NCBI RefSeq assembly: GCF_900115825.1
Contig: NZ_FOXW01000004.1
Span: 186,001 to 250,000, forward strand
From: Desemzia incerta
GTDB lineage: Bacteria > Bacillota > Bacilli > Lactobacillales > Carnobacteriaceae
Length of the DNA stretch: 64,000 nt
Direction of reading: 5' to 3'
In this document: positions 1 through 64,000 of the stretch, piece after piece
Layout: each line of letters begins with the position of its first letter
How positions within the stretch are numbered: the first letter of the stretch is position 1
The notes under the pieces: generated by a model
Told to the model about the DNA's origin: nothing
Databases searched by the model: none
What the model saw: the letters and a program-made list of their open reading frames with translations, nothing else
Translations under genes and position numbers: made by a program

Positions 1-653
1 AACAGACACCGGTAAAAGCTCATATCAACCTGACCGAGTCTATTGATTTCCCGAACTGTAAAGTATTTGGAGAAGGACTCTCTAAAGTTGTTTTCGGAGA
101 TTATGAAGATTTGAAGGTCATTCTTGAACTAAATAAAGAGTACATCAGTGATGTAGAATTGGAATACGATCGTAGAAACAGCGCTGTTCCTCTTCTTGAC
201 ACTACCGACATAAATGCCCGCATAGAACCCGGAGCTATCATCCGAGACCAAGTGGAAATCCACGATCATGCTGTGATCATGATGGGAGCGGTCATCAATA
301 TTGGTGCTGTCATCGGTGAAAAAAGCATGATCGATATGGGAGCTGTTCTTGGCGGTCGAGCTATTGTTGGTAAAAATTGCCATATCGGTGCTGGTGCTGT
401 TTTAGCCGGTGTTGTCGAACCTGCTTCAGCCACTCCTGTAGTAGTCGAAGACGACGTTTTGATTGGCGCTAATGCTGTTGTTATTGAGGGCGTTCGAATC
501 GGTAAAGGAAGTGTTGTCGCTGCTGGTGCTGTTGTTATTGAAGACGTTCCAGAAAACGTCGTAGTTGGCGGCATCCCTGCTCGTATCCTGAAGGAAAAAG
601 ATGAAAAAACAACCCATAACACGGAATTAATCGCTGCCTTACGTGAGTTGTAA
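1..653 (+). CDS. dapH: 2,3,4,5-tetrahydropyridine-2,6-dicarboxylate N-acetyltransferase (5' end missing)
   Basis: Acetylates tetrahydrodipicolinate in the acetylase branch of the diaminopimelate/lysine pathway, in the cytoplasm; the product feeds peptidoglycan and lysine. The reading frame is open from base 3 to a TAA at 651-653 and codes for about 216 visible residues. Family members have roughly 235, so about 20 N-terminal residues lie outside the window. The sequence shows the typical DapH block [10 protein letters not shown] followed by [13 protein letters not shown] and then hexapeptide repeats ([46 protein letters not shown]) that form a left-handed beta helix. A TTG at 111 could be mistaken for a start, but it lies inside the conserved N-terminal domain. 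The rest of its operon is to the left and cannot be seen. Confidence 0.93.
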
Positions 654-731
654 AATCATTTTCTCGTTTTAAAAAAATTTGTTGCTGTTAAATAATGCGG
701 GTTTTCTAAAAATAAAATCTCTCTATTTAAA

Positions 732-761
732 TGAAAAATTCAGCTTTAATTATGGTATACT
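732..761 (+). promoter_or_regulatory. candidate extended -10 promoter
   Basis: TG-G-TATACT at 753-761 is a good extended -10 box; the upstream -35 (around 732-737, TGAAAA) is weak. Transcription would begin near 768 and meet the terminator at 784-824, so the predicted product is either a very short RNA or an attenuated leader for the membrane protein at 895. Inference only. Confidence 0.35.
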
Positions 762-783
762 TTAAAAATCAGTGTGTAACGAT

Positions 784-824
784 AAACGGAAAGCCATCTG
801 AATCAGGGCTTTCCGTTTTTTTTG
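784..824 (+). terminator. Rho-independent terminator
   Basis: AAACGGAAAGCC at 784-795 pairs with GGCTTTCCGTTT at 807-818 around an 11-nt loop and runs into a T tract. It lies downstream of dapH and upstream of the gene at 895, so it may end dapH transcription or attenuate the short leader. Confidence 0.85.
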
Positions 825-894
825 TTATCTTCCATCTTTAGATGTTTTTATATACAACGCTTACCATCTGAAAAAAAATTTTGGAGCTGATACT

Positions 895-1392
895 ATGAAA
901 GAAGAAACAAGAATGCCTCAAAACGGAAAAGAATTTATTTTATTTTTAGCTGTAATCTCAATTATTTCCGTCAACACTATTGCGCCATTGATCATGGCTT
1001 TACAATTTGGATTTACTAAAGCCGTTTATCTGCAGACATTGAAAACTATTCCATTCATGTGGATTATTGTCGTACTGATCGTCCCTTTTATTGTTGAACC
1101 TATTGTAAATAATTTGATGCCGAAATTCACTCAACCTACTGATAGTTTTAATGCTGCAACGTTGTTCCATATCTTTTTCAGCGTTTTAATCATGTCTATC
1201 TTATTGACTGTTATTGGTACTTGGGTAGGAACAAGAACCATTTCTATGGAACCAATCAAAACTTTCTTCTATAATTGGCCGCGAAATTTCACGATCGCCT
1301 TTTTCATTGAGCTAGTAGTCGCTCAACCTTTGGCTCGTTTAGCGATGATTTTGATCCATAAACAACGAGCAAATAAAACGGTAAATTCTTAA
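895..1392 (+). CDS. DUF2798-family integral membrane protein
   Basis: A 165-residue membrane protein with four predicted transmembrane segments (about residues 14-38, 49-72, 92-115 and 132-155). They are arranged as two similar halves, each with a pattern like the DUF2798 repeat; the second half has the motif NWPRNFTIAFFIELVVAQPLAR. Function is not known for this family and none can be assigned here. The ATG at 895 follows a GGAG at about 882-885, a normal spacing. The gene stands alone, with a terminator before it (784-824) and one after it (1415-1455), so it is probably monocistronic. Confidence 0.8.
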   Translation: MKEETRMPQNGKEFILFLAVISIISVNTIAPLIMALQFGFTKAVYLQTLKTIPFMWIIVVLIVPFIVEPIVNNLMPKFTQPTDSFNAATLFHIFFSVLIMSILLTVIGTWVGTRTISMEPIKTFFYNWPRNFTIAFFIELVVAQPLARLAMILIHKQRANKTVNS

Positions 1393-1414
1393 TTTGAGCT
1401 TTAAAAATAGAAAA

Positions 1415-1455
1415 TCAACCTTTACGAGTCTTTTTTCGTAAAGGTTGGTTTTTTA
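1415..1455 (+). terminator. Rho-independent terminator
   Basis: TCAACCTTTACGA at 1415-1427 pairs with TCGTAAAGGTTGG at 1436-1448 (one end mismatch) and is followed by TTTTTTA. It ends the DUF2798 gene. Confidence 0.9.
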
Positions 1456-1558
1456 TTTTCTAACGAATCCTAAGGTTTTTTGTTTTTAAAGTAAGGTTTT
1501 CTGTGTTACAAAGAAGCAAAGATACCTTAAAACAATCAATAAAAAGGAGATTGAGGAA

Positions 1559-2899
1559 ATGAAAAAGAACTTTGATAGTGTTGTGATTGGGAGCGGTGTT
1601 GCTGGACGGGGAGCTGCTTCCAGTTTAGCCGCTGCCGGGAAAAAAGTTGCTATTGTAGAAGAAGACTTATGGGGAGGAACCTGTCCAAATAGAGGCTGTG
1701 ATCCGAAAAAAGTACTGCTTTCTGCAGTCGAAGCTAGAGACGCAGCACTGCAATTAAAAGAAAAAGGATTGCATACTGTTCCTGAAGTCAACTGGCCAGA
1801 TTTAATGGCTTTTAAAGAAACGTTTACTCGTCCAGTACCTGAACAAACGAAAGACAGTCTCCAATCCTCTGGAGTAACTACTTTTTTCGGCAATGCATCA
1901 TTTACTCCGAAACAAACCTTACAGGTAAATGAAGATGAACTAGAAGCTGAACAGTTTATCATCGCAACTGGAGCCCGCCCCTCTTTTCTCGATATTGAAG
2001 GAAAGGAACACTTTCTAACGAGCAACGACTTCTTAACTCTTCCAGAAATGCCGAAAACCATCACTTTTGTCGGTGGAGGATACATTGCTTTTGAATTTGC
2101 AGCTATTGCTAATGCAGCTGGCGCTGAAGTACATCTTATCCAACACAATGATCGTCCTTTGAAGGCATTTGACAAAGAACTGGTGGACCTTTTGATGAAA
2201 CAATTAGAAGCTAAAGGTGTTAATTTCCATTTAAACATAGAGATCACAAAAATCACAGCTGCTGAAAACGGCTTTGTGATAACTGATGATTCTGATTTCC
2301 AACTGAATAGTGATCTTGTTTTCTGTACTACAGGGCGGATACCGAATACAGAAGCTTTGCATCTTGAAAACGTTGGCGTTGAGTACGATAAAAAAGGCAT
2401 CCTAGTAAACGGTTATCTCCAAACCAGCAATGCTGCTATTTTCGCTCTAGGAGACGTTTTATCTAAAAAACAACCTAAGTTAACGCCTGTTTCCAGTTTT
2501 GAAGCGGATTATTTAGTATCTCATTTGACGGAAAAACAGTCTGAACCTATAGCTTATCCAAGCATCCCTACGATGGTCTTTTCTGGTCCCAAATTAACCC
2601 AGGTTGGAGTAACAGCTGAAACCGCAGCGGACAATCCGAATGACTATGAATTATCCACTATAGACGCTACTAAATGGTTCAGTTACAGCCGGACAAACGA
2701 ACCCATTTCAACTGTTAAGATCATTACAGATAAAAAGACTGGATTATTAGTCGGTGCAGCTTGTTTAAATAACGAAGCTGATGAATTGATCAATTATTTC
2801 AGTCGAATGATCGATCAAAAAATGAGTGCTGAAGAGCTGTCTAAAAAAGTATTTGCTTATCCAACGATTGCCAGTGATTTAAGCTACTTTTACTCTTGA
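1559..2899 (+). CDS. FAD-dependent pyridine nucleotide-disulfide oxidoreductase (glutathione reductase-like)
   Basis: A 446-residue class I flavin disulfide reductase of the glutathione reductase/dihydrolipoamide dehydrogenase type, expected to be a cytoplasmic NAD(P)H-dependent enzyme. Visible parts: FAD-binding GSGVAGRGA (11-19), the redox-active disulfide in GGTCPNRGCDPKK (Cys42 and Cys47), the NAD(P)-binding VGGGYIAFEFA (about 171-181), a second FAD contact near ALGDV, and a C-terminal dimerisation domain. In classical glutathione reductase the C-terminal catalytic dyad is in an HPT motif; here the matching stretch reads AYPT, so the usual histidine is missing and the substrate is uncertain. 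The ATG at 1559 follows AAAAGGAGATTGAGGAA. Not in an operon with recognisable partners. Confidence 0.85.
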   Translation: MKKNFDSVVIGSGVAGRGAASSLAAAGKKVAIVEEDLWGGTCPNRGCDPKKVLLSAVEARDAALQLKEKGLHTVPEVNWPDLMAFKETFTRPVPEQTKDSLQSSGVTTFFGNASFTPKQTLQVNEDELEAEQFIIATGARPSFLDIEGKEHFLTSNDFLTLPEMPKTITFVGGGYIAFEFAAIANAAGAEVHLIQHNDRPLKAFDKELVDLLMKQLEAKGVNFHLNIEITKITAAENGFVITDDSDFQLNSDLVFCTTGRIPNTEALHLENVGVEYDKKGILVNGYLQTSNAAIFALGDVLSKKQPKLTPVSSFEADYLVSHLTEKQSEPIAYPSIPTMVFSGPKLTQVGVTAETAADNPNDYELSTIDATKWFSYSRTNEPISTVKIITDKKTGLLVGAACLNNEADELINYFSRMIDQKMSAEELSKKVFAYPTIASDLSYFYS

Positions 2900-2928
2900 T
2901 TCTTGCCTTATAAAATCCATGAGTCTAA

Positions 2929-2957
2929 TTTACATTCTTGCAAGAACAAGGTATAGT
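2929..2957 (+). promoter_or_regulatory. promoter with palindromic spacer
   Basis: TTTACA (2929-2934), a 17-bp spacer and TATAGT (2952-2957). The spacer opens with the perfect 12-bp palindrome TTCTTGCAAGAA (2935-2946), which would place a bound dimeric regulator between the -35 and -10 boxes. It drives the CofE-like gene at 3002. Confidence 0.65.
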
Positions 2958-3001
2958 AGTAATGGTTTGAAATTAGCTTACCTATTAGAGGAGAGATCAT
3001 A

Positions 3002-4192
3002 TTGGAAAGAGTAGTTGGAACAGTAGTACGAGGACTTCGTGGTCCAATCATTAATAAAGGAGACGACATCGAGCAGATCGTAGTAGATACAGTCTTAAAT
3101 GCGTCAAATGTTGATGGTTTTTCAATCGAAGATCGTGATATTGTAACCGTAACTGAGTCTATCGTAGCCCGTGCACAAGGAAACTATGCCACAATCGATG
3201 ATATCGCCGCAGATGTTCAATCTAAATTTGCTGGAGATACGATTGGTGTTATTTTCCCTATCCTTAGCCGTAACCGTTTTGCAAATAACTTGCAAGGTAT
3301 CGCTAGAGGAGCAAAAAAAGTTGTTTTAATGTTGAGCTATCCATCTGATGAAGTGGGAAATCACTTAGTAAACATTGATGAGTTAGACACTAAAGGGATC
3401 AATCCTTGGACTGACATTTTAACTGAGCCTCAATTCCGTGAACACTTTGGTCAAGTCACTCATCCCTTTACTGGAGTAGACTACATCGAGTACTACAAAG
3501 GGATCGTCGAATCAGAAGGTGCTGAATGTGAAGTTATCTTCTCAAACAATCCAAAAACGATTTTATCATACACTAAAAGCGTACTAACATGTGATATTCA
3601 TTCACGTTTCAGAACAAAACGTATTCTAAAAGCTAATGGTGCTGAAAAAGTATATGGTCTTGACGACATCCTTTCAGAATCTATCAACGGCAGCGGATTT
3701 AATGAAGCTTACGGTTTGCTTGGATCAAATAAAGCAACCGAAGAAAGCGTAAAATTATTCCCTAATAATTGCCAACCTATCGTAGACGGCATCCAAGCAA
3801 AAATCAAAGAATTGACTGGAAAAACAGTTGAAGTAATGGTTTATGGCGATGGAGCTTTCAAAGATCCAGTTGGAAAAATCTGGGAACTTGCTGATCCTGT
3901 AGTATCTCCAGGTTTTACTGAAGGTCTTAAAGGAACACCTAATGAAGTGAAATTGAAATACTTAGCTGACAACAATTTCTCTCAACTACGCGGAGACGAA
4001 TTGAAACAAGCTATTTCTAAATACATTGAAAACAAACAAGAAGACTTGGTTGGATCAATGGAAGCACAAGGAACAACTCCTCGTCGTCTGACTGACTTGA
4101 TTGGTTCATTGTCTGATTTAACTTCTGGAAGTGGAGACAAAGGAACACCTATGGTCTACATCCAAGGATACTTCGACAACTACACAGTTTAG
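3002..4192 (+). CDS. CofE-like protein (coenzyme F420-0:L-glutamate ligase superfamily)
   Basis: A 396-residue protein of the F420-0:gamma-glutamyl ligase superfamily. The N-terminal part carries the family features: GTVVRGLRGPIINKGDD, then the DIVTVTESIVARAQG block (about 47-61), and later DIHSRFRTKRIL and VMVYGDGAFKDPVGKIWELADP. True CofE adds glutamates to coenzyme F420, a cofactor not known in lactic acid bacteria, so the ligase reaction is probably kept on some other substrate; that is inference. Start: a TTG at 3002 preceded by AGAGGAGAG at good distance; no ATG fits. Monocistronic, between the promoter at 2929-2957 and the terminators at 4230 and 4393. The name reflects superfamily membership only. 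Confidence 0.75.
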   Translation: MERVVGTVVRGLRGPIINKGDDIEQIVVDTVLNASNVDGFSIEDRDIVTVTESIVARAQGNYATIDDIAADVQSKFAGDTIGVIFPILSRNRFANNLQGIARGAKKVVLMLSYPSDEVGNHLVNIDELDTKGINPWTDILTEPQFREHFGQVTHPFTGVDYIEYYKGIVESEGAECEVIFSNNPKTILSYTKSVLTCDIHSRFRTKRILKANGAEKVYGLDDILSESINGSGFNEAYGLLGSNKATEESVKLFPNNCQPIVDGIQAKIKELTGKTVEVMVYGDGAFKDPVGKIWELADPVVSPGFTEGLKGTPNEVKLKYLADNNFSQLRGDELKQAISKYIENKQEDLVGSMEAQGTTPRRLTDLIGSLSDLTSGSGDKGTPMVYIQGYFDNYTV

Positions 4193-4365
4193 AGAGCGGA
4201 GAAAGTTGTTTAGATTATTGAATATAAAAATGCCCACCATAGTTAAGTGCTTTTCTTAACAATGGTGGGCATCTTTATAGGCATATGATCTAACTTTCGC
4301 AGCTCGTTTTAAAAGCATAGATGTCTGAATCTCAAAGCACATATAGAGAGCGGAGAAAGTTGTTT
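4191..4365. repeat. pair of 21-bp direct repeats
   Basis: The 21-bp string beginning AGAGAGCGGAGAAAG occurs at 4191-4211, overlapping the end of the CofE-like gene, and again at 4345-4365 just before the second terminator. The 154-bp offset suggests that a 3' flank was duplicated together with its own terminator. Confidence 0.6.
4230..4272 (+). terminator. terminator hairpin
   Basis: ATGCCCACCAT at 4230-4240 pairs with ATGGTGGGCAT at 4262-4272, extended inside by GTTAAG and CTTAAC. The T tract is weak. It lies directly downstream of the CofE-like gene. Confidence 0.75.
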
Positions 4366-4392
4366 TAACACATGAAAATGCTTGATTTCGAA

Positions 4393-4436
4393 AGCGGCTG
4401 GAAGAAAATCTTCCAGCCGCTTTTTGTTTTTTTTTA
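4393..4436 (+). terminator. Rho-independent terminator
   Basis: AGCGGCTGGAAG (4393-4404) pairs with CTTCCAGCCGCT (4410-4421) around a 5-nt loop, followed by a long T tract. A second terminator after the CofE-like gene. Confidence 0.88.
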
Positions 4437-4489
4437 GAATATAAGGTAACTTTGGTTTTGCTAGGACAAAATGGGTGCTCAGATTTGGT

Positions 4490-4638
4490 CTATTAATCAA
4501 GTGAAGTCTAGTTTAGGACCCACTTGATTAATAGATAGGTTCTATTGATCAAGTGGCAGCTCTTTTTATGCTCACTTGACTAATAGCTCAGTCCTATTGA
4601 TCAAGTGACAGCCTATTGCATCCTCACTTGACTAATAG
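4490..4638. repeat. three tandem 52-bp-period hairpin units
   Basis: Each unit is a 14-bp arm, a 17-bp loop and a 14-bp arm, with 7 bp between units. Arms: 4490-4503 with 4521-4534; 4542-4555 with 4573-4586; 4594-4607 with 4625-4638. The left arms read CTATTAATCAAGTG or CTATTGATCAAGTG and the right arms CACTTGATTAATAG or CACTTGACTAATAG. The first unit pairs perfectly; the second and third have two adjacent mismatches. Loops differ in sequence but keep 17 nt. There are no T tracts, so these are not plain terminators. Confidence 0.9.
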
Positions 4639-4677
4639 AACAGATTGAACGCCCCACTTTTCCATCATCTATCGAAA

Positions 4678-4719
4678 ACAGCCTCTCGATTCGCGAAAAG
4701 TCGTGAATCGAGAGGCTGT
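4678..4719 (-). terminator. Rho-independent terminator, possibly bidirectional
   Basis: ACAGCCTCTCGATTC (4678-4692) pairs with GAATCGAGAGGCTGT (4705-4719). It lies just downstream of the binding-protein gene that ends at 4732. Confidence 0.85.
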
Positions 4720-4731
4720 ATTTTTCATTTC

Positions 4732-5628
4732 TTATTCTTTTGGTTCTAGATCTTCAATAGAATCAATGTCCATATACTCCGGCACTACAAAACCGTTTTG
4801 CGTTCCGGTCAAGTTAGGTCCTAAGTCTACTAGATCTTCTTTGTATTTTTCATAAAAAGAGTTGTGTGTAGTAGGCAGCCAAGGAGAAATAGAAGCATCT
4901 GCTTTTCCGTTTGCTACTGCTTCAAATAAAATCGCAGGATCCACATCAGATACGGTCACATCGTAGCCTTGTTGCTCTAAAACAGTTGCTAGAACTTGGC
5001 TAGAAGCTCGTTCTGAATCCCAAGGTGTTGAGACTAAGTCGATTTCTTTTCCGTCTACTTTTTCTGTACCTTCTAACCAGCCATTGATTTTTTCTGGGTT
5101 GGATTCTATCCAATCTGCTGAAGCTTCTTCAATGGAACTCGTTTGAGCGTCAAACGTGATTTTTTCCATATCTTCAACTTCCCATTCAAAGGCATCTAAA
5201 ATTTTATAAGCATTTGGCATTTCTTCTTCAAATCCTAGTCGGGCAATGGTATGGATACTTTCTACTTCTCCCAATGTTCCTTTAGGATCCTCAATAAATT
5301 TCAAGTCATACTGGGTAAATTTGTAATGAGGAGCCCAGCCTGTAACAATAATAGGTTCTTCATTTTCAATCGCTTGCCCAAGCAGCGTCAACATACCTGC
5401 TGTAGAACTTTCTTCCAGTTCCCATCCCTCTAGATTATCGTATTCTTCTAATGTCTTTTCTGATAAACCTGTCAATCCTGCTCCAGGTTCGATACCTATA
5501 ATAGTATGCTCTACTTGTTCACTGATGCTGTTATTCGCACTTGCAGCATCTTCTTCTTTACTACCGCATCCTGCTGCAAGCAGCACCGTTGTCAATCCCA
5601 TCGTTATCCCTATGTTTCTTACTTTCAT
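4732..5628 (-). CDS. glycine betaine/choline-type ABC substrate-binding lipoprotein, lobes permuted
   Basis: A 298-residue extracellular solute-binding protein of the OpuAC type, anchored by a lipid: signal peptide then LLAAGC with Cys21. Binding-site landmarks are present: GIEPGAG (about 45-51), VTGWAPHY (about 95-102), STPWDSE and SPWLPTTH; their tryptophans would form the aromatic cage for quaternary amines. The order is unusual. The segment that is C-terminal in Bacillus OpuAC (GIEPGAG to the DDM-like block) comes first, and the WDSE/WLPTTH lobe comes second, so the domain is circularly permuted. I recall a similar reversed order in some lactic acid bacterial OpuA domains, but cannot check it. 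No ATPase or permease gene is adjacent, so it is an orphan that must use a distant transporter. The ATG follows GGAGGAAAAGAA. Confidence 0.85.
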   Translation of the reverse strand: MKVRNIGITMGLTTVLLAAGCGSKEEDAASANNSISEQVEHTIIGIEPGAGLTGLSEKTLEEYDNLEGWELEESSTAGMLTLLGQAIENEEPIIVTGWAPHYKFTQYDLKFIEDPKGTLGEVESIHTIARLGFEEEMPNAYKILDAFEWEVEDMEKITFDAQTSSIEEASADWIESNPEKINGWLEGTEKVDGKEIDLVSTPWDSERASSQVLATVLEQQGYDVTVSDVDPAILFEAVANGKADASISPWLPTTHNSFYEKYKEDLVDLGPNLTGTQNGFVVPEYMDIDSIEDLEPKE

Positions 5629-5771
5629 TTCTTTTCCTCCATCATATTAAAAGCATTCCACTTTTTTATTTCGGCTAATGTTTCGTCCTTGAGCAACGCA
5701 TGATTAAATGCATCAATCAAGGGATAGTTAGTCTTTTCGCTCCACTTTGTTTTTTGATTACCGATAACCAT
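5625..5771 (-). pseudogene. 48-codon reading frame ending on the binding-protein start, possible gene remnant
   Basis: An open frame from an ATG at 5771 ends in a TGA that overlaps the ATG of the downstream binding-protein gene (ATGA, 4 nt), as in translationally coupled operons. The product would contain SEKTNYPLIDAFNHALLKD and then AEIKKWNAFNMMEEKK, with protein-like composition. The frame stays open for about 12 more codons upstream, up to a TAA near 5809. No ribosome binding site precedes the ATG and no family is recognised. It may be the 3' end of a deleted gene; a genuine short peptide cannot be excluded. Confidence 0.35.
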
Positions 5772-5954
5772 ATGTACAAATAAGCAGTTCTTTCTATTAG
5801 GAATCCATTAATACTCAGAAGTATACCCCTGTTTTTATTCACTTATATGCAATTTAATCTTGAGGCCTCCTCTCTTGAGAGCAGGTCACCGATTTAGAAT
5901 AGCCACTATCCACTGTAGCATTAATCGTGTATCGTTTCAAATTTGATGAATAAA

Positions 5955-6004
5955 AACACAGAAATAGACAGCGCTGCTTCTTTCAGCAAACACTGTCTCT
6001 ATTT
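5955..6004 (-). terminator. Rho-independent terminator
   Basis: On the minus strand AATAGAGACAG pairs with CTGTCTATT (5963-5971 with 5993-6003) and a T-rich tail follows. Ends the alpha/beta hydrolase gene at 6008. Confidence 0.7.
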
Positions 6005-6007
6005 TGG

Positions 6008-6868
6008 TTATTCTCTTATAAAATCAATCATCCACTCATTTACTTGTTCGGCTTTTTCATGTTGAATCCAGTGCGTCGCTTCGCCGATTAATCTTCCTCG
6101 ACCATTATCGCAGTACTCTAAACTTTTGCTTGCTAATTCTTGACCTAAAAACTGGTCTTTAGCCCCCCAGATCACAAAAGTCGGGACTTTCACTCTTGCG
6201 GAAACCTTTTGGCTGGAAGGGTAACGAACTAAAGCGCGATACCAATTGATCATCGAACGCATCGCTCTAGGCTGCGACCAAGCAGAGCGGTAACGTTGCA
6301 GGTCCTCTTCACTAAACGTCCCTTTTTGACTGGTTGCTTTCAACGCTTTCACTGCCGGTTCCCAATCAGACACACTAAACAGTCGTTCCGGCACTCCTCG
6401 TAGTTGGAAAAAACCGATATAAGAACTTTTCAAAATTTGCAGCGGATGCTGTAGTATTTGCTTAGCCATAGCTTGTTCATGAGGTACATTCAAGATGATC
6501 AATTTGTGCAGCAGATCAGGGTACTCTCTTGCCACCCTCCAAGCAACGATGCCTCCCCAGTCATGTCCAACCAAATAGACTTTTTCTTTTCCGGAAGCTT
6601 TGATTAATCCGGCAATATCAGCTGCTAAATCTTTCATTTGATAATCACGGATATTTTTAGGTTTGTCGCTGAGATTATACCCTCTCTGGTCAGGAACCCA
6701 AACTCGGTAGCCTTGACTCGCTAAAGCGGAGATTTGTTTTTCCCACCCGTACCAAAATTCAGGAAAACCATGCAGTAAAAGAACCACTTCTCCTTCTTTT
6801 GGTCCTGCTTGAACCACATGCAGCTTGATGCCGTTTGTTTCAATAAACGTATGTTCAATAGTTTCCAT
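6008..6868 (-). CDS. alpha/beta hydrolase, epoxide hydrolase-like
   Basis: A 286-residue cytoplasmic alpha/beta-fold hydrolase. It has HGFPEFW (33-39, oxyanion-hole HGFP motif), DQRGYNLSDKP, the nucleophile elbow GHDWGG with Asp103, and a C-terminal ATHWIQHE with the catalytic histidine. An aspartate nucleophile with HGFPE is typical of epoxide hydrolases and haloalkane dehalogenases; the natural substrate cannot be told. The start is the ATG at 6868 because AGGAGG at 6880-6885 lies 11 nt upstream; an earlier in-frame start at 6904 has no such site. Monocistronic with its own terminator. Confidence 0.83.
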   Translation of the reverse strand: METIEHTFIETNGIKLHVVQAGPKEGEVVLLLHGFPEFWYGWEKQISALASQGYRVWVPDQRGYNLSDKPKNIRDYQMKDLAADIAGLIKASGKEKVYLVGHDWGGIVAWRVAREYPDLLHKLIILNVPHEQAMAKQILQHPLQILKSSYIGFFQLRGVPERLFSVSDWEPAVKALKATSQKGTFSEEDLQRYRSAWSQPRAMRSMINWYRALVRYPSSQKVSARVKVPTFVIWGAKDQFLGQELASKSLEYCDNGRGRLIGEATHWIQHEKAEQVNEWMIDFIRE

Positions 6869-6999
6869 TTTGCTTACAACCTCCTGATCGACTCTAAGTT
6901 TCAAATTGTTGGATGACTAGTTGATAATGGTATTTACTTTCCTATATTCTAGTTCATCTTTTGTTAGTATTCGAAAGATAAGGCTTTTAAAAATATCTA

Positions 7000-7032
7000 C
7001 AAAAAAAGAAAGCCACTTGTAGGCTTTCCTTT
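7000..7032 (-). terminator. Rho-independent terminator
   Basis: On the minus strand GGAAAGCC (7022-7029) pairs with GGCTTTC (7008-7014) and is followed by TTTTTTT. It insulates the hydrolase gene from transcription entering from the transposase remnant to the right. Confidence 0.75.
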
Positions 7033-7185
7033 CCGATGGAATATTAAATATCACTAGTGTTGTATAAAAAATCATAAAAGCAGACTTCAATTTTTTTAAC
7101 TTCGTCACATGTTTTTTCCGTGACTTTTTCTAGAAAATTTTAATGTTATTTTGTTTTACCTACAACGTTTCCCGACAATCTACAT

Positions 7186-7412
7186 TTAACCAGATTCAAT
7201 TAGTTTCTTAAACTGCACGTATAGTTCAAATTGAGTTTAAGCTTTATGAGCAAGTCAAGTAAGTAAACGATCATTGCCAGACATAACTGATTGGCCACAC
7301 CATTTTCCGTTTTTGAGAAATAGGTTTTTATGGTCAATTTTGATTTATACTTATCCATGCGTAAGTTCATTATAATGCTCTTAAAAAATAAAGATAAAAA
7401 GTTTACATTCAT
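7186..7412 (-). pseudogene. C-terminal fragment of an IS4-like transposase, frameshifted
   Basis: The minus-strand frame reads LFFKSIIMNL, then KLTIKTYFSKTENGV, then NQLCLAMIVYLL, which resembles the end of DDE transposases of the IS4 type (the usual pattern is FFKWIKQHLKIK, a short gap, SENAV, then Q-I and ALIAYLL). Close to the end the frame shifts: one frame stops at a TAA near 7200, while another carries on as QFKKLIESG and stops at 7186, matching the usual transposase C-terminus. The catalytic core and terminal inverted repeats are not seen, so this is a dead remnant. The family is inferred from motif resemblance only. Confidence 0.5.
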
Positions 7413-7584
7413 ATAGATTTAGATGTATTAAATCCAGCTATTGCTTTATGCAGCTTAATAGTTGCTTTAGCCAACTCCACTTTATAAACACTGCTAAATA
7501 TTGAGAAAAAGTGCTATAGTCTCGACTTTTTAATTAGATTGCGTTTTTAAACGTGTTCCAAAAAAACTGACCGTATGTTTATAA

Positions 7585-7633
7585 AATAGAATTTCCATTA
7601 GGAGTTTTGTTCCTCCTAATGGGAATTCTATTT
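7585..7633 (-). terminator. Rho-independent terminator
   Basis: GAATTTCCATTAGGAG on the plus strand pairs with CTCCTAATGGGAATTC (16 bp, one G-U) across a short loop. It ends the methionine operon after metQ. Confidence 0.85.
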
Positions 7634-7680
7634 GTATTTACTGGCCAAACCGGCTTTTGTCTCGCTCTTTTTAATTTCTG

Positions 7681-8562
7681 TTATTCTTCTAAATAAGAAA
7701 TTTCCTCTTGAACTGGAACCTTGGTACCTTCAAATTGTTCCTCAATATATTCTTGAGCTTCTTCGCTATGGTACAATTCTCCTAATTTCAAAATGTCTTC
7801 ATTGTCGGCATTCTCTTTTTGGGTGACTAAAATATTGATATTGTCTTTCGTATCTTTACTGATTTCTTCATGGAAAAGTGAATCCTCTAGAACATTTAAT
7901 CCGCCTTCCATCGCAATAGTATTCCCAATTAATACTAGGTCTACATCTTGCAACACTCGCGGACCGGTAGTGTCATCAATTTCAACAAATTCCAAGTTTT
8001 TAGGATTGTCAATAATATCGCTCGTTGTTCCTAATGCATCAAACTCATCCGGCAAGGTAATCAATCCTGCTGCTTGGAGCAGCAATAAGCCTCTTGACGC
8101 GTTAGATGGATTATCAGCAATCGCCACCACAGACCCCTCGGCTACTTCCTCAATAGCCTTAAATTTATCCGAGTAAATCCCCATTGGTTCTAAGTAAGTT
8201 GTTGCAAAAGCTGTTAAGTCCGCTCCGCTTTCTTCATTAAATGATTTTAAATACGCCCAGGATTGAAAGGCGTTAACATCTACTTCCCCTTCAACAGTTG
8301 CTGTATTCAATTGAGGTCCACCATTGACTTCTTCAACTTCTAATGTGACGCCTGCTTCTTTTGCAGCATCTGTTTGGGCAATATATTCCCAGATTTGAAC
8401 GTCTGAGGCTTGTGCTCCGATCACTATGGTTTGGGATTCATCTGGATTACTAGTTTCAGAAGATACGCTTTCTGATGCGCCTCCTGTTGTTGAACCGCAC
8501 GCAGCTAACACGATAGCTGTTGTGATCAACATGGAAGATAGAATACTTTGTCTTTTTTTCAT
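7681..8562 (-). CDS. metQ: methionine ABC transporter substrate-binding lipoprotein
   Basis: A 293-residue NlpA/MetQ-family lipoprotein that captures methionine outside the membrane for a MetNP transporter. It has a signal peptide with lipobox LAAC (Cys22), then the family blocks IVIGAQASDVQIWEYI, VNAFQSWAYLKSFN, IADNPSNASRGLLLLQAAGLI and VLIGNTIAMEGGL, ending with an EEAQEYIEEQF-like stretch. It is the last gene of the T-box operon, 30 nt after the SDR gene; control by the methionine T-box supports methionine rather than another NlpA substrate. The ATPase and permease genes are not in the window. Start ATG preceded by AAAGGATG. Confidence 0.9.
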   Translation of the reverse strand: MKKRQSILSSMLITTAIVLAACGSTTGGASESVSSETSNPDESQTIVIGAQASDVQIWEYIAQTDAAKEAGVTLEVEEVNGGPQLNTATVEGEVDVNAFQSWAYLKSFNEESGADLTAFATTYLEPMGIYSDKFKAIEEVAEGSVVAIADNPSNASRGLLLLQAAGLITLPDEFDALGTTSDIIDNPKNLEFVEIDDTTGPRVLQDVDLVLIGNTIAMEGGLNVLEDSLFHEEISKDTKDNINILVTQKENADNEDILKLGELYHSEEAQEYIEEQFEGTKVPVQEEISYLEE

Positions 8563-8592
8563 GCCTCATCATCCTTTCTTTCATTCCTATTC

Positions 8593-9363
8593 TTAGTGCA
8601 TGGTCATGCCGCCAGTAACATTGATGGCTTGTCCTGTCATATAGGCTGACAAATGACTCGCTAAGAAAAGGACCACAGCCGCAACTTCCGATGCTTTCGC
8701 TGTGCGTCCAAGCGGAATTTGCGAGCAATCTTCGGCGTAGACTTCTTCAGGTGTCATGCCTCTGATCAATCCGCCTTCCACTCTTTCGCGGTGTTTCATC
8801 TCTGTCTCAACGATTCCTGGACAAACAGCATTGACAAGAATGTTGTCCTTTGCCAGCTCTTTTGCCAACGTTTTGGTGAATCCCAAAACAGCATGTTTAG
8901 AAGCCGTATAAGTCCCTAGGGCGGTATACCCATTTTTTCCAGCTTGTGAAGCAATCTGAATGATCCGACCGCCATTTCCGACTTCCTGCATAAGCTTTCC
9001 GACATTTTTTGAAGTCAAAAATACTCCTTTGGCATTCACATCCATGACTTTGTCCCAGTCGGAGACCTGACTCTCGACCGCTAGATCCATGGTAGAAATG
9101 CCCGCGCTATTTACTAAAACATCTACTTTGCCAAATACTTCTAACGTACTTTTCAACCAATTACGAACGGATTCTTCCGAAGCAACATTCAACTTTGAAA
9201 CGGCAAATTGATTTGTTTCCAATTTGAAGTCTTCTTTATAACCTAAATCTCCAGAAACTACAACAGCTCCAGCTTCCAAAAAGCTGTCTACAACTGCTTT
9301 TCCAATTCCGTTTTTTCCGCCTGTCACTAAAGCCACTTTTCCAGTCAAATCAATTCCGATCAT
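8593..9363 (-). CDS. short-chain dehydrogenase/reductase
   Basis: A 256-residue classical SDR. It has the cofactor motif TGGKNGIG (about 14-21), NSAG (about 86-89), a catalytic serine in IASQAG and YTASK with the Tyr-Lys pair, and ends in TGQAINVTGGMTMH, an ending seen in polyol/sugar dehydrogenases. It reduces or oxidises a carbonyl/alcohol with NAD(P); the substrate cannot be read from the sequence. It lies between luxS (26 nt upstream) and metQ (30 nt downstream), inside a methionine T-box operon, so a role tied to the LuxS product DPD or to methionine salvage is possible but speculative. Start ATG after GGGAGG. Confidence 0.85.
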   Translation of the reverse strand: MIGIDLTGKVALVTGGKNGIGKAVVDSFLEAGAVVVSGDLGYKEDFKLETNQFAVSKLNVASEESVRNWLKSTLEVFGKVDVLVNSAGISTMDLAVESQVSDWDKVMDVNAKGVFLTSKNVGKLMQEVGNGGRIIQIASQAGKNGYTALGTYTASKHAVLGFTKTLAKELAKDNILVNAVCPGIVETEMKHRERVEGGLIRGMTPEEVYAEDCSQIPLGRTAKASEVAAVVLFLASHLSAYMTGQAINVTGGMTMH

Positions 9364-9389
9364 CAGCGTTTACCTCCCGAGATCCGTCA

Positions 9390-9854
9390 TTAAGCAAATA
9401 CACGTTCAAAGGGATCTCTACTCAACCCTTTTTTCAATACGTCTTTTGCATATTCTTTCGCTGAAAATAATGAATGGTCTTTGTAATTCCCACAAGAAAC
9501 TTGGGAGACGGCTGGAACTTCTTCTGTCTCTAAAACACGCTGCAAGGTTTTCTCTAATGCTTCTGCTACAACTTCAGGCGAATCTTCCTCCCATTTGATC
9601 AAATAAAAACCGGTACGGCAGCCCATTGGTGAAATATCAATGATTCCATCCAGCTCATCTCGTAAGTACGTCGCTAACAAATGTTCTAACGTATGCAACG
9701 CTCCTGTAGGCAATGCATCTTGGTTCGGTTGCAAAAAACGCAAATCGTATTTTTGAACAACGCTGCCTTTACTATTCTTTTCTACTCCTGCCACACGTAC
9801 ATACGGTGCTTTCACTAAATTATGATCTAATTCAAAACTTTCTACTCTAGCCAT
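9390..9854 (-). CDS. luxS: S-ribosylhomocysteine lyase
   Basis: Splits S-ribosylhomocysteine into homocysteine and DPD, the autoinducer-2 precursor, in the activated methyl cycle. The 154-residue protein is full length for the family. It carries the metal-binding HTLEH (His54, Glu57, His58), the MGCRTGFY block (catalytic Cys near 83) and [10 protein letters not shown], which holds the third metal ligand. The start is the ATG at 9854, preceded by GAGGAGG; an upstream in-frame start at 9908 would add residues not found in LuxS. It follows the MetE-like gene by 28 nt and shares its T-box, so homocysteine production and methylation are controlled together. Confidence 0.96.
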
Positions 9855-9882
9855 CTTGAGTTCCTCCTCATATTTGCTTTTA

Positions 9883-11001
9883 TTATTTACCCCAAACATC
9901 TTGAGCAACTTCCAGTACCAATTTGATCTTGTTCCATTGCTCTTCCTCTGTTAAATGGTTTCCTTCTTCTGTTGAAGCAAACCCGCATTGTGTACTCAAG
10001 CAGAGCTGCTCTAACGGAACATATTTAGCAGCTTCTTGGATGCGTGCTTTGATGTCTTCTTTTGCTTCCAATTCCCCAGATTTCGAAGTCACTAACCCTA
10101 ATACGATTTGTCCATTCCCTTTGTAAAAACGCAAAGGCTCAAAACCGCCAGATCGTTCTGTATCGTATTCTAAAAAGTAGCCATCATAGCTTGTTTGACC
10201 AAACAATTCTTTAGCCACCGGTTCATAAGCCCCGCTGCCAGCATAAGTAGAAGCGTAATTTCCTCGGCAAATATGTGTGGTAATGACTAAGTCAGCCGGT
10301 TTGTCTTTCAAAATGCCCTGCACATTTTTTGCAGACAGCTCTTTTAAATAAGTTAACTCTTGTTCAGAAATATCTTCTACTACTTTGTCGTAACACAACA
10401 CACCCCAGAAACAGTCATCGATCTGCAAATAACGACAGCCTAAGCGATAAAATTGTTGGATCGTTTCACGGTATGCTTGTTGGATATCTTCGCAAAAAGC
10501 TTCTACCGTTGGGTAAATAGCTTCATCACGAATCCCTTGGTGCAATAATTGATTTGGACTTGGAATAGTGGCTTTAGGTATCGCTCTATCGCCTACCGTT
10601 TCTTTTAAATATGTGAAGTGTTCAAAAAACGGATGATCTGGATTGAAGGCTACTTTTCCTGTATTTCGTACGTCGTATTTTTCTGTTTCCACTCCTTCAA
10701 AGAAGTACCCATGTTCTGGTACATACCCATCAATGCCTGTTAAACCTTCCAGAAAATCTAAATGCCACCAACCTCTGCGGAACTCCCCATCAGTTACTGC
10801 TTTGAGTCCCACTTCTACTTGTTTATCCACTAATCTGTTGATTTCCTGATCTTCTACTTTACGCAGCTCGTCTGCAGTAATACTGCCTGATTTAAAAGCT
10901 TGTCTGGCATCTTTCAATGCTTTTGGACGTAAGTAGCTCCCTACTTGGTCTCCTCTAAATGGTGCGATTGTTCTGGTTGATTTTTCTGTAGCTGTTGTCA
11001 T
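9883..11001 (-). CDS. MetE C-terminal-domain-like methyltransferase (YxjG/YxjH type)
   Basis: A 372-residue single-domain relative of cobalamin-independent methionine synthase, about half the length of full MetE, as in Bacillus YxjG/YxjH. Zinc ligands are recognisable: His and Cys in TTHICRG, Glu in [11 protein letters not shown], and the last Cys in STQCGFAS. It most likely methylates homocysteine or a related thiol; the methyl donor is unclear because the folate-binding N-terminal half of MetE is missing. First gene after the methionine T-box and followed by luxS. Two ATGs are possible: 11007 sits almost on the GAGGG, while 11001 is 7 nt from it and is preferred. Confidence 0.88.
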
Positions 11002-11035
11002 TTCCATTCCCTCTTTCTATTTAATAGTTAAAAAC

Positions 11036-11087
11036 AAATAAAAAATCCGCCCTTACACAAAAGAATAGTCTTTTGTGCAAGGACGGA
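11036..11087 (-). terminator. T-box intrinsic terminator
   Basis: On the minus strand TCCGTCCTTGCACAAAAGA (11069-11087) pairs with TCTTTTGTGTAAGGGCGGA (11046-11064) and is followed by TTTTT. It is the terminator arm of the T-box; the upstream T-box motif competes to form the antiterminator. Confidence 0.9.
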
Positions 11088-11319
11088 ATCAATGATTTCG
11101 TGTTACCACCTTGGTTTATGAAAACCTCACAGTTTTCATCTCTTCCAGTACTAAAGCTGAACGCAGCTCGGCATACTGTATCACTATAACGGGTGCACCC
11201 GTAACAATTTAAGGTTCTAATAAAACAGAAGAACGTTCAATTGCTCCGCTCAAAGACCATTTTCCATTCAGCTTCTTCTTCCCTTTTTCAGCTACCAGGG
11301 CTCTCTGTAAAGATTCCAC
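11045..11319 (-). promoter_or_regulatory. T-box leader, methionine specific
   Basis: A tRNA-sensing leader of about 275 nt ahead of the MetE-luxS-SDR-metQ operon. Read on the minus strand it has the stem I start ACAGAGAGC, a specifier region with ATG codons (11267-11265, and another 7 nt later) followed by GGTCTTTGAGC, and the conserved T-box AAGGTGGTAACACG (11099-11112). In that motif TGGT can pair with the ACCA end of uncharged tRNA-Met. The terminator follows. Uncharged tRNA-Met should stabilise the antiterminator and switch on the operon. Confidence 0.9.
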
Positions 11320-11410
11320 TTAAATGTACTTTTCTTATCATTGCGTTTAATTAAATTATGATGTGTTTTATAATTTAAATTTAATATAAATATAAATTAA
11401 CACTTATTAA

Positions 11411-11599
11411 TTATAGTGTCAACTTAATTTTAATAACAAGATTGATAATCACGGTTTTGGATACAAAAGAAAGTTCAGCAAGTTGGTTGATATTCACGTA
11501 CGGAATCTCTTCCAAATGATTCATCATGTATGATAGAGCTTTTCTTTCGCTTTCAGTCAAATCATCGTAGCTGTCTATAAAATCAAGCATGGCACTCAT
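11411..11599 (-). pseudogene. truncated RpiR-family regulator (HTH_6 N-terminus only)
   Basis: Encodes 62 residues matching only the beginning of an RpiR-type regulator: MLDFIDSYDDLTESERKALSYMM and NINQLAELSFVSKTVIINL, where SKTTI-x-R would be the start of the recognition helix. After that the frame degenerates into VIKIKLTL and stops. The C-terminal SIS sugar-phosphate domain (about 200 residues) is missing, and the T-box operon promoter region directly follows. The start ATG has AAGGATG upstream. It is most likely a gene that lost its 3' part by deletion. Confidence 0.6.
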
Positions 11600-11634
11600 C
11601 CTTTTAGCAGTATACCTTCAGTATATCACACTCT

Positions 11635-12993
11635 TTAAATCATGGAAGTTGGATTTAACCACTGCTTCAATTCTTCTTTAGACGCATATTCTAGAGACAA
11701 TGCGGCTTCTTCTAATGTCGTATTTTCTTTTAAAGCTTTATGAGCGATCTCGGCCGCTTTTTCATACCCGATGTGAGGTGTCAAAGCTGTAACGAGCATC
11801 AACGAACGATGAACCAATTCATCCATACGATCGGTATTTACGGTCAATCCTGCCAGACATTTTTCTCTGAATGAGCGCATCCCGTCCGTTAACAAACCGA
11901 CCGTTTGCAAGAAATTATGAATAATAACAGGTTTATAGACGTTCAATTCGAAGTTTCCTTGACTGGCAGCCACTTGAATCGTGGTATCGTTCCCCATAAC
12001 CTGAGCGGCGATCATCGTCAGAGCTTCCGCTTGAGTAGGATTAACTTTTCCCGGCATGATGGAACTTCCCGGTTCATTAACCGGCAGAGACAGCTCTCCT
12101 AATCCGCTGCGGGGTCCACTCGCCAGCCAACGGATGTCATTAGCTATTTTCATCAAATCACTAGCTAATGCTCGTAAAGAACCATGAACAAATGACAATG
12201 GCTGATGACTAGTCAAAGCAAAGAACTTGTTCTCATCACTGACAAATGGTATCCCTAAAGCTTTCTCCAGCTCTCGAGACACTTTGACACCGAAATCACT
12301 GGATGCGTTTACTCCAGTCCCGACAGCCGTCCCTCCAATAGCCAACTTCAATAAAGTACTGCTGCTCATTTCTATGGCTTTTAAACTGTTTTCGATCATG
12401 CTTCTCCATCCGCTCAGTTCTTGAGCAAATGTAAGAGGTGTGGCATCTTGCAAATGGGTTCTGCCTATCTTGATGACTCCTTCATATCGTTCCATCAATG
12501 CTGAAATGACTTCCAGCCACAGTTTCATTTCCGTTATCAGCTGATCTTGAATTTCTTTATAAGCTGCAATATGCATAGCCGTTGGAAATACATCGTTCGA
12601 GCTTTGTGACAGGTTCACATCATCATTAGGATGCACAGGAGTCGTTTTAGAAGCCAAATGAGCCAGTACCTCATTCACATTCATATTGGTTTGCGTCCCG
12701 CTTCCGGTTTGCCATAAGCACAATGGAAATTGCGATTCATACTCGTTCAAATTATCCAATACCAGCGCACAAGCTTCTTGGATGGTGGTCCCTTTATCTG
12801 AAGAAAGCTTACCCTCTTCTTCATTTACAATAGCACAGGCTTTCTTCACTTGAACCAAGGCTTCAATCAACTTTAATGACATTTTTTCTGTTCCAATTTG
12901 AAAATTTTCTATACTCCGTTGGGTTTGAGCACCCCATAAAGCATCTTGGGGAACGGCAATTTCTCCAAGAGAGTCCTTTTCGATTCTATCCAC
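11635..12993 (-). CDS. fumC: class II fumarate hydratase
   Basis: Interconverts fumarate and L-malate in the cytoplasm. The 452-residue length fits FumC. Visible: [12 protein letters not shown] near the start, GSGTQTNMN (about 96-104), [23 protein letters not shown] with the catalytic His, and the superfamily signature [11 protein letters not shown] (about 310-320). It lies 11 nt after the malic enzyme gene in one operon. Together they would convert fumarate to malate and then to pyruvate and CO2, or run partly in reverse. No other TCA gene is seen nearby, typical for a lactic acid bacterium with a broken cycle. The stop at 11635 is followed by the RpiR remnant. Confidence 0.95.
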
Positions 12994-13004
12994 TCTTATT
13001 CCTC

Positions 13005-14180
13005 CTAGATAGTCGCTACCCCGGTGTTTCGAGCAGCTTGAGCGACATACTCAGCCACTTGTTCCGCAACTTTTTTATTTAAAGCATCCGGTATAATATA
13101 GTCTTCCGATAATTCTTCTTCAGGAATCATGTCTGCGATTGCTTTTGCTGCAGCGACTTTCATTTCATTATTGATCGTCGTTGCACGTACTGCCAGTGCC
13201 CCTTTGAAAATACCTGGGAAAGCCAGTACATTGTTGATTTGGTTTGGAAAATCTGAGCGGCCTGTCCCCATAATGCGTGCGCCGGCTGCTTTAGCCTCAT
13301 CATACATGATCTCAGGTATTGGGTTGGCCATCGCAAATACGATCGCATCATTTGCCATAGATTGAATCATTTCACGCGTAACGATTCCTCCGACAGAAAC
13401 TCCGATAAAAACATCTGCACCCTTCATAGCGTCGCTCAAGTCTCCGTTTGCTTGTTGAGGATTAGAGCGCTGCGCCAATCGTTTTTTATGCTCATCCATT
13501 GGTTCTGGTCTATTTCCAGCCAAGATACCATATTCGTCGCAGATGACAGCTTCTTTTATCCCCATATCCATCAGCATCGTTATGATAGCTGTACCAGCTG
13601 CTCCAGGTCCATTCAAAACTACTTTTATCTCGCTTAACTCTTTCTTGATCAAACGCAAACTGTTCATGATCCCAGCAACCACTACGATAGCTGTTCCATG
13701 CTGGTCATCGTGAAAAACAGGAATCGGCAACAAGTCATCTAGTTGTTTTTCGATTTCAAAACACCTTGGCGAAGAAATATCTTCTAAGTTTATCCCGCCA
13801 AATGTTGGAGCTAAAAAACGTACCGTTTGAATGATTTCCTCAGAAATTTTTGTATCTAAGCAAATCGGAACGGCATCTACTCCAGCGAATTCTTTAAACA
13901 AGATCGCTTTTCCTTCCATTACCGGCATTGCAGCTTCTGGTCCGATATCTCCTAATCCAAGGACAGCTGTTCCATCTGTTACGACCGCCACAAGATTCCC
14001 TTTTGACGTATAAGTATACGCTTCTCTCAAGTCTTCATGGATTTTTCTGCATGGTTCTGCGACACCTGGTGTGTAAGCCAGAGCTAGATCCTCTCTTGTA
14101 TTGATCGAAACTTTGCTTTCAATAGATATTTTCCCTTTGTTTTCTTTATGCAGAGCTAAACTTTTTTCATTCGTATCCAT
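13005..14180 (-). CDS. NAD(P)-dependent malic enzyme
   Basis: Oxidatively decarboxylates malate to pyruvate (EC 1.1.1.38 type). The 391-residue protein is the short bacterial form. Blocks: [12 protein letters not shown] (34-45), [25 protein letters not shown] (split across about 69-93), ICLDTK, the metal/substrate site [23 protein letters not shown], and the Rossmann motif NGPGAAG. Lysine in EGKA and the DDQHGT acid cluster are intact. First gene of the fumC operon, with a promoter/operator at 14223-14262. Cofactor preference cannot be told from sequence alone. Start ATG after AAAGGTGAG. Confidence 0.93.
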
Positions 14181-14222
14181 TCTTTTCTCACCTTTCTGTA
14201 AACCAGTCTCAAACGAGGAAAA

Positions 14223-14262
14223 GAGACCTCTCCATTATATAAATTGAGGTCTCCAGACACAA
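14223..14262 (-). promoter_or_regulatory. promoter with operator-like dyad ahead of the malic enzyme operon
   Basis: On the minus strand TTGTGT (14262-14257), a 17-bp spacer and TATAAT (14239-14234). The inverted repeat GAGACCTC / GAGGTCTC (14223-14230 and 14246-14253) straddles the -10 box, which fits a repressor site. The same dyad with the TTTTCC after it could also act as a weak terminator. Confidence 0.6.
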
Positions 14263-14299
14263 TAAATAATTATTTTGAATATTCAGCAACTGTTCCGCA

Positions 14300-14338
14300 C
14301 AAAAAAAAGAACCATTATCTCCATTTGAGGAAATAATG
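14300..14338 (-). terminator. Rho-independent terminator
   Basis: CATTATCTCC (14313-14322) pairs with GGAAATAATG (14329-14338); on the minus strand a TTCTTTTTTTT tail follows. Ends the pseudouridine synthase gene. Confidence 0.85.
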
Positions 14339-14349
14339 ATGCTTTTCTT

Positions 14350-15078
14350 TTATGAACTTATTTCACTGGTTTTTAGAGTATTAAATGGCATTGTTTGTCT
14401 TACTCTTAAATGACTCCATATATTCCACGGATGATCCATGGGAGGCAAAGAATATACTTCTATAGGCTCTTTTTTTATAGGGTGGTCAAATGACAACACA
14501 TCCGCCCAAAGTGCAATTTGCTGTCCAGGTTTGTTGACGTGCTGTCCGTATTTTTGATCTCCAAAAATTGGATGACCTATTGAAGACAATTGGACACGAA
14601 TTTGGTGAGGTCTTCCTGTGTGAAGTTTGACAGCAAGCAAACTAAAATTATTTCTAGACTCAAGTACTTCATAATCCAACACCGCTTTTTTAGCTTTTGG
14701 ATGTTTGGGGTCGACGAAAACTTTGTTCTCTCTTTTGTCTTTATGAAGATAGTGAACCAGTTGCCCTTTTTTCTGCTTTGGGACACCGTGAACGACAGAA
14801 AGGTAACTCCTTTCGACGACTCGACGGCGGAACATATCTGATAACCTGGATGCTGCTTTGGATGTTTTAGCAAACACCATCGCACCGCCAACTGGACGAT
14901 CCAATCGATGAATAAGTCCTAAATACACATTCCCCGGTTTTTGATACCGCACTTTCAGGTCTTCTTTCAGTACTGTCAGCATATCTGAGTCCCCGCTTTT
15001 GTCTGCTTGTACTGGAATATTGACAGGTTTTTGAACCATCAGCAAATGATTATCTTCATACAACACATGAACCTTCAT
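14350..15078 (-). CDS. RluA-family RNA pseudouridine synthase
   Basis: A 242-residue pseudouridine synthase that isomerises uridines in rRNA or tRNA. The catalytic motif HRLDRPVGG (Asp near 60), the later RPHQIRVQLSSIGHPIFGD and GQQIALWAD blocks are typical of the RluA family. No N-terminal S4 domain is present, unlike RluD, so it belongs to the short branch whose target cannot be predicted here. Start ATG at 15078 is preceded by AAGGAGAAGAG. It appears to be transcribed alone and ends at the terminator 14300-14338. Confidence 0.88.
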   Translation of the reverse strand: MKVHVLYEDNHLLMVQKPVNIPVQADKSGDSDMLTVLKEDLKVRYQKPGNVYLGLIHRLDRPVGGAMVFAKTSKAASRLSDMFRRRVVERSYLSVVHGVPKQKKGQLVHYLHKDKRENKVFVDPKHPKAKKAVLDYEVLESRNNFSLLAVKLHTGRPHQIRVQLSSIGHPIFGDQKYGQHVNKPGQQIALWADVLSFDHPIKKEPIEVYSLPPMDHPWNIWSHLRVRQTMPFNTLKTSEISS

Positions 15079-15238
15079 TCTTTACTCTTCTCCTTAATGC
15101 ATAATGTTTCCATCATATCATTTTTAAGAGAAGGCGAGTCCTTCTTAACAACATCTCTCATCAATCCCTTACTAACAGGGGTAAGAGTCTACAGCTCTTT
15201 TTTCAATCAGTCTATCTCTTTATTATTAGAGGCATTGC

Positions 15239-15287
15239 AAAAAGTACTTGGTTTCATTTTTTTAAAATGAGACTCAGATACTTTTTT
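15239..15287 (-). terminator. bidirectional terminator hairpin
   Basis: AAAAAGTA (15239-15245) with imperfect extension through GTTTCATTTT pairs with AAAATGAGAC and TACTTTTTT (ending 15287). It sits downstream of the small membrane protein gene (minus strand). Confidence 0.65.
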
Positions 15288-15307
15288 GGATGTCGCTTTA
15301 CTAGATT

Positions 15308-15475
15308 TTATTTTATTTCTTTTTTAGCAAGGTAAAGCAAAATAATAAAATTTAGTTGAAAGAGATACGCAGCAGGTCTTGCTATTAATTCGTCTTGAAA
15401 AATAAAAAACATTCCCATAAGAAAGTTGAATAGTCCTAATAAAAAAAGTGGATTTTTCTTAATTTCTTTATTCAA
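15308..15475 (-). CDS. small two-helix membrane protein, 55 residues
   Basis: A short gene easily missed: TTG start at 15475, TAA at 15308-15310. GGGAGGG at 15482-15488 lies about 6 nt upstream, a strong ribosome binding site for this start. The product begins with a charged NKEIKKN stretch, then a hydrophobic segment PLFLLGLFNFLMGMFFIF, a short polar link (QDELIARPAA), a second hydrophobic segment ending IILLYL, and a basic tail AKKEIK. Two membrane helices with positive ends suggest an N-in/C-in hairpin. A terminator follows. No family is recognised and no function is proposed. Confidence 0.6.
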   Translation of the reverse strand: MNKEIKKNPLFLLGLFNFLMGMFFIFQDELIARPAAYLFQLNFIILLYLAKKEIK

Positions 15476-15634
15476 AAGTAACCCTCCCAGTAAAAAACGA
15501 TATAGCTAATGATAGATTTTTTTAATTTAAAAGTAAATGGGGCGCTATGGGTTTTGCCTTAAAAGGTATCGATGAAGCTGCTGACATTGAAGTTTTGATT
15601 TAACCAGCCACTGACTTTATTATTGGGCAAAGAA

Positions 15635-15663
15635 AAAAACTTCTCATAACCGAGAAGTTTTTT
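15635..15663 (-). terminator. Rho-independent terminator
   Basis: AAACTTCTC pairs with GAGAAGTTT around a 6-nt loop; on the minus strand it is followed by TTTTTC. It ends the flavinylation operon. Confidence 0.88.
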
Positions 15664-15671
15664 CATTTAGC

Positions 15672-16922
15672 TTAACCTTTGACAGATGCACTCGATACGG
15701 CGTCAACTGTTTCTGTGGTTTCTTCTTTTGTACTCATAGAAGCTCCTGAAGTAGCATCGACGTCTTCTGTTTTATGGTCTTTAGCAGAAGCACCAGAAAC
15801 CGCATCTACATCGCCGACCAACGCTTGTCCAGTTTGTTTCAAATACCAATCGATGATTGGTTTGAAGTCTAAGATAAATTCATTGATTCCAGCAAAATTG
15901 CCTTCTTTATCGTGCATAGCTTGATAATTGTGCACGACATATTTGTCAGGACCATGAGTAGGTACGTTAACGCGAAACGCATCCATAGCGCCAGAACGCA
16001 ACTGCTGGATCACATATCCTACATTTTTATGCACTTTTTCCGGATGACATTTAGCCAATGGGTTTCCTACTTGCCCTGGAACTCGTGCAGCCAGCATCTC
16101 TTCTGCCGGTTTTGTTTGGTTGTAATACAAGAATTGGTTATTGTTATCTGCATAGGTCAATTCCATTGGCATGGATGCTAAGAAATAATTCAATTGGTCG
16201 ACAGTCAATAATCCACGATCCAATTTGACATACGTATTTCCTTCAACTGCGCCAACTTTTTGGGCCGCTTGTTCCAACCAGTCGTCAGCATACATATCGA
16301 CACCTTCAATAGTCGTATCTATTTTTCCAGTTGCGTAAAGATCTTCCGGTTCAAGTTCGATTTTTTTAGGTCCTTCTATGACTGCCACCACTTTGATAAA
16401 TTGAATGAATTTTTCTAAACAGCTGCCTAAAAATTGAACGGTTCCTGGATCTTTCAAGTTCGCATTTTCATCAAACGCTTCTTTTACTTTGCCTAATAAG
16501 AACTCATTTCCCGGTAATACCATAGCATTGACCCCTGGAGCATCCAAAATCTGACGTAAATGCAACTGCGCACGAGAAGATCCTTGATCGTAATAAGAAG
16601 CCCCCACGATCATGACAGGTTTATTTTCTAAAGGATGAATCTTAAATGACAACCACTCCAAAACACTTTTCAATGCAGCTGGAATTGTCCGGTTGTGTTC
16701 AGGTGTAGCTATGATGACGCCATCCGCGTTTAGAATCTGTCTGTTTATTTTTTGGATGACCGGGCTGTTTGTCTGGTCGTCGCTTTGATTGAACATAGGA
16801 ACATCTTTGATTTCAATGATCTCCAAATCGAATAATGGACTGAATTGTTTTTGGATAAATTTTAGCAATGTACGATTATAAGATACTTCTGCGTTGGAAC
16901 CTACAATACCGACTAATTTCAT
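15672..16922 (-). CDS. NAD(P)H-dependent FMN reductase fused to a PAS domain and a C-terminal flavinylation tail
   Basis: A 416-residue cytoplasmic redox protein with three parts. Residues 1-185 are an NADPH-dependent FMN reductase fold ([13 protein letters not shown] phosphate loop, [37 protein letters not shown]). Residues about 245-365 resemble the DUF438-associated PAS domain ([43 protein letters not shown]). The tail from 371 holds three spaced copies of the motif that ApbE uses to attach FMN: DAVSGAS (373-379), DATSGAS (389-395) and DAVSSAS (407-413, with the Gly changed to Ser). No signal peptide or membrane segment. It follows a stand-alone FMN reductase by 15 nt and apbE further upstream, so covalent FMN on the tail is a reasonable inference. 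Start ATG after AAAGGGG. Confidence 0.85.
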
Positions 16923-16937
16923 TTTTATTAACCCCTT

Positions 16938-17546
16938 TTAGATAGTTTCCCAAGAAAAGTTTTCCGCTTCTTTTTTGTTTTGTTCATGTGCATGAGTCAA
17001 TTGATTAGTGATGGTCACAAAAGTTAAGAAATCTTCAAACAGTCTGTCTAATTTTTCAGTTTGTTCCACATTCGTTAAGTTGTTTTCTTCATCAAAAGCT
17101 TGTAATGAATGACTTAATAAAAACTCAGAACTCGGCATGATACGTGCTTTCAACTCTGGAGCATCAAGGATTTGACGCAAGTGAAGTTGAGCCCTTGAAG
17201 ATCCTAAAGTCCCGTAAGAGGCTCCTGTAATCATTACGGGCTTATCAACAAAAGGGAAGATACCATAAGAAAGCCAACTCAATGCATTCATTAATGAAGC
17301 TGTAACGGCATGATCATATTCTGGCGTACTGATAATGACGCCATCTGCATCATCGATCTTATCTGCCATCGCTTGTACGATTTCAGGAATATCTTTATTT
17401 TCGGGCTTATTGAATACGGGTATATCTTTGATTTCTACAATCTCGATTTCTGCTTTTGAAGAAAAATGATTTTTCATGAATTGCAACAGCTGACGGTTTG
17501 TAGAGTGATCTGAATTGGTTCCTACGATTCCAATAAATTTTTTCAT
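16938..17546 (-). CDS. NAD(P)H-dependent FMN reductase
   Basis: A 202-residue flavodoxin-like reductase that transfers electrons from NAD(P)H to FMN or to a flavoprotein. It is closely similar to the N-terminal domain of the next gene ([59 protein letters not shown]), so the two arose by duplication. The start is the ATG at 17546 with AAAGGAAG upstream; the in-frame TTG at 17564 overlaps that site and is unlikely. Between apbE (33 nt upstream) and the fused reductase (15 nt downstream). It has no PAS domain or flavinylation motif, so it may supply electrons to the flavinylated partner. Confidence 0.88.
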   Translation of the reverse strand: MKKFIGIVGTNSDHSTNRQLLQFMKNHFSSKAEIEIVEIKDIPVFNKPENKDIPEIVQAMADKIDDADGVIISTPEYDHAVTASLMNALSWLSYGIFPFVDKPVMITGASYGTLGSSRAQLHLRQILDAPELKARIMPSSEFLLSHSLQAFDEENNLTNVEQTEKLDRLFEDFLTFVTITNQLTHAHEQNKKEAENFSWETI

Positions 17547-17579
17547 TTTTTTACTTCCTTTCAAATCTATTTTTTACTT

Positions 17580-18500
17580 TTAGCTTTTAAATCCTTTTGA
17601 ATACATCAATTTCTCATCTTTCGTAATGACTAAACCTTCGATTCCTTCCAACTGATTCAGCTCATTCACTATTTCATCAGAGGGTTTGCCATATAAACGA
17701 GTCGTCCATATTTCACCGTCTACCGATCGTTCAGACCGAATAGTCAAACTGGCCACATCTGTTTCAATGGGATACCCCGTTTGTGGACTTAAAATATGAT
17801 GATACGTTTGGCCTTTTTTTACCAAACTTCTTTCGTAGATTCCTGAAGTGACGACCGATTGATTGTTGATTTTTACGGTCGTCAAATATTGATTGCGAGA
17901 TGCGCTTGGGTTTTGTATCCCTATATTCCAATACTCTTTTCCAGACTGTTGGAAAGGATTTAACCCTACGATGTTTCCGCCTAAATTGATTAATCCAGAC
18001 GTAACCCCTTCGCTTTTCAAATACTGAATGATCCGGTCTGCTATGTACCCTTTTGCTAAAGCGCCCAAATCAATCCGCATACCTTTTTCGGTCAAATAAA
18101 CCGACCGTTCTTCGTTCTTCAAGATGATATTTTGAGGACTTGTTTTCTTCAATAACCCATCAATGACTTCTTTTGAAGGAACTTTAGCGTCATGAAATCC
18201 GATTCGCCAAGTTTGGACTAAAGGACCAATAGCAATATTCAAATAACTTTCAGGCGCGCAACTGTGCATCTTTCCTATCTGGATCAACTCATACAACTCT
18301 GGATGAACCACAACGCTACGAATGCCGGCACTTTGATTGACCGCCATTAATTCAGAATCAGGGTCATTGGCGCTGAACCGCTTTTCGTATTTCTTTAATC
18401 GAGCGACAGCTTCTTCTAAAATAGGAGTCGGCTGTTCATGCTCAATCCGTACATCAATGACCGTTCCCATCAAATGGACCGTTTTCATTTTCTCCGGCAT
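17580..18500 (-). CDS. apbE: FAD:protein FMN transferase, cytoplasmic
   Basis: Uses FAD to attach FMN covalently through a phosphodiester bond to a Ser or Thr in a target motif of the D-x-x-(S/T)-G-A-(S/T) type. The 306-residue protein has HLMGTVIDV (near 9-17), YEKRFSAND, IGPLVQTWRIG, the FAD/metal core DLGALAKGYIADR (about 144-156), LINLGGN, SVVTSGIYER and HHILSPQTGYP. Most ApbE proteins are exported; this one has no signal peptide or lipobox, so it should act in the cytoplasm, where its neighbour with three such motifs would also be. Starts 2 nt after the regulator gene stops, preceded by AAAGGAG. A second start at the fifth codon is possible. Confidence 0.93.
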   Translation of the reverse strand: MPEKMKTVHLMGTVIDVRIEHEQPTPILEEAVARLKKYEKRFSANDPDSELMAVNQSAGIRSVVVHPELYELIQIGKMHSCAPESYLNIAIGPLVQTWRIGFHDAKVPSKEVIDGLLKKTSPQNIILKNEERSVYLTEKGMRIDLGALAKGYIADRIIQYLKSEGVTSGLINLGGNIVGLNPFQQSGKEYWNIGIQNPSASRNQYLTTVKINNQSVVTSGIYERSLVKKGQTYHHILSPQTGYPIETDVASLTIRSERSVDGEIWTTRLYGKPSDEIVNELNQLEGIEGLVITKDEKLMYSKGFKS

Positions 18501-18502
18501 CT

Positions 18503-19378
18503 TTAATCCGCTCCTTTAGTCGACAATACTTTTTGTTCCAAATCCGCTAATTCTTTTAAGGCAATCGCATTTTTATTGATTTTGGAGTAGGCTCTGGCAT
18601 CGTAGATCAATTCTAAGATGACTGCTGCAGGCTTATTTTGAACGATAGCATTTTTCGCTAATTGAGTAGCTGCTCTTGCCAAGTAGTACGTCACGTGATT
18701 GTCTGAGCAAATAGAAACAGCATAAGTCAATAAAGCATTACTGATCTCTAATTCTTGTATTCCTGAATAGAAAACACCGCACTGGAATACGATATTCAAT
18801 ACTCTCCAAGTATCTTCAATTTCTGTTGTTGGATAAGTATAGATTTTCTCCAGTACTTTATTGAAGTAAAACTCTGCTTTCTCTTGGTCTTTCTCGCGAG
18901 AATACACCATTCCGCTTCCTGTATACGCCAGCAAATGAAAAATGTTCTCTTCATTAGGTTCGTCAGCGAGCAAAATCTGGTCAAATAAGAAAAGAATCTC
19001 TGTCACAGGACGACCTTGAAAAATCATCACAAAACCTTTCAAGTAATAGTACTGCATACCCAAACCTGGCTCTTTGATGTCATCGTTAGAAATAGTGTCC
19101 AACAACGCCTTAGCTTGTTCATACTCGCTAGTGATCAAAAAGAATTCTGCTTGGTTCATTTTTTCGATGGTTTCTGTATGCTTAACACCTACTCTTGGGA
19201 ATAATTCGCCTAAAGGCAAGTTAAGACGATTACACAATTGGATCAAAATCTTCAAATTCGGGACTTTGCCATTGTTTTCAAAACGACTCAATGTAGCTTG
19301 AGTACATATCCCCTCTGCCAATTCCATCTGAGAAAGCCCCAAAGCTTTACGCGCTTCAACAAATCGTTTTGTATTCAA
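18503..19378 (-). CDS. XRE-family regulator with TPR-like C-terminal domain (Rgg/PlcR-like)
   Basis: A 291-residue DNA-binding protein. Residues 6-60 form an XRE helix-turn-helix (RKALGLSQMELAEGICTQATLSRFENN, split here around the turn). The remainder is helical with repeated patterns like tetratricopeptide repeats (for example YEQAKALLDTI, EKAEFYFNKVLEKI), as in the RNPP group whose members often bind short peptides. No pheromone gene is seen beside it. It is the first gene of the flavinylation operon and only 2 nt from apbE, so it is presumably co-transcribed and may regulate its own operon. A strong promoter lies at 19445-19473. Confidence 0.82.
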   Translation of the reverse strand: MNTKRFVEARKALGLSQMELAEGICTQATLSRFENNGKVPNLKILIQLCNRLNLPLGELFPRVGVKHTETIEKMNQAEFFLITSEYEQAKALLDTISNDDIKEPGLGMQYYYLKGFVMIFQGRPVTEILFLFDQILLADEPNEENIFHLLAYTGSGMVYSREKDQEKAEFYFNKVLEKIYTYPTTEIEDTWRVLNIVFQCGVFYSGIQELEISNALLTYAVSICSDNHVTYYLARAATQLAKNAIVQNKPAAVILELIYDARAYSKINKNAIALKELADLEQKVLSTKGAD

Positions 19379-19412
19379 GATTTATCCCTCCAAACAAGCA
19401 TGATCATTTTAT

Positions 19413-19428
19413 TGTGATTTTATTCACA
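19413..19428 (-). promoter_or_regulatory. CRP/FNR-type palindrome
   Basis: TGTGA-N6-TCACA, the consensus half-sites and spacing of CRP/FNR-family sites. It lies about 10-25 nt downstream of the predicted start of transcription (near 19438), a position that fits repression. It links the flavinylation operon to redox, oxygen or carbon control; which regulator binds is unknown. Confidence 0.55.
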
Positions 19429-19444
19429 TTTATAATTCACCCAA

Positions 19445-19473
19445 ATTATACCCCCAAAGAATTTTTACGTCAA
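19445..19473 (-). promoter_or_regulatory. sigma-A promoter of the flavinylation operon
   Basis: TTGACG (19473-19468), a 17-bp spacer and a perfect TATAAT (19450-19445) on the minus strand, one mismatch from full consensus. It gives a leader of about 60 nt before the regulator ATG at 19378. Confidence 0.85.
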
Positions 19474-19579
19474 CATAATATATAAAAAAATATATAATTA
19501 AAATGAAAAACAATTAACAGTTTGTGAACTTATGCGTAAAAAAGTATAAGAAATACCTTTTTATTTCTGTATAAGATAA

Positions 19580-19625
19580 AAAAAACTGCTTAATGAGAAT
19601 AAGATTTCTCATTAAGCAGTTTTTA
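19580..19625 (-). terminator. bidirectional Rho-independent terminator
   Basis: AAAACTGCTTAATGAGA pairs with TCTCATTAAGCAGTTTT around a 6- to 7-nt loop with T tracts on both strands. It ends the GGDEF gene. Confidence 0.9.
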
Positions 19626-19669
19626 TACGAATGTAGGATCACAGGTTGTCCGGCTTTTAAAATGTCTCT

Positions 19670-21241
19670 TCAACTCGCTCTTTCTTCCTGTTCTGCATAG
19701 ACCTGCACTTGATTACGCCCAGCTTGCTTTGCTGCATACAAAGCTTTATCTGCCTTATTCAATAATTGATCGGTTGTTTCTATTGTTTCATGAGACGATT
19801 CAGCTACCCCCATACTGAAGGTCACAGGAATATCACCTTTTGAAGAACGAAAAACTTGCTGTGCCAAGTCTTTACGCATATTATTTCCTAATTCTTCAGC
19901 TTCTTTAGCTGTATATCCGCTCAGATAAAAAGCAAACTCTTCTCCGCCATATCGAGCAAATACCTGACCTTCAAGTAAATACTTCTTACAAACTTCTACA
20001 GCATACTGAAGCACTTGATCGCCTATATGATGCCCATACGTATCATTCACTTCTTTAAAGTGATCGATGTCCATCAACATAACTGTAAAAGCAGACGCAC
20101 TCTGTTCTGCTGTTTCCAAATCCTTTTTACAATACTTCATGAAGGCTCTTCGATTATAGAGTTGTGTCAACTCATCGTAATTAGCCTGATAATGCAGCTT
20201 ATTCTGGAGCTTTTTCAGCTCAGTAACATCAGAAAAAATCAACACTATCCCTTTGCTGTTTTTCACTTGTACCAATGGTGACGTACGGATTTGATAAACT
20301 CGCTTTGTTTCATCGTTAGCCAACTCGATTTCTTGAGTATGATTGATCAATTCTAGTTCCAAAGACAATTCGTTGCCTGAAAGTTCATACCAGATTTCAT
20401 GAAAGTCCTTTCCCACAAACGTTCTATCTAGTTGCGGAAAATATAGTTTGGAAGTTTGGTTAAATTCGATCAAACGCATAGAGTCGTCTAAAACGATCAC
20501 TCCATCATTCATACTATTGAATATAGCATCTTTGGCAATAGGCATCAGCACAAATAAAGGAGATGAATTAATAGACCATAAGTACAACAAAGAAGACAGC
20601 CATAAGACCATTGGAAGAGGATCTATCCCGTGAGGAGTAAACCCCATCAAATACCCAAAAGATGTAACCATAAAAAGCAGCTGACTTAATATCACAGAAA
20701 ATAACTGAGCTCTGTAAACTTCAGCTACCTCTTTCCAGTGAGAGAGAGCTACCAATAAGGTTGTTACCATACAAGAAGACATATAGACGGCATGTACCAC
20801 ATACCAAATCCCTGCTTCTTGCAATACATAAGGAGCTCCTAAAACGGGATCTATCTCTAATACTTTATATTGAAGATGATGCCATTCGTTAGTGGCTACG
20901 ATAACCAGTGTGATTATAGGCACAATAAGTAAGGTCAGAATTTTTTTTCTTGATAAAGTTATGCCTAAATAGTTCATCACAAACATCAACCCTACGACGG
21001 GAGAAACCGATATTCCTATGTATTGGATCACTGTCCAAAATTTTATTTGCTCTATTGTTTCAGCGAGTAAGCCGAAACCTGAACCAAAACAATAAACAGC
21101 TATTGCTGCAGCATAAGCCATAAAAAAATAAGTACTATGCTTATAACGGTGGCGATTCATACATACGTAACATGCTAAATACAAATTCAACGCACCAGAT
21201 AAAAAGGTCATTACTACGTAAATTGTCAATTGTGAATTCAT
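19670..21241 (-). CDS. membrane diguanylate cyclase (7TM-PAS-GGDEF)
   Basis: A 523-residue protein predicted to make cyclic di-GMP. The first 225 residues hold about seven membrane segments, like the 7TM N-terminal sensor domain of some histidine kinases. A PAS domain follows (about 235-345, DGVIVLDDSMRLIEFNQTS, ending in FSDVTELKKLQ). The cyclase domain (about 355-515) has YDELTQLYNRRAF, DIDHFKEVNDTYGHHIGD and the active-site signature RYGGEEF. The RxxD product-inhibition site normally five residues before the signature is absent (GQVFARYGGEEF). No EAL or HD-GYP phosphodiesterase and no PilZ protein is in the window. Start: ATG at 21241 after AAGGATC; monocistronic. Confidence 0.88.
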   Translation of the reverse strand: MNSQLTIYVVMTFLSGALNLYLACYVCMNRHRYKHSTYFFMAYAAAIAVYCFGSGFGLLAETIEQIKFWTVIQYIGISVSPVVGLMFVMNYLGITLSRKKILTLLIVPIITLVIVATNEWHHLQYKVLEIDPVLGAPYVLQEAGIWYVVHAVYMSSCMVTTLLVALSHWKEVAEVYRAQLFSVILSQLLFMVTSFGYLMGFTPHGIDPLPMVLWLSSLLYLWSINSSPLFVLMPIAKDAIFNSMNDGVIVLDDSMRLIEFNQTSKLYFPQLDRTFVGKDFHEIWYELSGNELSLELELINHTQEIELANDETKRVYQIRTSPLVQVKNSKGIVLIFSDVTELKKLQNKLHYQANYDELTQLYNRRAFMKYCKKDLETAEQSASAFTVMLMDIDHFKEVNDTYGHHIGDQVLQYAVEVCKKYLLEGQVFARYGGEEFAFYLSGYTAKEAEELGNNMRKDLAQQVFRSSKGDIPVTFSMGVAESSHETIETTDQLLNKADKALYAAKQAGRNQVQVYAEQEERAS

Positions 21242-21577
21242 TATATAAGATCCTTTTCAACTAATTTTTCTTTACTATAACACACTTCTTTTTATCAGGT
21301 TATGACAAAAAACGACACATTTATTACCAATACCATTCATTTTGAGTGGACGAAGCATCAGAAAAACAAAAGCTGAGATACACCCATCTACTTACTTATA
21401 GGGCACTTCTTGAAAACATATTATCAAGCTACAGCATAGTATTTATTCTTTTATATGTGAACTACTTATGACATATCTATCCTATTTATGCCTAGTTCAC
21501 TAGTCTGACTTGCTTTTGTTCTAATATAAAGTACAGTTATGAGTGGAAGATAATACTAGTGTCAAAGGAGTGGAGAT
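21242..21577. other. intergenic region between divergent genes
   Basis: About 336 bp between the divergently transcribed GGDEF and rluF-like genes. It must hold both promoters. I see no convincing -35/-10 pair, repeat or short gene here. Confidence 0.4.
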
Positions 21578-22285
21578 TTGCGCATAAATAAATACATCAG
21601 TGAAGCAGGAAAAGCCTCTAGACGAGGAGCAGATAAATTAATTGCTGAAGGAAGAGTTCTGATCAATGCTAAAAAGGCTACAATAGGCAGCCAAGTCGAA
21701 CCAGGGGACCAAGTATTGGTCGATGGTCAACACATCTTTGTAGCAAGAAACAACGTCTATATTGCTTTAAACAAACCCATCGGGATTACAAGTACAACTG
21801 AAAAAGGAGTTAAAGGAAATATTGTCGATTTAGTCAATCACCCTTTTAGAGTCTTTCACATCGGTCGTTTGGACAAAGAATCTGAAGGCCTGATTCTGCT
21901 GACAAATGATGGAGACATCGTAAATGAAATCTTGCGTCCTGATCATCACCATGAAAAAGAATACGTTGTTTCAGTAGACCGCCCTATTTCTCCTGAATTT
22001 TTAGAGAATATGTCAAAAGGCGTTAACATATTAGGCACGAAGACTCTTCCATGTGAAGTTGAACAATTGTCTAAATTTGATTTCAAAATTATTTTGACGC
22101 AAGGATTGAACCGTCAGATCCGCCGTATGTGTGAAGCCTTGGGGTACAACGTTTATCGCCTGCAGCGTTTGCGAATCATGAATATCCATTTAGGCAACTT
22201 GCCTGTTGGACAATGGCGCTATTTGTCTAAAAAAGAAAAATCACAATTATTCGCTGAGTTGAACTACGAACCGAGAGAGTGGTAA
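21578..22285 (+). CDS. rluF: RsuA/RluF-type pseudouridine synthase
   Basis: A 235-residue 23S rRNA pseudouridine synthase. An S4 RNA-binding domain comes first (MRINKYISEAGKASRRGADKLI, then RVLINAKKA), followed by the catalytic motif FHIGRLDKESEGL with the nucleophilic Asp (about 107), then LTQGLNRQIRRMCEALGY and a C-terminal NLPVGQWRYL. The N-terminal S4 arrangement and the LNRQIRRMCE block fit RluF (position 2604) best, though RluB/RsuA relatives are close. The start is a TTG at 21578 with AAAGGAGTGGAGA upstream; no ATG is available. The gene is alone and ends at the tRNA-like fragment and terminator that follow. Confidence 0.85.
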   Translation: MRINKYISEAGKASRRGADKLIAEGRVLINAKKATIGSQVEPGDQVLVDGQHIFVARNNVYIALNKPIGITSTTEKGVKGNIVDLVNHPFRVFHIGRLDKESEGLILLTNDGDIVNEILRPDHHHEKEYVVSVDRPISPEFLENMSKGVNILGTKTLPCEVEQLSKFDFKIILTQGLNRQIRRMCEALGYNVYRLQRLRIMNIHLGNLPVGQWRYLSKKEKSQLFAELNYEPREW

Positions 22286-22291
22286 GTCTCA

Positions 22292-22309
22292 GGAGGGATT
22301 CGAACCCCC
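22292..22309 (-). other. tRNA 3'-end fragment (T arm)
   Basis: On the minus strand GGGGGTTCGAATCCCTC folds as a complete five-base-pair T stem with the invariant TTCGAAT loop, and CTGAGAC follows like the 3' half of an acceptor stem. No D arm, anticodon arm or CCA is present. It begins about 7 nt after the stop codon of the rluF-like gene. It resembles what site-specific recombination or deletion at a tRNA gene leaves behind. Confidence 0.5.
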
Positions 22310-22313
22310 ATAG

Positions 22314-22374
22314 TAAAAAACCTCATGATCTTCAGTGCACGTTTCTCTGTGCACTAAAAATCATGAGGTTTTTC
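22314..22374 (+). terminator. terminator with nested hairpin, bidirectional
   Basis: AAAACCTCATGAT pairs with ATCATGAGGTTTT, enclosing an inner hairpin of GTGCAC with GTGCAC. T tracts on both sides allow use by the rluF-like gene (plus) and by adenosine deaminase (minus). Confidence 0.88.
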
Positions 22375-22394
22375 GTCTTTATTTGTTTATACCT

Positions 22395-23399
22395 TCAAAT
22401 ATATGGTGCATAAGCTGAATTGATCACTGCAGAAAGTTTTTCTTTTGTCTCTGAGGTCGTAAATGCCCCTGTTAAACCATTTAAGTTCAATTTTTTCATC
22501 ATTGCATAATCAATTCCCAAGTGTTCCGCCAGAAGCAGGTATTCTTTTGTCAGTGTCGTATCAGAAACCGTTCGATTGTCAGTATTGATGCAGCATTTGG
22601 TGCCTTTTTCCATAAAATCCAATAATGGATAAGATTCCCAATCTTCAACAGCATTCGTTTGGATATTGCTGGTCGGACACATTTCTATGACAGTGCCTTT
22701 TTCAATGCAGAGTTGTTGCGTTTTTTCGTCCATTTGAGCAGCGATTCCATGCCCGATACGTTTGGCACCTAGATGTATCGCTTGAACCACGTTATGCGCA
22801 CAGCCGCATTCGCCAGCATGAAGCGTCAGTTGAAGTCCGCTGTCTTGTGCAAAAGCCGTTAACGGTTCAATATGATCGTTTGCCATATCTGGCTCTGGTC
22901 CGGCCATGTCGAAACCAACCAGCAGCTGTTCTTGTGTACTGATAGCTTCAGACAACATTTTCAAATTGTCTTCATTGGAATGCGGACGCATGCCGCAAAT
23001 CAATAAATTCACCACGATATCGTACTGTTCCATAGCCTTTTTGATCCCTTGGCTGACCGCTGCAATAATGTCAGGTACCGTCATACCAGCGTCTGTATGT
23101 AACAAAGGAGCAAAACGCAGCTCCAGATAGCGCACATTTTCTAAAGCCGCCGCTTCAGCGATAGCAAAAGCAGATTCTTCTAACTGCTCACTAGACTGCA
23201 AGAGTTGAAGCAGAACATCAAATCCTTTTAAATAATCCACCAAATCAGTACATTTCTCCGGTGCTGCTATTTGATCCAATAAACTCATATCAAAGTCTTG
23301 CTTTTCTGCCAGTTTTTTTAAGGTTGCCATAGGAACAGAACCGTCTAAATGACAGTGCAATTCTACTTTAGGTAATTGACGAACGATTTCTTTCTGCAC
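22395..23399 (-). CDS. add: adenosine deaminase
   Basis: Deaminates adenosine (and deoxyadenosine) to inosine in purine salvage. The 334-residue protein carries the zinc site VELHCHLDGS (His-x-His near 14-16), the THAGE-like LTLHAGECG, IGHGIAA with a metal/catalytic His, EMCPTSN, and the final CINTDNRTVSD with the catalytic Asp. The start is taken as GTG at 23399 because GAGAAGGG lies 9 nt upstream and the length then matches the family; an earlier in-frame start at 23513 would add 38 residues unlike the family. No partner gene in the operon. Confidence 0.9.
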   Translation of the reverse strand: MQKEIVRQLPKVELHCHLDGSVPMATLKKLAEKQDFDMSLLDQIAAPEKCTDLVDYLKGFDVLLQLLQSSEQLEESAFAIAEAAALENVRYLELRFAPLLHTDAGMTVPDIIAAVSQGIKKAMEQYDIVVNLLICGMRPHSNEDNLKMLSEAISTQEQLLVGFDMAGPEPDMANDHIEPLTAFAQDSGLQLTLHAGECGCAHNVVQAIHLGAKRIGHGIAAQMDEKTQQLCIEKGTVIEMCPTSNIQTNAVEDWESYPLLDFMEKGTKCCINTDNRTVSDTTLTKEYLLLAEHLGIDYAMMKKLNLNGLTGAFTTSETKEKLSAVINSAYAPYI

Positions 23400-23549
23400 A
23401 TGAACAAATCCCTTCTCAAATGATATGCTGTTGTATTTGGTATACCTATTTCGATGAAGCCATAAAAAGGTCTTAACAGTTCCAAATATAACAAATATTA
23501 TCTTGTATAACAACTCCCTCTAAAATCCTTTTAACCCTAAACAGATGAT

Positions 23550-24251
23550 TTAAAATGCATCACGAGCTTTACGCAAAGTTGTAAAGTCTTCTAGGGTTTC
23601 CGCCTTAAGAAACAGATTGATCTTTTTCTCTTGTTTGATAGTCGATGGCAAAGTAGGTACCTCTTCTGCACGCAACTCTTGAACTTGATTCAAAGCCTCA
23701 GTAATTTCTTTATTAGACGGCTCCATAGATTGGGCAAATCGCAAATTGGTCTGTGTGTATTCATGTGCTGCATACACTTTTACTTCATCGTTTAATCCTT
23801 TAAACTTTTGCAAAGCTTCGTATTGCGCTTGATAGTCTCCTGTAAATACTCGACCACAACCTGCTGAAAATAAAGCGTCCCCGCAAAACAGCTGATTTCC
23901 CATTAGAAAACTGATGTGTCCAAGAGTATGTCCAGCAGTTTTAAAGACTTGAACACCCTGTCCCATCAATTCAAAAGTATTTCCTTCTTGAAGAATATGG
24001 TCAGCTAACGGTTTTGTTTCTTCCGGTCCATATACAGCGATCTTGGGATAATGTTCTAAAATTTCTTCTACCCCGCCAATATGATCATCGTGATTGTGAG
24101 TCAATAGAATGGCCGCTAGATCCAGTTGTTGTTCCTTCAAGTAATCAAGCACGTCTTTTGCTTCTCCCGGATCGACCACCACTGCTTCCTTTCCTTCTTC
24201 AATGATCCAGATGTAATTATCTGAAAGAGCTTTGATTGGTTTAATAGTCAT
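23550..24251 (-). CDS. gloB: MBL-fold hydrolase, hydroxyacylglutathione hydrolase (glyoxalase II) type
   Basis: A 233-residue metallo-beta-lactamase-fold enzyme. The metal motif THNHDDHIGG (about 51-60), GHTLGHISF, CGDALFSAGCGRVF and AAHEYTQTNLRF follow the glyoxalase II pattern, which hydrolyses S-lactoyl-glutathione. It is shorter than classical GloB at the C-terminus but retains the YTQ and NLRFA elements. Its ATG overlaps the stop of the interrupted YbaK-type gene (ATGA), so the two formed a coupled pair. A glyoxalase I-family gene lies at 34301. Whether this bacterium uses glutathione or another thiol cannot be told. Confidence 0.85.
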   Translation of the reverse strand: MTIKPIKALSDNYIWIIEEGKEAVVVDPGEAKDVLDYLKEQQLDLAAILLTHNHDDHIGGVEEILEHYPKIAVYGPEETKPLADHILQEGNTFELMGQGVQVFKTAGHTLGHISFLMGNQLFCGDALFSAGCGRVFTGDYQAQYEALQKFKGLNDEVKVYAAHEYTQTNLRFAQSMEPSNKEITEALNQVQELRAEEVPTLPSTIKQEKKINLFLKAETLEDFTTLRKARDAF

Positions 24252-24742
24252 TTCGATTCCTCCTTATATTCCCTTTCATTGTAAACAAATAGTTCGTTGC
24301 CAAGCAACTGAATGATTTTGTTTAGATCTTTTGCTGCTATCACCATCGTCTGATCTGGCCGGGCAGGAGCAAATACAAGCTTTTCTTGCCGGAACAACTC
24401 CTCATCTACGATCAAAGAGACCGTGTCTTAATATCCCAATGGTGTCACCGCCCCTGGTATCTGTCCAGTGTCTGCTTTCATTTCATCCGGTTGAACGATT
24501 TTTATTTTTTCGCCAACAACTTTTTTTAACTGTTTGAAATCCACATTTTTTGTCGTAAACGTCACAAAAGAATAATAACGTCCAGATTTTCCTTTTAAAA
24601 AGAGAGCTTTAGTTTCTGTTCCGATAAATCCTTTTTCTTCTTTCATCTTCACAGCCGCTTCATTTGTATAAATTGGATCATGTTTATACAGTTCAAAATA
24701 AATACAATGCGTTCTCAAAAACCCTTCTAGATTAACGATCAC
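24248..24742 (-). pseudogene. YbaK/ProX-type aminoacyl-tRNA deacylase, interrupted by an in-frame stop
   Basis: The frame codes for a YbaK/PrdX-like editing enzyme that would hydrolyse mischarged aminoacyl-tRNA: YELYKHDPIY-like start (FELYKHDPIYTNEAAV), GTETKALFLKGKSGRYY with the Lys of the active site, and GQIPGAVTPLG. Right after TPLGY a TAA at 24428-24430 interrupts it. The same frame then continues with family-like sequence (VSLIVDEELF, QEKLVFAPARP, MVIAAKDLNKIIQLLGNE) to a TGA at 24248 that overlaps the gloB start. Start: GTG at 24742 behind AAAGGAGGG. The single nonsense codon looks recent; the upstream part could still make a truncated protein. Confidence 0.75.
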
Positions 24743-24802
24743 ATGAGACCCTCCTTTGGCATTCCCTTTTTTATTATTTACTCTATTTTTGAATGAAAAT
24801 TT

Positions 24803-24845
24803 CATCAATAAGTTATTATTGATGTGCCTTTTCTGATATTATACT
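24803..24845 (+). promoter_or_regulatory. fabV promoter with 22-bp dyad operator
   Basis: CATCAATAA (24803-24811) and TTATTGATG (24816-24824) form a perfect 9-bp inverted repeat with a 4-bp spacer. The right arm overlaps the expected -35 position (TTATTG) and TATACT at 24840-24845 is the -10. A dimeric regulator bound here should control fabV, and perhaps the divergent YbaK-gloB unit. Confidence 0.6.
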
Positions 24846-24875
24846 CTTATGACGATTAATTGGGGGAATAGAATC

Positions 24876-26072
24876 ATGTTGACATTTAAACAAAATATCC
24901 GAGGGAATGTGGCTTTAGGCGTTAATCCGCTTGGATGCAAACAAGACGTATTGAATCAAATCGATTATGTAAAAAGCAACGGTACTTACGAAGGTCCTAA
25001 AAAAGTATTGATCATCGGAGCATCATCAAGCTATGGTCTAGCTACTCGAATCAATTTGGCTTTCGGAGCAGGTGCTGACACTATCGGGGTTTCATTTGAA
25101 AAAGGCCCAAAAAATGAACGAAATCTTGGAACAGCTGGTTGGTACAACAACATTGCTTTTAGAGAAGAAGCTGAAAAAGAAGACTTGATCGCTAAAAACT
25201 TTGTTCAAGACGCTTTTAGTCATGAAACGAAACAAGAAGTGATTGAGTACATCAAAAACGAATTCGGCGGCAAAGTTGACTTAGTTGTCTACAGTCTGGC
25301 AAGCGGGGTACGAAAAGACCCTGAAACTGGCGAATTATACAAATCATCGATCAAAGCCATTGGTGAACCAGTTGTTGGTCCGCATATCAACATGCAAAAT
25401 GAATCTTTTTACACTGAGACTCTAGAACCAGCAGATGAGCAGGAAATCGCTGATACAGTCAACGTAATGGGTGGAGAAGACTGGCAATTATGGATGGAAG
25501 CATTAAAAGAATCCGGCGTATTAACAGAAGGCGTTCTTACGACCAATTATTCTTACTTAGGAACTGAATTGAACCATGCCTATTATGGTGGCGGTACTTT
25601 GGGTCGTGCAAAAGCAGATTGTGATGAAAAAGCAGAAAACATCAATCAATTATTAGCTGATATCAACGGGAAAGCTCAAATCGTTGTAGCGACTGCTGTT
25701 ACCACTAAAGCCAGTTCAGTTATTCCTTTCTTCCCCGTTTACTGTATCGGTCTTTACAAAGTGATGGAAGAAAAAGGCACTCACGAAACGCCGATTATGC
25801 ACATAGACCGTATCTATCGCGACATGATCTATGGAGACAAACCTGAATATGACGAAGTTGGCCGACTAAGACCTGACAGCTGGGAACTAGACAGCGACAC
25901 ACAAGCCAAAACAAAAGAACTAATCGAGCAGTTGAACGCAGAAAACTTCAATTCTGACATGACGGCTTACGATACGTTCTTCAAAGAGTTCTCAAACTTG
26001 AGCGGCTTCATGGTGGATAACTATGTCGAACAAGAAGTCACTTTAGATGAGTTGAAAGCCTTGAACTATTAA
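24876..26072 (+). CDS. fabV: FabV-type trans-2-enoyl reductase
   Basis: Reduces trans-2-enoyl thioesters with NAD(P)H; FabV is the large, triclosan-tolerant form of enoyl-ACP reductase. The 398-residue protein starts MLTFKQNIRGNVALGVNP, has the extended cofactor motif IGASSSYGLATRI, VYSLASGVRKDP, the TNYSYLG block and the catalytic Tyr-x8-Lys in YYGGGTLGRAK. It ends with an FSNLSGFMVDNYVEQEV-type C-terminus. The start is the ATG at 24876 after GGGGGAAT; an upstream ATG at 24849 lies only a few bases from the -10 box. It stands alone and not in a fab cluster, so it may be an extra enoyl reductase beside FabI or FabK. Confidence 0.92.
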   Translation: MLTFKQNIRGNVALGVNPLGCKQDVLNQIDYVKSNGTYEGPKKVLIIGASSSYGLATRINLAFGAGADTIGVSFEKGPKNERNLGTAGWYNNIAFREEAEKEDLIAKNFVQDAFSHETKQEVIEYIKNEFGGKVDLVVYSLASGVRKDPETGELYKSSIKAIGEPVVGPHINMQNESFYTETLEPADEQEIADTVNVMGGEDWQLWMEALKESGVLTEGVLTTNYSYLGTELNHAYYGGGTLGRAKADCDEKAENINQLLADINGKAQIVVATAVTTKASSVIPFFPVYCIGLYKVMEEKGTHETPIMHIDRIYRDMIYGDKPEYDEVGRLRPDSWELDSDTQAKTKELIEQLNAENFNSDMTAYDTFFKEFSNLSGFMVDNYVEQEVTLDELKALNY

Positions 26073-26162
26073 TCTAGTTGCATTGCACAAAAATAAGCGA
26101 GTGGAGCAAACCGTTTAGGCTGCCTTTTCGAGCACGTTTACGAAACCAATTTGCATCAAAAA

Positions 26163-26198
26163 AAAAGGGCTGGGAGTTATTTCCCAGCCCCTTTTTTT
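26163..26198 (+). terminator. bidirectional Rho-independent terminator
   Basis: AAAGGGCTGGGA pairs with TCCCAGCCCCTTT around a 6-nt loop, with A and T tracts on the two flanks. Shared by fabV and the GH43 gene. Confidence 0.92.
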
Positions 26199-26214
26199 GA
26201 TGCATTTTTCAGCG

Positions 26215-28182
26215 TTACTTTCCATTTGGTTGAACCAATTTTACCAATTCCCAAGCATCCAGTGCCGCTTTTTTCAAAATGAACTGACAAGATATATCAT
26301 CTTGTCCAGAGGGTATCGGAAATTGATAAGTTTCATTCTTGAACAGCAATATGATCATTTGATCTACCACTATAAAAGTTGCCGCGCTCTTATCATTTTT
26401 GGCCAAAGGAAAAGAATGCTGCAGTTGGAGTTCTGGAATAGTGATTCTTGTAGGCTCCAAGTGAATGTCAATTTTCTCTGCCCCTAATTGCAAGCGACAA
26501 ATGACTTTACTCTCTTCATTTGGCAAAGTATACGTTAGACTATATTGGTAATTTTTTTTGAGCTCTGTTGTTAGAGTGACAGGGTCTTTTCGAAAAGAGG
26601 CCAGCTGATTGAGCGTGTTGACCAATACCGGCACATCAGAAGAAAAAAAGTTTCCGATCAAACGCATCTGCAAGCCAAAAAGATCGATTGTTTCCGTCAC
26701 TGCAAAATAATGGAAGACAGTCGTTGTATACCCTGAACAAATTCCCACACGTGCAGGTTGTTCATCAAGGAGCACTCGGCCGATATAGACGCCGTTCAAG
26801 TACAGTTCGTAATCGGCAAATCGGCGAAGGACTTCAAGGTGTTGATTCACTGTTGCGTCAAAATCCTTTAACGGAAACGTAGCTAAAATAGAGTGGATAC
26901 CATTCTTCACTTGCTCCACTGCCAAGACTGATGTCCCATTCCTCAAATAAACACTTGTGTAGTCATGCTCGCTGCGGTAAGCAATCACAGCACCATCCTT
27001 GCTGCCAAGATTAGCCGGCTTTGCTGTAAGGTCCAGCTCCAGATGGTAGTATTGGTATTCTTTATCATAGAGTGCGATGAAAGGCGTTTTTGCAGTGAGC
27101 CAACCTTTGTCTAAAACGGTATGTTCTCCGGATTCGACTACTAGTTTTGTTTCTCCTTCAAAAAATTCTTGCAGATCGGGCAGTCCAGGTGCTGGTTGTT
27201 CATTGGCAGAAGGAGCATAGGTCATCAAAGCATCTCCGTCAAAAAACAAACGGTCCATTCGCAGCGTCCGATGATCCTCTTCGGGAGACCACGTTCCTCC
27301 TGTCTCCTGCCCGTGATAAAAGAGCCAAAAATCTACATTGTTCGGCGCTTTTATCAATGCGGTATGGCCAGTTCCTTCCACGTGTTGGCTGGCTTTCACC
27401 AACGGATAGTAAGTATAATTGTTAGGATACTTCTCCCATTTCAGTTGATGAATAGGCCCATCCTTATCCGCCAAAGCGTAGCCGATGTAATAATTTTCGC
27501 TCGCATAGATATTAGCTGAATAAATCAGATAGGCTTTCTCATGGTGCTCTGCATAAGTTGCCCCTTCTACGATCGACCAATCTTGAGCTTCTTCGACACT
27601 GACCCAATCCAACATCTCTTCCTCCAAAGTAGGCAAGACTACCGCTTGAGGTTCTCCCGCTACCTCATCAAAAGACGGCAGTCGGTCAACAAGAATGCTG
27701 CTGCCAGTATTTTCAAGAGCACTATCCGTCACATCAAGTGTACTGTAGAAGAGATAGTAATTGGATTCCTTGTCTTTCACGACTTCCGCATCAACGGAAA
27801 ATTTTTTAAACAGTGTTTTTTCGTAACGAAAAGGGCCTTCCGGTTTGCTTCCTACCGCCATTCGAAGCCACTCATTTTGTGTTTCCGGAGCTTCAACGGG
27901 TGTGTTGGAATAATACAGATAAAACTTTCCCCCATTAAAAACCACACAAGGGGCCCAGTAGTTCTTGCGCCCCTCTTCTTGAACGGCATATCCTAATGAA
28001 TCCCATTGGACCAAATTACGCGAGACACTCACTTTGATGCCATGGTAGTCAGTGGCATAACAATAGTAACGCCCCTGAAATTTCAATACATAGGGATCTG
28101 GGTTTGTGTGTACCTTTCCTGCACCATCTCGCAGAGGATTTTGGTAAAAACGGGTACCGTATAAAGGTAATGATTCAACCAT
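26215..28182 (-). CDS. glycoside hydrolase family 43 protein
   Basis: A 655-residue glycosidase without a signal peptide, so intracellular. The five-bladed propeller shows the catalytic base in NPDPYVLKF (Asp29), WAPCVVF, the second acidic residue in SVDAEVVKD and the general acid in EGATYAEHH. After about residue 340 comes a beta-sandwich of the type often found in GH43 (HYF, YLNGVYIGRVLL). GH43 covers beta-xylosidase, alpha-L-arabinofuranosidase and beta-D-galactofuranosidase. Position next to UDP-galactopyranose mutase and a glycosyltransferase favours a galactofuranose-related substrate, but that is inference. 15 nt separate it from glf. Confidence 0.82.
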   Translation of the reverse strand: MVESLPLYGTRFYQNPLRDGAGKVHTNPDPYVLKFQGRYYCYATDYHGIKVSVSRNLVQWDSLGYAVQEEGRKNYWAPCVVFNGGKFYLYYSNTPVEAPETQNEWLRMAVGSKPEGPFRYEKTLFKKFSVDAEVVKDKESNYYLFYSTLDVTDSALENTGSSILVDRLPSFDEVAGEPQAVVLPTLEEEMLDWVSVEEAQDWSIVEGATYAEHHEKAYLIYSANIYASENYYIGYALADKDGPIHQLKWEKYPNNYTYYPLVKASQHVEGTGHTALIKAPNNVDFWLFYHGQETGGTWSPEEDHRTLRMDRLFFDGDALMTYAPSANEQPAPGLPDLQEFFEGETKLVVESGEHTVLDKGWLTAKTPFIALYDKEYQYYHLELDLTAKPANLGSKDGAVIAYRSEHDYTSVYLRNGTSVLAVEQVKNGIHSILATFPLKDFDATVNQHLEVLRRFADYELYLNGVYIGRVLLDEQPARVGICSGYTTTVFHYFAVTETIDLFGLQMRLIGNFFSSDVPVLVNTLNQLASFRKDPVTLTTELKKNYQYSLTYTLPNEESKVICRLQLGAEKIDIHLEPTRITIPELQLQHSFPLAKNDKSAATFIVVDQMIILLFKNETYQFPIPSGQDDISCQFILKKAALDAWELVKLVQPNGK

Positions 28183-28197
28183 TGTGACACATCCTTT

Positions 28198-29343
28198 TTA
28201 TATGGTATTCATGTTTTCAGCAGGACTCACTAAAGGACGAGATCCTAGTTCTTTTGCAACAGTTTTTAAAGACTGACTGATAATGTGGTGCATGTCATAG
28301 TATTTATAGGTTGCTAATCTGCCGCCAAAAATCACATTTTCTTCTTGATCTGCTAGTTGTTTATATTTCTTGTACAGAGCCGTATTTTTTTCATCATTTA
28401 CAGGATAATACGGTTCATCGCCTTTTCCCCATTCTTTCGGGTACTCTTTCGTGATGACCGTTTTTTCTTGAGTGCCAAATTCAAAATGCTTGTGCTCAAT
28501 GATTCTTGTATAAGGCGTCTCGCTGTCTGTATAATTTACGACTGCATTCCCTTGGTAATTCGGTGAATCTACTATTTCATGTTCAAATTTCAAGCTTCTG
28601 TACTCCAAATTGCCAAATCGATAATCGTAGTACTCATCAATCATTCCTGTAAAAACAATCTTATCCGCTAAGTTATCCAGTCTTTCTTTTTCTTCAAAGT
28701 AATCCGTCTCTAACTCTGTGTCAATTCCCTCCAGCATCTTGTCGATGATTACATTGTATCCACCTATAGGGATGCCTTGGTAAGAATCGTTGAAATAGTT
28801 GTTATCATACGTAAATCTCACTGGGAGTCGATTAATAATAAATGCCGGCAATTCGGTTGCTTTTCTCCCCCATTGTTTTTCCGTATATCCTTTAACTAGT
28901 TTCTCGTAGATATCGGTCCCAACAAGAGAAATTGCCTGCTCTTCCAAATTACTCGGTTTTGTGATGTTCGCTGCTTTTTTCTGTTCTTCTATTTTTGCTT
29001 TCGCTTCTTCTGGACGAATGACTCCCCATAACTTATTGAAGGTGTTCATGTTAAAAGGCAAATTGTATATTTCTCCTTTGTAATTCGCAACCGGGGAATT
29101 GGTGTATCGATTAAATTCTACAAACTGGTTTACGTAATCCCAGATATATTTTGAACTCGTATGGAAAATATGAGCGCCATATTTATGCACATTGATGCCT
29201 TCAACATTCTCACAGTAAATATTTCCACCTAAATGATTTCTTCGATCGATGACCAGACACTTTTTCCCTCTTTTTTTCGCTTCATACGCGAAAGTAGCTC
29301 CAAATAAACCAGCACCTACAATGACATAATCGTATTTTTCCAT
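28198..29343 (-). CDS. glf: UDP-galactopyranose mutase
   Basis: Converts UDP-galactopyranose to UDP-galactofuranose using reduced FAD. The 381-residue protein has the FAD motif VGAGLFGATFA (8-18), the conserved NHLGGN and YGAHIFHTS, the substrate loop region with YTEKQWG, RLPVRFTYDNNYF and IPIGGYN, and the end block VIFGGRLATYKYYDMH. It sits between a glycosyltransferase (13 nt upstream) and a GH43 enzyme (15 nt downstream) in one operon, so the cell surface or a glycolipid likely contains galactofuranose. Confidence 0.95.
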   Translation of the reverse strand: MEKYDYVIVGAGLFGATFAYEAKKRGKKCLVIDRRNHLGGNIYCENVEGINVHKYGAHIFHTSSKYIWDYVNQFVEFNRYTNSPVANYKGEIYNLPFNMNTFNKLWGVIRPEEAKAKIEEQKKAANITKPSNLEEQAISLVGTDIYEKLVKGYTEKQWGRKATELPAFIINRLPVRFTYDNNYFNDSYQGIPIGGYNVIIDKMLEGIDTELETDYFEEKERLDNLADKIVFTGMIDEYYDYRFGNLEYRSLKFEHEIVDSPNYQGNAVVNYTDSETPYTRIIEHKHFEFGTQEKTVITKEYPKEWGKGDEPYYPVNDEKNTALYKKYKQLADQEENVIFGGRLATYKYYDMHHIISQSLKTVAKELGSRPLVSPAENMNTI

Positions 29344-29356
29344 CTTATTCCCCTCC

Positions 29357-30499
29357 CTATTCTACTTCAGCTATCTTTTCTTCAAAATCGTTGTCTTTCT
29401 CTGCCAATTTTTCTGCGATAAGCTCATTCATTTGTTTGCATGTATCATCCCACGAAAAATCTTTGAGGTACGCTTGGACTTCAGCTTCCCATTGAGGGCT
29501 TTCAACCAACGTATTCCTCAACTGATCCGCAAATTCTGCACTGCTTCTGGCGATACTGACAAGATTAAGGTCCTCATAAGGATGCACCACATCGTGAACA
29601 GCTGTTGAGACAACTTTTTTGCCAGCAGCCAAATACTCAGGTGTTTTCGTAGGACTGATGTATTTGGTTGACTCATTGAGAGCAAATGGCATGATCGCTG
29701 CATCCCAGTTCGCTAAATAAGAGGGCAGTTCAGCGTATTTTTTTATTCCTAAATAATGAATGTTTTCAGCTTGAGGGAGTGTAGTGGGATCAATTTTTAA
29801 AACTGGCCCTACAATTACGAAATTCCAGTCAGGGAGATGACTAGCCACTTCTTTTAATAAATCTGTATCAAATCGCTCGTCCACTACGCCATAGAATCCT
29901 GCTCTAGGGTGATGGATAACTTTTTGATCTTCGGGATCTGGGAGATCTGCCGCCGCTCTTTTAAAATGACTTTGGTCGATACTACTCGGGAAACAATAAA
30001 CAAAATCATGATGTTCTTTTTTTGCTTTATAAAGGCTTTTTCCGCCTGTGAAGATAAGATCTGCTTTTTTGAAAAGCTCCTTCTCCAACGAAATGAGGTT
30101 TTGAGGTGCGTTCTTAAATGCTGCTAATTGATCCATGCAATCATAGATAGTGATCTTGGGATTAAAAAAAGAGGTGTATTCCATAGCCATGGGCGTGTAG
30201 TACCAAAAAATATCCTGTTCAATATTGAAGTCTTGATATACTTGTTTGACAATTTTCTCTAGTAAAGGAGCATTATCCATATCTCCTGCTTTCAGTAGAG
30301 GTACGATAACATTTACGCCTTCTTCGCTGATGTAATGATGATAATTAGTTTGTTTACTTTCATTTGAGGGGTATTTCTCGATGTCTTCCGGTTCTTCAAA
30401 ATAAAACGTGCGGTATTCTTTTGCCATCCTTCCAATCAGGTGCTGAGGTCTTTGATAAACGAAATTCCATCTTAATTGTGAGAAAATTGACATATCCAT
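29357..30499 (-). CDS. glycosyltransferase (GT-B fold, group 1)
   Basis: A 380-residue glycosyltransferase. It begins with SQLRWNFVYQRPQHL, an N-terminal motif common in glycosyltransferases linked to glf and teichuronic-type polymers. The second half has the GT-B nucleotide-sugar site: GFYGVVDERFDTDLL, NFVIVGP, IHYLGIK, and SPTKTPEYLAAGKKVVST with the acidic E-x7-like block. First gene of the operon with glf and GH43, so it probably transfers galactofuranose or builds the acceptor. Start ATG at 30499 after AAAGGAGATT. Confidence 0.82.
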   Translation of the reverse strand: MDMSIFSQLRWNFVYQRPQHLIGRMAKEYRTFYFEEPEDIEKYPSNESKQTNYHHYISEEGVNVIVPLLKAGDMDNAPLLEKIVKQVYQDFNIEQDIFWYYTPMAMEYTSFFNPKITIYDCMDQLAAFKNAPQNLISLEKELFKKADLIFTGGKSLYKAKKEHHDFVYCFPSSIDQSHFKRAAADLPDPEDQKVIHHPRAGFYGVVDERFDTDLLKEVASHLPDWNFVIVGPVLKIDPTTLPQAENIHYLGIKKYAELPSYLANWDAAIMPFALNESTKYISPTKTPEYLAAGKKVVSTAVHDVVHPYEDLNLVSIARSSAEFADQLRNTLVESPQWEAEVQAYLKDFSWDDTCKQMNELIAEKLAEKDNDFEEKIAEVE

Positions 30500-30729
30500 A
30501 AGTATAATCTCCTTTAATAAAAAATGGTTGTATCAAAAAAGTCATCCGCAAATACTCTACAGATAATTCTAGCTAAAGAATAAATAACAGAGTTTACGAA
30601 TGACATAAATACATTTTAGCACAGCCTAACTAGTGGTGAAAAATTTTAACACCTGCAATACTTATTTTGTGACATTCAAATATAGTATCCCAGAATCCTC
30701 AAGGTTAGTGACATCTTACCGGAATCAAT

Positions 30730-31524
30730 TTACTCCTCAATGGATTGATACTCTACTTCCAGACCTTTTTGAACACCTGGACGTTCATTGATCCGTTTTG
30801 CCCACTCCAATAAGTGAGTGTATTCATCCAAATTCAAGAACTCGTAAGAGCCTTCATACAATTTCCCTAGAGCCAAACGACCGTACCAAGACCAGATCGC
30901 AATATCTGCAATAGTGTACGTATCTCCAGCTACATAAGGACGCTCTGCTAAGGTTTTGTCCAGCAGATCCAATTGACGTTTTGTTTCCATCGTAAAGCGA
31001 TCGATTGGGTATTTCATTGGTTCTGGAGCATAAGCGAAAAAGTGTCCGAACCCGCCGCCAACATATGGACCGGCTCCTATTTGCCAAAATAACCAATTCA
31101 GGGTTTCTGTACGGCCTTGGATATCTGTCGGGATCAGTTGTCCAAATTTCTCCGCTAAGTAAAGGAGAATAGATCCTGATTCAAAGAGTTTTACCCGAGG
31201 ACTTCGGTTTTGACTTTGGTCAACTAAAGCTGGAATTTTAGAGTTCGGGTTAATATCAACAAAATCTGAACCAAATTGGTCGCCCTCTCCAATGTTGATG
31301 GTGTAGACATCGTAATCTGCGCCTTCTACGCCCAATTCTTTCAACTCTTCCAACATGATAGTAACTTTGATGCCATTGGGTGTTCCTAATGAATAAAGTT
31401 GGAACGGAGCATCTCCTACAGGTAATTTCTGTTCAAATCTACTGCCTGCTGTAGGACGATTGCCGGTCTTATTAGAATTTTCTTCTTCCCATTTCCATAC
31501 TTTCGGTAATTTATAATCTGACAT
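30730..31524 (-). CDS. yghU: glutathione S-transferase family protein, YghU-like
   Basis: A 264-residue protein matching disulfide-bond reductases of the YghU/Nu class: an N-terminal extension (KLPKVWKWEEEN, GNRPTAGSRFEQKLPVG), a thioredoxin-like domain (PFQLYSLGTPNGIKVTIMLEEL; FVDINPNSKIPALVD; LFESGSILLYLAEKF), and an alpha-helical domain with GPYVGGGFGHFF and ADIAIWSWYG. It would reduce small disulfides or peroxides with glutathione-type thiols. The start is ATG at 31524 with AGGAGTGG upstream; earlier in-frame ATGs would add residues unlike the family. Monocistronic. Confidence 0.9.
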   Translation of the reverse strand: MSDYKLPKVWKWEEENSNKTGNRPTAGSRFEQKLPVGDAPFQLYSLGTPNGIKVTIMLEELKELGVEGADYDVYTINIGEGDQFGSDFVDINPNSKIPALVDQSQNRSPRVKLFESGSILLYLAEKFGQLIPTDIQGRTETLNWLFWQIGAGPYVGGGFGHFFAYAPEPMKYPIDRFTMETKRQLDLLDKTLAERPYVAGDTYTIADIAIWSWYGRLALGKLYEGSYEFLNLDEYTHLLEWAKRINERPGVQKGLEVEYQSIEE

Positions 31525-31648
31525 CTTACCACTCCTCATAATATTTTTTCGTAATCTCATCATACTACTTCTACATCGATAGACTCAAATTTTAAAGAAG
31601 ATTCATCATACAAGGATAGTGAAAGAACAACTAAAATGAATTTGAAAC

Positions 31649-31657
31649 TGGTATAAT
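31649..31657 (+). promoter_or_regulatory. extended -10 promoter
   Basis: TG-G-TATAAT, a perfect extended -10 box, about 55 nt before the TTG start at 31712. The -35 region is weak. Confidence 0.6.
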
Positions 31658-31711
31658 TTACCGAACAAGATTAAAATATGGTATGGAAAGAAACCATTAA
31701 GAGGGATCAAC

Positions 31712-32134
31712 TTGAATCATTTTGGTGAACTTTTATACACGGGAAAAACCGATAACAACAAAAACGGGTTTGTATTTGTTCTTTCAGGGATCATGTTTTT
31801 GATCGTAGCAAATTTTATCTATGCAAAAACATTTGCGCTGGTAGTAGGTGGATTATTTACCCTTTTTGGATTGTACTTGCTTCTATTTAAACGAAGCGAG
31901 GAATTTTTCATCTATGAAAATGCGATCGTTCTGAATCATAAAGGACAGGAAGTTTCTATTCCAAAAGAACAGATCAGTCACATAGAATACCAAGAAATAA
32001 AAGCTAGAAGAAGTTTGATAGTGAATTATTACCCAGTTCTTGTACTTAGCGATCAGAAAAAAGTGTTGCTGAATAAAGTATTCAATTCCTCCGTCAATCA
32101 AGATTTCAAGAAAGTTCTGGAGTCCTATATCTGA
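31712..32134 (+). CDS. small membrane protein with C-terminal PH-like domain, unknown function
   Basis: A 140-residue protein. Two membrane segments (about 18-36 and 40-59) form a hairpin, followed by a cytoplasmic domain with alternating beta-type sequence (EEFFIYENAIVLNHKGQ, SIPKEQISHIEYQEIK, PVLVLSDQKKVLLN) and a final helix. The layout resembles bacterial PH-like membrane proteins. The start is TTG at 31712 after AAGAGGGATC; no ATG is near. Alone, between a promoter at 31649 and a terminator at 32151. Not recognised further. Confidence 0.65.
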   Translation: MNHFGELLYTGKTDNNKNGFVFVLSGIMFLIVANFIYAKTFALVVGGLFTLFGLYLLLFKRSEEFFIYENAIVLNHKGQEVSIPKEQISHIEYQEIKARRSLIVNYYPVLVLSDQKKVLLNKVFNSSVNQDFKKVLESYI

Positions 32135-32150
32135 ACATTTTTCTCATAAA

Positions 32151-32200
32151 AAAAGTCTTTGCTAATTTTTCATTGCTGAAAATCGGCAAAGACTTCTTTT
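32151..32200 (+). terminator. Rho-independent terminator
   Basis: AAGTCTTTGC (32153-32162) pairs with GCAAAGACTT (32186-32195), with partial inner pairing and a TTTT tail. Confidence 0.8.
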
Positions 32201-32290
32201 ACGTATGCTTATTGATTATCTTTCACAAAATACAGAGTTGTAATTGGAATGGTTTTAGTACAATATTGCAGTCTAGTTTATCTTGTCCGA

Positions 32291-33262
32291 TTACTTTTGT
32301 TCTGCAAAATAATGATCTACCGCATATTTAAACGAATGGATGAAAAAAGATATCGCTTTTTTACTTACTTCTGCTTTTGGATTGATGATATCAAAACCGT
32401 GGTAACATCCTTCAAACATCTCAAAATCAACTGAAATACCAGCTCTTTTTAAATTCTCAACATACTGTATCGTTTCATCTCTGAACGGTTCGATATCTCC
32501 CACAAATGTCACTGCAGGAGGCAAATTTCTGTAAGCAACTGCTCTAGCAGGTGCTGCATAAACCGGCACCTCTTTCTCGTAGAATTCCCCGAGATACAAC
32601 TTCCAAGCCCAAGCGTTCGTTCGCGAATTCCAAATAGGCGCATGGTTGTTTCTAGCAGATTCTGTCTCCATACGGTCGTCTATCATAGGGTATAATGGCA
32701 TTTGAAAGGCAATGTTCACATCACCTTTGTCTCTTGCATAATGAGTCACTGCAGCGGTTAATCCTGCCCCTGCACTTTCTCCGCCTACCATCAATTGATT
32801 GCTTTTGATGCCCAAATATTCTGCATGTTTTTTCATCCAAAGAAGGGTGTCGTATGAATCTTCTAGAGCAGCGGGATAAGGAGCTTCTATGGATAAACGA
32901 TAGTCAGGAGCTACGACTACACAATCCCTTGCTTCAATCAATCTCTTGTATGTATTTGCGAATAATTCAGGGATTCCTTGAGCATAGCCTCCCCCATGCA
33001 GCCACAATACTCCTGGTGCATCACCTTTCAAATGCAACGGCTTATAGACACAGACGCGGAGCTTAGACCCATCTTCTCGAGTAATCCATTCTTCAGTCAT
33101 TTCGAGACCATCAACTTTTCGTCCTTTTTGTCTGCTGGTCAATTTTTTGACAGTCTGCATCAATTTGATGTATTTGTCTTCACTTGATCTGCTGACGAGA
33201 AGATTAAAAAGAAACCCTCTTAGTCTTAATTGTTTATCTATCATCTTGTAAGATACTTTCAT
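32291..33262 (-). CDS. alpha/beta hydrolase, hormone-sensitive lipase family
   Basis: A 323-residue esterase-like enzyme. It has the HSL-family oxyanion motif HGGGYA (about 93-98), DYRLSIEAPYPAALED, the nucleophile elbow GGESAGAG with Ser near 166, the acid in VGDIEPFRDE and the catalytic His in CYHGFD. Members hydrolyse short acyl esters; the substrate is not predictable. No signal peptide is clear, so cytoplasmic. The ATG at 33262 is preferred to the GTG just before it because GAGGGG lies 7 nt away. 34 nt separate it from the lipoprotein gene upstream, so the two may be co-transcribed. Confidence 0.85.
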   Translation of the reverse strand: MKVSYKMIDKQLRLRGFLFNLLVSRSSEDKYIKLMQTVKKLTSRQKGRKVDGLEMTEEWITREDGSKLRVCVYKPLHLKGDAPGVLWLHGGGYAQGIPELFANTYKRLIEARDCVVVAPDYRLSIEAPYPAALEDSYDTLLWMKKHAEYLGIKSNQLMVGGESAGAGLTAAVTHYARDKGDVNIAFQMPLYPMIDDRMETESARNNHAPIWNSRTNAWAWKLYLGEFYEKEVPVYAAPARAVAYRNLPPAVTFVGDIEPFRDETIQYVENLKRAGISVDFEMFEGCYHGFDIINPKAEVSKKAISFFIHSFKYAVDHYFAEQK

Positions 33263-33296
33263 CACGATACCCCTCGCAGTACTGAATACAATTCTT

Positions 33297-33944
33297 TTAT
33301 AAATCTATCTTCTCTCCGTCAACGCTAAAACCGATGATCTCAGCAACTTTATAATCATCTTTGTGTTGAATTATGTAAGCAATTGTATGAGGTTCTCCAT
33401 CTACCTGAATCTGTTGATGTACTGAGGTAGTTACGTTTCCTTCATAAAAATTATATCCCCCACTGACATATTCTATCGTTTCCGCTACAATATTTTTTTC
33501 AATAATTTCAGCAGTTAATTTGTTTTGACCTTCTGACAAAATAGCATAGTTCCCATTGTCTCCATGCCATTTCGCATCCCAGATCTCTAACCAGTCAGAA
33601 TACAGCTCTTCTGGATCTTCTCCATATTCTTCGGCTATTTCATATACCGTGTCTCTGTCACCTGAAAAATCATCTATAGCATTCAACCTCGTTATGATGA
33701 TGTCGTACCACTCAAGGTCTTCTTCAGTTAGATGCCTTAATCTGGTTACTTCTGGATAGAAAGTAGTTGTGATTTCATCCGCTACAATACTTTTTTCTTC
33801 CGTTTCAACCGATTCTGCAGTTGTAACTAAAACCTCTTCCGCAGCATTCTTTGAGCTTTCTTCTTTGCCGGTTTCTGCAGAACAAGCTCCTAACAACAGT
33901 CCCAGCGACCCTATCAATAATAACTTAATACCCGTAAACGCCAT
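33297..33944 (-). CDS. putative lipoprotein, unknown function
   Basis: A 215-residue exported lipoprotein: hydrophobic signal (IKLLLIGSLGLLLGAC) with a lipobox LGAC (Cys21), then a low-complexity acidic linker rich in Glu, Thr and Ser (about 22-60), then a folded domain with EEDLEWYDIIITRLNAIDDF, EYGEDPEELYSDWLEIWDAKW and a beta-rich end. It resembles small surface lipoproteins of Firmicutes but no named family is recognised. Start ATG after GAAGGAGGAAGAAA. Probably co-transcribed with the HSL-type hydrolase. Confidence 0.75.
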   Translation of the reverse strand: MAFTGIKLLLIGSLGLLLGACSAETGKEESSKNAAEEVLVTTAESVETEEKSIVADEITTTFYPEVTRLRHLTEEDLEWYDIIITRLNAIDDFSGDRDTVYEIAEEYGEDPEELYSDWLEIWDAKWHGDNGNYAILSEGQNKLTAEIIEKNIVAETIEYVSGGYNFYEGNVTTSVHQQIQVDGEPHTIAYIIQHKDDYKVAEIIGFSVDGEKIDL

Positions 33945-34300
33945 TTTCTTCCTCCTTCAAAATAGATCAAATCGAAAGGTCAGAATCACTAACCTTAACA
34001 TGACGTTATTTTATCACTAAACTGAATGGGGTTACTAGAGTGGTTTCTTCAAATTTACCTATACGTCTTATTTACCTTCATCTTTTTAACTATTTACGTC
34101 ATTATATATGCATTCCTGTACTAATCTTTCATCTGAATCATATAAATAAGAGGAAAAGAGGGTGTGGGACCATTACTAATACTGCATTCGCTCTTCCTAT
34201 CAAACTCTTACAAAGCACTCCATAAAAGAACCTAAGCGTGCCTGGATGACCTATTCATGCTAGAATGAAATAAGAAACTATTTTGGAGGATGATATTATT

Positions 34301-34681
34301 ATGAAACAACAACTTGTTGAGATTTGCTTGCGTGTTAGAGATCTTGAAGCTACTTTAGATTTTTATACTGATCTATTCGATTTTGAAGTTGCCAGCCGAA
34401 GAGAATTCCCTGAAAATAAATTTGATTTAGTTTATTTGAATTCTCCCGGTTCTTCTGTGCAAATTGAACTTACTTACAACTATGATGCTGAGCCTTACAA
34501 TGTAGGAGACGGCTTCAGTCATTTAGGTGTGACTGTCGGTGATTTAGAAAAAATGCACGAAATTTGTAAAGCTTCTTCTTACGAAACAGGTGAGTTAAGA
34601 GGACTTTCAGGTGGTACACCGACTTATTTCTTTGTGACCGATCCTGACGGCTATAGAATTGAAGTAAAACGCGCAAAATAA
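34301..34681 (+). CDS. VOC-family protein, glyoxalase I-like
   Basis: A 126-residue member of the vicinal oxygen chelate superfamily, resembling lactoylglutathione lyase. Features: ICLRVRDLEATLDFYTDLFDF, QIELTYNYDAEPYNVGDGFSHLGVTVGDL with a metal-binding His and Glu region, and TYFFVTDPDGYRIEVKR with the C-terminal Glu ligand. Glyoxalase I would join methylglyoxal with glutathione, and the glyoxalase II-like gene at 23550 could do the next step. The start is ATG at 34301 with TTGGAGGATG upstream; a TTG at 34283 overlaps that site. A decayed duplicate lies at 38001-38370. Confidence 0.85.
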   Translation: MKQQLVEICLRVRDLEATLDFYTDLFDFEVASRREFPENKFDLVYLNSPGSSVQIELTYNYDAEPYNVGDGFSHLGVTVGDLEKMHEICKASSYETGELRGLSGGTPTYFFVTDPDGYRIEVKRAK

Positions 34682-34697
34682 TTTTTTGACTCTTTTA

Positions 34698-34738
34698 AAT
34701 GTAAGCATGTTGGTTATTGCCAATGTGCTTACATTTTT
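34698..34738 (+). terminator. Rho-independent terminator
   Basis: AAATGTAAGCA pairs with TGCTTACATTT with a T tail. Duplicated at 38386-38429. Confidence 0.88.
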
Positions 34739-34900
34739 TAATTTTCTTTTCATACTAACTCCAACAAGTTTGCTGAATGCTTTTTATGTATAGCTTTACG
34801 ATTTTTACAGTATACTGATTAAACAGAGATAGTAAGCCTACATAAAAATATAACATAAGAACCAACGTGCCAGTTTTAGCGGTTCATAAAGGAGATCGAC

Positions 34901-35887
34901 ATGGTTAACACTCATCCAATGTGGAATAAATTCCCTAGTATCCAATCCCTTTTAATAGAATGTCTTGAATTGATTATAGAAAAAACAGCCATTGAAAATA
35001 CAGAAATTGAAAAAACAGTTACTGATCTAATAGTGAGTCAGGGAAAATTACTTAGACCTGCTTATTTTTTGCTTTTTTCACGATTAGGAACCGCTGCTCA
35101 AGATGCACACAAAAAAATTATCGCTGCCGCTGCGTCTACTGAGGTACTTCATTTAGCTACTCTCATTCACGACGACATCATAGACGAGGCAAAAATGCGC
35201 CGCGGTGTTGAAACGGTCCAATCTAAACATGGTAAAGATGTTGCCGTTTATGCAGGCGATTTATTGATCTCAGTGTATTTTGATTTATTAGCAGATGCGA
35301 CGGATTCCGTCGAAATCATCAAGTTAAATACACTCTCGATGAAACAAGTATTATTAGGTGAAATCAATCAAATGAAAAATGCTTATAATACAGAGATTAC
35401 TTTTGAAGACTATTTGAAAAGTATCAAAGGAAAGACAGCACAACTGTTTGAATTAAGTTGTTACGAAGGTGCCTATTTTGGAGGATGCAGCCCTGAGGTC
35501 ATCGAACAAAGTCGGTCGATTGGTCAAAATATTGGGATTGCTTTTCAAATGTTAGATGATATTTTAGATTACACTCAAACACCTGAAAGCCTATCAAAGC
35601 CTGTTTTAAACGATATCAAACAAGGGATTTATACCCTTCCGCTCATTTTAGGCGTAGAGAAAGATGAAGCCTTTCTTCCTCTATTGAAAAAAGGTGAACA
35701 TTTATCAGACAGTGACCTAACTGCTTTACTTTCCTTATTACAAAAGAATGATTGCATCGAACATGCATACGACATCGCAAAGAAATACATTGATGAAGCT
35801 TTAGCATCCATTGATGCACTTCCAAGTCATCCTGAAAAAGACGTATTGTATTCATTGACCAAATCACTACTCAAAAGAGAGTTTTAA
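34901..35887 (+). CDS. polyprenyl diphosphate synthase (heptaprenyl type, component II/DmkB-like)
   Basis: Makes the long isoprenoid tail of (demethyl)menaquinone from IPP and an allylic primer. The 328-residue trans-prenyltransferase has GKLLRPAYFLLF, the first Asp-rich motif HDDIIDEAKMRRG (DDxxD), KHGKDVAVYAGDLL, the KGKTAQLFELSC block and the second Asp-rich motif QMLDDILDYT. The residues just before the first motif (LHLATLIHDD) are small, consistent with long products. It lies 12 nt before menA, so the pair makes a prenylated naphthoquinone. Start ATG after AAAGGAGATCGAC. Confidence 0.9.
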   Translation: MVNTHPMWNKFPSIQSLLIECLELIIEKTAIENTEIEKTVTDLIVSQGKLLRPAYFLLFSRLGTAAQDAHKKIIAAAASTEVLHLATLIHDDIIDEAKMRRGVETVQSKHGKDVAVYAGDLLISVYFDLLADATDSVEIIKLNTLSMKQVLLGEINQMKNAYNTEITFEDYLKSIKGKTAQLFELSCYEGAYFGGCSPEVIEQSRSIGQNIGIAFQMLDDILDYTQTPESLSKPVLNDIKQGIYTLPLILGVEKDEAFLPLLKKGEHLSDSDLTALLSLLQKNDCIEHAYDIAKKYIDEALASIDALPSHPEKDVLYSLTKSLLKREF

Positions 35888-35899
35888 AAGGAGATCACT

Positions 35900-36808
35900 A
35901 TGACACTTAAACAATATATCTTGCTTGCTCAAATGGAATCCACCACTACTAGTTTTTTCCCAGCTTTTATTGGTATCTTGTATGCTTGGTATAATTATGA
36001 TACTTTTCATTTGGGATTTTCGTTATTAGGGTTACTCACAGCTATCCTTTTTCACTTAGCTGTCAATATCCGCGACAACTACTTGGATTATTACATCGCA
36101 GACAATAAAAATGCGGACTATGCTCAAGAAATGGTGGTAGGTAAAGAAAATATTCCGCTCAAAAATGTTCGTTTAGCCTATTGGATTTCTGGTATTGTTG
36201 CTTTGGTCATCGGTCTGTACTTAGTTCTTCAAACGTCTCTTTTCTTATTCTATATCGGCTTTGGAGGCATGTTGATTGGAGCACTTTATACTATGGGTCC
36301 TGTTCCAATCAATAGTACGCCCTATGGTGAATTCTTCGTCGGGTTGGCAATGGGCTTTGGCATCTTTACAGCCATGGTCTATCTCAACGCATACGATGTC
36401 ATTCAATTGGATTGGATAACTATGTTCCAACTGATCATCGCGTCCATACCAACATCCATTACGGTTATGTCCGTTTCACTAGCCAATAACATTTGCGACT
36501 TGGAAGAAGATATTGAAGATAACCGGTTTACTCTTCCTTATCATATCGGCGTAGACAAAGCACTAGTTGTCTTCAAGTACTTTTATTATGCTGCTTATAT
36601 CGCGATTATTTTATCACTTCTTTTCGGGACTTTCCCAAGACTTGTCGCATTATCTTTATTGACTTTCCCTTATGTCTTAAAAAATATTCGCATCTTCATG
36701 AAAGAACAAGACAAAAAAACAACCTTTATAACGACAATCATCAACTCAGCTGTCATCCCGATTCCTATCATTATTACTTTGTTCATTGGGACTTGGTTGG
36801 ACATTTGA
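35900..36808 (+). CDS. menA: 1,4-dihydroxy-2-naphthoate polyprenyltransferase
   Basis: Joins 1,4-dihydroxy-2-naphthoate to the polyprenyl chain to give demethylmenaquinone at the membrane. The 302-residue UbiA-family protein has eight to nine membrane segments, the first catalytic motif NIRDNYLDYYIAD (NxxxDxxxD type) and the second NNICDLEEDIEDNRFTLP. No men genes for making the naphthoate ring and no ubiE/menG methylase are in the window, so the substrate is made elsewhere or imported. The same gene pair serves demethylmenaquinone supply in extracellular electron transfer loci (dmkA/dmkB). Start ATG after AAAAGGAG. Confidence 0.92.
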   Translation: MTLKQYILLAQMESTTTSFFPAFIGILYAWYNYDTFHLGFSLLGLLTAILFHLAVNIRDNYLDYYIADNKNADYAQEMVVGKENIPLKNVRLAYWISGIVALVIGLYLVLQTSLFLFYIGFGGMLIGALYTMGPVPINSTPYGEFFVGLAMGFGIFTAMVYLNAYDVIQLDWITMFQLIIASIPTSITVMSVSLANNICDLEEDIEDNRFTLPYHIGVDKALVVFKYFYYAAYIAIILSLLFGTFPRLVALSLLTFPYVLKNIRIFMKEQDKKTTFITTIINSAVIPIPIIITLFIGTWLDI

Positions 36809-36850
36809 TTTTCATTTGATAACAGCTTCTGAGTAATGAAATAAATAAAT

Positions 36851-36906
36851 AAAAAATAGTGATGAAGTGAAAGGTTTTCTCTTTCAGTCTTCATCACTAT
36901 TTTTTA
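36851..36906. terminator. bidirectional Rho-independent terminator
   Basis: AAAAAATAGTGATGAAG pairs with CTTCATCACTATTTTTT with an inner hairpin (GAAAG/CTTTC). Serves menA and the map gene. Confidence 0.9.
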
Positions 36907-36969
36907 TTTTACTTATGATACGGTTCTCCGTAATATGTCTAAATGAGTTTTTTAATAGCCTCAAAATAG

Positions 36970-37710
36970 TTACAAAGTAGTAATAATAGGTCCTTCCTGC
37001 GTAAGAATAATTGTGTGCTCGTATTGAGCCACCAAACTTTTATGAGTTAGCAAGGTCCAGTCATCTTCGGATTGAAATACCTCTTCTTCAAGAGTAGAAA
37101 TAAAAGGTTCAAAAGCAATCACCATACCCTCTTTTAAAAGTTCATCATCCCAACGAGAAAAATAATTAAAAATATGGTCCGGTGCTTCATGAATCGAACG
37201 TCCAATGCCATGTCCAGTAAGATCTTTAATCACGGTCAATCCATGTCGTTTTGCCACATTGTGCACTGCTTTTCCGAGGGCACTTTTTTTGGAACCTGGT
37301 TTCGCTTTTTTAAGGCCTGCGTAGAATGCTTCTTTAGCAACCTCACATACTTTTTCTTTATCTGTCTCACCCTGACCAACCACAAAAGAAATCCCGGTGT
37401 CTGCGAAATACCCATTTTTAGAAGCTGATACATCAATATTTACAATATCACCTTCTTGGATAATTCGTTCTCCTGGAATTCCGTGCGCTACTTCCTCATT
37501 TACACTTATGCACACATACCCTGGAAAATTATATATTTCTTTGGGTGCGGATAAAGCTCCAGCTTCTTCAAAACTCTTTTTTGCCATTTCATCAAGCTCT
37601 TTTGTAGTCACTCCGGGCTTAGCATATTCGACCAGCATATCTCGGATCGATCCACAAATACTGCCAATTTCTTTTAGTCCATTATAATCTTCTTCGCTCT
37701 TTGCAATCAT
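36970..37710 (-). CDS. map: methionine aminopeptidase, type I
   Basis: Removes the initiator methionine from new proteins, using two metal ions. The 246-residue protein has NFPGYVCISVNEEVAHGIP with a substrate His, GDIVNIDVSASKNGYFADTG with both Asp ligands, TGHGIGRSIHEAPDHIFNY with the His ligand, and MVIAFEPFIST plus QYEHTIIL with the Glu ligands. It lacks the zinc-finger extension. In lactic bacteria the main map gene is usually in a ribosomal protein or adk context; this stand-alone copy may be a paralog. It lies inside the region bounded by the VOC duplication. Confidence 0.93.
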   Translation of the reverse strand: MIAKSEEDYNGLKEIGSICGSIRDMLVEYAKPGVTTKELDEMAKKSFEEAGALSAPKEIYNFPGYVCISVNEEVAHGIPGERIIQEGDIVNIDVSASKNGYFADTGISFVVGQGETDKEKVCEVAKEAFYAGLKKAKPGSKKSALGKAVHNVAKRHGLTVIKDLTGHGIGRSIHEAPDHIFNYFSRWDDELLKEGMVIAFEPFISTLEEEVFQSEDDWTLLTHKSLVAQYEHTIILTQEGPIITTL

Positions 37711-38000
37711 TATATACCTTCTTTTTTAATGTGACTTTATACATATCATTTTATTTAACTGAGGTACTGTCAATTTCTCTATACCTTCTGTAAATGTTAG
37801 CTTCGTAGCTACGGCCTTCTTTACATAGCCAATAAACTTTCTCATGGCTTCCTTTGTTACATACTCATATTAACAGATTAAGCTCTGTGTTTTTTACTAA
37901 TTGATATATTAGAAAGCAATATAGAAGATAACATGAATGTACCTATATGACCTATTCATGCTAGAATAACAATAAGAAACTATTGGAAGCTGATATTATT

Positions 38001-38370
38001 ATGAACCAAGAACTCGTTGAGATTTGCCTACGTGTCAGAGATATTGAGGCTACTTTATACTAATCTATTCGATTTTGAAGTTGCCAGCTGCAGAGAATTT
38101 CCTGAGAATAAGTTTGATTTAATTTATCTGAATTCTCCTGGTTCTTCCGTGTAAATTGAACTCACTTACAACTACGATGCTGAGCCATATAATGTAAGAG
38201 ATGGTTTCAGTCATTTAGGTGTGACTGTCAGTGACTTAGAAAAAATGCATGAAGTTTATAAAGCTTCTGCTTACGAAACGGATGAGTTAAGAAGACTTTC
38301 AGGCGGAACCACCTATTTCTTTGTTACGGATCCTGATGGCTATCGAATTGAAGTAAAGCGCGCAAAATAA
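38001..38370 (+). pseudogene. decayed duplicate of the VOC/glyoxalase I-like gene
   Basis: Begins like the gene at 34301 (MNQELVEICLRVRDIEATL) but an 8-bp deletion shortly after shifts the frame and gives a stop. Further on, a CAA codon has become TAA (SSV-stop-IELT) and three bases are missing near the GGT-T-YFFVTDPDGYR end. The 3' end, terminator (38386-38429) and upstream region remain alike, so the whole transcription unit was duplicated and then lost function. Confidence 0.9.
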
Positions 38371-38385
38371 TTCTTGGAATATTTT

Positions 38386-38429
38386 AAATGTAAGCATTTT
38401 GGTTGTTACCAATATGCTTACATTTTTTT
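38386..38429 (+). terminator. terminator copy of the decayed duplicate
   Basis: AAATGTAAGCA and TGCTTACATTTTTTT remain paired; near-identical to 34698-34738. Confidence 0.85.
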
Positions 38430-38489
38430 AATTTCTTCTTATCACCGCTCAAAATCCCTTGTTAATTCATTACTTTCTAAGAATCTCAT

Positions 38490-38969
38490 TTACTTATGAT
38501 ACGGCTCATTCTTCATAATTCTAAACCCACGATAGATTTGTTCAATCAGCACCAATCTCATCAACTGATGCGGTAACGTCATTTTTCCAAATGAAATTTG
38601 GGTATTGCTTCGATCCATAACGGCTTTACTTAGACCTAACGACCCGCCTATAACAAAGACGATATTGCTTTTACCTTGGATGCCCAACTGTTCGATTTCC
38701 TTAGAGAAAGCTTCAGAAGTCCGTTGCTTCCCTTCAATCGCTAAAGCAAATACATACGCTTGATCGGGTATTTTTGAAAGGATTCGTTCTCCTTCTTTTT
38801 CTTTCACTTGGATCATTTCCGCTTCACTCAGTTTTTCGGGTGCTTTCTCGTCAGGAACTTCTACTAATTCTAACTTGCAATATGCACCTAACCTTTTAGA
38901 GTATTCTTCAATACCCATTTTTAAATATTTTTCTTTTAATTTTCCAACACTGATTATTTTGATATTCAC
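38490..38969 (-). CDS. rlmH: 23S rRNA (pseudouridine-1915-N3)-methyltransferase
   Basis: Methylates pseudouridine 1915 in helix 69 of 23S rRNA; a SPOUT-class enzyme. The 159-residue length is exact for RlmH. Visible: [15 protein letters not shown] at the start, SIPDQ-like [19 protein letters not shown], the SAM knot [14 protein letters not shown] and the end [34 protein letters not shown] in parts. The start is GTG at 38969 behind GGGGGATAACT; an upstream start at 39002 would overlap the DnaA-box cluster. Located next to htrA, as in other Lactobacillales. Confidence 0.96.
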
Positions 38970-38971
38970 AG

Positions 38972-39281
38972 TTATCCCCCTTTGACCACATGTTATCCAC
39001 AATAGTTATCCACATATCCACAATTTCAAAACTGTATCTAGTGTCCGAAAATATGTTCATCACTAAATGTAGTTTTGTGGATAACTATTTTTGCTGTTCT
39101 ATCCACAGATGATTTTTATGCATTTTTTAGTTTTTTTCATTTCAAAACCTTGACTAATCAGCGTAAACGACAGATATAAATAATATTTATAATAGTTGTG
39201 CACAGCCGTTAAAAACTTTGTGGATAACTTTTCCACCTTGAAAATAGTAGCTTTCTCTTTATTTTACAAAAGTTATCCACA
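38972..39281. other. DnaA-box cluster with AT-rich core
   Basis: Five perfect DnaA boxes (TTATCCACA or its complement) at 38993-39001, 39006-39014, 39076-39084, 39219-39227 and 39273-39281. Near matches lie at 38972-38980, 39014-39022, 39099-39107 and 39196-39204. Both orientations occur. Between them are very AT-rich stretches (about 39108-39150 and 39174-39196). The cluster fills the rlmH-htrA intergenic space. It may titrate DnaA, control rlmH/htrA, or be an auxiliary origin element. Confidence 0.85.
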
Positions 39282-39335
39282 AAAAGCGAGCTTTACTTTG
39301 CCTCGGTTCTGAAAATTATTCTTTATTTTCCGCAT

Positions 39336-39376
39336 AAAAAAACGCTGGTGAGTAATAAACTCATCAGCGTTTTTTG
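39336..39376 (-). terminator. bidirectional Rho-independent terminator
   Basis: AAAAACGCTGGTGAGT pairs with ACTCATCAGCGTTTTT around a 5-nt loop. It ends htrA. Confidence 0.9.
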
Positions 39377-39400
39377 TCAGGTTACTTAAAATGACTTTTT

Positions 39401-40576
39401 TTACATCATGTCATCCGAAGAAGTCATTGTCACGTTGACAGTTACCAATTCTCCGCCACGATAAACTTCGATTTCAACTTCTTGTCCTACATCTGTTGAG
39501 TAGATCGCTTGACGCAATTCTATCGTGTCTGTGATCTCTTCTCCATTAAAGCCTACGATTACATCATATTGTTCCAGACCACCTTGTTCAGCAGCAGAAC
39601 CTGCTTCAACTTGTGCCACTACAACACCAGAGTTCACTTCATCCGGCAGTTCGAGAACTGCGGATTGTTGTTGTTCAGAAATTTGGCTCAAATCCAATAA
39701 GCTGATTCCCAGTACCGGACGAACAACTTCGCCATTTGCTTCCAGTTCTGCGATGATTTCAACTACATCATTACTTGGAATCGCAAAACCCATTCCTTCT
39801 ACAGTATCTGATGAGATTTTCATCGAATTGATTCCGATGACTTGTCCCGCAATATTTACTAGTGCTCCACCAGAGTTTCCAGGGTTGATTGCTGCGTCAG
39901 TTTGGATAGCTGTCATTTCCCAATCTGCAGCTCCATCTCCATCAATATCAGCAGGAACGCTTCTGTTTTTAGCTGAGATGATTCCCGAAGTTACAGAAGA
40001 AGCATAGTTCGTTCCTAATGGAGAGCCGATAGCAATGGCTGGTTCTCCAACGTTCAATAGATCTGAATCTCCAAATTCCGCGACAGTCGTCACATTTTCA
40101 GAAGATATTTTTAAAACGGCCAAATCTGTCCATGAATCTGACCCAACTAATTCAGCCTCTACCTTAGTACCATCTTTCATCAAGACTTCTATAGCATCTG
40201 ATCCCTCAATAACGTGATTATTGGTAACGACATAAGAGCTGTCTCCCTCTGTTTTATAAATAACCCCGCTACCTTCTCCGGCAGTTTGCAATTGATCATC
40301 TTCTTGAGCGGATTCTGTAGTTCCAAATAAGCCGTTGAATCCTTCGGTATTTTGCTGCTGCATGTTAATGACTGAAACGACTGCGCCTTCTACTTTCTCT
40401 ACAGCTTCTGTGATATCTGACGTAACTTCTACTCGAACTTGAGTTGTGTCTGCTTCATTTTGGGTCGGAGAAGTTGATTCTGTTCCTTCATTAGAAGCAG
40501 TTTGGCAACCAGCAAGCGTTAATGTTGCTACACCTACTAGTAAACTTCTAGTTAATTTTGTTGACTGTTTTTTCAT
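39401..40576 (-). CDS. htrA: HtrA/DegP-type serine protease, apparent lipoprotein
   Basis: Extracytoplasmic quality-control protease. The 391-residue protein has a trypsin-like domain with the triad in VVTNNHVIEG (His), DSWTDLAVLKI (Asp) and AINPGNSGGAL (Ser), followed by one PDZ domain (about 285-380, GVVVAQVEAGSAAEQGGLEQ; DVIVGFNGEEI). Gram-positive HtrA is usually held by an uncleaved membrane helix; here the N-terminus KKQSTKLTR then SLLVGVATLTLAGC fits a lipobox at 21-24, so it may be a lipoprotein. Between the DnaA-box cluster and the polysaccharide operon. An 11-bp inverted repeat lies in its promoter region (40700-40747). Confidence 0.93.
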   Translation of the reverse strand: MKKQSTKLTRSLLVGVATLTLAGCQTASNEGTESTSPTQNEADTTQVRVEVTSDITEAVEKVEGAVVSVINMQQQNTEGFNGLFGTTESAQEDDQLQTAGEGSGVIYKTEGDSSYVVTNNHVIEGSDAIEVLMKDGTKVEAELVGSDSWTDLAVLKISSENVTTVAEFGDSDLLNVGEPAIAIGSPLGTNYASSVTSGIISAKNRSVPADIDGDGAADWEMTAIQTDAAINPGNSGGALVNIAGQVIGINSMKISSDTVEGMGFAIPSNDVVEIIAELEANGEVVRPVLGISLLDLSQISEQQQSAVLELPDEVNSGVVVAQVEAGSAAEQGGLEQYDVIVGFNGEEITDTIELRQAIYSTDVGQEVEIEVYRGGELVTVNVTMTSSDDMM

Positions 40577-40699
40577 TTTCCGATCTCACCTCTTAATATT
40601 ATTTTCCGCATGGACTGATTGATCTCTATACTTCTTGCAATGACCCTGTGATAAATAAAGATACAGTCATTAATCAATATCCCACTCTGCTATGAATTC

Positions 40700-40747
40700 A
40701 TTTTATCTAAGATTCTTGAATTTTATATGAAACAATTTAGATAAAAT
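40700..40747 (-). promoter_or_regulatory. inverted repeat in the htrA promoter region
   Basis: ATTTTATCTAA (40700-40710) and TTAGATAAAAT (40737-40747) form a perfect 11-bp inverted repeat separated by 26 bp; TATAAAAT, a likely -10, lies between the arms at about 40718-40725. Possible operator for a stress-response regulator. Confidence 0.5.
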
Positions 40748-40820
40748 ATCCACTTTTCTTTTTTATTTTATCACAAACGGCTGTTTTTATGACATATAAG
40801 CTCCTTCAGCAAGCTACAAT

Positions 40821-40853
40821 AAAAAAACACAACAGCATTTGTTGTGTTTTTTT
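40821..40853 (-). terminator. Rho-independent terminator
   Basis: AAAAACACAACA pairs with TGTTGTGTTTTT around a short loop; ends the polysaccharide operon. Confidence 0.88.
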
Positions 40854-40872
40854 GGGAATCCTTTTTATTCCA

Positions 40873-41838
40873 TCACTTCGTTTTGCTGATATCTGAATTT
40901 TCCCACATATAGTACCCTGCTGAAAGATTGACCCGTGCAGTCGTAATGATTCGTTTAAGAGCCATATCATTAATCTCTGAAAGTTTGAATCGATATAAGT
41001 TGCGTTTTATCTCTTTTAACTGATGTTTGTCCTTAGGTCGGCGTTCATACAAGACCATCAATAAATATAAATTTAAACGCAGATACATTTCTTTTATCAA
41101 CCACAGTAAATCTAATTGGATCGATTGAGATTCAAGACGTTCCAACGCTCTAAGGAGCGCTGCGGATCCAGAGTAATAATTTTCAACCTTAGTGCTTTCC
41201 CATTGGTGATTTTCTGACATATAATGATAACGAGGTTCTGATACGTATATGATAGAACGACTTTTTAAAAACAGCTGACAACAGACATCAAAATCCTCAT
41301 ACAAATGTATATTTTGATCAAACATGATCACCGGTTCTTCTGTAAATAGTTTGATCGAAAACAGTTTGTTGCACAAAAAACTTTCTGTTCGATTTTGCAG
41401 CAGCAGCAAGCGGATAGCTTCTTCTGCAGATAAAAACCGCTTATCCTCTGGACCTGGAGGAAAGATCAATTCATCCCTTGTTTCTTCTACATACTTACAA
41501 GCTGCAATATCAGCTTCATGAATGGTTATTGTGGTCATCAATTGCTCAAACATGATTTCCTCAACCCAATCAGCTGGATGAACGAAACCGATCCAATCAC
41601 CTTTAGCTGCTAAAATACCCACGTTACGAACTGCAGATAGTCCAATCTGGTTGGTATTGATCAGACGGAAACGATTATCCAGCTTTTGATATTTTTCACA
41701 AATTAATTTGCTTGAGTCGGTTGAACCATCATCTATTAATATAATTTCCAGACGGTGATACGTTTGATAGCGTAAGCTGTTTAAACACCTCACCAGATAC
41801 TTTTCAGAATTATAAATAGTCACAATAATTGAAATCAC
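40873..41838 (-). CDS. family 2 glycosyltransferase
   Basis: A 321-residue GT-A glycosyltransferase for surface polysaccharide. The N-terminal part is typical (ISIIVTIYNSEKYLVRCLNSL, LEIILIDDGSTDSS, GLSAVRNVGILAAKGDWIGF). Where most members have a DxD-type motif, this reads VHPADW, so the first acidic residue is replaced. A helical C-terminal half follows. The start is set at a GTG (41838) because AAAGGAGG lies 10 nt upstream; an in-frame TTG at 41874 has no good site. Last gene of the Wzz-CpsD-GT operon. Confidence 0.85.
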   Translation of the reverse strand: MISIIVTIYNSEKYLVRCLNSLRYQTYHRLEIILIDDGSTDSSKLICEKYQKLDNRFRLINTNQIGLSAVRNVGILAAKGDWIGFVHPADWVEEIMFEQLMTTITIHEADIAACKYVEETRDELIFPPGPEDKRFLSAEEAIRLLLLQNRTESFLCNKLFSIKLFTEEPVIMFDQNIHLYEDFDVCCQLFLKSRSIIYVSEPRYHYMSENHQWESTKVENYYSGSAALLRALERLESQSIQLDLLWLIKEMYLRLNLYLLMVLYERRPKDKHQLKEIKRNLYRFKLSEINDMALKRIITTARVNLSAGYYMWENSDISKTK

Positions 41839-41883
41839 TGGTCTCTTACCTCCTTTCCAGTTCACCCGATTCAAGCCATTCCT

Positions 41884-42588
41884 CTATTCTTCTATTCCGT
41901 AATATTGATAAGCTGGATTTTCTTCCCTTTTTTTATCATTATAAACAACACCGATAACATTTGCATGAACGTGCTCCAACAATTCTTTTGCTTTATACAA
42001 ATTATTCTTTTCAGCTACACCATTGCGAATGACAAAGACTGTTCCATCTGTTTTATTTGCCATAACTTGAGCATCCGTCACCGCTAAAATAGGCGGTAAA
42101 TCAAAAATAATCATGTCAAAATGCTTCTTCAAATTTTCAATCAGCTGGTCCATTCGTTTAGAAGCTAAAAGTTCCGAGGGATTAGGAGGGATCAAACCAC
42201 AAGTCAATACAAACAGATTCTTTTTGGTCGTGCGATGAACCACATCTTGGATAGTCGTTTTATTTTCTGTCAATAAGTTGGTCAATCCTCTATGGTTTAC
42301 AAAATTGAACAGTCGATGGATACTAGGATTTCGCATATCTGCATCGATCAGCAATACCCTCTTACCCTGGGACGCAAATACCACGGCCACGTTAGATGCT
42401 ACTGTAGTCTTACCTTCTCCTGGTGCAGCAGAAGTGAACATCAGCGTACTGAGTTGCTTATCTACCATTGAAAACTGGATATTTGTCCTCAGGGTTCTGA
42501 ATTCCTCCGAAATAATTGAACTTGGTTTTATCAATGTGATCAAACTATTGAGTTTCTCACTATGGGAAGTTTTTTTATGATTAAACAT
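41884..42588 (-). CDS. CpsD/CapB-family tyrosine-protein kinase
   Basis: The cytoplasmic BY-kinase that works with a Wzz-like membrane partner to control polymer length. The 234-residue protein has Walker A SAAPGEGKTTVASN (about 53-66), Walker A' VLLIDADMRNPSIH and Walker B MIIFDLPP. The C-terminal tyrosine cluster is short (three Tyr in NPAYQYYGIEE), fewer than in well-studied CpsD. The start is ATG at 42588 with AAAGGAGCC upstream; it overlaps the end of the wzz-like gene by 8 nt, so translation is coupled. No phosphotyrosine phosphatase gene is adjacent. Confidence 0.9.
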   Translation of the reverse strand: MFNHKKTSHSEKLNSLITLIKPSSIISEEFRTLRTNIQFSMVDKQLSTLMFTSAAPGEGKTTVASNVAVVFASQGKRVLLIDADMRNPSIHRLFNFVNHRGLTNLLTENKTTIQDVVHRTTKKNLFVLTCGLIPPNPSELLASKRMDQLIENLKKHFDMIIFDLPPILAVTDAQVMANKTDGTVFVIRNGVAEKNNLYKAKELLEHVHANVIGVVYNDKKREENPAYQYYGIEE

Positions 42589-43357
42589 GAGTAGGCTCCT
42601 TTCCAGCAATGTGTTTTACTTCTGTAGAAGATACTTTTTTTGTTTCATCAATAGATTGGATAAGGTCATTCATTTGAATCAATTCCTTTTTGCTTATGGT
42701 TGAAATAGCACCTAATGGCAACCACCCTAAATGTTCAGCAGCAAAATTTTCATCATGGACTTTTTTGTCTGCTAAATTCTGAACCAGAATGAGTCCTAAA
42801 CCGAATACGGACCCCATTAAGGCTCCAATAACGATGTTGAACAAGTAATGAGGTGAGATAGGTTCAGTGGGGATACGCGCCGGGGATAAAATAGCTGCAT
42901 TGTCTATATTGATCACTGATCCTACGTTCTCTTTAAAAATCGTTGCAATCGTATCTGCGATCAGAGCAGCACGTTCTGGGTCTGCATCTACTACTTGAAT
43001 ACTAAATATTTGGGAATCTGTTTGCGTAATGACTTCCATTTTCCCTTTCAATTCCTCTTCAGAAAGGGTGTTGCCCAGCTCTTCTCGAACTTTATCCAAC
43101 ACAATCGGATCTTGGATGATATCTCGATAAGTATTGATCATTTGGATATTCGTCTCAATATCCCCTAATTCCAAAGCCTGAGCAGAATCAACAGGCCTGC
43201 TGACCAGTATTTTCGTTTCCGCACTATACTGCGGAACAATAACATAAGTAGTTAAAATATGAGCGGAACTAATTCCGATCAATAAAAAGGCTAAGATCCA
43301 ATACCATTTTTGTCTGATTAAGCGTCCTAATTCAATGACTCCAATAACTCTATTCAT
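42581..43357 (-). CDS. Wzz/CapA-type chain-length regulator and kinase activator
   Basis: A 258-residue polysaccharide copolymerase subunit. Two membrane helices (about 18-38 and 175-195) flank an extracytoplasmic domain, with the family Pro-rich motif before the second helix (ARIPTEPISPHYL). The N-terminal ELGRLIRQKWYWI is typical. The cytoplasmic tail ends with KEPTHV, which overlaps the kinase start. In Gram-positives this protein activates the CpsD-type kinase. First gene of the operon, with a structured 128-bp element about 160 nt upstream. Confidence 0.9.
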   Translation of the reverse strand: MNRVIGVIELGRLIRQKWYWILAFLLIGISSAHILTTYVIVPQYSAETKILVSRPVDSAQALELGDIETNIQMINTYRDIIQDPIVLDKVREELGNTLSEEELKGKMEVITQTDSQIFSIQVVDADPERAALIADTIATIFKENVGSVINIDNAAILSPARIPTEPISPHYLFNIVIGALMGSVFGLGLILVQNLADKKVHDENFAAEHLGWLPLGAISTISKKELIQMNDLIQSIDETKKVSSTEVKHIAGKEPTHV

Positions 43358-43513
43358 CTAAATTCCTCCTATTTTAACAAATAATTTTCGTTACAAATAA
43401 ATAGAGAGTAAGTGATTAATTAATTAAGTATGTTTGTAGGTTTTCATTCATAAAGAGATGGTAATAGGGATGTGATTTTATGGTGATCATAACAATTAAA
43501 CGGTTTATATTTT

Positions 43514-43641
43514 AAAAGAGTATTCCAAGAATGTAACGGCGCACCGTGTGCCGTAAATAAAGATGCGTGAGGTGCTTTATTGTTGGGTCGAGGACAAGAT
43601 TGAGTAATTTACTGTATGCTTCATTCTTGGAATTACTCTTT
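43514..43641. repeat. 128-bp element with 20-bp terminal inverted repeats and inner hairpins
   Basis: AAAAGAGTATTCCAAGAATG (43514-43533) and CATTCTTGGAATTACTCTTT (43622-43641) are inverted copies differing by one inserted base and an end base. Inside are the hairpin ACGGCGCAC-C-GTGTGCCGT and AATAAAG paired with CTTTATT. It is locally richer in G and C than its surroundings. It may be a MITE-like element or a structured RNA in the polysaccharide operon leader. Confidence 0.65.
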
Positions 43642-43962
43642 GGGGAACAATAAAATGACCGAAAACAGACTTTTTGTACATGAAAGTACGGTAAACAAAA
43701 CTACCATAGACTATTCATTTGCAGTATCGAAGTGATATTAGATAGGGTAATAGTATGAAGGTTAAATGCATATAAAGGTGTTAAACTTACTTGCAGAAAA
43801 ATACATGGGGAAAAGTACAAGACTATCCAACTGAGTGAATGCCAGAAACTATACTGATGAAGAATAGCGGCCGTCTTATATGATTGACAAAATTCTACCA
43901 TGGTTTATTTCAAAATTAAAATAGAAGCCCGGCAAAAATTTATTTTTTGTTGGATTTGTGAC
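43642..43962. other. intergenic region without recognised gene
   Basis: About 320 bp between the structured element and the walJ terminator. A plus-strand frame reads NLLAEKYMGKSTRLSN and later RPSYMIDKILPW with stops between, which may be a worn-out gene, but no family is recognised. Confidence 0.3.
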
Positions 43963-44005
43963 AAAAAAATGAACAGCTCAGTTTTATCACTAAGCTGTTC
44001 GTTTT
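43963..44005 (-). terminator. bidirectional Rho-independent terminator
   Basis: GAACAGCTCAGT (43971-43982) pairs with ACTAAGCTGTTC (43989-44000) with T tracts on both strands. It ends the wal operon. Confidence 0.9.
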
Positions 44006-44014
44006 TATTTACTT

Positions 44015-44824
44015 TTATATAGAGAACAATAATGAAGGTTCATCAGGATCTGTATCAAATAGAGTGAACGATTCGCCAACACCTTTTCCTTTTTCTCTCA
44101 AGATACTGTCGACTGTATCATGAGCAATAGCTTTCATATTGTTGTCTTTGCTTAAATGACCTAGATAGATTCGCTTAGTGTTGTCTCCAATCACGTCGCA
44201 TAAAGCCAAGGCTCCGTCTTCATTAGACAGATGTCCTTTATCGCCTAGAATACGTTGTTTCAAACTCCATGGATATCTTCCCATGCGCAGCATATCTAAA
44301 TCGTGATTGCTTTCAAATAAATAGGCATCTGCATTGGCCACTACTCCACGCATACGATCACTGACATAGCCTGTATCTGTCAGCATCACGAAAGATTTAT
44401 TGTCTTTGTGGAAGCTGTAAAATTGGGGAGCGATCGCATCGTGAGATACACCAAAACTTTGAATGTCTATATCACCAATCGTCATCGTTCTTCCCATTTC
44501 AAAAAGATGTTTTTGTTCCATTTTGATATTCCCAATAATAGGAGACATTGCAGACCAGGTCTTCTCGTTTGCATAAATGTCTAGATTATACTTCCTTGCC
44601 AAGACACCTACACCATGAACATGATCTCTGTGCTCATGAGTCACTAAGATACCGTCTAAATCTTCTGGAGTACGGCCAATTTGGCTTAACAAGGCGGTCG
44701 CTTTTTTACCACTCAGCCCGCAATCGACCAGCAGCTTCTTTTTATCGGATTCAATGTATGTAACATTCCCTGAGCTTCCGCTCGCTAGAATGCTAATCTT
44801 TAATCCTTCTGTTTGTATCGCCAT
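44015..44824 (-). CDS. walJ: MBL-fold protein WalJ (YycJ)
   Basis: A 269-residue metallo-beta-lactamase-fold protein of the YycJ/VicX family, a DNA exonuclease-like enzyme encoded with the WalRK system and linked to coordination of division and replication. It has ILASGSSGNVTYIE, the metal motif THEHRDHVHG (about 61-70), LTDTGYVSD, FESNHD and GHLSNED. It is the last gene of the wal operon, about 120 nt after walI, and ends at the terminator 43963-44005. Confidence 0.92.
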   Translation of the reverse strand: MAIQTEGLKISILASGSSGNVTYIESDKKKLLVDCGLSGKKATALLSQIGRTPEDLDGILVTHEHRDHVHGVGVLARKYNLDIYANEKTWSAMSPIIGNIKMEQKHLFEMGRTMTIGDIDIQSFGVSHDAIAPQFYSFHKDNKSFVMLTDTGYVSDRMRGVVANADAYLFESNHDLDMLRMGRYPWSLKQRILGDKGHLSNEDGALALCDVIGDNTKRIYLGHLSKDNNMKAIAHDTVDSILREKGKGVGESFTLFDTDPDEPSLLFSI

Positions 44825-44945
44825 TTTGAACCCTCGTCCCTTTTATCTTTTATTTCGTATTTACCTCAATAACTACTGGCATTTACATTTATCCTCACTC
44901 TAGCAAGAATAAGAATAAATGTAAACACAACTCCAGCACTATTTT

Positions 44946-45794
44946 TTACTCTTTTGAACTGCTTTCTTCATTTGGTTGAATAGGCGTTTCATTCGTTGCC
45001 TCTTGAATCACATTCCCGTTTACAGCATCTACTTTCTTAATGATGGTATCTGTACTAGTCACCACTTCTACCAACCAAACAGGAACATACATACTCAGGT
45101 CTTCCAAACTCAACGTTCTGTTATAAATCAATAACGGCTTGCGTACTTTAGCTCCTGAAGGCACTTCACTGTTTTGGTAAAGAATCTCCACTGCATCTTG
45201 GTCGGTAATCAATTTTCTGCTTTGTCCTTGGACAGTAACTGGACCAGCATAGGTTTGTTCATAAGAAATGATCTCTTTTTTGCCATTTAAGTGGAAGATG
45301 ATATTTGATGTTCCGTCAACGATTGGAATGTTGTTCGCTACTTGCCCATAAATGATTTGGCGAGTGGAAGGAACATACCGTATAAATTGGTACTCATCTC
45401 CAAACAAGATCGCATCACTCAAAACGAATTCTGACAGAGTCGCAATATCTTTCGTTGTCAGCTCTTCACCTTCTGACAATTGAATCGGATCCGACAAAAT
45501 ACTAGCATACAAAGACCCATTATCTTCAATGACACCAGTTTGTTTCGTTAATTGTTCCGCGTTTTCTTCCAATAAATTATTGGCTGCAGCTTGAACGTAA
45601 GGAACATCATGTTCTTCATCTTCAAATTCAGGCAATTCAATGTTTTCATCTTTCATTTCTTGGACCAAATTGATTTGAGTCGCTGCATTGCCAGTAAAAC
45701 CATTTTCGTAATTATCCAACACACGATACAACAAGTATCCGTTCAAGACAAGAAAGGTCACGATAAAGATGATTTCGATTTTTTTAAAATCCAT
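44946..45794 (-). CDS. walI: WalI (YycI), regulator of the WalK kinase
   Basis: A 282-residue protein with an N-terminal membrane helix (KKIEIIFIVTFLVLNGYLLY) and an extracytoplasmic domain of the YycI type. With WalH it contacts the WalK sensor in the membrane and adjusts its activity. The C-terminal half has a repeated beta pattern (IPIVDGTSNIIFHLNGKKEI and YVPVWLVEVVTS). The start is the ATG at 45794 behind AAAGGAGGTGCGG; it overlaps walH by 11 nt, so the two are coupled. Confidence 0.9.
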   Translation of the reverse strand: MDFKKIEIIFIVTFLVLNGYLLYRVLDNYENGFTGNAATQINLVQEMKDENIELPEFEDEEHDVPYVQAAANNLLEENAEQLTKQTGVIEDNGSLYASILSDPIQLSEGEELTTKDIATLSEFVLSDAILFGDEYQFIRYVPSTRQIIYGQVANNIPIVDGTSNIIFHLNGKKEIISYEQTYAGPVTVQGQSRKLITDQDAVEILYQNSEVPSGAKVRKPLLIYNRTLSLEDLSMYVPVWLVEVVTSTDTIIKKVDAVNGNVIQEATNETPIQPNEESSSKE

Positions 45795-47094
45795 CATCCG
45801 CACCTCCTTTGTCTTCGTTTACTACTGACTGCAAGCTCATCCAATTTCCATTGATCTCAACATACCAACTTGGTACCAGGGTCACAACACGATTGGATTC
45901 ACTGCTGTAATTCCATATATAACCTACTTTGATATCATCAACAGTTTCCAAGTCGTGTCCAGCATTAGCTAAAACTTCTTCTATGTTTTGCGAGGAATAC
46001 ATTTTTTCATCTGAATGATCATCTGATATGGGCGTTTGAGCAACAATTGTCGGCATTTCTAAACTGGTCACATTATTGTCTGCGACTGTTATAAATGTAC
46101 CACCATAATCCGGTTCTCCGAATATAGGATATCCTTTAATATATCGTCGAAACTCCACTTCAGTAGTTACGGAAGAATACCCGTAGTAATACACTTCATT
46201 TGGCCAATGCTCGTATCGAATCAACTTGTTGAAACTATTCAGTACTGTAGTCGTCAAACTAACCCCTTCATTCGTTACAGAAGGACGCGTATACGTCAGC
46301 ATATCTTTATCGTTATTAATACTTAATTCACTGAAATAGTCGTAATAACGAGATAGCTCATCATTGATCACCGTTTGGATTTCTGATGTATCTTCAAATA
46401 ATCGCTCAATAAACAAGCTATTTGGTTGTTCTTCCACTAAATAATTCAATACCGGCATTTCAAATGGTTCTACTGGAAGATACACAATGTGTTCTTTCAA
46501 AGAGACAGACTCAGCCTGTAAATATTCGACTTTGTCATCATTCAATACTTGTGTTAACAAATCAAGATCTATATTGGACGCTTCAGCCTCATAAAACAAC
46601 ATGGAATGAGTATTGTAGAAATAAACACTTTGCGGATTATCTATCGGAATATACATTCTGTTAAACGTCCGATTCTCATATTCTCGAGGTAAAAAAGAAA
46701 ACGTTTCTTGATACACTCCAAAAGGGATACTGTTAGAAAAAATAAGTTCAACAGCTCTGGACTCAGTAACGGATTCTATATAATTGTCTCCGTTCAACGT
46801 AATCGGGTCAGCTATATCCGTTACTTCCCACTCTTGAAAAACAGAGAACATATTCCCTAGAACCTTTGAATCTTTGGTTAACAGACTAGATTGATTCGTA
46901 TGATAAACCACTTCTGTTGGACCAAATACTGAAGATAACTGTCGATCAAACGTAACGGAAGAAATAACAGAAGTCTCAGGAGTATCTGTTTGCACAACAT
47001 ATCCTCCTGGATTTCTCCATATAAGAACTGTTAAAAACAAACTGAGCATGATTAAAACAGTTAGTGTAATTTTTCTGATTAACGCCCAATTCAT
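45784..47094 (-). CDS. walH: WalH (YycH), regulator of the WalK kinase
   Basis: A 436-residue membrane-anchored protein with one N-terminal helix (about 6-26) and a large extracytoplasmic region with the two-lobed YycH fold. Motifs such as YIPIDNPQSVYFYNTHSMLFYE and FRRYIKGYPIFGEPDYG are typical. It works with WalI on WalK. The start is ATG at 47094, which overlaps the walK stop (ATGA), 7 nt after AAGGTG; an in-frame TTG at 47100 is less likely. Confidence 0.9.
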   Translation of the reverse strand: MNWALIRKITLTVLIMLSLFLTVLIWRNPGGYVVQTDTPETSVISSVTFDRQLSSVFGPTEVVYHTNQSSLLTKDSKVLGNMFSVFQEWEVTDIADPITLNGDNYIESVTESRAVELIFSNSIPFGVYQETFSFLPREYENRTFNRMYIPIDNPQSVYFYNTHSMLFYEAEASNIDLDLLTQVLNDDKVEYLQAESVSLKEHIVYLPVEPFEMPVLNYLVEEQPNSLFIERLFEDTSEIQTVINDELSRYYDYFSELSINNDKDMLTYTRPSVTNEGVSLTTTVLNSFNKLIRYEHWPNEVYYYGYSSVTTEVEFRRYIKGYPIFGEPDYGGTFITVADNNVTSLEMPTIVAQTPISDDHSDEKMYSSQNIEEVLANAGHDLETVDDIKVGYIWNYSSESNRVVTLVPSWYVEINGNWMSLQSVVNEDKGGADDGF

Positions 47095-48929
47095 TCCCAA
47101 TCACCTTCTTCATAAGGAACATAAGGGAGTGAAATGTAGAATGTGGTCCCTTTTCCTTCAATGCTGTCTGCCCAAATTTTTCCGCCATGATGCTGGATGA
47201 CTTCTTTTGATATTGCTAATCCTAAACCAGTTCCACCCATAGATCGAGCTCTTGCTTTGTCTACTCGGAAGAATCGGTCAAATACATGGGTCAAATCTTT
47301 TTTCGGAATCCCCATCCCTTGATCTGAAATACTTAGCACGACATTATTGTGTGTTTTTACTAAACGACACGTGATTACTCCGCCGTCTGGAGAATATTTG
47401 AATGCATTATTTAGAATATTATCCAACACTTGCATGATTTTATCAGCATCTGCTTCTACCCATATGTCTTGCTTTGTAATTTCTCTTACAATCGTATAAT
47501 CTTTTACTGGATTGTCTGTTGTCGTATTAAGCATCATTTCAAAGCGATCTAATACATGATGGAACAGCTCATTTAAATTGATTACTTCCAATTGCAGATT
47601 AGCTTTTCCTGAATCCATTCTGGATAGATCTAATAAATCTTGAACCATTCGAATCATACGATTTGTTTCTTCTTGAGTCACTTTTAAGAACTGAGGAGCG
47701 ATCTCTTCATCTCTCCAAGCACCATCGCTCAATGCTTCTAGATAACTTCGCATACTTGTCAACGGCGTACGCAATTCATGCGATACATTGGAAACAAACT
47801 CTTTTCGTTCTCGTTCGATTTTTTCTTGTTCGGTTACATCATGCAACACACAAACGAGACCACTAATAAATCCAGACTCTCTCTGAATCAAAGAAAAACC
47901 TCCACGCAGAATCAACGGCGTTTCGTTTGTCGAAAAATCAAATAAAATTTCTTCTTCTACTTCTAATAATTGTCTCAAAGTCATTTCGTTATTCAATACT
48001 TCTGTTATAGATTGTCCTAACGCTATTTCCTGGGAAATATTTAACATTTCTTGTGCTTTTTCGTTGATGATCACCACTTTACCGCGGCGATCCGTTGCAA
48101 TAACGCCATCTGTCATATGAGAAAGAACACTGTTCAGTCTTCGCCGTTCAGCTTCTGTCGTTTCCTGCGCTTCTTCCACTCTAGTAGACAATTCATTGAT
48201 CGCACTAGACAATTGCCCTAACTCATCTTCCCCATGAACTTTTAATTGCCCAGAATAATCTCCTTCAGCAATTTGAATCGTCTGCTGTTTCATCTCTGAG
48301 ATGGGTTTAGTAATGGCACGCGAAACAAACTGAGTCAGTATGATCACTAAAGCAATTGCAATCAAGGCAGAATTGATGAAAATAATACTGATTTCATTTA
48401 CTTGCTCATAAATCGTTTCAATATTCGTCTCCAACATAATGACCCCTAAAATATCTTTAGAACCTCCTATATAAATAGGAGAAACCAACTTCCATCTGCG
48501 GTCGTTGGTTAAAGGATCTAAGTATTGGCTGGTCACATTATTCCCAAGCAATAAAGATTGGTGAATATCCGGATCTGTGGATTTTCTCCCAATCAATGAT
48601 TGTTGCGTATTGTCGCTTGTGCCGATGATATAGTATTCAGGGTCAATAACTTGTACTTCAATGACCCCGCTTCCGGAAAAATCTCTCAATAAATTAGCAA
48701 TACTGGCTTCTTTATCTTTATTTTCCTCATCTAAAAGAATAGGCTGCAAGGTGTTTTCTAAGAAATCAACTTGGATCCGACGATCTTCTTTAAAATTGTC
48801 TACTAATTGATTTTCTAATTGTGTTACAAAGTTAGCGCCTATGATCTCTAGCGTTATTGTCAACAGAAGAATAAAAATAAGCACAATTTTAAAATTGATA
48901 GACTGGAAAAATTGAATTCTTTTTTTCAT
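47091..48929 (-). CDS. walK: sensor histidine kinase WalK (YycG/VicK)
   Basis: The sensor of the essential cell-wall two-component system. The 612-residue kinase has two membrane helices (about 13-33 and 182-205) around an extracellular PAS/Cache-like domain, then HAMP (ITKPISEMKQQ), a cytoplasmic PAS (DGVIATDRRGKVVIINEKA), the dimerisation motif FVSNVSHELRTPL with the phospho-accepting His, and an ATPase domain with the N box (NILNNAFKYS), G1 (SISDQGMGIP) and G2 (GGTGLGLAISK). This is the two-helix form found in enterococci and bacilli, not the single-helix streptococcal VicK. 3 nt after walR. Confidence 0.96.
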   Translation of the reverse strand: MKKRIQFFQSINFKIVLIFILLLTITLEIIGANFVTQLENQLVDNFKEDRRIQVDFLENTLQPILLDEENKDKEASIANLLRDFSGSGVIEVQVIDPEYYIIGTSDNTQQSLIGRKSTDPDIHQSLLLGNNVTSQYLDPLTNDRRWKLVSPIYIGGSKDILGVIMLETNIETIYEQVNEISIIFINSALIAIALVIILTQFVSRAITKPISEMKQQTIQIAEGDYSGQLKVHGEDELGQLSSAINELSTRVEEAQETTEAERRRLNSVLSHMTDGVIATDRRGKVVIINEKAQEMLNISQEIALGQSITEVLNNEMTLRQLLEVEEEILFDFSTNETPLILRGGFSLIQRESGFISGLVCVLHDVTEQEKIERERKEFVSNVSHELRTPLTSMRSYLEALSDGAWRDEEIAPQFLKVTQEETNRMIRMVQDLLDLSRMDSGKANLQLEVINLNELFHHVLDRFEMMLNTTTDNPVKDYTIVREITKQDIWVEADADKIMQVLDNILNNAFKYSPDGGVITCRLVKTHNNVVLSISDQGMGIPKKDLTHVFDRFFRVDKARARSMGGTGLGLAISKEVIQHHGGKIWADSIEGKGTTFYISLPYVPYEEGDWE

Positions 48930-48932
48930 TAG

Positions 48933-49637
48933 CTACTCCTGTTCAGGGTTTCTCAAATAATAACCGACACCACGTCTGGTAATTAACCATGTTGGGTGAC
49001 TTGGTTTGTCTTCTATTTTTTCTCTTAATCGTCTAACTGTTACATCGACTGTACGAACGTCTCCAAAATAATCGTAGCCCCACACAGTTTGCAGTAAATG
49101 CTCTCTAGTCATCACTTGTCCTAAATGATTAGCTAGATAATGCAGCAATTCAAACTCACGGTGTGTCAACTCAATCGTTTCTCCGCGTTTTGACACAATA
49201 TATGCATCAGGGTGAATCACTAACGCTCCTACTTCGATATCATTTGAAACTTCTTCTTCAACTTGAGGTGCTCTTGTGTGCTGTCTTCTCAAGTTGGCTT
49301 TGACACGCGCCACTAGCTCTCGATTTGAAAAAGGTTTCGTTACGTAGTCATCAGCTCCAAGTTCAAGCCCTAATACCTTATCGATTTCAGCATCTTTTGC
49401 TGTTACCATAATGATCGGCATGTCATGGTTTTTGCGTACTTCTCTACAAACTTCCAAGCCATCCATTTTTGGCAACATTAAATCTAATACAATTAAATCT
49501 GGAACAATTTCTTCTGCTTTTTCAACGGCTTCTTCTCCGTCATAAGCAGTATAAACATCATAACCTTCTTTAGTTAAATTAAATTTAATAATATCTGAGA
49601 TTGGTTTCTCATCGTCTACAACCAATATTTTTTTCAT
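48933..49637 (-). CDS. walR: response regulator WalR (YycF/VicR)
   Basis: OmpR-type regulator controlling autolysins and wall synthesis. The 234-residue protein has the receiver domain (VDDEKPISD, the phospho-accepting Asp in LIVLDLMLP, Lys in VTKPFSN) and a winged helix with [31 protein letters not shown] and [14 protein letters not shown] in parts. First gene of the wal operon; the ATG follows GGAGGGCAG. Target sites (TGTWAH-N5-TGTWAH) were not searched exhaustively here. Confidence 0.97.
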
Positions 49638-49759
49638 CTTCTGCCCTCCTCGATATACGAGTAATTATCTATATAAAACGCATTTTCCTAACTTTCATTA
49701 TACATAATCTAGAAAAGAAGTGCAAAAAGGGGTAACAATCTTTTCATACGCCAATATGG

Positions 49760-49796
49760 CTAAAAAGGCCGCACCACTTTATCAGGTGCAGCTTTC
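49760..49796 (-). terminator. Rho-independent terminator
   Basis: AAAGGCCGCACC (49764-49775) pairs with GGTGCAGCTTT (49785-49795) with small mismatches; TTTTT follows on the minus strand. Ends the PTS IIA gene. Confidence 0.8.
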
Positions 49797-49806
49797 ATTT
49801 GAGCAT

Positions 49807-50328
49807 CTAGTTTTGTTCTTCTCTAGATACACACATGGCTACAGTCTCTCCTGCAATACCATCTTTTGTGTAATCCATTTTTACTGTAGTCTCGTCATCC
49901 ATACCTTTTATAACTACTACTGGTATAACTAATGGAATGTCTTTTTCTTCAAAGTACGCTCGACTAAACGTAGCCAGTACGTCTCCTTTAGTAACATGCA
50001 TCCCTTTTTTTAAATCAGATTGGAATCCTTTTCCTTGCAGACTGATCGTATTGATACCAATGTGTACTAAGACTTCAACGCTTTCATCTGTTTCGATCAC
50101 ATAGGCATGTAAAGTGTCTGCAACTTGATATAATACGCCGCTGACAGGAGCCACAACGTATTCTGATGTCGGAATGACAGCAAATCCTTCACCTACCATT
50201 TTTTCTGAAAAAACAGGATCTGGAACTTCTTCCAAGCGAATAATTTCTCCATCAGCAACAGTTACAAGCTGGAACCTGTCCCACTTTTGTTGATCGTCAA
50301 CATGATTTGAATTGTTTGCTTGCGCCAA
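49807..50328 (-). CDS. crr: PTS glucose-type IIA component, stand-alone
   Basis: A 173-residue EIIA(Glc)-type phosphocarrier that receives phosphate from HPr. It contains VADGEIIRLEEVPDPVFSEKMVGEGFAVIP, the buried-His motif PVSGVL and the active-site VLVHIGINTISLQGKGF, and KKGMHVTKGDVL. About 15-20 N-terminal residues precede the domain. No IIBC gene is adjacent, so it may serve several sugar permeases or have a regulatory role. The start is TTG at 50328, behind GGAGGAAAATAAG; the upstream TTG at 50343 lies inside that site. Confidence 0.9.
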   Translation of the reverse strand: MAQANNSNHVDDQQKWDRFQLVTVADGEIIRLEEVPDPVFSEKMVGEGFAVIPTSEYVVAPVSGVLYQVADTLHAYVIETDESVEVLVHIGINTISLQGKGFQSDLKKGMHVTKGDVLATFSRAYFEEKDIPLVIPVVVIKGMDDETTVKMDYTKDGIAGETVAMCVSREEQN

Positions 50329-50627
50329 CTTATTTTCCTCCAACTATCTCTATTCTATTTGCCTTATCTTTTTGTATTGTAAAACAAATAAAGGGTTATT
50401 ACTACACTTTTCCTATTTTTTTCTCACGGTATCGTCACTGTATTCACATTTGCACAACTGTTTTTGTTTGGAGAAATTTCAGATAAATGATAGACTAATC
50501 TTAGAATAAAGGGTTTTCTCATTTAGAAACAACGTTATCAAAGTAAGCGTAAGTGGTTTGCTTGATTTTAAGCCAACTTGCGTTCATAATATGTTCAAAA
50601 TATACTGATAGGAGGTCAATTTCAACT

Positions 50628-51059
50628 ATGTCTATTGGATTTTATATTGCCATAGCTATTGTCGTATTAGCTATTGTCGGTCTTGTTGTTGGCGGGTTGA
50701 TAATGAAAAAACGAATCAGCAGTTTAATGGATGAAGTAAATACTGTCGTATTGGATGTCAACCAGACAGTTGATCGATTCAACAATGATATAAATGCAAT
50801 CAATACAAAAGTCACCAATATCCAAACTCGTGCTGAGTCGATGATCCAAGACGTCACAAATAAACAACAGTATATCGAAGAATTTTCATCAAAAACTTCG
50901 GAATTTAGTGATTCAGTCAATCACTTAAAAACTTCCGGAACGGAATTAAAAAATCAATTTGTGACATCTCCAGGGAAAACTACTAAACGAACTTTCCCGG
51001 CTCTTGTCAAAGCAGGAAAAACTGCTCAAATCATGTTTGAGAAACGTCGTAAAAAATAA
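50628..51059 (+). CDS. DUF948-family membrane protein (YtxG-like general stress type)
   Basis: A 143-residue protein with an N-terminal membrane helix (SIGFYIAIAIVVLAIVGLVVG) and a long coiled-coil cytoplasmic or surface domain (SLMDEVNTVVLDVNQTVDRFNND and similar heptads), ending in a basic tail. This is the DUF948 pattern, found beside YtxH-type proteins. The start is the ATG at 50628 behind AGGAGG; upstream in-frame codons are not preceded by a site. The next gene follows by 33 nt, so they form a small operon. Confidence 0.85.
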   Translation: MSIGFYIAIAIVVLAIVGLVVGGLIMKKRISSLMDEVNTVVLDVNQTVDRFNNDINAINTKVTNIQTRAESMIQDVTNKQQYIEEFSSKTSEFSDSVNHLKTSGTELKNQFVTSPGKTTKRTFPALVKAGKTAQIMFEKRRKK

Positions 51060-51092
51060 CAGACAATTAATTAATGAAAAGAGGGTCATATT

Positions 51093-51557
51093 ATGGGAAA
51101 CAGCAATATGGGAAAAACGTTGATCGTTGGATTAGCTGCAGCAGCAACTGCTTTACTTTTTGCCCCTAAATCAGGGAAAGAATTAAGAGAAGATTTAAAA
51201 GAACAAGGCTTAGATTTAAAAGATAAAGCTATGGATAGAGTAAATGAATTAGCTGATGAGTTCAAACAAACCTATCAGGAAGTAGGAGAAGAAATGGATT
51301 ATGCAAATCCAGATCCTGAGTTGAGCGAAACGATTGCGGATATTGAAAATGATTTGTATCATCCGCATCAAGAAAAAGCAGACGTTATGCCACCTGAACC
51401 AACAGATTTAGTGACTCCGCCTAATGGACTTACTCATCCGGATCCTGCTGGAGCTGGAGATTTACCGGTACCGCCTGTAGAGCCAGATGTTTTACCAACA
51501 GCTGAGCATCCTGCAGTAGATCCGCTTGATCCGCACAATCCAAATAATCCTTTATAA
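51093..51557 (+). CDS. YtxH-domain protein with Pro/Asp-rich tail
   Basis: A 154-residue protein with the YtxH domain: a glycine/alanine-rich membrane helix followed by LLFAPKSGKELREDLKEQGLDLKDKAMDRV. YtxH proteins are general stress proteins of unknown function. After residue 90 comes a Pro-, Asp- and His-rich low-complexity tail (for example PPEPTDLVTPPNG and DPLDPHNPNNPL), unusual in length. Start ATG after GAGGGTC. Second gene of the DUF948-YtxH operon, ended by the terminator at 51572. Confidence 0.88.
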   Translation: MGNSNMGKTLIVGLAAAATALLFAPKSGKELREDLKEQGLDLKDKAMDRVNELADEFKQTYQEVGEEMDYANPDPELSETIADIENDLYHPHQEKADVMPPEPTDLVTPPNGLTHPDPAGAGDLPVPPVEPDVLPTAEHPAVDPLDPHNPNNPL

Positions 51558-51571
51558 AATATTCAACAATT

Positions 51572-51616
51572 AAAAGCCCTGTAAAACCAATCTTAATGGT
51601 TTTACAGGGCTTTTAT
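51572..51616 (+). terminator. bidirectional Rho-independent terminator
   Basis: AAAAGCCCTGTAAAACCA pairs with TGGTTTTACAGGGCTTTT. Shared by the YtxH-type gene and alpha-amylase. Confidence 0.92.
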
Positions 51617-51646
51617 TGTTGCTGATTCAAATTTTTGAAAAACAGA

Positions 51647-53110
51647 TTACTCGTTTACTTTTTTCACCCATGCTGAAACTGAGCCAGCATTTACAGGAAA
51701 GATTCCTACACCGTTCTCATCTAATGTGACTTCGTCTTGACGATGTCCCAAGTAATCATAAAAGACTTCCCCAGCTCTCTCTTCACCGAAGGACATTTCT
51801 TTAAAGCCTTCTTCACTATTAGATAGCACAACAGCTAATCCATCTGGGTGATCTTCATCCCCCGATCTCGTCCAGCCAATGCAATTAGCATGATCGATAT
51901 AATCAACTTGTTCACCATAAGCATAATTCTTTCTAACACAAATCAATTTATCCAATATCTCTGATTGTCCGTCAATTGGATTCTCACCTTTCAATCCATA
52001 ATAATCACCATAAAAGACTGTAGGGTATCCATACTTTCTCAATAGAATAATACTGTAAGCTAGTGGTTTGAACCAAGGCTCTACATAAGATTCTAATGCT
52101 TGAGACGGTTGAGAATCATGGTTATCAACAAATGTAACTGCCGAAGTGGGTCTTTTTTGCATCAATGTTTCGTCAAATAATGGGCGCAAATCATAGGCGT
52201 TGCCTTCTTTAGATGCATTAGACAATTTATAGTGCAATGAGACGTCAAATAAACTGATATCTTCATCAAGGGTATTTAAGTATTCTTTCAAATTTCCATA
52301 TTTTTGGTCCCAATACTCTGCTACTACAAAGAAGTCTTCACCGAATTCTTCTCTTATTCCACATACGAGATCATTAATGAAGTCCGCATGGATGTGTTTT
52401 ACAGCATCTAATCTAAACCCGTCTACTCCAGTTTCTTTGATAAACCAGCTGGCCCAATTTTTAACCTCATTAACCACATCTGCATTATCATAATCGATAT
52501 CTGCAAACATCAAATAGTCATAATTACCAAACTCATTAGCAACTGCTGAATCATCCGCCCAACTTTTACCATCTTCCGCAATACGAAAAATACTTTTCTT
52601 ATCGTTTATCTGATCATAATCAATACCGCTGAAGTGATGATAGTTCCATATAAAGTCAGAATATTTTCCTTGGCGTCCTGGGAAAGTAAATTTTGTCCAT
52701 CCTTCAATTTCATACGGTTCGGATATTTCTTTGTTTCGATCATCTTCAGCTACCTCTACTGCCATGAAACGTTCCGTTTCGTCTGCTCCGCCTTTATGGT
52801 TCAATACAACGTCTGCATAAACTTGAATTCCATATTTATGAAGTTCTTCTATGGCATCTAATAATTCTTGTTTAGTCCCGTATTTCGTACGAATTCCGCC
52901 TTTTTGATCAAATTCACCTAGATCATATAAGTCATATATGCCGTAACCTTCATCGTTATGTGTTACCCCTTTAAATACCGGTGGAATCCAGACAGCTGTA
53001 ATGCCAATGTCGTGTAAATGTGCCGCATCTTCTTTTAGACGCTGCCAATGTTTTCCGTCAGCATCAATATACCATTCAAAATATTGCATCATTGTTCCAT
53101 TCATAACCAT
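51647..53110 (-). CDS. intracellular alpha-amylase (GH13, liquefying type)
   Basis: Hydrolyses alpha-1,4 bonds in starch, glycogen or maltodextrins. The 487-residue protein starts MNGTMMQYFEWY, typical of Bacillus-type liquefying amylases, and has the GH13 regions DVVLNHKGGAD, GFRLDAVKHI (nucleophile Asp), VAEYWD (acid Glu) and FVDNHDSQP (third acid). No signal peptide, so it acts inside the cell on imported dextrins or stored glucan. Monocistronic; the stop is close to the shared terminator at 51572. Start ATG after GGGGGAAGAACG. Confidence 0.93.
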   Translation of the reverse strand: MVMNGTMMQYFEWYIDADGKHWQRLKEDAAHLHDIGITAVWIPPVFKGVTHNDEGYGIYDLYDLGEFDQKGGIRTKYGTKQELLDAIEELHKYGIQVYADVVLNHKGGADETERFMAVEVAEDDRNKEISEPYEIEGWTKFTFPGRQGKYSDFIWNYHHFSGIDYDQINDKKSIFRIAEDGKSWADDSAVANEFGNYDYLMFADIDYDNADVVNEVKNWASWFIKETGVDGFRLDAVKHIHADFINDLVCGIREEFGEDFFVVAEYWDQKYGNLKEYLNTLDEDISLFDVSLHYKLSNASKEGNAYDLRPLFDETLMQKRPTSAVTFVDNHDSQPSQALESYVEPWFKPLAYSIILLRKYGYPTVFYGDYYGLKGENPIDGQSEILDKLICVRKNYAYGEQVDYIDHANCIGWTRSGDEDHPDGLAVVLSNSEEGFKEMSFGEERAGEVFYDYLGHRQDEVTLDENGVGIFPVNAGSVSAWVKKVNE

Positions 53111-53313
53111 CGTTCTTCCCCCTAAATAAATTCAATAGAATCTATAATATCAATACTGTAAAAAACAAATATAACTAAATCATAAGACTTTGTTGATTTA
53201 ATAGCAATTTTAAAGCTCCAAGGAGTTGGGAATAATAGTAAAGTTCCATATGATAATTCAAATATCTGCTTTTTGAACACAGTACGAAAAGCAATACTAG
53301 AAATCTATAAACA

Positions 53314-53352
53314 AAAGGCCGAACGAGAATGTTATTTTCTCGTTCGGCCTTT
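53314..53352 (-). terminator. bidirectional Rho-independent terminator
   Basis: AAAGGCCGAACGAGAA pairs perfectly with TTCTCGTTCGGCCTTT around a 7-nt loop; TTTTG follows on the minus strand. Ends trkH. Confidence 0.93.
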
Positions 53353-53398
53353 AATTGAAGAAACATGGTTAGATAACATTTGTACGGCTCCTATTACC

Positions 53399-54850
53399 CT
53401 ATATATGTTTTCGCCATGTATTTCGATTGAACAAAATTAAGATTGGAAAGATTTCCAGCCTTCCTGCTATCATCGCAAATGATAAAACCAGTTTAGAAAA
53501 ATCACTAGCATGTGCAAAACTTGCTAATGGACCGACAGTACCCAGACCAGGCCCAATATTATTGAAGGTAGCAGCTACTGCACTAAAAGCAGACGTGAAG
53601 TCAGGTGCATCAAAACTAATCAGCAGTAACAAAGCAAAAAAGATGATCATGTAAATAACGAAATAATTCGTTACACTATGTTTGACTTCTTTATCTAAAG
53701 GCTTCCCTTCATACTTAATCGTCACTATTCTATTAGGATTAGCGTTTCTTTTGAATTCAGAAACGGCTGTTTTCCATAAAATAGCTACTCTGGATATCTT
53801 TAAACCTCCTGCTGTAGAACCAGCACTTGCTCCAAAAAACATCAAGATAATTAAAACTGTTTGAGAGAAGACAGGCCAACTGCCAAAATCAGCTGTAGAA
53901 AAACCAGTAGTAGTGATAATGGATGAAACAGAGAAAAAGGCATCACGGAGCATTCTCCAAAAAGAATCATAATGAGAAAAAAGATTTAGGCAAATCAACG
54001 TTACGGCTGCTAAAACAATGCCTATGTACCATCTCAGTTCTTCACTTTTAAGCACTTCTTTGATTTGCCCTATCAGCACTAAGTAAAATAAGTTAAAATT
54101 CACACCGAAAATCAACATTGAAAAACTTAATACATAATCTATATACGCACTATCGTAAGAAGCAATACTTCCATTTTTGATACCAAACCCTCCAGTACCA
54201 GCTGCGCCAAAGGCATGCAATAAGGCATCAAAAAAGTTCATTCCTCCAAAAAGGAGCAAAATCACTACTACAGCAGTCAAAATCAAATAGATTTTATATA
54301 AAATACGCGCTGAAGATGAGAGTTTTGAAACCAACTTGCCAAAAACTGGTCCTGGTACCTCAGCTTTCATGATGTGTACAGATTCAGACTCTATTTGAGG
54401 CAATATTGCTAAAGCAAATACTAATATTCCCATTCCACCAATCAAATGAGTAAAACTCCTCCAAAATAAAGAAGACTGAGCTAAGGCTTCTACATCAGTC
54501 AAAATGCTTGATCCAGTAGTTGTAAAACCGCTGCTGGTTTCAAAAAAAGCATCAATCAATCTAGGTATATCTCCGTTTATCACAAACGGAAGTGAACCGA
54601 AAAATGATAGCAAGATCCATGATAAAGAAACAATTATAAATCCTTCTTTAGCAAACATGTTCTTTTTAATCGGCTTTTTACTGCTTAGTAAATAACCAAT
54701 AGTCAGTAACAGTAAACTAATAGATAAAAAACTAAACGGATATTTCCATTCTTCTCGATAAATCAAACTGACTACCAATGGAGCGACTAATAGTATTGCT
54801 TCTACTTGCAATAGTCTCCCAATCGTATATTTTACCATGCTAAAATTCAA
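53399..54850 (-). CDS. trkH: TrkH-family potassium uptake channel subunit
   Basis: Membrane subunit for K+ uptake. The 483-residue protein has about ten membrane helices and four pore loops recognisable by SSGFTTTGSS, FGAAGTGGFG, IITTTGFS and FNNIGPGLG, each with the filter glycine. KKPIKK and FKRNANPNRIVTIKYEGKPL are cytoplasmic loops, the last typical of TrkH. Its partner trkA lies 13 nt upstream in the same operon. Start ATG at 54850. Confidence 0.93.
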   Translation of the reverse strand: MNFSMVKYTIGRLLQVEAILLVAPLVVSLIYREEWKYPFSFLSISLLLLTIGYLLSSKKPIKKNMFAKEGFIIVSLSWILLSFFGSLPFVINGDIPRLIDAFFETSSGFTTTGSSILTDVEALAQSSLFWRSFTHLIGGMGILVFALAILPQIESESVHIMKAEVPGPVFGKLVSKLSSSARILYKIYLILTAVVVILLLFGGMNFFDALLHAFGAAGTGGFGIKNGSIASYDSAYIDYVLSFSMLIFGVNFNLFYLVLIGQIKEVLKSEELRWYIGIVLAAVTLICLNLFSHYDSFWRMLRDAFFSVSSIITTTGFSTADFGSWPVFSQTVLIILMFFGASAGSTAGGLKISRVAILWKTAVSEFKRNANPNRIVTIKYEGKPLDKEVKHSVTNYFVIYMIIFFALLLLISFDAPDFTSAFSAVAATFNNIGPGLGTVGPLASFAHASDFSKLVLSFAMIAGRLEIFPILILFNRNTWRKHI

Positions 54851-54863
54851 TTGTGCTGCTCCT

Positions 54864-56216
54864 TTATTTTAAAATATCGTCTATATCATCATATTTTTTT
54901 TCTTTTGTAATCACAATAATATGATCATTTGGTTTGATTACGTCTTGTCCACCTGGAACGATCAATTTTTTCCCTCTAATGATATACGCAATCAACAAAT
55001 GATTTTTTATTGGCAAAATTTCTAACGGCTTATTTATGACACGACTAGTTTCTTTCACTTTAAATTGGAGAGCCTCTACTTGATTGTCTGCTAATCTGAA
55101 TAAAGCTTCTACATTTGAAACAGATGTGTTCGTTAATGAACGGACAAATTGTAAAATACTATTAGCAATCACTCTCTTTGGAGTCACAACTGTTTGCAGT
55201 CCCATAGTCCCAAATATTTTCAACAACAGTGTTCTATTCACCTTCGTCACGATTTTCTTCACATTTTTTTGAGAAGCGTATAAGGATGTAATGATGTTTT
55301 CTTCATCAACACCTGTTAAGCTGATAAATACATCATAGGCTTCCAGACGTTCTTCTTCTAAAAACTCTTGATCCGTACCATCTCCGTGAATGACCATAAT
55401 GCCAGGAAAAACATCACTTAACTCTCTCGCTTTTTCCGGATCATTTTCAATGACTTTTATGTCCATTTTATACTCTTTTAACATATTGATTAGATAGTAC
55501 GTGATACGTCCTCCGCCAACAATCAAAACTGATTTCATTTTAGCTCGATTGTCTCCAATCAGCTTATAAAACTTGTTCACCTCTTTTAATGAGCTGACAA
55601 CAAAAATATGATCTCCTTCTCTTAGAAAATCATCTCCAGAAGGAATAAGCACTTCATCGCCCCGTTGAATAATAGCCACTAAGATATTCCCATAACGTGT
55701 TCTAAAATTCTTTAAACTCATATCTCGTAAAGGACTATTTGCCTTAATCTTTAGTTCTACTATATTCACTCGATTATTAGCAAATGATTCTACACTTAAT
55801 GCAGTAGGATATTTGATTACTTTCATAATATCTTTTGCTGATTCTAGTTCAGGAGTAATCATCATTGTAATTCCAAGGCTTTCTCTTACGAAATCCAGAT
55901 GCTTTGTATATTCTGGATTTCTCACTCGAGCAATCGTATATTTGGCTCCTAATTTTTTAGCAATCGTAGCCGACATAATATTGATTTCATCTTGTGACGT
56001 TACCGCAATGAATATATCGCATTTTGGAACATTGGCTTCCATTTGCAAATCATAACTAGCTCCATTTCCAACTATGCCTGTTATATCATATTTGCTAATC
56101 AGGGCGTTCAATCTTTTACTATTTTTTTCCATCAATATAATGTCATTCCCCTCAGACGAAAGTTCAGAGCATAAAACTTCTCCAACTTTTCCGCCTCCAG
56201 CAATGATAATATTCAT
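54864..56216 (-). CDS. trkA: TrkA, NAD-binding regulatory subunit of Trk
   Basis: Cytoplasmic gating protein of the Trk K+ system. The 450-residue protein has two RCK units, each with an N and a C subdomain: first MNIIIAGGGKVGEVLC with EKNSKRL and VGNGAS; then SVLIVGGGRITYYLI with ENDPEKAREL and IHGDGTDQEFL. The C subdomains read LREGDHIFVV and IKPNDHIIVI. The start is ATG at 56216 because AGGAGG lies a normal distance upstream; a longer frame from 56297 lacks a site. Could also bind c-di-AMP through its C domain, as KtrA-type proteins do. Confidence 0.93.
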   Translation of the reverse strand: MNIIIAGGGKVGEVLCSELSSEGNDIILMEKNSKRLNALISKYDITGIVGNGASYDLQMEANVPKCDIFIAVTSQDEINIMSATIAKKLGAKYTIARVRNPEYTKHLDFVRESLGITMMITPELESAKDIMKVIKYPTALSVESFANNRVNIVELKIKANSPLRDMSLKNFRTRYGNILVAIIQRGDEVLIPSGDDFLREGDHIFVVSSLKEVNKFYKLIGDNRAKMKSVLIVGGGRITYYLINMLKEYKMDIKVIENDPEKARELSDVFPGIMVIHGDGTDQEFLEEERLEAYDVFISLTGVDEENIITSLYASQKNVKKIVTKVNRTLLLKIFGTMGLQTVVTPKRVIANSILQFVRSLTNTSVSNVEALFRLADNQVEALQFKVKETSRVINKPLEILPIKNHLLIAYIIRGKKLIVPGGQDVIKPNDHIIVITKEKKYDDIDDILK

Positions 56217-56492
56217 AAGTATTCTTCCTCCTAATATGATTGCATTATAACTGCAACAATAATTGGTAATGGTATGTGCTGTTAAATAATTACTCATTCA
56301 AATAAAAAATAAAAAGTGGTCAACAGATGTATTCTAGCAGAATGAGTAGAAAATACAATGATTCTATGAAATATTATTTCCTGGGAAATAATATCAGTTT
56401 TATATATGTACTTATTATCAACTTTCGATCTGCATAACTAAGCTCTAAAACAGCAGCTATTGAATCAACTTATATCTTATAACCTTTTAAAA

Positions 56493-56550
56493 ATAAAAAA
56501 AGAGATAGCACACGTTTTTACATGCTTTCGCATTAACGTATAACTATCTC
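56493..56550 (-). terminator. terminator after tRNA-Lys
   Basis: On the minus strand GAGATAG (56550-56544) and CTATCTC (56508-56502) enclose inner pairs ACGTT/AACGT and ATGC/GCAT, then TTTTTTT. Confidence 0.85.
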
Positions 56551-56573
56551 ATGGATTTGGCTATCCAATATAT

Positions 56574-56645
<72 letters not shown>

Positions 56646-56651
56646 GTTCGT

Positions 56652-56695
56652 ATCACAGTAAAAAAATTATAGCACATTTTTTTACTGTGATGCAA
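56652..56695 (-). promoter_or_regulatory. tRNA-Lys promoter inside a 15-bp inverted repeat
   Basis: TTGCAT (56695-56690), an 18-bp spacer and TATAAT (56671-56666) with TGC before it (extended -10). ATCACAGTAAAAAAA (56652-56666) and TTTTTTTACTGTGAT (56677-56691) form a perfect 15-bp inverted repeat that encloses the -10 box and spacer. It may also slow transcription arriving from the lipoprotein gene at 56720. Confidence 0.7.
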
Positions 56696-56719
56696 TTTTT
56701 TTTATCATTAAATCTGGAA

Positions 56720-57151
56720 TTATTCATTGCTGTTTATTAGTTGAGATTCTGTGACGAACTCAAACAATTCAGCAGATTGATTCTTATTGAGTTGAATATA
56801 TTTTTCTTGTTCTTCTATTACAAGCTCAACTTGGTCCTTATTTGGACTGATCCATAGATCATAATTCGAACCAATCGACTGATTATCGTCTTCAAATTGA
56901 AATTTGTAATGCGGAGGCTGTGTCATTAATACGACTCCATTTTTCCATCGTACATCTTCTAGTAACTCCGCTGCTTTTTTTACGACATCATTATCCGTTA
57001 TTTCTTTAAATAACTCGTATTGATCTTCTTCTCCCACGCGCTTTTGCACTATGATTTTATTTCCCGAAGAATTGGCTTCGTTTGAACAGCCTGTCATAAA
57101 AATTGAAAAAAACACTATACAGATCATCAAATATTTTGTGATTTTTAACAA
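56720..57151 (-). CDS. putative lipoprotein, unknown function
   Basis: A secreted lipoprotein of about 143 residues: signal peptide (ITKYLMICIVFFSIFMTGC) with lipobox MTGC near Cys22, then a folded domain with YELFKEITDNDVVKKAAELLEDVRWKN in parts, TQPPHYKFQFED, SNYDLWISPNKDQVELVIEEQEKYIQLN and AELFEFVTE. This pattern resembles small lipoproteins of Bacillus and Enterococcus (YhfM-like), with no known role. The start is unclear: GTG 57157, TTG 57154 or TTG 57151; the last is best spaced from AAAGGGG. Confidence 0.7.
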   Translation of the reverse strand: MLKITKYLMICIVFFSIFMTGCSNEANSSGNKIIVQKRVGEEDQYELFKEITDNDVVKKAAELLEDVRWKNGVVLMTQPPHYKFQFEDDNQSIGSNYDLWISPNKDQVELVIEEQEKYIQLNKNQSAELFEFVTESQLINSNE

Positions 57152-57284
57152 CAACACCCCTTTACTAAGGAGAAGCTTGTTAGTAAATCAACCTTAAATA
57201 AAACACGTCTGTAATTTTATTTTACATCAAAATATTCAATAATCAATAACGTTAATAAAAGAACTTGTTTTTATTCCTATTGTC

Positions 57285-58586
<1,302 letters not shown>

Positions 58587-58644
58587 TCATTCATATTTTT
58601 AAAAATCCTTTAGTAGTGTACCAAGAAAGAGACTACTATTCAAT

Positions 58645-58702
58645 AAAAAAACGAATATTAATATCTTTTTTATTGAAAAAACAGTTCAAAAGCGAACTAT
58701 TT
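58645..58702 (-). promoter_or_regulatory. two possible PurR boxes upstream of purA
   Basis: On the plus strand AAAAAACGAATATTA (about 58646-58660) and AAAAGCGAACTATTT (about 58688-58702), each one or two bases from the PurBox AWWWCCGAACWWT, with CGAA cores 41 bp apart. Same orientation to each other, reading away from purA. Weak evidence. Confidence 0.3.
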
Positions 58703-58720
58703 TCAATAAAACAATAATAA

Positions 58721-58762
58721 AAAAGCTTATAAACGAACGTGAGCGTTCATTTATAAGCTTTC
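58721..58762 (-). terminator. Rho-independent terminator
   Basis: AAAGCTTATAAACGAACG pairs with CGTTCATTTATAAGCTTT with one bulge; the minus strand continues with TTTTTTATTATTG. Ends dnaB. Confidence 0.85.
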
Positions 58763-58764
58763 GA

Positions 58765-60150
58765 TTATTGCGGGATAGCATCTTCGGGATAATAAGATAA
58801 AGAAGAAAACTTATTATACTCTTTGATAAACAGTAACTTGACTGTTCCCCTTGCACCACTTCTGTTTTTTTCAATAATGACTTCAATAACATTATCTTCA
58901 TCTGCTTCACTATTATCATCATCATTGTCTTGACCTTCTCGATCGTAATAATCATCACGGTAAAGAAAAGCAACAATATCCGCATCTTGTTCAATAGATC
59001 CTGATTCTCGAATATCACTTAAAACAGGTCTTTTATCTTGTCTTTGTTCTACACCACGAGACAATTGAGACAGCGCAATAACAGGAACCTTCAATTCTTT
59101 GGCTAATTTTTTCAATTGACGAGAGATCTCTGATACTTCTTGCTGACGGCTTTCTTTACCAGTCCCTTCAATCAATTGAAGGTAGTCAATTAAAATAAGC
59201 CCCAAGTTGCCTTTTTCTTGTTTTAATCGACGACATTTCGCTCTAATTTCCGCTACACGTATTCCTGGTGTATCGTCAATATAAATACTCGCTTTAGACA
59301 AACTACCCATGGCGATGATCAAACTTTGCCATTCTTCTTCTGTTAAGTTACCCGTTCTTAAATGACTGGCGTCTATGCTTCCTTCAGAACACAGCATACG
59401 GTTAACAAGAGACTCAGCACCCATCTCCAAACTGAAGATAGCTACTGTTTCATCTGTTTTAGTTCCAACGTTCTGTGCAATATTCAAAGCAAATGCCGTT
59501 TTACCAACGGCTGGTCTAGCTGCAAGAATGATCAATTCTTCTTTTTGCAGCCCGGCGGTCATCTTATCCAACAATTTATAACCAGTGGGTAACCCCGTGA
59601 TTTCTTCATCGTTTTGATACAGTTGATCAATTTGAGCCACAGTAGAGTTCAAGACGTCTGAAATGGACAAAAAACCTGTCCTGCTTCGTCTTTCAGAAAC
59701 TTCTAAGATACTTCGTTCAGCATCATCTAAAATCGAAGCAACCTCATCAGATTCTTCATATCCTTTAGCAACGATTTCCGTAGCGGTATGGATTAAATTC
59801 CGCAGAATAGACTTTTGTTCAACGATTTTTGCATAATACTCCATATTAGCTGCAGTAGGAACCGCAACCGCTAAATCTGCTAAGTAAGGGATTCCGCCCA
59901 CATCTTCTAATTGATTTTTTGATTCTAGTGCGTTTGTTACCGTAACAATATCAATTGCTTCATTTTCATCGTTCAAATTCATCATCGCTTGAAAAATCAA
60001 CTGATGTCCGCGTCTATAAAAGTCTTTTGCTTCAATAAACTCTAAAGCACCAACTAATGTATCCGCATCTAAAAAGATAGATCCTAGTACTGCTTGTTCA
60101 GCTTCAATACTCTGTGGTGGTAAACGATCTTGGAATGCTTCATTTGCCAA
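58765..60150 (-). CDS. dnaB: replicative DNA helicase
   Basis: Hexameric helicase that unwinds DNA at the fork (dnaC in Bacillus naming). The 461-residue protein has the N-terminal primase-binding domain (RLPPQSIEAEQAVLGSIFLDADTL), then the RecA-like motor with Walker A ARPAVGKTAFALN, LEMGAESLVNRML, Walker B LILIDYLQLI, ALSQLSRGVEQRQDKRP in parts and the Arg-finger end region VKLLFIKEYNKFSSL. No intein. Downstream of rplI in the usual order gdpP-rplI-dnaB. Confidence 0.97.
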   Translation of the reverse strand: MANEAFQDRLPPQSIEAEQAVLGSIFLDADTLVGALEFIEAKDFYRRGHQLIFQAMMNLNDENEAIDIVTVTNALESKNQLEDVGGIPYLADLAVAVPTAANMEYYAKIVEQKSILRNLIHTATEIVAKGYEESDEVASILDDAERSILEVSERRSRTGFLSISDVLNSTVAQIDQLYQNDEEITGLPTGYKLLDKMTAGLQKEELIILAARPAVGKTAFALNIAQNVGTKTDETVAIFSLEMGAESLVNRMLCSEGSIDASHLRTGNLTEEEWQSLIIAMGSLSKASIYIDDTPGIRVAEIRAKCRRLKQEKGNLGLILIDYLQLIEGTGKESRQQEVSEISRQLKKLAKELKVPVIALSQLSRGVEQRQDKRPVLSDIRESGSIEQDADIVAFLYRDDYYDREGQDNDDDNSEADEDNVIEVIIEKNRSGARGTVKLLFIKEYNKFSSLSYYPEDAIPQ

Positions 60151-60297
60151 GTTTTTCTACTTCCTTTCAAACACATAAGAAATCGTATTTCCTATCCGAT
60201 GTTTTCTGTCATTATTCTAACTCAAAAGAATTAAGAATACAATCCAATATAGCGAACACTTGTTCAGTTTTGTTTATAGTTTAATTATTTTGCCACA

Positions 60298-60341
60298 AGA
60301 CAAACTAAGCTAGCCAAAATATAATTTAGGCTAGCTTAGTC
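60298..60341 (-). terminator. Rho-independent terminator
   Basis: ACTAAGCTAGCC (60305-60316) pairs with GGCTAGCTTAGT (60330-60341) around a 13-nt loop, with a weak T-rich tail on the minus strand. Ends the gdpP-rplI operon. Confidence 0.8.
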
Positions 60342-60364
60342 TTACAATCCATTTATTCTATTTG

Positions 60365-60817
60365 CTATTCGGATACTACTCGAACCGTAATTTCCGCTAC
60401 GACTTCAGGATGGATTTTAACATCCATTGTTTGAGTTCCTAACGAACGCATTGGAACATTCAGTTCAATTTTTCTTTTATCTAATTCAACGTTCAATTGG
60501 CTTTTAGCTGCCGAAGCAATTTGTTTTGTAGTTACTGATCCAAATAAGCGCCCATCATCAGCAGCTTTAGATTTGATTTCAATTACGTTTTCTTCTTTTT
60601 CTAGGAAAGCCTTCAGTTCTTTTGCTTCTTTTAAAATTTCAGCTTCCTGTTTCTCTTCAGCTTTTTTCTTTCCTTTTAACTCACTTACACTAGATGGCGT
60701 TGCTTCTTTAGCCAATCCTTTTTTGAAAAGAAAGTTAGAAGCATATCCGTTTGGAACTTCTTTTACTTCTCCTTTTTTTCCTTTACCTTTAACATCTTGT
60801 AGAAAAATTACTTTCAT
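60365..60817 (-). CDS. rplI: 50S ribosomal protein L9
   Basis: Ribosomal protein at the L1 stalk base. The 150-residue protein has the N domain [21 protein letters not shown] and [14 protein letters not shown], the long linking helix with Lys/Glu-rich sequence and a C domain ([15 protein letters not shown]). The ATG overlaps the stop of gdpP by 4 nt (ATGA), so the two are coupled. RBS: AAGGAGG about 9 nt upstream, inside gdpP. Confidence 0.97.
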
Positions 60818-62847
60818 ATTGTTGCATCCTCCTTGGTAGAATAATGTGCTAATATAGCCTCGTGAAGTTGCGTTCTAGCTTCACTGACTAAAGTATTTTC
60901 TAATTGAGTAGCTGCGTTGGATAAATGCCCTCCGCCGCCTAGTTCTTCCATGATTACTTGAACATTTATTTCTCCTAAGCTTCGAGCACTGATACCTATG
61001 CGATCATCTTGTCGTTTGAAGATAACAAAAGCCGCATCTACATTCGTCATAGAAAGCATTGTATCCGCAGTTTGCGCTGCTACTACTGTATCATACTTTT
61101 TGTTTTCTTCACCAGTAACAACTGCTATATTATCTGTCACAAATTCCATCGATTCTATCAAATGGCTGCGCAATAAGTACGTATCCGCATCTTCTTTTAA
61201 TAATCGTTGGATTAGAACAGCATCTGCTCCACATGAACGAAGATAACTAGCAGCATCAAACGTTCTAGAACCCGTGCGTAAAGAGAAACTCTTAGTGTCT
61301 ACTACGATTCCACCCAGCATAGCAGTAGCCTCAAGCTTAGTAATCGACTCTGCTTCTTGAGATTGGTATTCAAACAACTCTGTGACCAATTCAGCTGTCG
61401 ACGAAGCATAAGGTTCTATATAAACCAACGCCGGATTATTTGGAAATTCTTCTCCTCGACGATGATGGTCAATGACCACTACTCTGTTTTTTTGCTTCAG
61501 TAAATTCGGAGCGATTCCCATAGATGGTCGATGGAAATCGACTAAAATAATAAGTGTATTTTCTGTCATCATCTCTTCAGCTACTTCTGGTGTAATAATG
61601 TAGCGGCTGATTTGATTGTCTGTTTCTATTTCTTCCAATAACTTTTCAATGTCATGACTGTATTGTTTTGGTTCAACTACTATCCAAGCTTCCTTATTAT
61701 TCATCTGGGCGATTCTTCTAATCCCTAACGCAGAACCTATAGCATCCATGTCAGGATTCACATGCCCCATAACAACTACTTGATCAGCTTGTTTCATCAA
61801 TTCTTGTAAAGCCTGACTAATCATCCGAGAGCGAACGCGTGTTCTCTTCTCCATTGGATTTGTCTTACCACCGTAATAACGCATTTCACCTGAAAGAGAT
61901 TTGATTACGGCTTGGTCTCCACCACGACCTAAAGCTAAGTCCAGGTTGCTTTGAGCCAAACTAGCTAATTCATCTAAATTCTCATCTTCTTTATCTGCTT
62001 CAGTGTAGGCAACACCAATACTTAAAGTTAATGGGATATTCTGTTTAGACGTTTTTTCTCGTATTTGATCGAGTATACTAAAGTTCTCTTTTTCCATACG
62101 CTCTAAAGATTTACGATGCATAAATACGATAAAACGATCTTCAGATACACGCTTCAAGTAAATTCTGTGTTGTTTTGCCCAATTAGATAATTGAGTCGTA
62201 ATGAAAGTATTGATACTAGAAATGTTTCTATCCGTCATCCCTTGCACGATTTCATCGTAATTATCGACGAATATGTTTCCTAGAACAAACTTTTCATCCT
62301 GATACCTTTTTTTAATTTGACTGTACTCTGAAATATCCATCAAATAAATAACTTTGATGTCTTCTTGAATAATGATTCGATAACTCTTGTCTCCCCACAC
62401 GATCGTGGATGCATTATCCGCATAACTTTTTTGAATCAGTTGATTCAATTCTTCATCGATTTCCTCAATTTTCTTCCCTAATACTTCTTCTTGATATCCT
62501 ATATGAGATTGAAAATAGGGGTTTGTCCACTGAACTTTATATTCTTCATCAAATAAAATAATACCAATGGGCATTTTAATTAAGGCTTCTTGCTCACCAC
62601 GTTTAATGCGATAAGAAAGATCTTCGATATATTTATTGATTTTTTCAATCAATCGTTGTGAAAAAACATAAAGTAAAGATAAGAAAACAAGAAAAATTAT
62701 AAGCATGACAAGTCCTATGCTGATATTAGAAAAAAACCCTAATATAATAATAACCAATTGCATCAAGATCAATACTCCTACAGATATCTTAACGTTCTCG
62801 TTTTTTAAAAATTGAGGGAGTTTTTCATCTGTTAGTTTGCTTTTCAT
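60814..62847 (-). CDS. gdpP: cyclic-di-AMP phosphodiesterase GdpP
   Basis: Breaks down cyclic di-AMP to pApA, affecting potassium balance, wall stress and beta-lactam tolerance. The 677-residue protein has two membrane helices (about 18-60), a PAS domain (80-165), a degenerate GGDEF domain (170-310) without a proper signature, a DHH domain ([35 protein letters not shown]) and a DHHA1 end ([12 protein letters not shown]). Coupled to rplI by ATGA. The K+ uptake genes trkA/trkH in this window are plausible downstream targets of the same second messenger. Confidence 0.96.
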
Positions 62848-63037
62848 TTATAACTCCTTTTCCTTTTCATCTCTGTTTAACGTTCCATTCTATTCTACCA
62901 TTTATCGAATTAAGATACTAGAACGTTTACAAAGTCTCTAAGGCTTCTCATTCTTAGAAACCAGCCTACTGCTCCTCCTTAGAATCCCAACTTAATCTTT
63001 ACCAGCAATTATTGTTTCATATAATTTCTTACTCAAA

Positions 63038-63053
63038 TGTTTCACATGAAACA
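63038..63053. other. parS-like site, one mismatch
   Basis: TGTTTCACATGAAACA differs from the parS consensus TGTTTCACGTGAAACA at one central base and sits in a longer inverted repeat (63031-63060, ACTCAAATGTTTCA with TGAAACATTTGAGT). ParB should nucleate here for chromosome segregation. Confidence 0.8.
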
Positions 63054-63071
63054 TTTGAGTACAAAAATTAA

Positions 63072-63103
63072 AAAGACCGTGAAAGTGTAAGCTCACGGTC
63101 TTT
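63072..63103 (-). terminator. Rho-independent terminator
   Basis: AAAGACCGTGA pairs with TCACGGTCTTT around a 10-nt loop; the minus strand continues with TTTTTAATTTTTG. Ends rpsF-ssb-rpsR. Confidence 0.9.
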
Positions 63104-63117
63104 AATACAGTTTGTTT

Positions 63118-63354
63118 TTATTCAGCTGTAACGAATGGTAATAATCCCATAACACGTGCACGTTTGATAGCTTTAGTCAACTTACGTTGGTTTTTAGCAT
63201 ATGTTCCAGTTACACGACGAGGTAAAATTTTACCACGCTCTGAGATAAATCTTTTTAGAAGTTCGACATCTTTGTAATCTACTTTTTCAATGTGATTAGC
63301 AGCAAAGAAATCAACTTTACGGCGCTTACGTCCGCCTCTGCGTTGTTGAGCCAT
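63118..63354 (-). CDS. rpsR: 30S ribosomal protein S18
   Basis: Small-subunit protein that pairs with S6. The 78-residue protein has [44 protein letters not shown] in parts and [34 protein letters not shown] 7 nt upstream of the ATG. Last gene of the rpsF-ssb-rpsR operon. Confidence 0.98.
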
Positions 63355-63381
63355 TTCATTTCCTCCTTTAATTATCGATTA

Positions 63382-63897
63382 TTAGAACGGTAAATCATCA
63401 TCAGAGATATCAATAGGTTGTCCGCTTGATTCAAAAGGATCAGAGCTTCCAAAGTTTTGATAGTCTTTTGCAGGAGTTTGTTGGGATTGTGATCTATTCT
63501 GATTAGTATTAAAAGAATTAAAGTTTTTAGAAGAAGGCGCTGATCCATTGTCCTCTACTCGTCGTTGATCTGTAACAGATTTCGGTTCAAGCATTGAAAA
63601 ATTATCTACTACTACTTCAGTAACATAAACTCTTTGACCTTGTTGATTATCGTAAGACCGTGTTTGAATACGACCCTCTACACCAACTAATGATCCTTTT
63701 TTAGTGAAATTTGCTAACGTTTCAGCAGTTTTTCTCCAAGCAACACAGTTGATGAAGTCTGCTTCACGTTCTCCACTTTGATTAGTGAATTGTCTATTTA
63801 CAGCTACTGTAAAAGAAGCAACAGCTGTTCCATTAGACGTATATCGTAAATCTGCATCTTTAGTCATTCTTCCAACTAACACAACATTATTAATCAC
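63382..63897 (-). CDS. ssb: single-stranded DNA-binding protein
   Basis: Coats single-stranded DNA in replication and repair. The 171-residue protein has an OB fold (residues 1-105: [21 protein letters not shown] in parts, [31 protein letters not shown]), a Gln/Asn/Ser-rich linker and the conserved tip DISDDDLPF that recruits partner proteins. The start is GTG at 63897 behind GGGAG; an in-frame TTG at 63915 would add six residues unlike SSB. Between rpsF and rpsR. Confidence 0.97.
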
Positions 63898-63917
63898 TAC
63901 ATCCGCTCCCTTCAAAT

Positions 63918-63933
63918 TGTTTCACGTGAAACA
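63918..63933. other. parS site, perfect consensus
   Basis: TGTTTCACGTGAAACA, an exact match to the ParB binding site, in the short rpsF-ssb gap. It confirms closeness to the replication origin. Confidence 0.93.
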
Positions 63934-63939
63934 ATTAAA

Positions 63940-64000
63940 TTAGTCGTCTTCTCTAACGATCATATGGCGTAAGATATTTTCATTAATCTTAGCTAAGCGA
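63940..64000 (-). CDS. rpsF: 30S ribosomal protein S6 (N-terminal part missing)
   Basis: Only the C-terminal 19 residues are inside the window: RLAKINENILRHMIVREDD, then TAA at 63942-63940. INEN-x-LRHM-x-VRED is the normal end of S6. The first gene of the rpsF-ssb-rpsR operon. Confidence 0.93.
   Translation of the reverse strand, partial: RLAKINENILRHMIVREDD

Follow-up and report, generated by a model that had tools for sequence, protein, structure and literature searches.

Which protein does an ApbE flavin transferase modify when it is kept inside the cell, and what use would the attached flavin have there? The question is raised by four genes on the minus strand of the window, the 64,000-nucleotide stretch of Desemzia incerta DNA analysed here, which encode a regulator, an ApbE protein without an export signal, a stand-alone FMN reductase and a fusion of an FMN reductase domain, a PAS domain and a motif-bearing tail. 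Cytosolic ApbE systems are under-described, since a large flavinylation survey of 2021 excluded proteins without an export signal (PMC8238504), and examples of cytosolic ApbEs are already on record (PMC12052999). The soluble fumarate reductase of Klebsiella pneumoniae is likewise a cytosolic flavoprotein with a dedicated signal-less ApbE, and in trypanosomatids an intracellular ApbE occurs with its target, as in the window (PMC12052999). The Klebsiella target is, however, a fumarate reductase, whereas the window fusion has no match to FMN_bind (PF04205) or FAD_binding_2 up to E = 1, and the trypanosomatid system differs in that ApbE is fused to its target enzyme, again a fumarate reductase (PMC12052999).

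The operon and its ApbE

In order along the minus strand, the operon comprises an HTH_3 and TPR-like (RNPP-like) regulator (positions 18503–19378; 291 aa, TTG start), apbE, encoding an FAD:protein FMN transferase (17580–18500; 306 aa, PF02424), the partner FMN reductase (16938–17546; 202 aa, PF03358, ATG start) and the fusion (15672–16922; 416 aa). This layout, proposed in a sequence-only reading of the same DNA, is borne out, with gaps of 2, 33 and 15 nt that are exact given the partner ATG at 17546 (the TTG-initiated open reading frame listed for this gene starts at 17564). A purine-rich stretch precedes the start of all four genes. Upstream lies a promoter-like TTGACG-17-TATAAT sequence (11/12; 19445–19473, minus strand), one of a class with 11 members in the operon region, a number not above that in shuffled sequence (13.6). 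Terminator-like hairpins are found directly past the last gene (15634–15663; palindromic and listed by the scan on the plus strand only) and behind the upstream GGDEF gene (19581–19624, minus strand), the latter providing the upstream boundary of the operon. Pfam matches were obtained for the partner reductase (FMN_red, 116 bits) and the regulator (HTH_3, 43.6 bits, above the cut-off), with TPR matches of the regulator under their cut-offs.

The window ApbE scores 254.8 bits against a curated PF02424 cut-off of 25.6 and has 7esa as its best PDB relative. Its N terminus, MPEKMKTVHLMGT, contains no leader by simple hydropathy and lipobox inspection, in agreement with the earlier prediction that the enzyme is not exported and unlike the second ApbE of the host, a lipoprotein encoded on another contig (C17), which has one. 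The HHI-x-x-P-x-TG stretch, the histidine of which is catalytic, is present as HHILSPQTG, its S standing where the majority of relatives that match the pattern carry D or N. Among ApbE rows, with near-duplicates counted, the pattern had no match in 32 of the 103 closer ones and in 32 of the 44 that are more distant. In a tree of 80 hand-selected rows, the cassette ApbEs fall into two groups (100/99 each) together with unlinked ApbEs of fusion-bearing genomes, and 13 lipoprotein ApbEs form a separate group (100/98); of the cassette clades, it is the main one that contains the window enzyme.

The tail of the fusion as a probable ApbE substrate

The fusion begins with an FMN_red domain (residues 1–146; 16485–16922, minus strand; Pfam, 124 bits) of intact ChrR/FerB-like fold, closest to ChrR, YieF and FerB. 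The solved chains of ChrR/YieF, FerB and YhdA share the fold of this domain and the Pfam family of the partner reductase; they hold their flavin non-covalently and, at about 170–200 aa, have neither a PAS domain nor a tail. A PAS_10 domain (residues 244–353; 15864–16193, minus strand; 91 bits) follows, which resembles the C-terminal domain of SMU_1151c (2qkp). Structures 2qkp and 3cax are presumably of DUF438/hemerythrin-PAS_10 proteins, which have the PAS_10 family in common with the fusion and carry a hemerythrin domain instead, with no FMN_red match in the two that were scanned (L031 and L170). No output domain was found in the fusion by Pfam. The chain ends in a tail predicted to be disordered (residues 372–416; 15675–15809, minus strand; pLDDT < 50), to which the structure model, drawing on 41 of 81 sequences, assigns no position. 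It bears three motifs on the same strand: DAVSGAS (residues 373–379; 15786–15806), DATSGAS (389–395; 15738–15758) and DAVSSAS (407–413; 15684–15704). In the 41-row alignment, Ala394 of the second motif is invariant and Asp389 nearly so.

The operon is widespread in lactic-acid and related bacteria. Among the matches listed from 395 sampled Lactobacillales genomes (host included), at least 150 are near full length, and the tails of the window fusion and of 80 loci (81 in all) were searched for D-x-x-[ST]-[GS]-[AS]-[ST]. Every tail contains at least one motif, with 202 copies in total against a mean of 1.93 and a maximum of 8 in 1,000 shuffles; outside the tails, the bodies of the 81 fusions contain none. 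The canonical form with G at motif position 5 is present in 61 tails and absent in 20. Motifs are conserved although the spacers between them vary. Their number ranges from one (7 of 81 tails) to two to four (74 of 81), so multiple flavins are not essential everywhere. In a second sample, for which 20 of the more divergent members were hand-picked from the same matches, 18 have the pattern and the remaining two have A at motif position 4.

The window fusion is an FMN_red protein with a C-terminal extension bearing a flavinylation motif, and such proteins from two Lactococcus species are covalently flavinylated by their cognate ApbE, as reported by Huang et al. (mSystems, 2024) from work in E. 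coli in which modification depended on the motif Ser/Thr (PMC11334425). The sequence-only reading knew of no characterized system with this architecture; the class of substrate, at least, is characterized in that paper (PMC11334425). The Lactococcus proteins and the window have in common PF03358, a C-terminal extension with motifs, a cognate apbE and a predominantly Firmicutes distribution; the paper speaks of one to two motifs, 'PAS' as a whole word is absent from its main text, and a partner reductase, a regulator, Rex-type control and plasmids go unmentioned in its passages on these proteins (PMC11334425). A homologue on a Lactococcus lactis plasmid combines FMN_red, PAS_10 and two DATSGAS motifs, and the protein studied by Huang et al. 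is for this reason probably an orthologue of the fusion.

The soluble FMN_red/PAS fusion had been proposed as the ApbE substrate, and this view gains strength from the conserved tail, from an apbE that is linked or elsewhere in the genome, and from the distribution of FMN_bind proteins. The latter were sought in 50 of the 80 genomes, and 16 have no match, leaving the fusion tail as the only recognized ApbE target there, as far as their sequences indicate. All 16 encode ApbE, exactly one copy in 8 and more than one in the other 8; in these latter genomes, ApbE may have targets that are neither PF04205 proteins nor the tail. We consider it very improbable that ApbE modifies some other protein and that the tail motifs stay bare. 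The further targets hinted at by multiple ApbEs, the FMN_bind proteins available to an ApbE in 34 of 50 genomes and the only leaderless ApbE of E. aquimarinus, which sits with an FMN_bind fusion, would suit that explanation; it is opposed by the 16 genomes with ApbE and fusion and no FMN_bind match (a single ApbE in 8), by the retention of motifs while spacers differ, by the carriage of the apbE–reductase–fusion triad on plasmids and by the published flavinylation of FMN_red tails (PMC11334425). The tail thus very probably carries covalent FMN from ApbE.

Gene neighbourhood and a Rex-type operator

Of 80 loci, 79 have the partner reductase next to the fusion and 60 have an adjacent apbE. For the 20 loci without an adjacent apbE, 17 genomes were searched, all of which have an ApbE, each a leaderless copy; with the 16 genomes above, ApbE was found in all 33 genomes searched besides the host. 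In the second sample, apbE lies within the 5.4 to 6.5 kb stretch examined in 11 of 20 loci. Homologues commonly without the tail and apbE, which would have spoken against the substrate assignment, were not found (tails in 81/81 and 18/20; ApbE in 17/17 and 16/16). The sequence-only reading had also asked whether the fusion always lies with both a signal-less apbE and the RNPP-like regulator. The apbE gene is adjacent or, in the 17 genomes searched, present elsewhere as a leaderless copy; the regulator is rejected as a constant operon part, with a homologue upstream in only 36 of 80 loci and none found in the examined flanks of more than half, including those of Streptococcus, Lactiplantibacillus and most Oceanobacillus.

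Clustering of open reading frames across the 80 loci revealed no constant acceptor gene. The neighbourhood does not indicate the acceptor: apart from the operon genes themselves, the most frequent family is found in 13 loci. ABC ATPases (13 loci) were dropped as candidates, being found at varying distances and beside different transporters in the loci inspected; DUF454 comes next (11 loci), and the families after it are for the most part restricted to a single genus. Two families, annotated by inspection as MsrA-like and lipoate-ligase-like, occur in 6 loci each. E. aquimarinus has a paralogous set of apbE, a partner reductase and an FMN_red-FMN_bind-FAD_binding_2 protein with a fumarate-reductase-like head, a closer parallel to the Klebsiella enzyme than the window fusion.

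Directly downstream of the −10-like element is a putative Rex-type palindromic operator, ATGTGAATAAAATCACAA (19412–19429, minus strand), close to TTGTGAAN4TTCACAA and with two of 14 positions differing from TTGTGAANNNNTTCACAA. Sites with at most two mismatches precede 23 of 77 cassettes compared with 1 of 397 controls, and the best of 150 permuted half-sites reached 4. The 77 upstream regions are those of the window and 76 loci (L027, L029, L048 and L071 were left out because too little sequence lay upstream; L025, in which an overlapping open reading frame broke the gene chain, was kept as a miss), and the controls, which are not a curated gene set, are the upstream regions of open reading frames of at least 200 codons from these loci. 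Four or more mismatches were found in 24 of 76 first-gene upstream regions, that of S. agalactiae among them; the main text of a paper on Rex in this species mentions neither apbE nor FMN (PMC8376106).

In the host genome, comparable sites stand before ldh, before adhE (two sites) and before the operon of the second ApbE. This genome encodes rex (C12:42993; NF003989, 362 bits, above the cut-off) and four CRP/FNR-family HTH matches above the cut-off; a member of the latter family might also recognize this palindrome. Genome-wide in the host, the pattern at no more than one mismatch is not commoner than a reversed control (17/14 versus 27/30), two perfect matches were found against 2.1 expected from base frequencies, and most of the 19 places inspected out of 29 are not before an evident Rex target, such that only the placement of the sites supports the pattern in this genome. 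Outside the host, one lipoprotein ApbE operon (L130) has a two-mismatch site and the other 14 of the 15 locus flanks have none, a weak negative because flanks often stop short of the gene before apbE; among 25 loci of cytosolic unlinked ApbEs, one site was found (L145). From the predicted operator we infer that expression of the operon may be under Rex control.

Possible roles of the tethered flavins

Taken as a whole, and with about even confidence, we read the system as a cytosolic electron relay that is soluble, works with several flavins and responds to NADH. In it, the ApbE without export signal would use FAD to attach FMN to the Ser/Thr of the repeated D-x-x-(S/T)-(G/S)-A-(S/T) motifs, and NAD(P)H would reduce the non-covalent FMN in both reductase units, the partner and the N-terminal domain of the fusion, which are probably joined in one oligomer. 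The tethered FMNs could act as swinging carriers, collecting electrons from the reductase FMNs and passing them to an acceptor docked on, or presented by, the PAS domain, and a build-up of NADH would release operon expression through the Rex-type operator. The direction of electron flow, the formation of a complex and the role of the PAS domain are those that we infer.

The earlier reading had offered an electron relay or a redox sensor. Because of the Rex-type operator, the regulator missing in many lineages and the paralogues with fumarate-reductase-like heads, we tentatively favour a relay or NADH outlet. As a sensor, the tail flavins would alter the PAS domain according to their redox state, and this domain would pass the signal on to the operon's HTH regulator or some other partner. 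PAS domains often act as sensors, and 36 of 80 loci also encode a regulator of the HTH-TPR kind; such a role is nevertheless unlikely given a fusion without an output domain, the more than half of the loci whose examined flanks yielded no homologue of the regulator, two reductases where sensing would hardly call for both, and a Rex-type site that already ties the operon to NADH.

A different possibility, which we rate well below an even chance, is that the tail only anchors FMN in an FMN_red pocket, either in its own subunit or in an adjacent one, and so keeps the cofactor from being lost, with no relay, in what would equally tentatively be an ordinary quinone-, azo- or chromate-type reductase. 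Huang et al. proposed this anchoring role for the Lactococcus proteins, placing the modified residue close to where the FMN_red dimer binds its flavin (PMC11334425), and the intact FMN_red fold and the 7 tails with a single motif are compatible with it. Two to four motifs in the other 74 tails, and six in one protein, by contrast outnumber a single pocket per FMN_red domain, and the motifs lie far along the chain, behind the PAS domain. In that six-motif protein, a fusion of 713 aa, they recur with each PAS, being placed before, between and after two full PAS_10 domains and part of a third.

The relay may also extend further, although we put this forward as a speculative reading: the PAS domain and its flavinylated disordered linker could form a repeatable electron-carrying unit, an intracellular wire or capacitor that would be Rex-switched jointly with the extracytosolic flavinylation operon. 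Each PAS domain would dock the covalent FMN of a neighbouring linker, and the heteromeric NAD(P)H reductase would load the unit. If true, this would be the first carrier on an unstructured peptide, with NADH control common to inner and outer flavin circuits; we know of no earlier flavinylated carrier built on such a peptide instead of a flavin-binding fold. If the tail flavins carry electrons, the disordered multi-flavin arm would be a design unlike that of FMN_bind carriers and would give fermenting bacteria an additional, so far unnoticed NADH outlet.

The PAS architecture, the duplicated PAS-plus-motif unit in one protein, the paralogues with fumarate-reductase-like heads and the Rex-type operator are, as far as could be found, new; the repetition of motifs in the tail and what appears to be NADH-linked control of the operon also look new. 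A literature search returned no publication joining FMN reductase, PAS domain and ApbE, nor one joining thiamine biosynthesis lipoprotein, NADPH-dependent FMN reductase and Streptococcus. The apbE–reductase–fusion block is also found on plasmids of Enterococcus, Lactococcus and Loigolactobacillus, adjoined by insertion sequences in Enterococcus and Loigolactobacillus; the plasmids that carry it include those of a food Lactococcus and of E. faecium of patient and fodder origin.

Operon layout and the motif-bearing tail

The cassette comprises a regulator (18503..19378), apbE (17580..18500), a partner reductase (16938..17546) and a 416-residue fusion (15672..16922), all encoded on the window's minus strand, with intergenic gaps of 2, 33 and 15 nt, the tight four-gene operon that the sequence-only reading had described. 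A purine-rich stretch precedes the start of every gene, and terminator-like hairpins bound the operon on either side, at 19581-19624, following the GGDEF gene upstream, and at 15634-15663, past the last cassette gene. Positions 19473-19445 read as a promoter-like TTGACG-17-TATAAT, in a region where such matches are no more frequent than in shuffles. Pfam assigns HTH_3 with a weak TPR match to the regulator, ApbE to the second product, FMN_red to the partner reductase, and FMN_red followed by PAS_10 to the fusion. The AlphaFold model of the fusion has two folded parts—the first resembling the reductases ChrR, YieF and FerB (structure match, Z 22-24), the PAS part resembling the C-terminal domain of SMU_1151c (2qkp; structure match, Z 15.5)—and is disordered from residue 372 onward (pLDDT under 50). 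The host probably belongs to the Carnobacteriaceae and is Desemzia-like: among named relatives Desemzia sp. RIT 804 scores best, at 95%, and a genome of the same genus gives 96%. Around 1.5 kb downstream of the cassette, class II fumarase and malic enzyme genes stand side by side (11635-14180), as judged from reading their translations.

The tail, flagged previously for its ApbE-type motifs, is a genuine and conserved feature. The pattern D-x-x-[ST]-[GS]-[AS]-[ST] was counted in 81 tails (80 related loci and the window) and occurs in every one of them, with one copy in 7, two in 38, three in 25 and four in 11, whereas the bodies of the same 81 fusions contain none. The total of 202 copies compares with a mean of 1.93 and a maximum of 8 across 1000 shuffles of each tail. 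Tail length and spacers vary between lineages; the canonical glycine at position 5 is present in 61 of 81 tails, with serine alone at that position in the other 20. Among 20 more divergent Lactobacillales members, picked from the matches listed, 18 conform to the pattern and the other two carry DxxA[SG]AS forms. In one fusion of 713 residues (L209:2790-4931), FMN_red is followed by a motif, a PAS domain, three motifs, a second PAS domain, two motifs and a partial third PAS domain; this repetition of PAS plus motif stretch as a unit suggests that the PAS domain and the putative tail flavins act together.

Linkage and phylogeny of ApbE

Of the 80 loci, 79 have the partner reductase next to the fusion, the remaining one being cut by a contig end, and 60 have apbE adjacent, placed before or after the reductase–fusion pair. 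Among the 20 loci where apbE is not adjacent, the search covered 17 genomes, all 17 of which encode ApbE with at least one leaderless copy. The fusion is very probably the ApbE substrate, as had been guessed from the window. Cassette ApbEs begin a few residues ahead of the MGT motif and, on inspection of hydropathy and lipobox, have no evident leader, in agreement with the earlier proposal that this ApbE carries no export signal; by contrast, the second ApbE of the host is a lipoprotein by the same inspection.

A midpoint-rooted tree of 80 ApbE rows places 13 lipoprotein ApbEs in one group (100/98) and 49 of 50 cassette ApbEs in another (100/99), which also holds four unlinked ApbEs encoded by genomes that have the fusion, together with an Enterococcus aquimarinus ApbE. 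The fiftieth, from a Loigolactobacillus plasmid, groups with six unlinked ApbEs from Lactiplantibacillus and Furfurilactobacillus genomes or relatives (100/99). Outside the sample used for the tree, in the more divergent set, an ApbE whose score to the window ApbE is similarly low is linked to the pair in 3 of 20 loci (L216, L218 and L224).

FMN_bind, the sole other substrate family searched, has no match in 16 of 50 fusion-bearing genomes, and all 16 encode ApbE; by these sequence matches, the tail is the only recognised ApbE target in those genomes. Exactly one ApbE is encoded in eight of them, but the other eight encode more than one, so that targets as yet unrecognised may exist, which counts against the tail as the sole target.

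A Rex-type operator in the cassette promoter region

The promoter region of the cassette contains a palindrome, ATGTGAATAAAATCACAA (19412-19429), that departs from the Rex consensus TTGTGAAN4TTCACAA at two positions (PMC8376106, PMC2883068). The search covered up to 300 nt ahead of the first gene of each cassette, and the controls were 397 regions lying upstream of other ORFs in these loci. Sites with at most two mismatches were present in 23 of 77 cassette regions compared with 1 of 397 controls (the best of 150 permuted half-sites gave 4) and, with three mismatches allowed, in 52 of 76 compared with 18 of 397, counts that are not independent events because the rows are related. An Enterococcus faecium plasmid cassette carries TTGTGAAAACAGTAACAA 71 nt before apbE.

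In the host genome, the derived operator pattern has two perfect matches, with 2.1 expected by chance, and one of these is the cassette site itself, by construction of the pattern. The second, TTGTGAAAACAAACACAA (G000:C17:8357-8374, in loci L179 and L159, 8357-8374 in the latter), was not used to build the pattern and lies just upstream of FMN_bind lipoprotein and ApbE lipoprotein genes; given this position, the two flavinylation operons in the host may be under common control. Sites with one mismatch precede adhE (two sites; the gene is truncated at the end of the locus and hence falls below its cut-off) and ldh, both of which are Rex targets in S. aureus (PMC2883068). Another (G000:C6:34662-34679, locus L170) precedes a gene pair encoding a DUF1858-like protein, by our own assignment, and a DUF438-hemerythrin-PAS_10 protein whose PAS is of the same family as that of the fusion. 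Most other one-mismatch host sites inspected have no evident Rex target behind them. The host has a rex gene; it also encodes CRP/FNR-family proteins (four HTH matches over cut-off), which could alternatively read a similar palindrome.

Paralogous systems, published substrates and plasmid copies

In an E. aquimarinus gene group (L160:5279-10493), a leaderless apbE and a partner reductase accompany an 819-residue FMN_red-FMN_bind-FAD_binding_2 protein that matches the NCBIfam flavocytochrome c model over cut-off and is likely to be a soluble NAD(P)H-dependent fumarate-type reductase. Leaderless apbE genes also lie beside an FMN_bind-FAD_binding_2-FMN_red gene in Lactiplantibacillus (stretch L166:2743-5983) and an FMN_bind-FAD_binding_2 gene in Furfurilactobacillus (stretch L168:4661-7411), gene groups that read as shikimate/quinate type. 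We propose that a similar NAD(P)H input would serve both systems, passing through covalent FMN to a fumarate-reductase-like head in the paralogue, or to PAS and tail in the cassette. It is mainly because the paralogues appear to lead covalent FMN to such a head that we read the cassette as an electron-transfer system, and we infer that the tail is a covalently flavinylated electron carrier.

A 2021 flavinylation survey left out proteins without export signals (PMC8238504), and a 2025 review notes that cytosolic ApbEs exist and that flavin tags can be as short as seven residues and perform best at protein ends (PMC12052999), consistent with a disordered tail as an ApbE substrate. Huang et al. 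2024 (PMC11334425) described, predominantly in Firmicutes, FMN_red proteins that are encoded next to apbE and extended at the C-terminus by a stretch with one to two motifs; one such protein from Lactococcus lactis and one from L. taiwanensis are flavinylated by the cognate ApbE in a Ser/Thr-dependent manner. The word 'PAS' is absent from the main text of that paper. As an L. lactis plasmid homologue of the fusion has PAS_10 and two motifs, these are probably the same family. The previous remark that no characterised system of this architecture was known does not extend to the substrate class; it stands for the PAS architecture, for which a literature search joining FMN reductase, PAS domain and ApbE found no paper. 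As far as our searches go, the PAS architecture, its recurrence within one protein, the paralogues and the apparent NADH-linked control are new.

On three E. faecium plasmids, the regulator-apbE-reductase-fusion cassette lies between IS1216/IS6 copies or beside one (L084:5229-12028, L117:4740-9584, L118:2930-8584). The three genes from apbE to the fusion are flanked by IS6 and ISL3 transposase genes on the Loigolactobacillus plasmid, and occur on an L. lactis plasmid with neither the regulator nor an adjacent insertion sequence. By these arrangements, the cassette behaves as a module on plasmids. In a Streptococcus agalactiae temperature study, the genes SaSA53_0930-0932, for ApbE and two FMN reductases, shift together (-2.09, -2.11 and -2.12) and their products are given as cytoplasmic (PMC6224512); these are probably this cassette, to judge from the S. 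agalactiae locus L075, where apbE, reductase and fusion genes are consecutive.

Of the 80 loci, 11 carry a gene for a DUF454 (YbaN-like) membrane protein, a possible membrane partner, near the cassette (L031, for which alone Pfam was checked, L033, L034, L035, L038, L040, L045, L049, L077, L079 and L083), upstream on the same strand in four, directly downstream in four and upstream on the opposite strand in three. A gene family that we read as MsrA-like also has members near the cassette, in 6 of the 80 loci and across three lineages (L012, L050, L052, L053, L056 and L079).
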